Shown here: positions 1 through 34,543 of the stretch, one piece after another
Numbering within the stretch: position 1 is the stretch's first letter
Layout: every line of letters starts with the position of its first letter
NCBI GenBank assembly: GCA_004322205.1
Contig: SCSN01000015.1
Coordinates: forward strand, 1 to 34,543
Direction: 5' to 3'
Origin: Patescibacteria group bacterium
Lineage (GTDB): Bacteria > Patescibacteriota > Minisyncoccia > Phycocordibacterales > Zambryskibacteraceae
Length of the DNA: 34,543 nt
Notes under the pieces: generated by a model
What the model saw: only the letters and a program-made list of their open reading frames with translations
What the model was told of the DNA's origin: nothing
Database searches by the model: none
Position numbers and translations under genes: made by a program

Positions 1-11
1 AAGAGGCGCAT

Positions 12-734
12 ATGACTGACGTTAAAAAATTGAAAATCAAGCTGTTCGCGGACGGCGCCGACCTCGCTGGGATCAGAGAAATGGCGGCTAATCCTGCGAT
101 CGCGGGGTTTACCACCAACCCGACTCTCATGCGCAAAGCGGGCGTGGCGGATTACAAAGTGTTCGCATTAGAGGCGCTCGGCGTTGTGGGTAATCGGCCG
201 ATTTCGTTCGAGGTGTTTGCCGATGACTTTGCCGAGATGGAAAGACAAGCCCGCGAGATCGCCTCGTGGGGCAGTAATATCTACGTCAAGGTCCCAGTCA
301 CGAACACCAAGGGACAGTTCAGTGGGTCCCTCATCGAACGTCTGTCGCACGCTGGGGTTCAACTCAACGTCACTGCGGTACTGACGCTTGATCAAGTCGA
401 GCGAATCACGGACAAACTCGCGCCGGAAATACCGGCAATCGTCTCGGTCTTTGCTGGTCGTATTGCCGACACCGGGCGCGACCCCATACCGCTTATGGCC
501 AAGGCAGTGGAGATACTTGAATCCAAGCCTAAGACGGAACTAATCTGGGCCAGTCCGCGCGAGTTGCTCAACGTTTTTCAGGCAGAGTCGGTTGGTTGCC
601 ACATCATTACTGCAAGCAACGATATCCTGAAAAAGCTCTCGCTTGTCGGTAAGGACCTTAGCGCCTACTCGCTCGAGACTGTCCGGCAGTTTTACGATGA
701 TGCTAAGGCAGCCGGCTACAGCGTCAGTACGTGA
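12..734 (+). CDS. Transaldolase family protein
   Basis: 240 aa; N-terminal 'IKLFADGADLAGIREMAANPAIAGFTTNPTLMRKAG', Schiff-base Lys context 'IYVKVPVTN', 'NVTAVLTLDQ' and 'SVFAGRIADTGRDP' are typical of the transaldolase/F6P aldolase family; ATG preceded by aagagg. Confidence 0.9.
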   Translation: MTDVKKLKIKLFADGADLAGIREMAANPAIAGFTTNPTLMRKAGVADYKVFALEALGVVGNRPISFEVFADDFAEMERQAREIASWGSNIYVKVPVTNTKGQFSGSLIERLSHAGVQLNVTAVLTLDQVERITDKLAPEIPAIVSVFAGRIADTGRDPIPLMAKAVEILESKPKTELIWASPRELLNVFQAESVGCHIITASNDILKKLSLVGKDLSAYSLETVRQFYDDAKAAGYSVST

Positions 735-754
735 GCGCAAAGCGATCCTCCACC

Positions 755-786
755 AAGGCCACCCCGCAGTTTGTGGTGGCCTTTTA
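755..786 (+). terminator. Intrinsic terminator after transaldolase
   Basis: AAGGCCACC (755-763) pairs with GGTGGCCTT (775-783), followed by TTACTT; starts 21 nt after the stop. Confidence 0.8.
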
Positions 787-812
787 CTTATATGAAAAGC
801 AAATAGTATACT

Positions 813-1328
813 ATGGTCATGGACACGAAACGTAAAGTTGTTACAAAAGACGAGCTGGCAGGTATTGTGGCTGATTTAAAAAAACAAGGTAAAAAAATTG
901 TTACGACAAACGGCGCTTTTGATATTTTGCATATTGGACACAAGAGGATGTTAGAGGTAAGCAAGGCACTCGGCGATATCCTTATTGTGGGCGTGAATTC
1001 GGACTCTTCTGTCAAACAATATAAATCTGATTTACGCCCGGTTATACCGGAGGCGGATCGCGCTGAGATGCTGGCGGGGCTTGCGTGCGTGGATTATGTG
1101 ACCATTTTCGCCGAACCAGACCCAAAGAACTTTCTCGAATTGGTAAAACCAAACGTGCACACGAAGTCCGGGGATTATACGGCAGAAGGATTAAAGGAAA
1201 CACCGACAGTACGAAAAAATGGAGGGGAGGTTGTAATCATTCCGTATGTTGAAAGTAAATCAACTACAAATATTATTAATAAAATCAAGACTTTGATTCC
1301 TCAAAAAACTCACAAAAGAAGTGAATGA
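813..1328 (+). CDS. Cytidylyltransferase-family nucleotidyltransferase, RfaE domain II / D-glycero-beta-D-manno-heptose 1-phosphate adenylyltransferase-like
   Basis: 'TTNGAFDILHIGHKRMLEVSKALGD', 'VGVNSDSSVKQYKSDLRPVIPEADRAEMLAGLACVDYV', C-terminal 'ESKSTTNIINKI' match the RfaE2/HldE C-domain pattern. Confidence 0.85.
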   Translation: MVMDTKRKVVTKDELAGIVADLKKQGKKIVTTNGAFDILHIGHKRMLEVSKALGDILIVGVNSDSSVKQYKSDLRPVIPEADRAEMLAGLACVDYVTIFAEPDPKNFLELVKPNVHTKSGDYTAEGLKETPTVRKNGGEVVIIPYVESKSTTNIINKIKTLIPQKTHKRSE

Positions 1329-1863
1329 GTGTTATGTGGACTTCTTGGATGTGGGAAGTAACATCAGATGGTACAACAACTGGGATATCACACATTGTTC
1401 TTGCTTTTCCGCCGCCTTTACCTAGAAGACAGATGGAAATCATACCGAGAGCGTTCGCCGTCTTGAGTGCCTCTATAATATTTGGGGAATTTCCTCCTGC
1501 TGAGATAGCGACGAAGATATCTCCCTTTTGTCCAAGGCCCTCAAGCTGTCTAGAGAAGACAACATCAAAGCTCGCATCGTTTGACCAAGCGGTGAGCATT
1601 GAGGAGTCAGTAGTTAACGCCACAGCTGGAAAGGCCTTTCTCATTGATTTGTATTTGCCCAAGAGTTCAGCAGAAAAGTGTTGAGAGTCTGCCGCGCTAC
1701 CGCCGTTTCCTGCGATATAAATGCGTTTGCCCGCTGTGAGCGAGTCATAAATTTGCCGGCCCGCCTTCTCTGCATTTTCAAGGAAGTCTTGATCGGCTAG
1801 GGCAACATTTTTCACCGTAATTGATTTTTCCAGATACTCCTTTATCACTTTGGTACCACCCAT
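1285..1863 (-). CDS. gmhA: Phosphoheptose isomerase (GmhA, SIS domain)
   Basis: 'YIAGNGGSAADSQHFSAELLGKYK', 'ALTTDSSMLTAWSND', 'ISAGGNSPNIIEAL', 'HIQEVHITLIHFFCEFFE'. Track ORF starts at a TTG (1890); ATG at 1863 (MGGTKVIKEY) is the preferred start. Confidence 0.87.
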   Translation of the reverse strand: MGGTKVIKEYLEKSITVKNVALADQDFLENAEKAGRQIYDSLTAGKRIYIAGNGGSAADSQHFSAELLGKYKSMRKAFPAVALTTDSSMLTAWSNDASFDVVFSRQLEGLGQKGDIFVAISAGGNSPNIIEALKTANALGMISICLLGKGGGKARTMCDIPVVVPSDVTSHIQEVHITLIHFFCEFFEESKS

Positions 1864-1882
1864 ACTACATCGCGCTTTTGGG

Positions 1883-2725
1883 TTAAGCAACTTTCTCCAG
1901 CAAATCTCCTCTGACGTCGCCCCGGTTTATTTCTGCACGAATGAAATCTCTAGACAGTTCATCACTTTGAAGCGCACCTTTCACAAGGTTAAAAAAGAAT
2001 TGTTCAATTTTTTTGTCCGGGTGGGGTTGGTAGTGAGTTGGGTACTTGCCAAGGAGTTTGTGAATTGGTTCGCGAGGAATTATGCCGAGTAGTTTTGGCA
2101 GAGGATTTATGGTGAAATCAATTGGCAGTCCTGTGCGCCACGGCTGGGTTAAGCGGTTTGTGGTATGGAGCATTTTAGTCTCGGGGGTCAGGGTATCAAG
2201 ACTGTTCCAGACTCTTGGAATTTCTAGCACATCATTTCGATTGCGCAGGCTCATGAGGTCACTGTAGTCAAGTTCTTTTCTCTCGAGCTTGCCAAGGAGA
2301 TTTTTAATGTTCCAGTCTTGTAATTTAGCGCAGTCCATAAGCATTACTGACGTATCCCAGGCATCTTTTTTGCGGCAGACGGCAACGGAGTTTCCCTTAA
2401 GGTCTATGTCAAAAATTGGACTTACGTCTTGGGTGGCGAAGATGTCAGGGTCAATGACTACCGACCGCCCGCTGTAGTTCGTAAGCTCCGGCGGCATAAA
2501 ACGGGAAAGGGTAAATGACTGAAGGTCATTTGGATTGTATTTAACAAGACGACCAGCGCGCAGATATGCTTTTCCGGCGAATTCCCTGAAGGCAGAGATA
2601 TTGTCAACGTTTAAAATTTCTATTTTGGTATCGGAGTTTGCCGGCAAGTTTCTCTCAATGGCGTATTTGGCGAGAATGGCACCCAACTTCTGCTTGTTGT
2701 TCGTATGAATAAAAACTTTTTGCAT
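1883..2725 (-). CDS. Glycosyltransferase-like protein (possible GT8-like/GT-A)
   Basis: 'MQKVFIHTNNKQKLGAILAKYAIERN', 'SVVIDPDIFATQDVSPIFDIDLKGNSVAVCRKKDAWDTSVMLMDC', 'LHTTNRLTQPWRTG' resemble GT-A glycosyltransferases (D-x-D-like DPD). Track start at 2911 overlaps the divergent gene; ATG at 2725 preferred. Confidence 0.6.
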   Translation of the reverse strand: MQKVFIHTNNKQKLGAILAKYAIERNLPANSDTKIEILNVDNISAFREFAGKAYLRAGRLVKYNPNDLQSFTLSRFMPPELTNYSGRSVVIDPDIFATQDVSPIFDIDLKGNSVAVCRKKDAWDTSVMLMDCAKLQDWNIKNLLGKLERKELDYSDLMSLRNRNDVLEIPRVWNSLDTLTPETKMLHTTNRLTQPWRTGLPIDFTINPLPKLLGIIPREPIHKLLGKYPTHYQPHPDKKIEQFFFNLVKGALQSDELSRDFIRAEINRGDVRGDLLEKVA

Positions 2726-2756
2726 ATTGAGACCGTTCAGTATATCATAGCAAGCC

Positions 2757-3731
2757 ATGAGGAATGAAGCTTTGGAAAGAGCTAAATTTACGCTCAAACA
2801 AGAACTAAGAGCCTTGAAGGGACTTGAAAGTCTTGTACGTAGGAGTTTACCCCGAGCGGTCTCTCTTATAAAATCAAGAAGAGGTAAAATTATTCTAACT
2901 GGCGTTGGCAAATCCGGCTACATTGCTATGAAGACAGCCGGGACTTTTGTCAGTCTCGGCCACCCCGCTGTGTTTCTCCACCCGGTTGAAGCGCTTCACG
3001 GGGACTCCGGAGTGGTTTCTGACGGCGATGTTGTAATTGCAATCTCTTTCTCCGGACGTTCGCCGGAAATAATAAAAATAGTCAAATATCTCCGAAAGGC
3101 GTTCTTAATCAAGGTGATTTCGATAGTTGGAAGCGCCAAAGCCGAACTTGCGAGGCTCTCTGATGCTGTTCTTGTCATTTCCATTGAAGAAGAAGGTTGT
3201 CCGATCGGCTTGGCTCCTATGGCCAGCACCACCGCCACTCTGGTTGTTGGTGACCTCCTGGCCTCGGCAGTTACTTCCCCGAGAAATTTCCGTAAATCGC
3301 ATTTCGCTAAATTTCATCCGGGCGGCTCGCTGGGGTTGACGCTCGGAAAAGTCAAAGACCATATGACCTCCGGGCGCGACCTGCCTCTGGTTTCCCAAAC
3401 AGCAACCTTTGATAAAACATTGCGAGAGATGAACGATAAGCGTCTAGGCATTGTGGGAGTTGTTGATTCCCGATGGAGACTTGTCGGTATTGTCACTGAC
3501 GGAGACGTCAGGAGGTTTCTCGTTAAGAAAGGAAATATCTCAAGAGCGCGAGCCAAGGATGTTATGACAATTTCTCCAAAGTACGTCCGGGAATTCCACT
3601 CTCTTGAAGGAGCACTTGCCATGATGGAAGAATATCGGATTACAAGCCTGTTTGTTGTCGGGAACGGGCGGCGGCCAGTTGGTATTATTCACATTCACGA
3701 CATCATGGAAGACGCGGTTATCCGGCGGTAG
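2757..3731 (+). CDS. kdsD: KpsF/GutQ family sugar-phosphate isomerase (arabinose-5-phosphate isomerase), SIS + tandem CBS
   Basis: 'KIILTGVGKSGYIAMKTAGTFVSLGHPAVFLHPVEALHGDSGVVSDGDVVIAISFSGRSPEI', 'FHPGGSLG', two C-terminal CBS-like repeats ('VGIVTDGDVRRFL', 'PVGIIHIHDIMEDAV'). Confidence 0.9.
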   Translation: MRNEALERAKFTLKQELRALKGLESLVRRSLPRAVSLIKSRRGKIILTGVGKSGYIAMKTAGTFVSLGHPAVFLHPVEALHGDSGVVSDGDVVIAISFSGRSPEIIKIVKYLRKAFLIKVISIVGSAKAELARLSDAVLVISIEEEGCPIGLAPMASTTATLVVGDLLASAVTSPRNFRKSHFAKFHPGGSLGLTLGKVKDHMTSGRDLPLVSQTATFDKTLREMNDKRLGIVGVVDSRWRLVGIVTDGDVRRFLVKKGNISRARAKDVMTISPKYVREFHSLEGALAMMEEYRITSLFVVGNGRRPVGIIHIHDIMEDAVIRR

Positions 3732-3739
3732 TAATTGCA

Positions 3740-5185
3740 ATGGGTGCACCAGATTATCGTTACGCTCTCGATTTCTTGAATCGCTTTAATCGTTCCGAAT
3801 ATAACGGAAATTTTCTCTCTGATCAGTTTTTCTTAGGGAGATATAATATTTGGTACTTTTTTCAAACCTCTCTCTTCGTAGAAATCCTGCGCTTTAGCGG
3901 CTCTCGAGAGACACCAAAGCAGTTGCGGTTGTCACCGAGCGGTTTTTTCATTTCGCTTTTTCTTTTCTGTGCCTCCTTTCTCTCTCTTCTGTGGTTTTCC
4001 ATCTTTCGTAAAAAGGTCTTGATTTTTTCAGTTGACTCTCTCACTTCCCGCTACAAAAGCGACTTTCGGATTCAAGGCCTCTACGCTTTTTTAGCAGGGG
4101 AGTCAGTTTCTTTTGCGGAGATATTCCACACTGTTCCCGGAAGAGAGTCTCTAAAACGTTTTTGGGGCCGACTACGGCCCGCTCTGTATCTTGAAGCCAT
4201 TGATTTTCTATTTTTCCTCGCTTGCTGGTTGTTTCCTCGACGGAAAGACATCGCGGTCGGAAAGCTCTCCGGCGACTTTGGGAAAGATGAGGCTGAATTC
4301 GCAGGATATTTGGCTGAAAAATACAAACAAGTTGTTCCTCTTTCTCTCTTCCGCATCAGAGCGTTGTCGCGAATTCTCCGCTGGCTCAAGCCCCGTGCTG
4401 TTTTTACCATTGATGATACTAGGCATTACAACGAGCTTTTGGTGGCGGCTCAATTGAATCAAATCCCGTCAATCGCTCTTCAGCACGGCCACTTTTCGAA
4501 ATACCACGTAGGATGGCTTCGGCGAGGTTTCCCCGGCGAGCCCGCGACGCCGAATGCGCTCTGCGTCTGGAGTGAATACTGGAAAAACGAACTTGACCGT
4601 CTCGGCTCTGTTTTTCCTGAAGACACCATTTTTGTTGCTGGAATGCCCACCGGCGTTGCGAATCAAGGCTCCGACCATCGACAGAGAAAGAGAGGGCAGA
4701 AAATAACAGTCATGATACCTTTTGAAACCAACGCCACCGTGTTTGAGGTACGCTCCTTTCTGGATGCATTCCGGGCATGTCGGGGAGTAGAGATAATTTT
4801 TAAGATTCGCCCGGATCGCGATGAGAAGGATCAGCTTGCGGCATATGGTTTGACGAGCGCTACAGCTCAAGTGGTTCGCGACGTCTCTGAAATTATTGAA
4901 GACGTTGATGTGGTTGGCGGTGTCTATTCTACCTTTCTCTATGACATGGTGGCTCTTGGTAAGCCGGTTTTTATAATGAAAACCAGCATGGATTACGGGG
5001 AAGGGATGCTTGTGAACAAATTAGCCGATCCCCTCTCGTTGTCGCGTCCTTGCGAACAGCTAGAGAAGATAGCTCGAACCAGTCCTGCTGTAATTACCCG
5101 TCGGCGTGAACGTCTAGTCGGTGAGCATCCGCCGGATTTTTTGAAATCGTTAAGAGATCTCGCGCTAAAATATGGCATTATTTAA
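3740..5185 (+). CDS. Putative surface-polysaccharide transferase (GT-B-like / capsule-type)
   Basis: 481 aa with N-terminal hydrophobic segment; 'AVFTIDDTRHYNELLVAAQLNQIPSIALQHGHFSKYHVGW', 'CVWSEYWKNELDRLG', 'IIFKIRPDRDEKDQLAAYG', 'VDVVGGVYSTFLYDMVALGKPVFIM' resemble GT-B C-terminal donor-site regions. Confidence 0.5.
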   Translation: MGAPDYRYALDFLNRFNRSEYNGNFLSDQFFLGRYNIWYFFQTSLFVEILRFSGSRETPKQLRLSPSGFFISLFLFCASFLSLLWFSIFRKKVLIFSVDSLTSRYKSDFRIQGLYAFLAGESVSFAEIFHTVPGRESLKRFWGRLRPALYLEAIDFLFFLACWLFPRRKDIAVGKLSGDFGKDEAEFAGYLAEKYKQVVPLSLFRIRALSRILRWLKPRAVFTIDDTRHYNELLVAAQLNQIPSIALQHGHFSKYHVGWLRRGFPGEPATPNALCVWSEYWKNELDRLGSVFPEDTIFVAGMPTGVANQGSDHRQRKRGQKITVMIPFETNATVFEVRSFLDAFRACRGVEIIFKIRPDRDEKDQLAAYGLTSATAQVVRDVSEIIEDVDVVGGVYSTFLYDMVALGKPVFIMKTSMDYGEGMLVNKLADPLSLSRPCEQLEKIARTSPAVITRRRERLVGEHPPDFLKSLRDLALKYGII

Positions 5186-5906
5186 GTCGCTGAAATCGGG
5201 GCTCTATCAAGTTAAACTCTGGTTTGTCCAGATTTTTAGATATCCGTCCTTTTCCCTCCCTGACACTGACTATGACAAATACTGGCAGGACAAGAGGGTA
5301 AGAGATGTTGATACTCTTTCGGACTGGCAGAAGATTCGAGCAGATTTTATCCTCCGGACAATCCCGCAAAGCGAGAGGGCGGTCTTTGTGGATATCGGGT
5401 GTGGTTATGAGTCAGTTCTGCGCTATCTTTCGGATCACACTGTTGTTTTAAGAGGTATTGGAATTGATGTGTCTTCATTTGCTCTTGAGCACGCAAAAAA
5501 ATTCGGATTTGAAACAGTCAAAGCTGATGTTACTGATCCGGGCTTTGTTGATCATATCCCTGCCTGCGACTACGCAGTGCTTTTTGAAGTACTTGAACAT
5601 ATTCCCCATTCAGAGAAACTTCTATTGGCGGTGCACAGGAAAGCGCGGAAGGGAGTCTTTTTTTCATTTCCCAATACAGGGTTTTTTGTCCATCGTCTTC
5701 GTCTTCTCTTCGGTCGTTTTCCTCTGCAATGGAAACTTTTTCCCGGCGAACATCTTCGCTTTTGGACAAAAAAAGATCTCCTCTGGTGGCTCAAATCTCT
5801 GGGTTTCAAGAACTACAAACTTTTGTGCTATAAGGGCATGCCGCCTCTCAATAAAATCTGGCCATCTCTTTTTGCCGCTGGTTTTGTTGTTTATTTAAAG
5901 AAGTGA
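5172..5906 (+). CDS. Class I SAM-dependent methyltransferase
   Basis: 'AVFVDIGCGYESVLRYL', 'GIGIDVSSFALEHAKKFGFETVKADVTD', 'YAVLFEVLEHIPHSEKLLLAVHRKARKGVFFSFPN'; overlaps the upstream gene by 14 nt. Confidence 0.8.
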   Translation: MALFKSLKSGLYQVKLWFVQIFRYPSFSLPDTDYDKYWQDKRVRDVDTLSDWQKIRADFILRTIPQSERAVFVDIGCGYESVLRYLSDHTVVLRGIGIDVSSFALEHAKKFGFETVKADVTDPGFVDHIPACDYAVLFEVLEHIPHSEKLLLAVHRKARKGVFFSFPNTGFFVHRLRLLFGRFPLQWKLFPGEHLRFWTKKDLLWWLKSLGFKNYKLLCYKGMPPLNKIWPSLFAAGFVVYLKK

Positions 5907-5912
5907 ATAAGA

Positions 5913-6362
5913 ATGAGATTTTTCGAAGAACTTGACCTTACTGACTTGAAAGATTCAATAGTCCTTCTTGATCTTGATGGGACGTTGGTTCCCGATGGCC
6001 AGAGCGATATTTCAGAAAGAGCTATGCGGAAAGTAGAAGAGCTTAAGCGTGCCAACGAAGTTTATTTATGTTCCAACAGCAGAAACGTTGAGCGCAGGAT
6101 GAAAGTTGGCCGGCAGACCGGTCTTGCTTTCACCGTAGAGGGTATTCAAAAACCAAGCGAGAAAGTTGTCAGTTTTCTTGGGAATATTTCAAAACCAATT
6201 GTTGTTATCGGTGATAAGGCTATTATAGACGGAAGGCTCTCGCGCAATCTTGGTGCCAAATTTATAAAAGTGCGACGCAAGAGAAGCGAGAAAGACTCTC
6301 TTTTTACGCGTCTTGTTTACTGGCTTGATGATTTTTACTACAATATTTTCTCTCACATATGA
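5913..6362 (+). CDS. HAD-superfamily hydrolase (YqeG/PGP-phosphatase-like)
   Basis: Motif I 'IVLLDLDGTLVPDG', motif II 'YLCSNSRN', Lys in 'KPSEK', motif 'VVIGDKAIIDGRLSRNLGAKFIKV'. Confidence 0.75.
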   Translation: MRFFEELDLTDLKDSIVLLDLDGTLVPDGQSDISERAMRKVEELKRANEVYLCSNSRNVERRMKVGRQTGLAFTVEGIQKPSEKVVSFLGNISKPIVVIGDKAIIDGRLSRNLGAKFIKVRRKRSEKDSLFTRLVYWLDDFYYNIFSHI

Positions 6363-7189
6363 ACTACCTAGCTTTAGCCAGACCACAGCAATGGATTAAG
6401 AATCTTCTCATTTTTGCTTCCGCCTTTTTTTCTGGGATGCTTTTTTCTCCCTCCCTGTTTCTGGAATTGTTTGCTGTTTTTGGTCTGTTTTCCCTCACAG
6501 CATCTGCGGGCTACGCTCTCAACGATGCTCTTGATTACGAGTTCGATCGAACCCACAAAAGTAAAGGAAAGAGACCGGTTGCTTCTGGTGAGATATCAAA
6601 AAGAAATGCGGTTTATTTTTCTCTCATTATTTTTGCTGTCTCAATAACTCTGGTCTTAAGGTTTTTTCCTGACCTCTCCCTTCTTTTTCTTATTTATTTT
6701 GTCTTGAATATTTTATATTCGGCGCTTCTTAAAAAAATTGTCGTCGTTGACCTCTTAGTATTTCCCGTCTTTTTTCTCATCAGAATTCTTATCGGTGCCG
6801 AGGTTGTCGGAGTGGGTATAACAAGCTGGCTTATTCTCTGCACGATTTTCCTCTCGCTTTTTCTGGTTATCGCCAAACGTGTCAGCGAACGCCGCAGCGC
6901 GGCGGGACGGGAAGTATTAAATTTTTACTCCGAGCAGTTCCTGTCAGCGCTTCTCATTACCAGTGCTACTCTTAGCATCGTGGCATTTGCGCTGTACACC
7001 GTGCTTGCTTATCCAAAGCCGGCGCTTGTTTATTCAAACATTTTTGTTGTCGGAGGAATTTTCCGATATTTTTTTCTTGTTTTCTCGACTAACAAAGCCG
7101 AAGAACCGGAAGCGGCACTGGTCCACGATCGCTGGCTCTTTGCCATCGTCTTAGGGTGGGTAATCTATTTGTTTTTTGTTTTTTATTAA
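6359..7189 (+). CDS. UbiA-family prenyltransferase (decaprenyl-phosphate phosphoribosyltransferase-like)
   Basis: 'LARPQQWIKNLLIFASAFFSGMLF', 'SAGYALNDALDYEFDRTHKSKGKRPVASGEISKR' (NDxxDxxxD), multiple TM helices; ATGA overlap with the HAD gene. Confidence 0.85.
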   Translation: MNYLALARPQQWIKNLLIFASAFFSGMLFSPSLFLELFAVFGLFSLTASAGYALNDALDYEFDRTHKSKGKRPVASGEISKRNAVYFSLIIFAVSITLVLRFFPDLSLLFLIYFVLNILYSALLKKIVVVDLLVFPVFFLIRILIGAEVVGVGITSWLILCTIFLSLFLVIAKRVSERRSAAGREVLNFYSEQFLSALLITSATLSIVAFALYTVLAYPKPALVYSNIFVVGGIFRYFFLVFSTNKAEEPEAALVHDRWLFAIVLGWVIYLFFVFY

Positions 7190-7196
7190 TTTACTT

Positions 7197-8234
7197 ATGC
7201 GCAAAGTTTTGGTGACCGGTGGAGCGGGCTTTTTGGGGATAAATCTAATCAGATTTCTGCTTGCCAGAGGTTACGGTGTTGTTTCGCTGGATATTATCCC
7301 GTTTGATTACCGAGAGAAAAGCAAGATTGAGATAATCAAGGGGGATGTCAGAGACAAAAAAGTTCTTGAGACAGCGATGAAAGACGTGGAGATAGTTGTG
7401 CACTGTGCTGCGGCTCTGCCTCTTTACTCAAAGGAAGATATTTTTTCCACGGAGGTAGATGGTACCAGAAACGTTCTGGAGAACACATTACGAGTTGGTG
7501 TTGGTAGGGTTGTCTATATATCTTCGACAGCCGTGTATGGTATTCCAGATCACTGTCCTCTCTGCGAAGAAGACTCTCTTTCTGGCGTCGGCCCTTACGG
7601 TGAAGCCAAGATTCTGGCAGAGAAAGTGTGTGAAGAATACAGAAAAAAAGGTCTTTGTGTCTCCATACTCCGTCCCCAACCAATTGTCGGCCCGGAGCGT
7701 TTGGGAGTCTTTGCTCTTCTTTTTGACTGGGCGAAGGACGGCAAAAACTTTCCTGTACTTGGATCAGGTAATAACCGCCATCAGCTCCTCGATGTTTACG
7801 ATTTTTGCCAGGTAATTTTTCTTGCCGCCACTCTGCCTTGTGGGCGAGTCAATACGGTTTTCAATGTCGGGGCGGAAGAATTTGGGACAATGCGCGAGGA
7901 CTACCAGGCAGTTCTTGATCACGCGGGTTTTGGAAAGAGGATAGTCAGCTTTCCTGTGACAATGGCTATTTTTATTCTTCGGATTTTGGAGTTTTTCAAA
8001 CTCTCGCCTCTTTATAAGTGGGTCTACGAAGTCGCCTCTAAGGACAGTTTCGTTTCAATTGATCGTGCAAAGAAACTTTTGGGCTGGCGGCCGAAGTATT
8101 CAAATAAAGAAGCTCTTATCGGGAACTATGAATGGTACTTGGCTCACCACCGTGAATTTGAGGGGGATATCGGTATTTCTCACCGCTCTCCTTGGAAACA
8201 AGGGTTACTTGCCGTAGTCAAGCTCTTTTTTTAA
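7197..8234 (+). CDS. NAD-dependent epimerase/dehydratase (extended SDR)
   Basis: 'MRKVLVTGGAGFLGINLIRFLLARGYGVVSLDI', 'YISSTAVYG...GPYGEAKILAEKV' (SSTAVYG, YxxxK). Track start at 7176 is TTG; ATG 7197 preferred. Confidence 0.85.
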   Translation: MRKVLVTGGAGFLGINLIRFLLARGYGVVSLDIIPFDYREKSKIEIIKGDVRDKKVLETAMKDVEIVVHCAAALPLYSKEDIFSTEVDGTRNVLENTLRVGVGRVVYISSTAVYGIPDHCPLCEEDSLSGVGPYGEAKILAEKVCEEYRKKGLCVSILRPQPIVGPERLGVFALLFDWAKDGKNFPVLGSGNNRHQLLDVYDFCQVIFLAATLPCGRVNTVFNVGAEEFGTMREDYQAVLDHAGFGKRIVSFPVTMAIFILRILEFFKLSPLYKWVYEVASKDSFVSIDRAKKLLGWRPKYSNKEALIGNYEWYLAHHREFEGDIGISHRSPWKQGLLAVVKLFF

Positions 8235-9824
8235 TTGTTCACAGTCCTCACTTTCTTTTTTATTACATACCGCAAAAACCTCATATTTTACATTTCCCTC
8301 CAGACTCTCCACTCGCATGTCAGCGCGCTTTAGGATTTCGAGAAACTCTTCTTCGTAAGAACTTTCTGAAACAGCTAACTGAACCCGTTTTTGGATAAGC
8401 TTAGAAAGCATTTTCTGGTATCTCTCATCTTTTTTGTTTATAGAATAATCTTCAAAAATATCTTTGACCATGCTATACGGCAAGCGGTTGTAAACATACA
8501 TATTTTTTGAGGCGTAGAAAAGTTGAGCCGTACTAAAATCAGTGAGGATGCCAACTGAAGAGGGAATTTTATCCCTTAGCGCGAACAAGAAATCTGCCTC
8601 CCGTTTCTCTTTTTTGTATGTCAGAAATGTATTGTAGGTTGAGTTCGTGCCTACCAAGTGGCCGTTTATAAAAAATGGAATACAAAGTATAAGAAAAAGC
8701 GTTATTAGATATGAGACTTTTTCAGTAGCGAAATTTATTCCAACTTCCCCCGTTTTTTCATTTGACCCCCTGGCTCCAATTGCAAATAGTACAGAGAGGA
8801 TAATACTCCAAGCAAACAGTTCGTACCTGCCATAGATCATTTCCGAAAGCGGTTTGTCCGAGGAGAGTACGAATATCAACACAAGAGGCATCAGGATGAC
8901 AGCGAACGATATCTGTGGAGTGTAGTGGAGCCATAAGGATTTGAGTTGCCGCCGGTACTTGACAATAACGCCCAGGAGCGCCATTGCTGCAATAATTATT
9001 GCGAAGACCAGTTCGTCTCCGAGGAAAAGAAAATAATTTCCCAAGATTCCGAGTTTATTTGAGGATAGTTGGGTAGTGTCGATGGCATATCCTGTCCACA
9101 TAAAGTAAGTTGCCATGACAACAAGCCACAAAAGATAGTTTTTCAAAAACACTGTCGCTTGACGGCCGCCAACCTTCAATAATTTATGTCTCAAGTATAC
9201 GAAAACAATTATCGCACCAGCTATGATAAGGGCTTCTTCGCGAATCAGAAATAATAAATTGAAAAAAATAATTTGCTCCCAACGGCTCCGCTCAAAGATT
9301 ATGGATAGTATCAGTAGAATTAAGACAGGAGTCAGCAGTATGAGGGGTCGGAGGTCTGCGGTGGCGGTATGAATTGTGGCCGGGTATAGCGCATAAGCGG
9401 TGATGCCCCAGAGAAGAAGCTGATTGCGTGATTTTCTGTAAAGAAAAAACGCATAGAGGACGGGAGAAAAGAAGCCAATTGAATAGAAAATGAAAATAAG
9501 GACTGGGGAGTTAGTCACGGCATAGAGAGTTGCCGTAAAGTACTTAACCGGCTCAAAGTGAATACTCTGATGGATAGTGTCTACGCTTTCAATTCCTTTC
9601 ATGAGAAAAGTGTTTCGCCCGAAGCTATTCATAGAGTATCCAGTTTCTGCGTCAAAATTTGCGATTCTGGCGGCGAACTGCGCATAGAGTGTGTAATCAA
9701 CAGGCTCGTAAGCAAGCGCACGGTATTTGTAATAGGCAAAAATACTGGAGGCCAAAACCATCAAGGTAAATAAGCCAATAAAATAGAATCGTCTGTTTTT
9801 GATGAAATTAATTATTTTTTTCAT
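8205..9824 (-). CDS. DUF2079-like polytopic membrane protein
   Basis: 539 aa, ~10 hydrophobic segments; 'DYTLYAQFAARIANF...IHQSIHFEPVKYFTATLYAVTNSPVLIFI' and 'HTATADLRPL' resemble the DUF2079/GT-C-like pattern. Confidence 0.6.
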   Translation of the reverse strand: MKKIINFIKNRRFYFIGLFTLMVLASSIFAYYKYRALAYEPVDYTLYAQFAARIANFDAETGYSMNSFGRNTFLMKGIESVDTIHQSIHFEPVKYFTATLYAVTNSPVLIFIFYSIGFFSPVLYAFFLYRKSRNQLLLWGITAYALYPATIHTATADLRPLILLTPVLILLILSIIFERSRWEQIIFFNLLFLIREEALIIAGAIIVFVYLRHKLLKVGGRQATVFLKNYLLWLVVMATYFMWTGYAIDTTQLSSNKLGILGNYFLFLGDELVFAIIIAAMALLGVIVKYRRQLKSLWLHYTPQISFAVILMPLVLIFVLSSDKPLSEMIYGRYELFAWSIILSVLFAIGARGSNEKTGEVGINFATEKVSYLITLFLILCIPFFINGHLVGTNSTYNTFLTYKKEKREADFLFALRDKIPSSVGILTDFSTAQLFYASKNMYVYNRLPYSMVKDIFEDYSINKKDERYQKMLSKLIQKRVQLAVSESSYEEEFLEILKRADMRVESLEGNVKYEVFAVCNKKESEDCEQLKKELDYGK

Positions 9825-10536
9825 TTCTCTGTAAAGTGACCAGATAATGCGCGCCCCAAGCAGTCAGGGGTGTCTGCTCCAACCAGCTCTCAATCACGGC
9901 TAGAGGGCGGAGGATAATTTGGGGAGTGAAATCTGGGATGAAGGTGAAATACCGTATGTCAATAAGCTTTGCGGATTTGGTATTTGAGAAGAAAGAGTCC
10001 CTGATGAAAATCTCTTTGCCAGTGTCGAGATGTATTCTTTTTCGAAATATGTGTTTCAAGTAAAAAGAGAAGAGGGGATTTCTGATGCTCATCTCATGAA
10101 CAAAGATTATCCCGCCTGGCTTGGCAAGCCCGATCATGTTTTCCAAGGCCTTCTCTTGGTCTGCAACTGACGCAAGGTGGTGAAGCATGGTAATCGTGAA
10201 TACCACGTCAAATTTGTCCGGAAAAGGCGGCGCGAGAATATCACCTTGCAATATCTGATTTGCAATGGAGGGATTTTTGGCTCTAGCAGAGCGAACAAGG
10301 TTTCCCGACAAATCCAAACCGTAAACATTCTGAAAGCCATATCCCGAAAGCGCCTTTAGATGCTCTCCCGTCCCGCAACCGACGTCAAGTATACGCGCCG
10401 TCTTGTTGTAGAAGCCGAGGTCTTTAAGGCGTTCAAGCATAAGCCCCACCTTCTTTTCCGCGTAATACAAACGCATATGGAGAGGTATTTCCTTGTCGTA
10501 GTCTATCGTGTCGAAGTGGGTTTGAGAATCTTTCAT
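9808..10536 (-). CDS. Class I SAM-dependent methyltransferase
   Basis: 'ARILDVGCGTGEHLKALSGYGFQNVYGLDLSGNLVRSARAKNPS', 'FDVVFTITMLHHL', 'AKPGGIIFVHEMS'. Confidence 0.85.
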   Translation of the reverse strand: MKDSQTHFDTIDYDKEIPLHMRLYYAEKKVGLMLERLKDLGFYNKTARILDVGCGTGEHLKALSGYGFQNVYGLDLSGNLVRSARAKNPSIANQILQGDILAPPFPDKFDVVFTITMLHHLASVADQEKALENMIGLAKPGGIIFVHEMSIRNPLFSFYLKHIFRKRIHLDTGKEIFIRDSFFSNTKSAKLIDIRYFTFIPDFTPQIILRPLAVIESWLEQTPLTAWGAHYLVTLQRNEKNN

Positions 10537-10539
10537 AAC

Positions 10540-11121
10540 TTATTGAAATCTAAAGCTCTCGAGTATTCTTTTAAAGTCTTTTCTGATTTGGTCGTTTTTG
10601 CTTTTGTAGGTCACTTGGGTGGCTATGATTTTGCCTCTGTGTATTGTGACAACCGCGTCTGTCTCGTAAAGCCCGGACCAAGAATAGGAAAGAGCCGGTA
10701 CCCCGACAGCTGTCGGTTTAATATTTTTCACGTTTGCTCTGAAGTTTGGCCGTTTTTCGTCGCGTACCCAAGCTTCCAGGGAATTTATCCCAGCTCTTGG
10801 CTCGTGTATTTCGATTGTTATGGAAAAAGGCTTCTCACCTAACTTAGTTTCTTTTCCTTGGCTCTCCCGCGCCAGCTTGCGGTTTTCTGTGGCGTCTTCT
10901 TTGAGAACAATGACTCTAAGAATACTGTCTGCAGCCACTTTTTTTTCTTCAAGGGAGTAGTTGGTTGGGTAGCGGAAGGAAAATTTGAATTCCGGAGACT
11001 CAAAAGTCTTCTCAAGGGGATAGGAGATATTTTTCTTTTCTCCATCTATGATTTGCAGCATAAACCAAATGAGAACGGTGGCGATAAGAATGAAAACGGT
11101 TGCTTTTTTTGCGCTTACCAT
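10540..11121 (-). CDS. Hypothetical membrane-anchored protein (PsbP/DUF-like)
   Basis: N-terminal TM 'ATVFILIATVLIWFMLQII', then 'SPEFKFSFRYPTNYSLEEKK...VIVLKED...SLEAWVRDE'. Track start (11136) is TTG; ATG 11121 (MVSAKKATV) likely. TATAAT-like element on minus strand upstream. Confidence 0.55.
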   Translation of the reverse strand: MVSAKKATVFILIATVLIWFMLQIIDGEKKNISYPLEKTFESPEFKFSFRYPTNYSLEEKKVAADSILRVIVLKEDATENRKLARESQGKETKLGEKPFSITIEIHEPRAGINSLEAWVRDEKRPNFRANVKNIKPTAVGVPALSYSWSGLYETDAVVTIHRGKIIATQVTYKSKNDQIRKDFKRILESFRFQ

Positions 11122-11262
11122 CTTGTTGGTTACCAAAATTGCCGTGGTATTATATTGCGAGGAGTAAACATTTTCATTTCAAGTGGTGTCTCTTTCTTCG
11201 GTTTCGTTTTCGAGTTAAGGCGCCTACTCTCTGGATGGCGAGGAAGATTTTCTCTCTGATTA

Positions 11263-12537
11263 TTAGGTACCTGTAACCTGCGTACCCTCTCCGTGCCGGT
11301 TAACGAGAAATATCGAGATGGTTGCCATACATAACTTGGTAATTATTTGGGCGCTGATGATACCGACGATGCCGAAAGGGACAACCAGAGCCGCCATCAA
11401 GGCTATTCTAACTATATTGGAAATGCCGACCATAATATATTTTTCCTTTATTGCCATATATGCCTCCAGGTATGAGGTGTAGAAGATGCTGGCGCTTATG
11501 GGCAGAATTAGAGAGTAGAAGCGAGAAAATCCGACTGACTCTAAATATTGAGGAAAGAAGAGCTGATACAGAAACTTGGCAGCAAGCCAGTAAGCCACAG
11601 TTGTCAATGCGAGCACAAAGAGAAGCCGCAGTGATTTGTTGTGGATTTCCTTTTTGACAGACGGTATGTCTCTTTGAGCGAATTTGGGTATGGTCAGGAG
11701 CCCAATGTTGCGAAACAGAGCAATGACTTGATTCGGCACCGCCGTGGCAAAGGCATATACTGCCAGAGGCGCTCCTCCAAGAAAGTGGAAGAGCAGAACA
11801 CTGTCAACTTTGTCTCCGATTATCCCGAGAATATTTATAAGACTTAAGTGTTTCCCGTAGCTTATGCTTTTTTGCTCAAAATTATCATTCGGTCTGTGGA
11901 CCTTAAGAGTTCGCCAGTACAAGAAAAGTGTGATTGCGGTGTGAGATGCGAAATACGCCAGCACTATGGGAAGAACCCTGTCTGTTAGAATCAAAATTGC
12001 AAATATCAAAACTGAAGTGAAACCTGCCTTGAGCGCACCGTAGAGAGATATTCTTCTGAAATCTCTCTTGCCGTTAAGAAATGAAAGGTAAAGCGAAGCG
12101 CTGTTAAGAATAGGGGTAAGCAGGCCAACTGCTACAAGCGACAATCCAAGCACCGGGTTTCCATTGGCTAAGTAGTAGAAGGCGCCGACCAACGAAATGG
12201 CGGTTGCCGGCAGACTCCAGCGCAGACTCATCCAAAAACTCTTGCGCAGGATGCCCTCGAAGTTTCTGGCGACAGACTGCATTACGGCGTTGCCCAGCCC
12301 CGTAAGAGAGAATGCCCCGATAATTGATGCTAAAGAGAGAATGTATTTGTAATTTCCGAAATTTTCCTTTGAGACGAGATTGGCAAAGGCAATAGCCAGC
12401 AAGAAAGCGAACAACGAATAGAAAAACTGGTTTAATGTCAGCCAAAAACCGCCCTTGGTGGCGTAGACCATGTCGGTTTTGGTGAACTGTTCGCTCCAGC
12501 GAAGGAGGTTGTATGTTTTTTTCCTGAAAAATTGCAT
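11263..12537 (-). CDS. Polysaccharide/oligosaccharide flippase family (Wzx-like, MOP superfamily)
   Basis: Polytopic; 'GGFWLTLNQFFYSLFAFLLAIAFANLVSKENFGNYKYILSLASIIGAFSLTGLGNAVMQSVAR' is typical of Wzx N-termini. The first 19 residues of the track ORF are encoded by a repeat-like element; ATG 12537 (MQFFRKK) is the likely start. Confidence 0.85.
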   Translation of the reverse strand: MQFFRKKTYNLLRWSEQFTKTDMVYATKGGFWLTLNQFFYSLFAFLLAIAFANLVSKENFGNYKYILSLASIIGAFSLTGLGNAVMQSVARNFEGILRKSFWMSLRWSLPATAISLVGAFYYLANGNPVLGLSLVAVGLLTPILNSASLYLSFLNGKRDFRRISLYGALKAGFTSVLIFAILILTDRVLPIVLAYFASHTAITLFLYWRTLKVHRPNDNFEQKSISYGKHLSLINILGIIGDKVDSVLLFHFLGGAPLAVYAFATAVPNQVIALFRNIGLLTIPKFAQRDIPSVKKEIHNKSLRLLFVLALTTVAYWLAAKFLYQLFFPQYLESVGFSRFYSLILPISASIFYTSYLEAYMAIKEKYIMVGISNIVRIALMAALVVPFGIVGIISAQIITKLCMATISIFLVNRHGEGTQVTGT

Positions 12538-12539
12538 TG

Positions 12540-12596
12540 ACGTCAATCCTTCGACTTTGCTCAAGATTGACACTGAGCCTGTCGAATGTGTCAATA
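12540..12596. repeat. Dispersed-repeat-like palindromic element upstream of the flippase
   Basis: ATTGACGTCAAT palindrome (12536-12547), TTCGAC...GTCGAA (12550-12555/12581-12586) and ATTGACAC...GTGTCAAT (12566-12573/12588-12595). Sequence resembles the widespread 'CTTCGACT..GCTCA...CACTGAGCCTGTCGAA' intergenic repeat type. Confidence 0.5.
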
Positions 12597-12791
12597 CTAT
12601 CTAATTTCTTGTCCCGTTGCTAGCGGCAGAGTTTGTTTGTGGTATAGTGATGAACATCATTTATGAATCCCTTTAGGAATCAATCAGTTAGGAATTTGAA
12701 ATAGGGATTAAAATGTTTGTATGAAAGTCGAATACGTAACTTTATTGAAAGCTAACTACGGAAATCTGAAGATTTCCTGGCTCTAAACGGG

Positions 12792-14978
12792 ATGGAGAAG
12801 TATCTCAAGAGAGTTATTTACGCCGGTCTGTTTACTGTTCCTTTCATCCCCTTTCTAGTGACAGGCCCGCTTCTCTTTCCCTTTATCACCGGTAAGGCTT
12901 TTGCTTTTCGCATCATTGTTGAAGTCATCTTTGTTGTTTGGCTCACTTTGGCCCTTCGGGACGGGTCATTTCGTCCCAAGCGCTCGTGGTTAATTGCCGC
13001 CTTTGCGCTGTTTGTGGTCGTAGTTGGTCTCGCTGATCTCTTCGGTGTTGCGCCATACAAGAGCTTTTGGAGCAACTACGAACGGATGGAGGGATATGTC
13101 ACTATCCTTCATCTCTTCGCCTATTTTGTTGTAGCGGTCTCTGTTCTCACTAGAGAAATACTCTGGCGCCGGCTCTTTGCGGTTTGGGTTGGATCGAGCG
13201 TTCTCATGACCTTATACGGTCTTGCCCAACTGGCCGGTAAAGTTGCCATCAACCAAGGAGGAGTGCGTGTTGACGGCAGGCTGGGCAACGCCACATATCT
13301 GGCGGTCTATCTTCTCTCTAATATTTTTTTGACGCTTTATCTCTATGTTCGATCGGACAATCGAAAGAAAGCACTTTACTGGTTCGTACCTGCCATTCTC
13401 CTCCAGCTCTACATTCTCTACTTCACTGCTACTCGCGGCGCTATCCTCGGACTCATTGGTGGTCTTATCGTGGGGGCTCTCCTGATTGCCGTTCGTGAGC
13501 GGCGCGACGTCGCATTGAGAACTGTCTCGGTCGGCCTGCTTACTCTGGTGGTGCTTGCAGTTTCCGGATTTTTCGCTTTTCGGGTGACTGATTTGGTCAG
13601 AAAAAACCCCGTTCTCTCTCGCTTCAGCGCCATTTCGTTTGAGGATGCTAAAAAACAGGCTCGCTACTATATCTGGCCCATGGCACTCAAGGGAATCAAG
13701 GAGCGGCCTCTTCTCGGCTGGGGGCAGGAAAACTTCAGTTTCGTCTTCAACAAGTACTACCACCCCAAACTCTACAACCAAGAGCAGTGGTTTGACCGCG
13801 TCCACAACTCACCGCTGGACTGGTTTATTGCGGCAGGCTTCTTTGGTTTCTTGTTGTATCTCTCATTTTTTGTTTTGGCTCTCTGGTATCTCTGGCGAAA
13901 GGGCGAGAAGTTTTCGGTTGGTGAACGCGCCGTCTTGACAGGTTTTTTGGCTGCCTATTTTTTTCAAAATCTCTTTGTCTTCGATAACTTGGTGAGTTAT
14001 ACCCTCTTTTTTACCGTTCTTGCTTACATCCACTGCCGGATTGCCGACAGAGCGGTTCTTTCTACCGTACCGGTTCTCCCGCCGCGGTCAACTGCCATTG
14101 CCGCCGCCTTTCTGACGCTTGCTCTTACCGGCTCGCTCTACATGGTAGTTGTCAAACCCGCTCTCGCCGGCAGCACTCTTATCCAAGCAATGGCGCGAGT
14201 GCGGGCACAGCTGTCTGGGCAGCCAGAGCTCCTAGAGCAGTCGCTTGATTACTTCCGAAAGGCTCTCTCTTACAATACTCTTGGCAATGGAGAGATCCGA
14301 GAACAGCTTGCCATTACCTCCGGGATTTTCTTTACGGAGTCAGTGCCGCAGGAGTTGCGGCAGGAGTATTTTGCGCTTGCCCAAACCGAACTCAACAAAC
14401 AAGGAGAACAGTCAGAGAACGATCCCCGTTACCACCTCCTCTACGGTTCATTTTTGCTGCGGGCGGGGTTTGCGGATAGAGCCTTAGAGAGTTTCCAGAA
14501 AGCTCACAGCCTCTCGCCAGCAAAGCAAACAGTTTTTTTTGACATGGCGTCGGTCTATCTGGCAATCGGGCAGCCGCAGAAAGCACTGCTGCTTCTGGAA
14601 GAGGCCTACAATCTCGAGCCGGATTACCAGCTCGCCCGAGTGTACTACGCGGTGGCGGCAATCTACAACAAAAAGTTTTCTTTGGCGGAAGATCTTCTTT
14701 CGAAGATTCCGCCGGAGGATGTTGCTTCGGATGTGCGTATTGTCAATGCTTATGCCGACAACGGTCAGTTTCGGAAGCTGCTGCCCCTCTTTCTGACTCG
14801 GCTTCAGCGGAACCCCGACGATCCTCAAAACAACCTTTCCTTGGCGGCGTTATATTTGGAGCTTGGCGAGCGGCAAAAGTCGCTTGAAGTTTTGGAGCGC
14901 TTGAAGCAAAGGAAACCTGAAATGAAAGACCAAATTGATTTTTACATCAAGGAAATTCAGGCGGGGAGGAAACCGTAG
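12792..14978 (+). CDS. O-antigen ligase / Wzy-like polymerase with C-terminal TPR domain
   Basis: ~10+ TM helices; 'RVDGRLGNATYLAVYLL', 'TATRGAILGLIGG', 'LLGWGQENFSFVFNKYYHPKLYNQEQWFDRVHNSPLDWFIAAGFFGFLLYLSFF' is the Wzy/ligase signature; C-terminal TPR repeats ('DRALESFQKAHSLSPAKQ...QKALLLLEEAYNLEPDYQLARVYYAVAAIY'). Confidence 0.88.
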   Translation: MEKYLKRVIYAGLFTVPFIPFLVTGPLLFPFITGKAFAFRIIVEVIFVVWLTLALRDGSFRPKRSWLIAAFALFVVVVGLADLFGVAPYKSFWSNYERMEGYVTILHLFAYFVVAVSVLTREILWRRLFAVWVGSSVLMTLYGLAQLAGKVAINQGGVRVDGRLGNATYLAVYLLSNIFLTLYLYVRSDNRKKALYWFVPAILLQLYILYFTATRGAILGLIGGLIVGALLIAVRERRDVALRTVSVGLLTLVVLAVSGFFAFRVTDLVRKNPVLSRFSAISFEDAKKQARYYIWPMALKGIKERPLLGWGQENFSFVFNKYYHPKLYNQEQWFDRVHNSPLDWFIAAGFFGFLLYLSFFVLALWYLWRKGEKFSVGERAVLTGFLAAYFFQNLFVFDNLVSYTLFFTVLAYIHCRIADRAVLSTVPVLPPRSTAIAAAFLTLALTGSLYMVVVKPALAGSTLIQAMARVRAQLSGQPELLEQSLDYFRKALSYNTLGNGEIREQLAITSGIFFTESVPQELRQEYFALAQTELNKQGEQSENDPRYHLLYGSFLLRAGFADRALESFQKAHSLSPAKQTVFFDMASVYLAIGQPQKALLLLEEAYNLEPDYQLARVYYAVAAIYNKKFSLAEDLLSKIPPEDVASDVRIVNAYADNGQFRKLLPLFLTRLQRNPDDPQNNLSLAALYLELGERQKSLEVLERLKQRKPEMKDQIDFYIKEIQAGRKP

Positions 14979-15158
14979 TGTAGCTGACGACCAATGACCA
15001 ACCCCAAACGAATCCGCAAACCGGCGGATCGGTGCGGAGCAGACGACTAACGACCGATGTCAGCAAGTTTTTATGCTCAAAATTTTAAGTGGCAAGCACC
15101 TAATAATAATTCGCCTTTCAGTTTTGTTTACATTGATTTTGGGTTAGCAGTTATCCCC

Positions 15159-15186
15159 TTGACATTGCCCGGCTATTTGCTATACT
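15159..15186 (+). promoter_or_regulatory. Sigma70-type promoter
   Basis: TTGACA (15159-15164), 16-nt spacer, TATACT (15181-15186). Confidence 0.7.
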
Positions 15187-15192
15187 TGCGGT

Positions 15193-15265
15193 CGTGAGTT
15201 AGCGCGTGCTAGCTCCAAGCGAACGAATGTCTGCGTAAGCCCCCGCCTCGGCGGGGGTTTGCGTT
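15193..15265 (+). ncRNA. Candidate small RNA (~75 nt) between consensus promoter and intrinsic terminator
   Basis: No ORF; hairpin GAGTTAGC-gcgt-GCTAGCTC (15196-15215, one G.U) then terminator CCCCCGCC-tc-GGCGGGGG (15240-15257) + T-rich tail. Confidence 0.55.
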
Positions 15266-15268
15266 TTT
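15240..15268 (+). terminator. Intrinsic terminator
   Basis: CCCCCGCC (15240-15247) / GGCGGGGG (15250-15257) followed by TTTGCGTTTTT. Confidence 0.75.
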
Positions 15269-15359
15269 ACCCTGTTAAATGTGCGCTCGGCGGGACCTTG
15301 TGAAGTGTGATTTAGCGGGTTAAATCATTTACAAAAAGCGCCAAGAGGTTAGTATAAAA

Positions 15360-15480
15360 GCATATTGCGCTTGGTCGTGGCTAGCGGACGCACTCACATA
15401 GATATTCGTTTGGAGCCAGCCCCGCTAGCCGCGAGCGAACACAATGCCATTTTGTCCGTAAGGTGTAAGCTGTACAGTCA
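15360..15480 (+). ncRNA. Second candidate structured RNA, apparently related to the first
   Basis: 12-bp stem CGTGGCTAGCGG (15376-15387) / CCGCTAGCCGCG (15422-15433, one G.U); shares ordered blocks GGTCGTG, TAGCG, GCTAGC, AGCGAAC, AATG, CGTAAG with 15190-15238; TTTACA (15328-15333)/TAGTAT (15350-15355) possible promoter. 3' end not determinable. Confidence 0.4.
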
Positions 15481-15652
15481 CAAAATCGAGCACCCAGCAC
15501 CTGCTTAATTATTTTGTTTCTTTAGGTTCGGTTTTTTACGATATTTTTACTCTTTTTTGTTAATCATCTCTGCTTTTGTAGGTGCTGGGTTTCGCAAAAA
15601 TTTTTGCAAAATTTTATCGCTCAAGTTATCCACAGTTTTGTTTCAAAAATTG

Positions 15653-15680
15653 TTGTTTGTAAATGCGGACTATATGATAA
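15653..15680 (+). promoter_or_regulatory. Putative promoter for the basic micro-ORF
   Basis: TTGTTT followed ~17-20 nt later by TATGATAAT. Confidence 0.45.
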
Positions 15681-15786
15681 TGAATGAGTGGTCGAGTAAC
15701 TGCGCGTCGCATTCCCACTCGCGACGCTGCCAGAACTACGTTAGCAAGATAATTTCTCCGTGTGCAGTGTGCGCACACCAACGAAA

Positions 15787-15852
15787 ATGGCAAAAAGAAG
15801 GAAGGCAGCAAAGAAATCTCCTCGAAAGTCTTCACGCAGAAGAAGGAGATAG
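15787..15852 (+). CDS. 21-aa highly basic micropeptide MAKRRKAAKKSPRKSSRRRRR (not in supplied ORF track)
   Basis: Direct translation from ATG 15787 to TAG 15852; promoter-like sequence upstream and a perfect palindromic terminator 18 nt after the stop. Confidence 0.6.
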   Translation: MAKRRKAAKKSPRKSSRRRRR

Positions 15853-15869
15853 TCCTTGACGTCTCTCAA

Positions 15870-15900
15870 CTGCCCCCGCCATGGCGGGGGCAGTTTCTTT
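15870..15900 (+). terminator. Intrinsic terminator, perfect 24-nt palindrome
   Basis: CTGCCCCCGCCATGGCGGGGGCAG (15870-15893) followed by TTTCTTTTG. Confidence 0.8.
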
Positions 15901-15926
15901 TGTGCTAGAATGCCCAGGCGCTTTGT

Positions 15927-18428
15927 ATGGCCGTATCTTTATTCAAAAAACTTATAGGTGACGACAATAGCCGCGAGCTCAGGCGGCTCTCCCGAATCGT
16001 CGAATCTGTCAACAAACTGGAGCCGTTTTACCGGGCACTTTTAAATGATGAGCTCAAGGGCAAAACTTCAGAGTTCCAGAGACGACTCGCAGAGAACTCT
16101 AAACTCGACGAAATTCTTCCTGAAGCTTTTGCTTTGGTGCGGGAAGCCGCTCGTCGCACACTCGGTGAGCGACACTTCGACGTACAACTTATGGGCGGCG
16201 TCGTTCTCCATGAAGGGGGGATTGCGGAGATGCGCACCGGAGAGGGTAAGACGCTGGTGGCGACACTGCCGGTCTATCTCAACGCCCTCACGGGAGCCGG
16301 CGCACACGTTGTAACAGTCAATGACTACCTGGCGAGGCGTGATACTGTCTGGATGGGACAGATTTACGATTGCCTAGGTCTTTCGGTGGCGGTCATTACT
16401 CACGATGAGTCTTTTCTCTACGATCCCAGCCACACCGAAGGTGATCGGGAACGAGATGAACGGGGCAGCTTTCACGTTGTTCATGAGTTTTTGCGTCCTG
16501 TCTCCCGGCAGGAGGCCTACGCTGCCGATATTACCTACGGCACAAATAGCGAGTTCGGCTTTGACTATCTGCGCGACAACATTGAGTACGAAAAGAGCCA
16601 AATCCGTCAACGCAGCCACACTTTTGCCATTGTTGATGAAATTGACTCGATTCTCATTGATGAAGCTCGCACGCCGCTTATTATCTCTGCTCCGGCGGAG
16701 GATTCCGGCAGTCTCTATAGAACTTTTGCCGGAATCGCCAGGCAGCTTGAGCAGGACAAAGATTACACTGTTGACGAGAAACTTCACGCTATCACCATCA
16801 CAGAGCAGGGGATCAATAAAGCCGAACGGTTGCTCGGCGTCGGGAATATCTACACTGACCGCGGCATCAGATACGTCCACCACCTTGAAGCTGCCGTTAA
16901 AGCCAAAGCTCTCTTTCAGAGGGACAAAGAATATGTAGTGCGAGACGGGGAAGTTATTATTGTCGATGAATTTACCGGTCGTCTCCAGCCGGGGCGGCGC
17001 TGGTCGGAAGGGCTCCACCAGGCGATTGAAGCGAAAGAAGGAGTTGAAATTCAAAAAGAGTCACGTACTTATGCCTCCATAACCTACCAGAACTATTTCC
17101 GAATGTATCAGAAACTCTCGGGCATGACCGGCACCGCCGCCACCTCGGCGGAGGAATTCTACAAGGTCTATGGCCTGCGGACGGTGGTGATCCCGACTAA
17201 TAAACCGAGCACCCGCCTTGATGGAAACGACCTTATTTTCCAGACAGAGAGTGGAAAATTTCAGGCGGTCATTCGCAAAATTCAAGAGCTCAATACCAGA
17301 GGTCAGCCGGTTCTGGTCGGCACGGTCTCGATTGAGAAGAACGAGTTGCTCTCATCTCTTCTTTCGCGCGAGGGCGTGAAGCATGAGATGTTAAACGCTA
17401 AAAATCACGAACGGGAAGGGGAAATTATTGCCCAGGCAGGCAGACGGGGAGCGGTAACCATTGCCACCAACATGGCGGGTCGCGGCGTGGACATTAAACT
17501 CGGCGGCAATCCCGCTTCGCGGGAGGAGTATGAAGAAGTGAGGAGTCTCGGCGGGCTTTTCGTTCTGGGCACCGAGCGCCATGAGGCGCGGCGCATCGAC
17601 AATCAGTTGCGCGGCCGGTCGGGCCGGCAAGGAGATCCTGGCGGAACGCAGTTTTTTGTTTCCCTCGGGGATACCCTGATGCGCGTTTTCGCTTCGGATA
17701 CCATAAAGAAAATGATGGGGCGTTTTGGCATCCCGGAAGACCAGCCGATCGAGAATCGTCTGGTCACAAACGCTCTGGAGAAAGCCCAAGAGAAAATCGA
17801 GGGATTTCACTTTGATGCCCGCAAGCATGTCTTGGAATTTGACGATGTGCTCAATTTCCAGAGGAAGGTGCTCTATGAGCGGCGGCGCAAAATGCTTGTG
17901 GGCAGTGATGAGGAAGTTGAGCAATTTGTCAGCGAGCTTTTTGCTGGCGAGTCAGAGGAGAACCAAACAGCACTTACCCGCAAGCGAGAGGAACTTGGCA
18001 GAGAGCAGTTTCTTGCGATGGAGAGGGCGGTTGTTCTGCAGACAATTGATATGTACTGGATTGAACATCTCGAGGTCATGGATTATATGCGGGGCAGTGT
18101 CAACTTGCGAGCCTACGGCCAGCGCGATCCTTTAGTGGAATATAAAAGAGAGGGTCTGCGACTCTTTAAGGAGATGGAGGCGGCGGTGGAGGAGCAGATT
18201 GTTCGTCTCTTACCTCATCTCGGCGGCGCGGTTCGGCAAGAGGAGAAAAATCTTCAAGAAGTGCAGGAAGGAGCCTCTGGTCTTACCGCTCAAAGAGCTG
18301 CAGCAGCCGAGCTTAAGAGAGTCGGCCGCAACGACCCTTGCCCGTGCGGAGCGGTAAATCCTGCCACTGGCAAGGTCTATAAATACAAACACTGCGGATT
18401 GATTAACGCTCCGTATCATAAAGCTTAG
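15927..18428 (+). CDS. secA: Protein translocase subunit SecA
   Basis: 'MRTGEGKTLVATLPVYLNAL', 'VTVNDYLARRD', 'YGTNSEFGFDYLRDN', 'IVDEIDSILIDEARTPLIIS', 'GTVSIEKNELLS', 'IATNMAGRGVDIKLGG', 'LRGRSGRQGDPG', C-terminal zinc motif 'NDPCPCGAVNPATGKVYKYKHCG'. Confidence 0.98.
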   Translation: MAVSLFKKLIGDDNSRELRRLSRIVESVNKLEPFYRALLNDELKGKTSEFQRRLAENSKLDEILPEAFALVREAARRTLGERHFDVQLMGGVVLHEGGIAEMRTGEGKTLVATLPVYLNALTGAGAHVVTVNDYLARRDTVWMGQIYDCLGLSVAVITHDESFLYDPSHTEGDRERDERGSFHVVHEFLRPVSRQEAYAADITYGTNSEFGFDYLRDNIEYEKSQIRQRSHTFAIVDEIDSILIDEARTPLIISAPAEDSGSLYRTFAGIARQLEQDKDYTVDEKLHAITITEQGINKAERLLGVGNIYTDRGIRYVHHLEAAVKAKALFQRDKEYVVRDGEVIIVDEFTGRLQPGRRWSEGLHQAIEAKEGVEIQKESRTYASITYQNYFRMYQKLSGMTGTAATSAEEFYKVYGLRTVVIPTNKPSTRLDGNDLIFQTESGKFQAVIRKIQELNTRGQPVLVGTVSIEKNELLSSLLSREGVKHEMLNAKNHEREGEIIAQAGRRGAVTIATNMAGRGVDIKLGGNPASREEYEEVRSLGGLFVLGTERHEARRIDNQLRGRSGRQGDPGGTQFFVSLGDTLMRVFASDTIKKMMGRFGIPEDQPIENRLVTNALEKAQEKIEGFHFDARKHVLEFDDVLNFQRKVLYERRRKMLVGSDEEVEQFVSELFAGESEENQTALTRKREELGREQFLAMERAVVLQTIDMYWIEHLEVMDYMRGSVNLRAYGQRDPLVEYKREGLRLFKEMEAAVEEQIVRLLPHLGGAVRQEEKNLQEVQEGASGLTAQRAAAAELKRVGRNDPCPCGAVNPATGKVYKYKHCGLINAPYHKA

Positions 18429-18455
18429 CGAAGTCCGTCGCTTTGGCGTTGGTGG

Positions 18456-19145
18456 ATGACGGCGGTAAGAGGTGAAAGAAATGTTGTGGGGAGTAGAAAA
18501 CTGCAAAAGTTATACGAACGAGTGGATAGCTGTAAATTCTGTAAGGCAGATAGGAATTTATTGCAGCATATTCACGGATTCGGAGCATTAAATCCAAGGT
18601 TGATGTTGATTCTGGTTAATCCGACCTACCGAAATTTAAGCTCTGACCCAAAGTATAAAGGTGTAAGGTTTCCATTCATCGGGGTGAGGCAGTTTTGGAA
18701 AGTCTTGGCAGATGCTGGATTGATTGATAGAAAAGTTGCATGCGGGTTACCATTGAGAAAAGACTGGCAAGAGAAGTATACAGAGCAGATTAAGGGAGAG
18801 CTAGTTCGGAATAAGTTATTTCTGACCAATCTTGTTAAATGCTGTTATGACCATAGCGTGTATCCTGATGGCAAGGTGGTTAAAGATCAGATAAAATTGT
18901 TGGCAGAAGAAATCGGAGTTGTGAGCCCCAAAAAGATAGTTGCGTTCGGCGGATTAGTATATAAAACACTTACGGGAAAGAATACAAAACTTTCTGACTG
19001 CTTGGATAATAGCAAAACCGAAAAGAGTAAAGATATTCTGTCTGGATTGAATATAATCACTGAACCATGCTATTTCCCGATAGGTCGAGGTAATCCCAAA
19101 AAAGCCGCAGAAATCTTGAGAAATATTTCCGCGGTAGGTTATTGA
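18456..19145 (+). CDS. Uracil-DNA glycosylase superfamily protein
   Basis: 'CKFCKADRNLLQHIHGFGALNPRLMLILVNPTYRN', 'VRNKLFLTNLVKCCYDHSVYPDGKVVKDQIKLLAEEIGVVSPKKIVAFGGLVYKTLTG' fit the UDG alpha/beta pattern; start could be the in-frame GTG near 18486. Confidence 0.65.
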   Translation: MTAVRGERNVVGSRKLQKLYERVDSCKFCKADRNLLQHIHGFGALNPRLMLILVNPTYRNLSSDPKYKGVRFPFIGVRQFWKVLADAGLIDRKVACGLPLRKDWQEKYTEQIKGELVRNKLFLTNLVKCCYDHSVYPDGKVVKDQIKLLAEEIGVVSPKKIVAFGGLVYKTLTGKNTKLSDCLDNSKTEKSKDILSGLNIITEPCYFPIGRGNPKKAAEILRNISAVGY

Positions 19146-19219
19146 AGGTCAAAAAGTGCGGAACCCCTCAATACCGAAGAGCATCAGAGATTTAATGAGC
19201 AGGAAATAATCAGCTTGTA

Positions 19220-19879
19220 ATGATTGAGTCACTAGTCACGTTTCTTCAAACGCACCTTATTCCGCTCGGGGCCGTAGGTGTTTTTCTGGCCTCTTTCATT
19301 GAGGAAGTGATTGCTCCGATTCCGTCAGCTTTTGTCCTTCTTGCTTCTGGTTTTCTTTTCTTAGCCGGTCTCAAGGGGTTTGTTTTATTCCAGACTCTCG
19401 TATTCAAGATTGCTCTGGCCGCGGCGGCGGGGTTGACTCTCGGATCGCTGGTAATTTACGGTCTCTCCTATTTTCTCGGAAAACCTTTCATTGAGCGGTG
19501 GGGGAAATGGTTAGATGTTTCTTGGGACGCCATTCAAAAGACTGAAGAGCGCTTTGCCAAGGGACCGGGCGACGAACTTTTTCTCTTTTTCAGTCGCTCC
19601 ATTCCGATAATTCCAAGCGTGGTAATCACGGCTTTTTCCGGTCTCATTCGAATTCCTCTCCGGACATATATTCTCTGGAGTTTTCTGGGAACGATAGTAC
19701 GAGCCTCTATTCTTGCTTTTCTTGGGTATAAAGTGGGGGGGTTCTATGAGACATACATAGCTACCATCAATCGTTTTGAGAACGTAATTATTCTTATCTC
19801 TCTCCTTGCGGCCATTGTCTTTCTTGCTGTCAGGCAGTGGGGTAGGAGGAAGAGAGTGCGTGGTACAATATCACCATGA
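19220..19879 (+). CDS. DedA/SNARE-associated (VTT-domain) membrane protein
   Basis: 'LIPLGAVGVFLASFIEEVIAPIPSAFVLLASGFLF', 'GLSYFLGKPFIERWGKWL', 'FFSRSIPIIPSVVITAFSGLIRIPLRTYILWSFLGTIVRASILAFLGYKVG'. Confidence 0.88.
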   Translation: MIESLVTFLQTHLIPLGAVGVFLASFIEEVIAPIPSAFVLLASGFLFLAGLKGFVLFQTLVFKIALAAAAGLTLGSLVIYGLSYFLGKPFIERWGKWLDVSWDAIQKTEERFAKGPGDELFLFFSRSIPIIPSVVITAFSGLIRIPLRTYILWSFLGTIVRASILAFLGYKVGGFYETYIATINRFENVIILISLLAAIVFLAVRQWGRRKRVRGTISP

Positions 19880-20913
19880 AGGGGAATCGCTCGCAGCTTA
19901 TCTTTTTCACGCTCTTTGTGCTTTTTGTTTTGGGGCTCACGGTCTTGATTTTTCTTCCGTATTTGGAAATCCTCTTTCTGGCTCTGGTTGTGGCGATTGT
20001 TTTCGATCCTTTCTACGAAAAAGTCAAACAGGCGTTCGGCAATCGCGCCACCTTGGCTTCACTCTTTTCTGTTCTTACGGTCCTTGCACTAATTCTCCTG
20101 CCTATCGCCTTCTTCGCTTTCCTTCTTGTTTCCGAAGTCTCTGATCTCTCCACTGCTCTGCTCTCGCAGGGCGGCTTCGGCGAGTCGCTTTCGAAATTTA
20201 CGCACCTTCTTGAGAAAGCACTCCCCTGGGTCTCTCCGGAGAGTTTTTCCGCCGACCTGGAGGTTTATACCAGCAAACTTCTCTCCTGGCTCGTCGCTCA
20301 TCTTTCTGTCTTTTTCTCGGGAGCTCTCAAAGTTGTCTTCGGCACCCTGCTTCTCATTCTTGCTCTTTTTTATTTCTTCCGTGACGGCAAGCGCTTTATT
20401 TCTTCAGTTATCAATTTAAGCCCTCTCGAAGACTCATATGACCGGCGCATCGTGAGAAGAGTGGTGACGGCGGTCAATTCGGTGGTGCGTGGTCATCTTA
20501 TCATCGGTCTCCTGCAGGGAATTCTCACCGGTCTGGGCTTTGCCATCTTCGGCGTCCCCTCGCCGGTTCTCTTTGGCGCTGTGGCCGCCATTGCCTCTCT
20601 GGTGCCAACCGTAGGCACTGCTCTGGTCTTGGTGCCGGGGATTCTCTACCTCTTCGCGAGCGGCGCGTCAGGGTCAGCCCTCGGTCTCACCATCTGGGGA
20701 GCGCTGGCGGTCGGACTCATTGATAATCTCCTAGGACCTCATCTTATCGAGCGCGGTGTGCGTATCCATCCGTTCCTCATTCTGCTCTCGGCCTTGGGCG
20801 GGGTAGTTTTCTTTGGACCAATTGGCTTCTTGGCTGGACCGGTAACCTTGAGTCTTCTCTTTGCCCTACTCGATATGTATTCGGAATTGGTTCAGCCAGA
20901 CTCACAGCTGTAA
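19876..20913 (+). CDS. AI-2E family transporter (PerM/YdiK-like)
   Basis: 'LEILFLALVVAIVFDPFYEKVKQAFGNRATLASLFSVLTVLALILLPIAFF', 'VVRGHLIIGLLQGILTGLGFAIFGVPSPVLFGAVAAIASLVPTVGTALVLVPG', 'IDNLLGPHLIERGVRIHPFLILLSALGGVVFFGPIGFLAGPV'; ATGA overlap with DedA. Confidence 0.93.
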   Translation: MKGNRSQLIFFTLFVLFVLGLTVLIFLPYLEILFLALVVAIVFDPFYEKVKQAFGNRATLASLFSVLTVLALILLPIAFFAFLLVSEVSDLSTALLSQGGFGESLSKFTHLLEKALPWVSPESFSADLEVYTSKLLSWLVAHLSVFFSGALKVVFGTLLLILALFYFFRDGKRFISSVINLSPLEDSYDRRIVRRVVTAVNSVVRGHLIIGLLQGILTGLGFAIFGVPSPVLFGAVAAIASLVPTVGTALVLVPGILYLFASGASGSALGLTIWGALAVGLIDNLLGPHLIERGVRIHPFLILLSALGGVVFFGPIGFLAGPVTLSLLFALLDMYSELVQPDSQL

Positions 20914-21005
20914 GAGTTTTTCTTTCGCAAAGTGCGATATACTGAAAAGCACAAAGCCATGTCAGTGGCGCTCGTTTGAGTTCCCGTGGATAAAGCTATA
21001 CGCGA

Positions 21006-22202
21006 ATGCGAGTCTTAATGTTCGGGTGGGAATTCCCGCCCTTTAACAGCGGAGGATTAGGAACTGCATGCCTCGGGCTGACCCGGGCTCTTGCCCGTCT
21101 GGGGGTTGATGTTCTTTTTGTCTTGCCCAAAAAGCTTGCGCTCGACGTTGACCACTGTAAGATTCTTTTTGCTGATCCCTCTCTCACTCTCTTATCTTTT
21201 AATTCACTTCTCGTTCCGTATATTTCGGCGGAAGAGTACGTTCAGCTACGGGGAAAGGGCGCTGGCCGGTGGAGCCATTCTCTTCAGGAGGAAGTGGTTC
21301 GCTACGCGCTTCTCTCTCGAGACATTGCCCGCAATGAGCATTTCGACGTAATCCACGCCCACGACTGGCTCTCCTTTATGGCTGGCATTGAAGCCAAGCG
21401 GGTGAGCGGTAAGCCACTCGTCGTTCATGTTCATGCGACCGAGTTCGACCGGGTCGGACCCGGTCCGATCAGTCAATTCGTCTACGAGGTCGAGCGGCGC
21501 GGCATGGATGAGGCGGACTGGGTGATTGCTGTTTCGGAGTTTACCAAAAGAATTATCGTTGACCGCTATCGGGTTCCGGAGAGGAAGATTCAGGTCGTGC
21601 ACAACGGCGTTGACGAGAGCGACTACCTCAAGGAAACCGCCACCCCCGAAGTGGTCAAACGTCTCAAAGACGAGGGTAATTCCATTGTTCTCTTTGTAGG
21701 GAGAATCACTTTGCAGAAAGGTCCCGATTATTTCGTCCGAGTGGCAGAGAGAATTCTGGAGTTCGAGCCAAACGTCTATTTCGTCATCGCCGGTTCAGGA
21801 GACATGGAGGGAAAAATTATTGAAGAAGTTGCTCGACTTCGGCTGACAGATCGTTTTATTTTCACCGGTTTCCTGCGCGGCGACGATTTACACAAGGTCT
21901 ACAGGGCGGCTGATGTCTATATTATGCCGTCGGTTTCCGAACCATTTGGCATTGCTCCGCTCGAAGCTATCACTCACGGCGTGCCGACGCTCATTTCTCG
22001 GGAGGCCGGAGTGGCAGAGGTACTCACTCATACTCTGCGCGTTGATTTCTGGGATATTGACGAAATGGCGAATAAAGTCGTCGCTCTCCTGCGGCATCCG
22101 GAATTACGAAAAACACTCTGCCTGCATGCTCGGGAGGAGCTGAAGAGAATCAATTGGAACGAAGCGGCGAAAAAATGCGTTATGCTTTATAATGAACTAT
22201 AA
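21006..22202 (+). CDS. Glycosyltransferase family 4, glycogen/starch synthase-like
   Basis: 'MRVLMFGWEFPPFNSGGLGTACLGLTRALARLGVDV', 'DVIHAHDWLSFMAG', 'VHATEFDR', 'VHNGVDESDY', 'FVGRITLQKGPDYFV', 'VYIMPSVSEPFGIAPLEAITHGVPTLIS'. Confidence 0.93.
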   Translation: MRVLMFGWEFPPFNSGGLGTACLGLTRALARLGVDVLFVLPKKLALDVDHCKILFADPSLTLLSFNSLLVPYISAEEYVQLRGKGAGRWSHSLQEEVVRYALLSRDIARNEHFDVIHAHDWLSFMAGIEAKRVSGKPLVVHVHATEFDRVGPGPISQFVYEVERRGMDEADWVIAVSEFTKRIIVDRYRVPERKIQVVHNGVDESDYLKETATPEVVKRLKDEGNSIVLFVGRITLQKGPDYFVRVAERILEFEPNVYFVIAGSGDMEGKIIEEVARLRLTDRFIFTGFLRGDDLHKVYRAADVYIMPSVSEPFGIAPLEAITHGVPTLISREAGVAEVLTHTLRVDFWDIDEMANKVVALLRHPELRKTLCLHAREELKRINWNEAAKKCVMLYNEL

Positions 22203-22250
22203 GTCTGTAAAGTCTGTAAAGTCTGTAAAGTCTGTAAAGTCTAAAGTTGA
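22203..22250. repeat. Short tandem repeat, 4 x GTCTGTAAA plus degenerate tail
   Basis: GTCTGTAAA at 22203, 22212, 22221, 22230, then GTCTAAAGTTGAAAG. Confidence 0.9.
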
Positions 22251-22253
22251 AAG

Positions 22254-22607
22254 ATGAAAATTGAAAGATTTGAAGATATTCTTATATGGCAGAAATCCAA
22301 AATTTTAGTAGTTAATATTTATTCCACTTTTAAAAATTGTAAAGATTGGAGTTTTCGGGATCAAATTCAAAGAGCCCCTGTTTCTATCATGAATAATATT
22401 GCTGAAGGCTTCGAAAGAAGAGGCGATAAGGAATTCAAGCACTTCCTTTTTATGGCAAAAGGCTCAGCTGCGGAAGTCCGTTCGATGTTATACGTTGCCA
22501 GCGAAATCAAACTTATTCCCAAGGAAGTTTTCAAGGGTTTGTACGCAAAAGCAGAAGAGATCTCAAAAATGTTGTCAGGTTTTATTAGTAAATTGAATCG
22601 ACCTTAA
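22254..22607 (+). CDS. Four-helix bundle protein, S23/23S rRNA intervening-sequence protein family
   Basis: 'FEDILIWQKSKILVVNIYSTFKN...SFRDQIQRAPVSIMNNIAEGFERRGDKEFKHFLFMAKGSAAEVRSMLYVASEI' is the family signature. Confidence 0.93.
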   Translation: MKIERFEDILIWQKSKILVVNIYSTFKNCKDWSFRDQIQRAPVSIMNNIAEGFERRGDKEFKHFLFMAKGSAAEVRSMLYVASEIKLIPKEVFKGLYAKAEEISKMLSGFISKLNRP

Positions 22608-22636
22608 GGACTTTTAACTTTAGAGACTTTTAACTA
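22608..22636. repeat. Right-hand repeat of S23 unit, inverted relative to left tail
   Basis: AGGACTTTTAACTTTAGAGACTTTTAAC; reverse complement GTTAAAAGTCTCTAAAGTTAAAAGTCCT aligns to left-side TAAAGTCTAAAGTTGAAAG. Confidence 0.65.
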
Positions 22637-22641
22637 ACCTT

Positions 22642-23892
22642 ATGCCCGCCGTCTGTTTCTATTTCCAGGTGCACCAACCGATGCGGATCAAACACTATCG
22701 GCTCTTCGACATTGGGGTTGACCGGGATTACTTCGGCGAGCGGGGCGAGGGAAATCTCAATAACGAAAGAGTCCTGCGTAAAGTTGCCAATAAGTGCTAC
22801 CTGCCGGCAAACAGACTCCTTCTCTCCCTCTTGCACCGCCACCCGGAGTTTAAAGTAAGCTTCTCCCTCTCCGGAGTTTTTCTCGATGCCGCACGGCAGT
22901 ATCTGCCCGAGCTCATTTTTTCGTTTCAGCAGCTTGTGGAAACAGGCAGGGTCGAGCTTCTGGCGGAGACCTATTACCACTCGCTCTCTTTCCTCTATTC
23001 GACCGATGAGTTCCGCCAGCAGGTAGAGAAGCACCGCCGCCTCATAGAGGAGCTCTTTGGAGTAAAGCCTCGGGTTTTTCGGAACACCGAGCTTATCTAC
23101 AACAACGAGATCGCTCGGGAGGCAGAGAGTTTGGGCTTTGAAGCACTGCTTGCCGAAGGGGCGGATCATATCCTTGAGTGGCGCAGCCCCAATTTTCTTT
23201 ACCGTCCGGTCGGCGGGCGAGCGATAAAAATTCTTCTTAAGAACTACCGTCTCTCTGACGATCTTGCCTTTCGCTTTGGGGAGCGGAGCTGGAAGGAATA
23301 TCCCCTGACCGCGTCCAAATTTGCGGAGTGGTTGACAGGACATAACGGCAGTAGCGATGTCATTAATCTCTTCATGGACTATGAGACTTTCGGCGAACAT
23401 CAGTGGGAGGAAACTGGGATTTTTGAATTTCTCGTGGCGCTTCCCGGGGAACTTCTCTCGCGGCGGGATAATTTCTTTGTTACACCCGGCGAGGCGGCGG
23501 CTCGCTGGGAGCCGGTTGGTGAACTTGATGTTCCCCATTACGTCTCCTGGGCTGACATTGAGCGCGATCTTTCCGCCTGGCAATCGAATGAAATGCAGCG
23601 CAAGGCTCTGGAATCGCTCTACGCGCTTGAAGGTGCTGTCTTGGCGCGGCAAGACTTGGCGCTTCTCGAAGATTGGCGGCGACTGCAAACCTCTGATCAC
23701 TTCTATTACATGTGTACCAAGTGGTTTGCCGATGGGGACGTTCACAAGTATTTCAACCCCTATGAATCTCCATATGACGCCTTCATTTCCTACATGAATG
23801 TTCTTCACGATATGCGCCTGCGCCTGCGAGAAGCGGAACGGAGAGACGAACACCATATTGCGATTAAGCGCCCGGCTGCCGAGCGGCAGTAA
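22642..23892 (+). CDS. Glycoside hydrolase family 57 (alpha-amylase-like)
   Basis: 'CFYFQVHQPMRIKHY' (HQP motif), 'VELLAETYYHSL', 'VFRNTELIYNNEIA' (catalytic Glu context), 'LFMDYETFGEHQW' (catalytic Asp context). Confidence 0.95.
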   Translation: MPAVCFYFQVHQPMRIKHYRLFDIGVDRDYFGERGEGNLNNERVLRKVANKCYLPANRLLLSLLHRHPEFKVSFSLSGVFLDAARQYLPELIFSFQQLVETGRVELLAETYYHSLSFLYSTDEFRQQVEKHRRLIEELFGVKPRVFRNTELIYNNEIAREAESLGFEALLAEGADHILEWRSPNFLYRPVGGRAIKILLKNYRLSDDLAFRFGERSWKEYPLTASKFAEWLTGHNGSSDVINLFMDYETFGEHQWEETGIFEFLVALPGELLSRRDNFFVTPGEAAARWEPVGELDVPHYVSWADIERDLSAWQSNEMQRKALESLYALEGAVLARQDLALLEDWRRLQTSDHFYYMCTKWFADGDVHKYFNPYESPYDAFISYMNVLHDMRLRLREAERRDEHHIAIKRPAAERQ

Positions 23893-23919
23893 CTTCCGTC
23901 ATGGTAAACTAAAGAGAGC

Positions 23920-25911
23920 ATGTCGCGCTCCCTAGCTCTCGGTAACGGCAATATTCTCCTCTTATTTGATCACTCTGCGCAGTTGCGTGATTTTTATTTT
24001 CCCTATGCCGGCCTTGAGAATCACATCGGCTCGGGCAATGTTCACAAAATCGGCGTTTGGGTGGAGGGAGAATTCTCCTGGCTCTCGGAGCCGGATTGGG
24101 AGATTACGGTTGCCTACGAGCGTGAGACGATGGCCGGCAGGAGCAGCGCCCGCAATGAGAGGTTAGCCCTCGAGCTCGAGTTTCTTGACATTGTCTATAA
24201 CGAGAAGAATATTTTTCTGCGGACGGTGACTGTCCGCAATAGGGGAGAGAAGAAGCGTGAGATTCGTCTCTTTCTGAATCAGCAATTTCAAATTTCGGAG
24301 ACTACCCACGCCGATACCGTTTACTATAACCCAACGGTTCACGCCCTCATTCATTATAAAGGCAGACGCGTTTTTCTCGTCTCTGGTCAGCACAAGGGGA
24401 AGCTATTTTCGGACTACAGTGCGGGAATTTTTAAAATTGAAGGAAGAGAAGGGACGTGGAAAGACGCGGAGGACGGAGTCCTTTCGCAGAATCCCATCGA
24501 GCACGGTTCGGTTGACTCCACTCTCGGTTTCTCTCTAGAGTGCCCCGCCGGAGGTTCAGAGAGAGTCTACTATTGGGTCACGGTGGCGGAGACATTTCAC
24601 GAAGCCGCGGCCCTGCAGGAGTATCTTTTGGAGAAAACTCCCGATCACCTAGCTCAAACCACCCAAGATTTCTGGAGGGCCTGGGTCAACAAGTACAAGT
24701 TCACTTTTTACGGACTCGACCCAAAGGTGGTCGATGTTTTTAAACAATCGCTTTTTATTGTCCGTACCCATTGCGACAGTCGCGGCGGGATCCTGGCCTC
24801 GGGTGATTCTGATAATTTCCGCTATGGTCGCGACACCTATGCCTATGTCTGGCCGCGCGACGGAGCTTTTGTCGCTCTGGCGCTTGATCGCTGCGGCTAC
24901 TTTGACGTTTCCCATCGCTTCTACGAGTTTTGCAGCGAAGTGGTGACCGAAGAAGGCTATCTTCTTCATAAGTATCAGCCAGACAAGTCGTTTGGCAGTT
25001 CTTGGCATCCCTGGGTCAAGAACGGACGGAGCCAGCTCGCTATTCAGGAAGACGAAACAGCGCTTTTGCTCTTTGGTCTCTGGGAGCATTATCAGAAGAA
25101 CCGCGATTTGGAATTTATTGAAAGCATATACAATTCCTTTATTAAACGGAGCGCGGACTTTATGATGCGATACCGCGAGGGGTTTGTCACAAACCTGCCG
25201 TTTGAAAGCTACGATGTCTGGGAAGAACGCATCGGCATCTCAACTTTTACCGCCTCGTCGGTCTACGGGGCGCTCTCGGCGGCTTCTTCGTTTGCCGCCC
25301 TTCTCGGTAAGGGAGAAGAAGCCGCGCGCTACAACGGCGAGGCGGAAAAAATCAAAGAGGCTATTCTTACTTTTCTCTATAGTCCCAAAACTCAATCATT
25401 CCTGAAACTCATTACGGTTGAACAAGGCGCCACCAAAGCTGATTCCACGCTTGATGCCAGCAGTTTCTACGGCATCTTCCGATTCGGCGTGCTCCCGCCA
25501 AGCGATCCAAGACTGGTGGAGGCAGGAAGGGTTCTCGAGGAGCGCCTGCATCGCCCCATTCCTGCCGGTGGCTATGCTCGCTACGAGGGCGATCGCTACT
25601 ATGAAGTTACGCCTGATGTGCCGGGCAATCCCTGGTTTATCACTACCCTCTGGATGATTCAGTACAGAATTGCCCGAGCGCAGACTGAAGAAGAACTCCG
25701 CTCTATTAACGGAGAGCTCTCTTGGGTGGTCGATCATGCGCAAGCCTCAGACATTCTCTCCGAGCAAATTCACCCTCTCACCGGAGAACAGCTCTCTGTC
25801 TCGCCGCTCTCCTGGAGTCATGCCGAGTTCGTTCTCTCGGTTATCGAATATCTGGAGAAACTCGAAGAGCTTGGAATTTGCTCTGTCTGCTATCCATTGA
25901 AACGAATCTAA
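23920..25911 (+). CDS. Glycoside hydrolase family 15 protein (glucoamylase-like)
   Basis: 'LGNGNILLLFDHSAQLRDFYFPYAGLENH', 'GRDTYAYVWPRDGAFVALALDRCGYFDVSHRFYEF', 'LPFESYDVWEERIGISTFTASSVYGAL', 'LSWSHAEFVLSVIEYL'. Confidence 0.95.
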   Translation: MSRSLALGNGNILLLFDHSAQLRDFYFPYAGLENHIGSGNVHKIGVWVEGEFSWLSEPDWEITVAYERETMAGRSSARNERLALELEFLDIVYNEKNIFLRTVTVRNRGEKKREIRLFLNQQFQISETTHADTVYYNPTVHALIHYKGRRVFLVSGQHKGKLFSDYSAGIFKIEGREGTWKDAEDGVLSQNPIEHGSVDSTLGFSLECPAGGSERVYYWVTVAETFHEAAALQEYLLEKTPDHLAQTTQDFWRAWVNKYKFTFYGLDPKVVDVFKQSLFIVRTHCDSRGGILASGDSDNFRYGRDTYAYVWPRDGAFVALALDRCGYFDVSHRFYEFCSEVVTEEGYLLHKYQPDKSFGSSWHPWVKNGRSQLAIQEDETALLLFGLWEHYQKNRDLEFIESIYNSFIKRSADFMMRYREGFVTNLPFESYDVWEERIGISTFTASSVYGALSAASSFAALLGKGEEAARYNGEAEKIKEAILTFLYSPKTQSFLKLITVEQGATKADSTLDASSFYGIFRFGVLPPSDPRLVEAGRVLEERLHRPIPAGGYARYEGDRYYEVTPDVPGNPWFITTLWMIQYRIARAQTEEELRSINGELSWVVDHAQASDILSEQIHPLTGEQLSVSPLSWSHAEFVLSVIEYLEKLEELGICSVCYPLKRI

Positions 25912-25913
25912 CT

Positions 25914-26801
25914 ATGGGGAGAACGATTGTTACTCACAGCGGATCATTTCATCCGGACGAGATTTTTGCCATCGCGACACTTTTTCTCGCACACCCCGAA
26001 GAGCGCTTCACTGTCATTCGCAGCCGAGACGAGTCTGACATCAATTCGTCCGACATCGCCGTTGATGTCGGCGGAGTCTACGAGCCGGAAGCCATGCGTT
26101 TTGATCACCATCAGGCAGGCGGGGCAGGGATCCGAGAGAACGGAGTGCCGTACGCCTCATTCGGGCTTGTCTGGAAGTCCTTCGGGGCGGAGGTTGCCGG
26201 AAGCGCCGCGGTGGCCGGGGAAGTTGAGCGTAAACTTGCAATTCCAATTGATGCAGTTGACAATGGCATAAAACTTTACAAAACAGTACTGCAAAGTATT
26301 GAACCATATACCATAGTTGACTTTTTCTCTTCCTTTGAACCGGTATTGGGTAGGACAAAGGAATCAGCATATCAAACCTTCATAGAGCTCATCCAAGTTG
26401 CAAAAAGTCTTTTAATGCGTGAGATAGATAGAGAGAAAGAGAGCAAAGCACAGAGAAACAAAGTAGAGGAGATGTATCAAAGAACGGGTGACAAGAGAGT
26501 GATTATTCTTGAAGAATATCTGCCATGGCAGAAGGTATTGGTCTTTCATCCTGAACCGCTCTATGTTATCTATCCGAATTTTGAGGAAGGGAAGTGGAGA
26601 GTTCAGGCTGTTCCTGTCGAGACGCACTCCTTTGAGCTTAGGAAACCTTTTCCTGCCGCCTGGGCTGGTCTCGGGAGTAAAGAGCTTTCTCGCGCGTCTG
26701 GTGTACCCGATGCGCTCTTTTGTCACAACAATCTTTTTATTGCTTCCGCGGAGAGCAGGGAAGGAGCAATCAGGCTTGCGAAAAAAGCTCTTGCAGAGTA
26801 G
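25914..26801 (+). CDS. MYG1 family protein (UPF0160, DHH-like metal-dependent hydrolase/exonuclease)
   Basis: 'IVTHSGSFHPDEIFAIATLFL', 'IAVDVGGVYEPEAMRFDHHQAGGAG', 'IDAVDNGI', C-terminal 'FCHNNLFIASAESREGAIRLAKKAL'. Track start 25722 is TTG within GH15; ATG 25914 preferred. Confidence 0.9.
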   Translation: MGRTIVTHSGSFHPDEIFAIATLFLAHPEERFTVIRSRDESDINSSDIAVDVGGVYEPEAMRFDHHQAGGAGIRENGVPYASFGLVWKSFGAEVAGSAAVAGEVERKLAIPIDAVDNGIKLYKTVLQSIEPYTIVDFFSSFEPVLGRTKESAYQTFIELIQVAKSLLMREIDREKESKAQRNKVEEMYQRTGDKRVIILEEYLPWQKVLVFHPEPLYVIYPNFEEGKWRVQAVPVETHSFELRKPFPAAWAGLGSKELSRASGVPDALFCHNNLFIASAESREGAIRLAKKALAE

Positions 26802-26886
26802 CCTAGAGACAATTCGGATATCGGATGCCGCGAGCTTATAAGCCTAACTTATTAAGGGAAACATTTCGGCCGGCCGCCTCTAGTTT

Positions 26887-28407
26887 ATGGCTGATTACAT
26901 TGCGACAATTGGATTGGAAATTCATGCGGAGTTGAAAACGCAGACGAAGATGTTCTGCAACTCCAAGAACGATCCGGACGAGAAGCGTCCGAATGTCAAC
27001 ATCTGCCCTGTCTGTCTCGGCTACCCCGGCACGCTGCCGACAGTAAATAAAGAAGCGGTCAAACATATTATCCGCATCGGCCTGGCTCTTGGCGGGGAAA
27101 TTGCCGATTACACCGAATTCGACAGAAAAAACTATTTTTATCCCGACATACCCAAGGGCTATCAAATTAGTCAATACAAGTCTCCACTCGTTCGAGGGGG
27201 GAGCTTAAACAATGTTGCTATTACCCGGGTACACCTCGAAGAAGATACCGCTCGTTCAATCCATCAAGGACCGTACTCGCTTATTGACTTCAATCGCGCG
27301 GGGATTCCTTTGATGGAGCTAGTGACAGAGCCGGTTATTGCCTCTGCCGAGGAGGCATCCGCTTTTGCAAAAGAACTGCAACTTCTTCTTCAATATCTCG
27401 GAGCGGGCGAGGCCAATATGGAAAAAGGCGAGATGCGGGTGGAGGCGAACGTCAGTATAAGTCGAAAGTCGAAAGTCGAAAGTCGAAAGCTGGGTCTAAA
27501 ACAGTCCTTTGGATTGATCGGCCGAACAAGTTCGGGGGGCGAACTTGTTTTAGGCACTAAAGTAGAAGTGAAAAACCTTAATTCTTTTCGCGCAGTTGAA
27601 AAAGCCATAGCTTACGAAATCAAGCGCCAAGCTGTGATTCTTGAAGAAGGCGGCGAGGTGGGACAGGAGACAAGGGGCTGGGATGAGACGAAAGAAGTGA
27701 CATTTTCCCAGAGAGCCAAGGAATTTTCGCATGATTACAGATATTTCCCCGACCCCGACCTTCCCAAACTTATTCTTTCCGAGATTCCTGACCTGAACCC
27801 AAATTTGCTCAAAAAAGAGCTCCCTGAAGTACCGTGGGTCAGAAGAAAGCGTCTGACTGAAGCGCTTGGAGTAAAAACGGAGGATGCCGAGGTTTTTGTC
27901 AGACAAAGAAACTGGGGCGATTTCTTCGAGCAGGTCATTTCGGGGTTTGCGGGGAATGAAAAGCTTGTTCAAACTGCCGCAAATTACATAACTTCTGACT
28001 TGGCGGGGCTGGTCAAGGGAGATCGGTCTGCAACCTTCGAAACTGTTGATATAGCGTCAAAAATTCCTCCGGACAATTTCTCTAAACTCGTTCTTATGGT
28101 TTCGGAAGGGAATATTTCGTCCCGTGGAGCAAAAGACATTTTAAAAATGATGTACGAGCAGGGAGGAAACCCTGAAGACATTGCAAAGAAAAGCACTCTT
28201 CTTCAAATAGGTAGCGAGAGTGAGCTGGTAGGCATTGCAAGAGAAGTGATGGGTAAGCATTCTTCCGTTGTTCTCGATTATAAAAAAGGAAAGGAAGCGG
28301 CACTTCAGTTTCTCATCGGAGCGGGGATGAAACTCTCTGGCGGCTCGGCAAATCCGGAGGCGCTCAAGTTAACTTTCAAAAAACTTCTCTCCTCGGATGG
28401 CACCTAA
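26887..28407 (+). CDS. gatB: Asp-tRNA(Asn)/Glu-tRNA(Gln) amidotransferase subunit B, with an in-frame insertion
   Basis: 'IGLEIHAELKTQTKMFCNSKN', 'NVNICPVCLGYPGTLPTVN', 'SRKNYFYPDIPKGYQISQY'-type region, 'DFNRAGIPLMELVTEP', 'EANMEKGEMRVEANVSI', 'EVKNLNSFRAVEKAI', 'SHDYRYFPDPDLP'. Confidence 0.97.
   Translation: MADYIATIGLEIHAELKTQTKMFCNSKNDPDEKRPNVNICPVCLGYPGTLPTVNKEAVKHIIRIGLALGGEIADYTEFDRKNYFYPDIPKGYQISQYKSPLVRGGSLNNVAITRVHLEEDTARSIHQGPYSLIDFNRAGIPLMELVTEPVIASAEEASAFAKELQLLLQYLGAGEANMEKGEMRVEANVSISRKSKVESRKLGLKQSFGLIGRTSSGGELVLGTKVEVKNLNSFRAVEKAIAYEIKRQAVILEEGGEVGQETRGWDETKEVTFSQRAKEFSHDYRYFPDPDLPKLILSEIPDLNPNLLKKELPEVPWVRRKRLTEALGVKTEDAEVFVRQRNWGDFFEQVISGFAGNEKLVQTAANYITSDLAGLVKGDRSATFETVDIASKIPPDNFSKLVLMVSEGNISSRGAKDILKMMYEQGGNPEDIAKKSTLLQIGSESELVGIAREVMGKHSSVVLDYKKGKEAALQFLIGAGMKLSGGSANPEALKLTFKKLLSSDGT
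27461..27553. repeat. Tandem (GTCGAAA)x4 plus hairpin-forming insertion inside gatB
   Basis: GTCGAAA at 27461, 27468, 27475, 27482; hairpin AACAAGTTCG-ggggg-CGAACTTGTT (27525-27549); CTAAAACA (27496-27503)/TGTTTTAG (27546-27553). Confidence 0.85.
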
Positions 28408-28446
28408 CACAAAACTCCCCCTGCAAGCACGGGGGAGTTTTGTGTT
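28406..28446. terminator. Bidirectional intrinsic terminator between gatB and the Nudix gene
   Basis: AACACAAAACTCCCCC (28406-28421) and GGGGGAGTTTTGTGTT (28431-28446): perfect 16-bp stem, 9-nt loop, A/T tails in both directions; left arm overlaps the gatB stop codon. Confidence 0.88.
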
Positions 28447-28902
28447 TTACAATTTGCAGATCTCGTTAATTTTTTCCTTGCGGAGTTTTATGAAGTCTCT
28501 CCACTGGGAGTGCATGGGGCGGGGGAGGGCGTTCAAGCGAAACCACTGCACTTCGTCAAGTTTATGTGGTTCGTTGTTTTTGACTTTTCGCCGATCAACG
28601 CGAACAAGAAAATCTAGCCCCATCCAGTGTGTCTTGCGATGATTGTGTACTCGATGCAGTTCTCTCCAACCTAAAGCGGTATGAGAGAGAACTGGAGAGT
28701 TATATTCTTCTTGCACTTCCTTTTTGAGTCTTGATACCGCTCTTTCGCCGAATTCAAGAGCGCCGCTCCCCATGTTCCAACGCCCATTTTCATCTCGACA
28801 CTTTTTACCTCTCTTGGCGAAGAGAAAGTTTCCTTTCCCGTCATGACAGAGGAATACCACTGCGACGCCGATAAAATCAATACCTTCATTCCTCATACTC
28901 AT
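28447..28902 (-). CDS. NUDIX hydrolase domain protein
   Basis: 'NFLFAKRGKKCRDENGRWNMGSGALEFGERAVSRLKKEVQEEY' = Nudix box G-x5-E-x7-(K)E-x2-EE with K replacing the usual R; 'HWMGLDFLVRVD', 'LDEVQWFRLNALP'. Confidence 0.85.
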   Translation of the reverse strand: MSMRNEGIDFIGVAVVFLCHDGKGNFLFAKRGKKCRDENGRWNMGSGALEFGERAVSRLKKEVQEEYNSPVLSHTALGWRELHRVHNHRKTHWMGLDFLVRVDRRKVKNNEPHKLDEVQWFRLNALPRPMHSQWRDFIKLRKEKINEICKL

Positions 28903-28945
28903 ATTTTACATAGTGAATCAAGGAGACCTAACTTCCCGTTCACAA

Positions 28946-29197
28946 CTATTGCTCAATGTCTTCTAAATGCTTAACAACAAGTCTTTTCATCCTTGCCTTA
29001 GCGTTAGACTGCTGGCTGCCTGACTCAATATCATCAATAATCCGAAGCAAATCGGTAACCCTATAGACACGATAATTGTTCATGGGGTGTCTCTGGGCAG
29101 GGAATTTACCATTTTTATCCCAATTTCGTAGGGTAAGAGGAGAAACTCCAAGTATGTAAGCTGCTTCCTTAATTGTTACGAATTTTCTTTCTGCCAT
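28946..29197 (-). CDS. Small MerR-type/excisionase-like HTH DNA-binding protein
   Basis: 'FVTIKEAAYILGVSPLTLRNWDKNGKFPAQRHPMNNYRVYRVTDLLRIID' is the MerR/HTH_17 wing pattern. Confidence 0.85.
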   Translation of the reverse strand: MAERKFVTIKEAAYILGVSPLTLRNWDKNGKFPAQRHPMNNYRVYRVTDLLRIIDDIESGSQQSNAKARMKRLVVKHLEDIEQ

Positions 29198-29214
29198 ATA
29201 GAGCGATGTGAATG

Positions 29215-29287
29215 TATAACATTACTAAACATATATATAGTCTACAATAGACCTGATATAAATCTTATAACTCTTAATAATGTTATA
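29215..29287. promoter_or_regulatory. Candidate operator region upstream of the HTH gene
   Basis: Perfect 10-bp inverted repeat TATAACATTA (29215-29224) / TAATGTTATA (29278-29287), with internal dyad GTCTA-caa-TAGAC (29240-29252), in an AT-rich region. Confidence 0.45.
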
Positions 29288-29495
29288 TATTGTCCGTAGT
29301 ATTTTATCAAACTTTTTCTACTCAAGCAACTCCGACTGTGGATATCTATAATCCTGTGCATTTTTTCTAGCAATTTGCCTGAAGTCACTGTCGTTTCAAG
29401 AGTCCTATTTTGCAATGTGATTTCTTCTTTTTGGATTGCTATTTATCCACATATTTGAGCCGAAATTTGCAGTTTTCAGTTTTATAATTATAGCA

Positions 29496-30434
29496 ATGAA
29501 TTGTGATCTCTTTTTTGACGGGAAGAGATTCATCTCGTCTAGCCGAGCTGCTAAAATAAGCGGCTATGCAAATGATTATATCGGACAGCTCTGCCGAGGT
29601 GGCAAGCTTGATTGTCGTATGGTTGGTCGGACATGGTATGTCAGTCTTGAATCTCTAACTCTTCATAAAAATCTATTCGTTGGTCAGCCTGCCAGAATTC
29701 ATCACGGGGGCAAAGCCAGAAGACCAATTACTAAGGTTGTTCTTGAGGAGAAAATAGCGGATAAACAGCTTGATCAGGAGCAAGCGGGGCCAGAAGTTAT
29801 TCAAGCTTATGAGAAGAAGCTCCCGAAAATTGTTTACAAGCGCGAAGAGGGTCCATTTCTCCCAATACTTACTCCCCGCCCGCGCCCAACTCTTCGAGTG
29901 GTCGGGGCTCGCTCTCTCGGGTGGTGGGTGCTCAAGGGCACAAAAATTGCCACTGCCGTCATTGTGGTGGCCCTGGCGCTTTCTGTTTTCTCTGCACTTG
30001 TGACGGTAAGTCCTCGTTCGCAGCAATTTTTCGCGGAAGTCTTTGAGCGCGCCACCCCGCAATTTTTTGATACGGGGTTTTCTTTGTCGCGCACGCAGCT
30101 GTCATCCGCTCAAGACGTGCTGGATGAGTTTGCGTTCTCGTTCTACCGTTCGCTGCGGGATACTCTGCGCGAGGCGCGCCAACGCGTCCTAGTAAAACTT
30201 TCCGGGAAAAAGGATCTGGCACAGGGTGACCTTGCTCCGGCGCAAGGTATGGTCGTTGTGCCGAGCCATCCGGAAGAAAAACGTGATACCACCATCGCCC
30301 GCATCAAGAATGCGTTTTCAGACGAAGTGCAGGTCCGCCCTGATGTAGACGGCGAGAGCGGTGTCATCACGCCGGTCTTCAAGACGGTGACCAAAGACGA
30401 GTATCTCTATGTTCTGGTGCCAATCCGCAATTAG
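29496..30434 (+). CDS. Membrane protein with N-terminal HTH-like domain and one TM helix
   Basis: 'DGKRFISSSRAAKISGYANDYIGQLCRGGKLDCRMVGRTWYVSLESL' (HTH-like), TM 'IATAVIVVALALSVFSALVTV', extracytoplasmic C-terminus. Track start 29436 is TTG; ATG 29496 preferred. Confidence 0.65.
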   Translation: MNCDLFFDGKRFISSSRAAKISGYANDYIGQLCRGGKLDCRMVGRTWYVSLESLTLHKNLFVGQPARIHHGGKARRPITKVVLEEKIADKQLDQEQAGPEVIQAYEKKLPKIVYKREEGPFLPILTPRPRPTLRVVGARSLGWWVLKGTKIATAVIVVALALSVFSALVTVSPRSQQFFAEVFERATPQFFDTGFSLSRTQLSSAQDVLDEFAFSFYRSLRDTLREARQRVLVKLSGKKDLAQGDLAPAQGMVVVPSHPEEKRDTTIARIKNAFSDEVQVRPDVDGESGVITPVFKTVTKDEYLYVLVPIRN

Positions 30435-30455
30435 TTCTAGTTCACTTCCAGGCGC

Positions 30456-30530
30456 CGACTGGGTGCGGTTGCCGGTCGGTGTCTGGGCGTGAGCCCAGTC
30501 GCCCGCCCGTGGCGGTTCGCCACGGGCGGG
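30456..30530 (+). promoter_or_regulatory. GC-rich structured leader with mutually exclusive hairpins
   Basis: CGACTGGG (30456-30463)/CCCAGTCG (30494-30501) competes with CTGGGC (30483-30488)/GCCCAG (30493-30498); followed by 13-bp hairpin CCCGCCCGTGGCG-gtt-CGCCACGGGCGGG (30502-30530). Confidence 0.5.
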
Positions 30531-30548
30531 AAAGGTCGAAATGAAGTT

Positions 30549-31520
30549 ATGAAAGGTACGTTCCTTGAGAAAATCATAGCGGACAGCCCCGCCATGGCGG
30601 GGCGTATTCTCGGTACCGCACTGCTCCTCTTGCTCCCGCTCCCGGCGCTTTCTGTCGAAGAGCTTTCAGTCAGGGGTGATTTTGTGGTCGCTCCTGCTAA
30701 GATCGAGCTCTCGCTTTTTCCCGGCGAGACTAGGACTATCCAGCTCACGGTTGTGAATCGCAGCGGTGCTCCGAAGCGCTTTCAAGTTGCCGCCGAAGAT
30801 TTCACCGCCGCTCGGGAGCCGGGGCAAGTGCTGGTGCTTCTCGGTGATGAACTCTCGACTCGAACTCTGCGTAATTTTCTCTCCTTTCCGGAGAGGGAGT
30901 TCGCGCTTGAGCATGGCAAACGAGTTACCCTGCCGGTCGTTATCAGTTTGCCGCCGCAGATCGAACCGGGCGGACATTTCGCCAGTGTCTTGGTGAGCAT
31001 GGAACCCGGGGACGGAGCTTCGCTCGGCGGGAAGGTTAGCTCGGGGGCTCGGCTGGTTGCCCGAATCGGAACCCTGCTTTTCGTGACGGTTCCCGGAGAT
31101 GTCAAAGAGGAAGGCAAGCTTAAAGACTTCGAAGTTGCAGGCGGCAAAAAGTTTTTCTTCTCGCCGCGGATTCCCTTCCGGATGCTCTCCGAGAACACGG
31201 GCAGTGTTCATCTGAATCCGTATGGCGGGATAAAGGTGAAAAACCTCTTCGGCAAAACAGTCGGGGTGGCAGTTGTTGATCCGTGGTTTGTGCTTCCTGA
31301 TTCTCTGCGCACTCGCGAGATTACTCTTTCAGGAAATATGGTTGCCGGTCTCTACAGCGCGGTGCTCGAACTCAATCGCGGCTACGGAAATATCGTGGAT
31401 GAAAAAGAAGTTTTGTTTGTAGTTGTTCGCCCTGAGGCTCTCATAGCTTTTGCCGCTCTGGTAATCCTCGCTCTGGTTCTCCTGCGAAAAGCATTTCGAA
31501 GGAATCGCTTTCATCTATGA
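30549..31520 (+). CDS. Secreted/membrane-anchored beta-sandwich protein, DUF916/WxL-binding-like
   Basis: Signal-like 'ILGTALLLLLPLPALS'; 'VAPAKIELSLFPGETRTIQLTVVNRSGAPKRFQV', 'LPVVISLPPQIEPGGHFASVLVSME', C-terminal TM 'ALIAFAALVILALVLLRKAFRRN'. Alternative ATG at 30594 (MAGRILG) possible. Confidence 0.55.
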   Translation: MKGTFLEKIIADSPAMAGRILGTALLLLLPLPALSVEELSVRGDFVVAPAKIELSLFPGETRTIQLTVVNRSGAPKRFQVAAEDFTAAREPGQVLVLLGDELSTRTLRNFLSFPEREFALEHGKRVTLPVVISLPPQIEPGGHFASVLVSMEPGDGASLGGKVSSGARLVARIGTLLFVTVPGDVKEEGKLKDFEVAGGKKFFFSPRIPFRMLSENTGSVHLNPYGGIKVKNLFGKTVGVAVVDPWFVLPDSLRTREITLSGNMVAGLYSAVLELNRGYGNIVDEKEVLFVVVRPEALIAFAALVILALVLLRKAFRRNRFHL

Positions 31521-32269
31521 AACGAGCTTGTCACATTGCACTGGTTATTCTCGTGCTTGGCGGGGCAGTACTCCAGAGTCTCTCCGCTGCTGTTATGTCG
31601 AGCTCGAATTACAAGATTCAGAGCGACTCGATTAACCTTGGCGGCGGACTCTCCACCTCAACGAGCTACACTCAAGAGTCCACCTTCGGAGAAGTTGCCA
31701 CAGGGGAGTCGTCGAGCGCAAGCTACAAGATCAAAGCAGGATATCAGCAGATGCAGGAGGTTTATCTAGCTATCACCGCCGCTGCCGATGTTACTCTCTC
31801 TCCCTCGCTCAATGGTTTGACGGCGGGTACCTCGACCGGCTCGACTGCAGTCACTGTTACCACCGACAGTCCCGCTGGCTACGAGCTCTATATCAAAGCA
31901 AGTTCTTCCCCCGCACTTTCTTCGAGCTCTGATTCGTTTGCCAACTACACTCCAGCGGGTGCGGACCCCGATTTCAGTTTCACCATTACTTCGACTGTTT
32001 CTGAATTTGGATTCTCTCCGGAAGGGACAGATATTGCCCAGGAGTACCAGGACAACGGCTCTGCCTGCAACACCGGCTCTTCCGATACAGACAACAGTTG
32101 CTGGAATGCGCTGACAACCACCAACGAACTCATTGCAACCAAATCCTCCGGCAATCATCCTTCCGGAACCGCCATCACCGTTGAATTCCGGGCAGAGAAC
32201 GGCAGCTCGCACACTCAAACTGCCGGTGCCTATAGTGCCACCACCACTCTGACTCTCCTTGCTCTCTAA
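31517..32269 (+). CDS. Secreted Ser/Thr-rich surface protein
   Basis: Signal peptide 'CHIALVILVLGGAVLQSLSA'; 'SSSNYKIQSDSINLGGGLSTSTSYTQESTFGEVATGESSSASYKIKAGYQQM'; ATGA overlap with upstream gene. Confidence 0.65.
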   Translation: MKRACHIALVILVLGGAVLQSLSAAVMSSSNYKIQSDSINLGGGLSTSTSYTQESTFGEVATGESSSASYKIKAGYQQMQEVYLAITAAADVTLSPSLNGLTAGTSTGSTAVTVTTDSPAGYELYIKASSSPALSSSSDSFANYTPAGADPDFSFTITSTVSEFGFSPEGTDIAQEYQDNGSACNTGSSDTDNSCWNALTTTNELIATKSSGNHPSGTAITVEFRAENGSSHTQTAGAYSATTTLTLLAL

Positions 32270-32271
32270 CT

Positions 32272-33858
32272 ATGAAGCATCTTCTTCGCACAATTGCCGG
32301 TCTTACTCTTATGGCATTTATCTTCAGCAGTCATTTCAGTGCTCTGCTCGCGCTCGAAGATCAGTTCGAGATTTCGCTCACGGTCACCTCCACTGATGTG
32401 ACAGCGCCCAGCACTCCCACGGGTCTTACCGCCACCGCCATTTCGAGTTCGCAGATTGATTTGAGTTGGACTGCCTCAACTGACAATGTCGGCGTTACAA
32501 GTTATCGCGTCTATCGCGACAACGCCCTTGTTGCTAACCCCTCAACAACGTCGTATTCCGACACCGGTCTCACCGCGGCGACCACATACGCTTACGCGGT
32601 CTCGGCTCTTGATGCGGCGGGGAATGAGTCAGCGCGCTCGGCCACTTCATCAGCCACCACTCTTAGCGCCGCCGTGCCTGGCGGCGGTGTGGGAACTACC
32701 CGGAGACTCGCGATTTTCGGTGTGGCAGTCACTCCGGAGCTTCACGGAGCGACAATCACTTGGCAGACGAACTTAGACGCACTCGGCACGGTTGAGTGGG
32801 GCAATACGACAAGTTATGAGCTTGGAGGGATCGCCAGCTCGGAGTATCTCACCTTGCAGAGTGCGCATCTCGGTGGGCTTTCTGCCGGTACGACATATTA
32901 CTTTCGTATTCGGGCGATCGACAGTGTCGGTCGGGAAGCTTTTTTTACTGACACTCTCACTACTCTTCCTCTGCCCGAGGGTCTTCCAAACCCAAGCGGT
33001 TTTACGGCAGTGCCTCGAGAGAGTGACATACTTCTTTCCTGGCGGAACCCGCAGATATCCTTTGATGCTCTGCGTCTTGTTCGCTCGAAAACTTTCTACC
33101 CAGCCGATCCCTTTGACGGAGAAGTGATTTATGAGGGCAGAGGCGAGCAGTTTGTTGATACCGACGTCGAGCGCGGCATTCGCTACTACTACACCATCTT
33201 CACCCGCGGCAGAGACGGTTCATATTCTTCGGGCGCAGTGGCTGATGCTCGCATTCCACTACCGGGGGAACCGCCGGAGCGGCCAAAGGAAATTTTTGAG
33301 CGCTTGCCCAAAGCGCCCGCCGTTCATCCGAGAATCGCTGATCTCACCTTTCGAGATTTTGACTTCATTCAAAACGGCCGCAAGAGGGAGGTTGTGGGAG
33401 ACACCGTGAATGTAGACGGCTCGCTCAATCTGACCGTTGCCCTTGCCTACGAGCGAGTGCCGGAAGTTCTCAAAACCATAGTTATCAGCCTGGTTTCGCC
33501 AGGCGATCCCGAGAAGCAGTTCTCCTTCTTACTTCGTGTCAATAAGGATAAAACCCGCTATGAGGCGACCATCGCGCCGCTCGGCGTCTCCGGCACTTAC
33601 GTCGTGCGAATTGCCGTTGTTGATTACAAAAATCAGGGTCTCAAGAAAATCGAGGGCCTGCTTCTGGCGACCGTGCTCAAAGGCATTTTTCCTCGGGGCT
33701 GGAGCTTCCAAGGAATTCGGAAATTCATGGTCGATTACTTTTGGCTGCTGGTGCTTCTGCTCTTTCTCCTGGCGCTCCTTGTTGAGTTTATCCGCACCGT
33801 CTTGAAAAAACGTCAAGTGGTGCCGCCTCTTCCTCTCCCCATTCCTAACCGTGAATAG
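32272..33858 (+). CDS. Fibronectin type III domain surface protein with C-terminal TM
   Basis: 'DVTAPSTPTGLTATAISSSQIDLSWTASTDNVGVTSYRVYRDNALVANPSTTSYSDTGLTAATTYAYAVSALDAAGNES' is FN3; further FN3-like 'ATITWQTNLDALGTVEWG...GTTYYFRIRAIDSVG'; C-terminal 'YFWLLVLLLFLLALLVEFIRTVLKKR'. Confidence 0.85.
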   Translation: MKHLLRTIAGLTLMAFIFSSHFSALLALEDQFEISLTVTSTDVTAPSTPTGLTATAISSSQIDLSWTASTDNVGVTSYRVYRDNALVANPSTTSYSDTGLTAATTYAYAVSALDAAGNESARSATSSATTLSAAVPGGGVGTTRRLAIFGVAVTPELHGATITWQTNLDALGTVEWGNTTSYELGGIASSEYLTLQSAHLGGLSAGTTYYFRIRAIDSVGREAFFTDTLTTLPLPEGLPNPSGFTAVPRESDILLSWRNPQISFDALRLVRSKTFYPADPFDGEVIYEGRGEQFVDTDVERGIRYYYTIFTRGRDGSYSSGAVADARIPLPGEPPERPKEIFERLPKAPAVHPRIADLTFRDFDFIQNGRKREVVGDTVNVDGSLNLTVALAYERVPEVLKTIVISLVSPGDPEKQFSFLLRVNKDKTRYEATIAPLGVSGTYVVRIAVVDYKNQGLKKIEGLLLATVLKGIFPRGWSFQGIRKFMVDYFWLLVLLLFLLALLVEFIRTVLKKRQVVPPLPLPIPNRE

Positions 33859-34543
33859 AGTCGTTTACAAAATCATAGCCTCGGTTCTTATTCTCTCGAC
33901 GCTGGTTGCTACGCCGGGAGTTTTGGCGCTCTTTGCTCCTGCTTCGCTGTTCGCCGCGCCAAAGGCGCAGGCTGCTATCAACGAGAAAATTAACTATCAA
34001 GGCAAGCTGACAAACTCTTCTAGTGTCGCTGTGGCTGACGGAACGTATCATATGATGTTTCGACTCTATACTTCAGCTACGGCAGCGACGACAACCAACA
34101 TTTGGGAGGAAGACCGGAGCACCGCCACCGGCGATCGCATTACCGTCACCAACGGCCTCTTCAGTGTAATGCTGGGAAGTTCAACGGCTCTTACTAGTAT
34201 CAACTTCAGCCAGACACTTTATTTGGGAGTTGAGGTTGGTGGCTCGGGTAGCTCACCGAGCTGGGATGGGGAGATGTCGCCGAGAAAAGTCTTTGGGGCG
34301 GTGCCGGCGGCGTTTGTGGCTGAAAGTGTTGACGGTGGAACAATCGACAATGTCAGTCGTTCTACAACAACTTCGGCAACAACTACAAACTTGTTTTCGA
34401 CGACCGCTTCTTCCACTAACCTTTTCTCCACCAACGCCAATCTCGGATTCATTACCGGCGGCCGCTCGACCACCACCGAAGCGACAACAACCAATATCTT
34501 TAGCACCACCGCCTCTTCGACCAACCTCTATTCAACAAATGCC
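33851..34543 (+). CDS. Large repetitive secreted/surface protein, partial (runs off window; missing from ORF track)
   Basis: GTG start at 33851, open to the window end: VNRVVYKIIASVLILSTLVATPGVLALFAPASLFAAPKAQAAINEKINYQGKLTNSSSVAVADGTYHMMFRLYTS...; two ~34-aa repeats 'RSTTTxATTTN(L/I)FSTTASSTNL(F/Y)STNANLGFITGG'; 8-nt overlap with upstream CDS. Confidence 0.85.
   Translation, partial: MNRVVYKIIASVLILSTLVATPGVLALFAPASLFAAPKAQAAINEKINYQGKLTNSSSVAVADGTYHMMFRLYTSATAATTTNIWEEDRSTATGDRITVTNGLFSVMLGSSTALTSINFSQTLYLGVEVGGSGSSPSWDGEMSPRKVFGAVPAAFVAESVDGGTIDNVSRSTTTSATTTNLFSTTASSTNLFSTNANLGFITGGRSTTTEATTTNIFSTTASSTNLYSTNA

Follow-up and report, generated by a model that had tools for sequence, protein, structure and literature searches.

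Very small basic proteins exist in ribosomes, bTHX among them, and are similar in size and charge to the micro-protein described here. Histone H1-like nucleoproteins of the type of chlamydial Hc2 and Bordetella BpH1 (PF07382) combine lysine and arginine with alanine, threonine, valine and proline in repeats whose number sets their length, and they bind RNA as well (PMC2848022). The C-terminal KPAA domain of AlgP/PhaF-type proteins is a disordered, histone H1-tail-like polycation that binds DNA, and AlgP acts on polyphosphate granules (PMC9239181). A short ORF 5' of secA is familiar from SecM and RAPP-type arrest peptides, the presence of such peptides ahead of sec genes being a known theme (PMC12992588).

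The locus compared here with these systems lies in a stretch of 34,543 nt (the window, meaning all of the DNA analysed) from a 667-kb genome in 18 contigs, of which the closest named SecA relatives include Zambryskibacteria, Taylorbacteria, Nomurabacteria and Kaiserbacteria (Paceibacteria, CPR). Just upstream of secA, it contains the following features:

15626 to 15634, forward strand: TTATCCACA, a DnaA-box 9-mer of canonical sequence, which spans about -62 to -54 in the promoter of the micro-gene
15653 to 15658, forward strand: -35 element TTGTTT (family consensus aTTGTat), with TTG conserved here in 89-98% of aligned promoters
15676 to 15681, forward strand: -10 element GATAAT, separated from the -35 element by a 17-nt spacer
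15690 to 15694, forward strand: leader motif GGTCG, which 69 of the 76 leaders not belonging to the GTDB family have at most 130 nt before the start codon
15704 to 15727, forward strand: leader hairpin GCGTCGC...GCGACGC, recognized from the sequence and the transcript fold (z = -3.4)
15759 to 15778, forward strand: hairpin immediately before the start codon (GTGTGCGCACAC region), predicted by folding
15787 to 15852, forward strand: micro-gene, encoding a polybasic, H1-tail-like protein of 21 aa, MAKRRKAAKKSPRKSSRRRRR
15868 to 15895, forward strand: predicted intrinsic terminator of the micro-gene, a 12-bp stem followed by TCTTTT
about 15903 to 15911, forward strand: extended -10 element of secA (TGCTAGAAT), separate from the micro-gene
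15927 to 18428, forward strand: secA, a neighbour outside the unit (NCBIfam SecA equivalog, 1071 bits)

The initial annotation had proposed an ORF of 21 codons with 13 lysine and arginine residues, and translation from ATG (15787) to TAG (15852) gives exactly that: MAKRRKAAKKSPRKSSRRRRR contains 13 K/R among its 21 residues and no acidic residue, for a net charge of about +13. Another possible start, GTG at 15760, which would give 30 aa, was rejected in favour of the ATG because the codons upstream of 15787 vary in relatives. By the criteria of an ATG start, at least 13 aa, a K+R fraction of at least 0.42, and more than 85% of residues from the set KRAPTSVG, both strands of the window together contain this ORF and no other, where dinucleotide shuffles lead one to expect 0.05.

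Because a 21-mer of such composition leaves tblastn and HMM searches nearly blind, secA was located in relatives and the DNA upstream of it was read directly. An HMM search of the order with the peptide alignment was discarded as insensitive, having missed even most members of the family, and a tblastn match in genome G012 (E 6) was spurious, no such ORF being present there. A short polybasic ORF precedes secA in 24 of 25 regions from the same GTDB family (for example MAKKRKAAKRKPAKRKKAPARKRKASRRR and MAAKKRKAAKKTTKKKSSKKKRA), and an ORF of the Lys/Arg/Ala/Thr/Pro type lies 5' of secA on the same strand at 63 of the 89 loci sampled from the order, within 400 nt of secA in 57 cases. No such ORF was found near secA at the other 26 order loci, some of which are contig ends, nor at any of 54 secA loci outside the order, on the antisense strands or in shuffles. 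Conservation, controls and shuffles together rule out a chance ORF.

When the DNA was aligned by MAFFT without reference to frame, not one aligned base of the ORF fell out of frame, and the difference rates at codon positions 1, 2 and 3 of this nucleotide-only alignment were 0.207, 0.172 and 0.407, third positions being about twice as variable as the others. Twelve disjoint nearest pairs contained 34, 29 and 60 differences at the three positions (p = 2.8e-4), and indels within the ORF preserve the frame. The initial annotation would have abandoned the ORF if relatives did not keep the frame under codon-level constraint, and both are observed: the 21-aa ORF is a real protein-coding gene of a conserved, lineage-specific family. 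Orthologues range from 13 to 106 aa and 63% are below 30 aa, so that most members are shorter than the length limit of gene callers and the gene tends to be missed when ultra-small bacteria are annotated.

Among 100 distinct orthologues, the K+R fraction is 0.59 +/- 0.05 and aspartate and glutamate are absent, composition having been part of the search criterion for most members, as promoter and leader evidence was not. The choice between lysine and arginine does not merely track GC content, with which it correlates only weakly (rho 0.26). Orthologues of 60-106 aa occupy the same locus, and the long members (L033, L037, L132, L151) consist of repeats such as KRKPAAKKRKPAAKKKKVAKRKPA and KRKPAAKKRKPAAKK, with KRKPA/TAKRKPA units. 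The family thus displays the lysine-rich short repeats and length polymorphism of Hc2-type proteins, and these long orthologues strengthen the histone H1/Hc2-like character that the initial annotation had seen in the 21-mer; formal membership is another matter. Pfam HC2, with its cut-off of 40 bits, gave the long orthologues only 11-12 (E 0.2-0.5), and the set of PF07382, NF038052 and NF038053 gave them 9.6-11.9 bits against cut-offs of 40-135 and the 21-mer nothing, so the family, Hc2/AlgP-like in kind, is not filed as a member. Most of its products are below 30 aa whereas Hc2 has 165-237 aa, no locus, promoter or leader is known in common between Hc2 and the micro-gene, and the micro-protein is free-standing whereas the KPAA domain of AlgP/PhaF is a tail on another domain. 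Pfam, NCBIfam and PDB searches with the micro-protein returned no match, and no description of the family was found in profiles, structures or the literature (mostly open-access journals).

The promoter-like element TATGATAAT noted in the initial annotation is present and corresponds to the -10 region (GATAAT, 15676-15681); three further elements that it did not report are the TTATCCACA box, the GGTCG at 15690-15694 and the extended -10 of secA. The DNA upstream is strongly conserved: the aligned promoters have the consensus AGTTATCCACA - 18 nt - TTGTat - 17 nt - GATAATtaa, and the promoter of the micro-gene takes the form of TTATCCACA followed 41 nt 3' by the GATAAT of a TTGTwT/GATAAT promoter. 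TTATCCACA, the canonical DnaA box (PMC8203912), occurs in 81 of 100 leaders, in one orientation throughout and usually 39-42 nt from GATAAT (mode 41), as against 1 of 73 distal control regions, none of 54 secA loci outside the order, and none of the 26 order loci that lack the ORF. The arrangement TTATCCACA-N38-43-GATAAT occurs 23 times in 31 family genomes, 20 of these at the micro-gene locus, and 20 of the genomes have one such promoter each at that locus.

Class-I activators sit near -58, and the centre of the TTATCCACA box is likewise near -58. The DnaA of the source genome has a complete domain set, including PF08299, with an intact DHTTV motif, so that, as at DnaA-regulated promoters, a canonical box at a fixed position is found together with a DnaA that has its DNA-binding domain. 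The micro-gene promoter holds one box, not a cluster, and the box is not taken to mark oriC because in genome G032 the GC-skew sign changes near dnaA (about 50-98 kb), away from the micro-gene locus at about 803 kb. The promoter is probably under DnaA control, as these sequence features suggest, and the box could be read by a factor other than DnaA.

Throughout the source genome (G000), there are 15 TTATCCACA boxes compared with 4 for the reversed control, and four of the others precede TATAAT promoters by 31-39 nt (C11:50647, C11:67148, C14:71644 and C15:51361; loci L253, L254, L257 and L258). The box is therefore not unique to the micro-gene, and these additional promoters possibly constitute a small DnaA regulon in CPR.

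The structured 5' region perceived in the initial annotation was recovered by folding of the transcript (-80.6 kcal/mol, z = -3.4). GGTCG lies well 3' of the -10 element and the arm that follows it pairs with an upstream arm in 54 leaders, where pairing is stronger between native arms than between swapped ones (-7.2 vs -5.1 +/- 0.22 kcal/mol). A GTCGC/GCGAC hairpin is found in most leaders of the family, and relatives have hairpins of differing sequence (for example CCCGAGGTACCTCGGG) at the same position before the start codon. The leader (15690-15780) thus contains GGTCG with its pairing arms and a pre-start hairpin, with no clear Shine-Dalgarno sequence; Rfam gave no match to it at the gathering threshold, and the sub-threshold matches were weak and mostly on the terminator. 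The better pairing of native arms and the strong structure of the entire transcript might be taken to mean that a structured RNA of about 170-200 nt is the functional product and the ORF secondary, but this is very unlikely, given the codon-position bias, the frame-preserving indels, the extension of the ORF to 106 aa in some genomes, and leader hairpins that differ among families where the composition of the peptide is constant. The conserved RNA leader may tune translation of the micro-gene.

Downstream, the perfect 24-nt palindrome (15870-15893) lies 18 nt 3' of the stop codon as initially described, and terminator-like hairpins follow 83 of 100 orthologues compared with 6.7 in shuffles. 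An extended -10 stands between terminator and secA at all 24 family loci. This boundary bears on the idea that the ORF is a SecM-like leader or arrest peptide regulating secA, for which its place immediately before secA in most genomes and the known theme of such peptides upstream of sec genes (PMC12992588) would speak. The predicted terminator and the separate secA promoter argue against co-transcription with secA; unlike SecM/RAPP, the product has neither a signal sequence nor a conserved arrest motif, its length varies freely, and the unit, with its own promoter and terminator, moves without secA.

Genome G091 has a complete unit (TTGTCCACA box, promoter, GGTCGG and ORF) INDEPENDENCE from secA, 5' of a glutamate dehydrogenase-type gene (gdh), and in G079 the unit is about 3 kb from secA; copies not linked to secA are also found in G339, G278, G321 and G336. 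In G339, G336 and their relatives, which belong to other families of the class and not to the order, the unit is 5' of an hpf-type gene (PF02482). A search by promoter alone of 286 genomes of the class gave 19 places, of which 18 have a polybasic ORF downstream and the remaining one is a second, degenerate copy whose genome has an intact one too; the same search of 348 genomes of other classes gave no match. With some of these copies far from secA, and separate promoters where the two genes adjoin, an arrest peptide for secA has been largely refuted already and is extremely improbable. Judging by the relocated units and the promoter search, the unit is a free-standing gene of the class, and its neighbourhood with secA is synteny. 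Conservation of promoter, leader and terminator, with relocation of the unit as a whole, likewise bears out its initial designation as a transcription unit of its own.

G321 has two copies of the unit, C3:9620 (L316) and C5:38921 (L330), of which the former keeps promoter and leader around an ORF that reads MVKRKKKKVVVINQ... and is apparently degenerating. At L314, L317 and L330, the micro-gene is followed by the hpf-type ribosome hibernation gene. In family f133, the gene that follows encodes a pyruvoyl-dependent arginine decarboxylase.

Electrostatic binding of nucleic acid best accounts for a polycation that is free of acidic residues and whose length drifts between 13 and 106 aa through repeats. 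The micro-protein would be a miniature of the lysine- and arginine-rich tail of a histone H1/Hc2-type nucleoprotein, disordered and binding nucleic acid, with the nucleoid as its most likely target. We infer, from a box near -58, a DnaA with its box-binding domain and a locus that is not the origin, a DnaA-linked nucleoid polycation. Its short, highly structured, terminator-bounded mRNA would be transcribed from a promoter that DnaA, bound at the single upstream box, could stimulate or gate, so that the polycation may be supplied in step with replication and help to package DNA, neutralizing and condensing it, and possibly other nucleic acid, alongside HU. HU is encoded in 26 of 31 family genomes, including the source genome, so that a missing HU is not the reason for the gene and a nucleoid role of the micro-protein would be additional. 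Taken as a whole (a genuine gene, a disordered polycation, a terminator-bounded mRNA, a DnaA-timed promoter, and DNA condensation alongside HU), this account stands somewhat above an even chance.

That polycations of such kind bind RNA also counts against a nucleoid role, and with Hc2-type proteins doing so, a ribosomal or a general counter-ion role is possible. A micro-protein held by charge in rRNA, in the manner of bTHX, bL37 or bS22, and made from a regulated leader would have the small basic ribosomal proteins as precedent, a unit located 5' of the gene for ribosome hibernation factor in other orders, and a structured leader with a conserved motif resembling those of autoregulated ribosomal protein genes. 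Such a role is unlikely: a range of 13-106 aa with tandem repeats is unlike the occupant of a fixed ribosomal site, where such changes in length would hardly be tolerable and from which extreme length variation sets the family apart; it is not obvious why a ribosomal gene should have a DnaA-box promoter; PDB has no match; and, in agreement with the initial annotation, no bTHX match was obtained from Pfam/NCBIfam profiles at E<=1. Less likely still is a general polycation or counter-ion, polyamine-like or binding polyphosphate or membranes, with no dedicated role at DNA or ribosome. It would accord with a composition without obvious sequence-specific constraint, with the action of the H1-tail-like AlgP on polyphosphate granules (PMC9239181), and with the arginine decarboxylase gene downstream in f133, but would not predict the DnaA-box promoter. 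The length range and the DnaA-box promoter favour the nucleoid, and the hpf neighbour keeps a ribosomal role alive.

A broader reading, to which we give rather less than an even chance, is that an order-wide class of replication-coupled micro-histones with a DnaA-box promoter and a new RNA leader exists in Paceibacteria. If so, it would be a previously undescribed class of bacterial micro-histones with production tied to the replication initiator, analogous to the coupling of eukaryotic histone supply to S phase, and a candidate for DNA organization in reduced cells, linked to replication through the DnaA box. A conserved gene is in any case revealed where annotation of ultra-small bacteria tends to overlook it, and since members can be recognized by their promoter signature whatever their length, mapping and testing of the family can begin immediately.

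Two other elements lie 5' of the unit in the window. At about 15375-15440, a second conserved hairpin consists of GCACTCACATAG-N-TGGAG flanked by stem arms that differ in sequence; it is 5' of the unit at 13 of 194 secA-flanking loci (besides the window, L032, L037, L038, L144, L154, L175, L180, L181, L188, L191, L199 and L204), has no match in Rfam, and is possibly a new small RNA motif. At 15159-15260, a strong sigma-70-like promoter (TTGACA-16-TATACT, 11/12) is followed about 60 nt 3' by a GC-rich hairpin and T-run. With no ORF clear there, a short RNA may be encoded between an O-antigen-ligase-like gene and the micro-gene.
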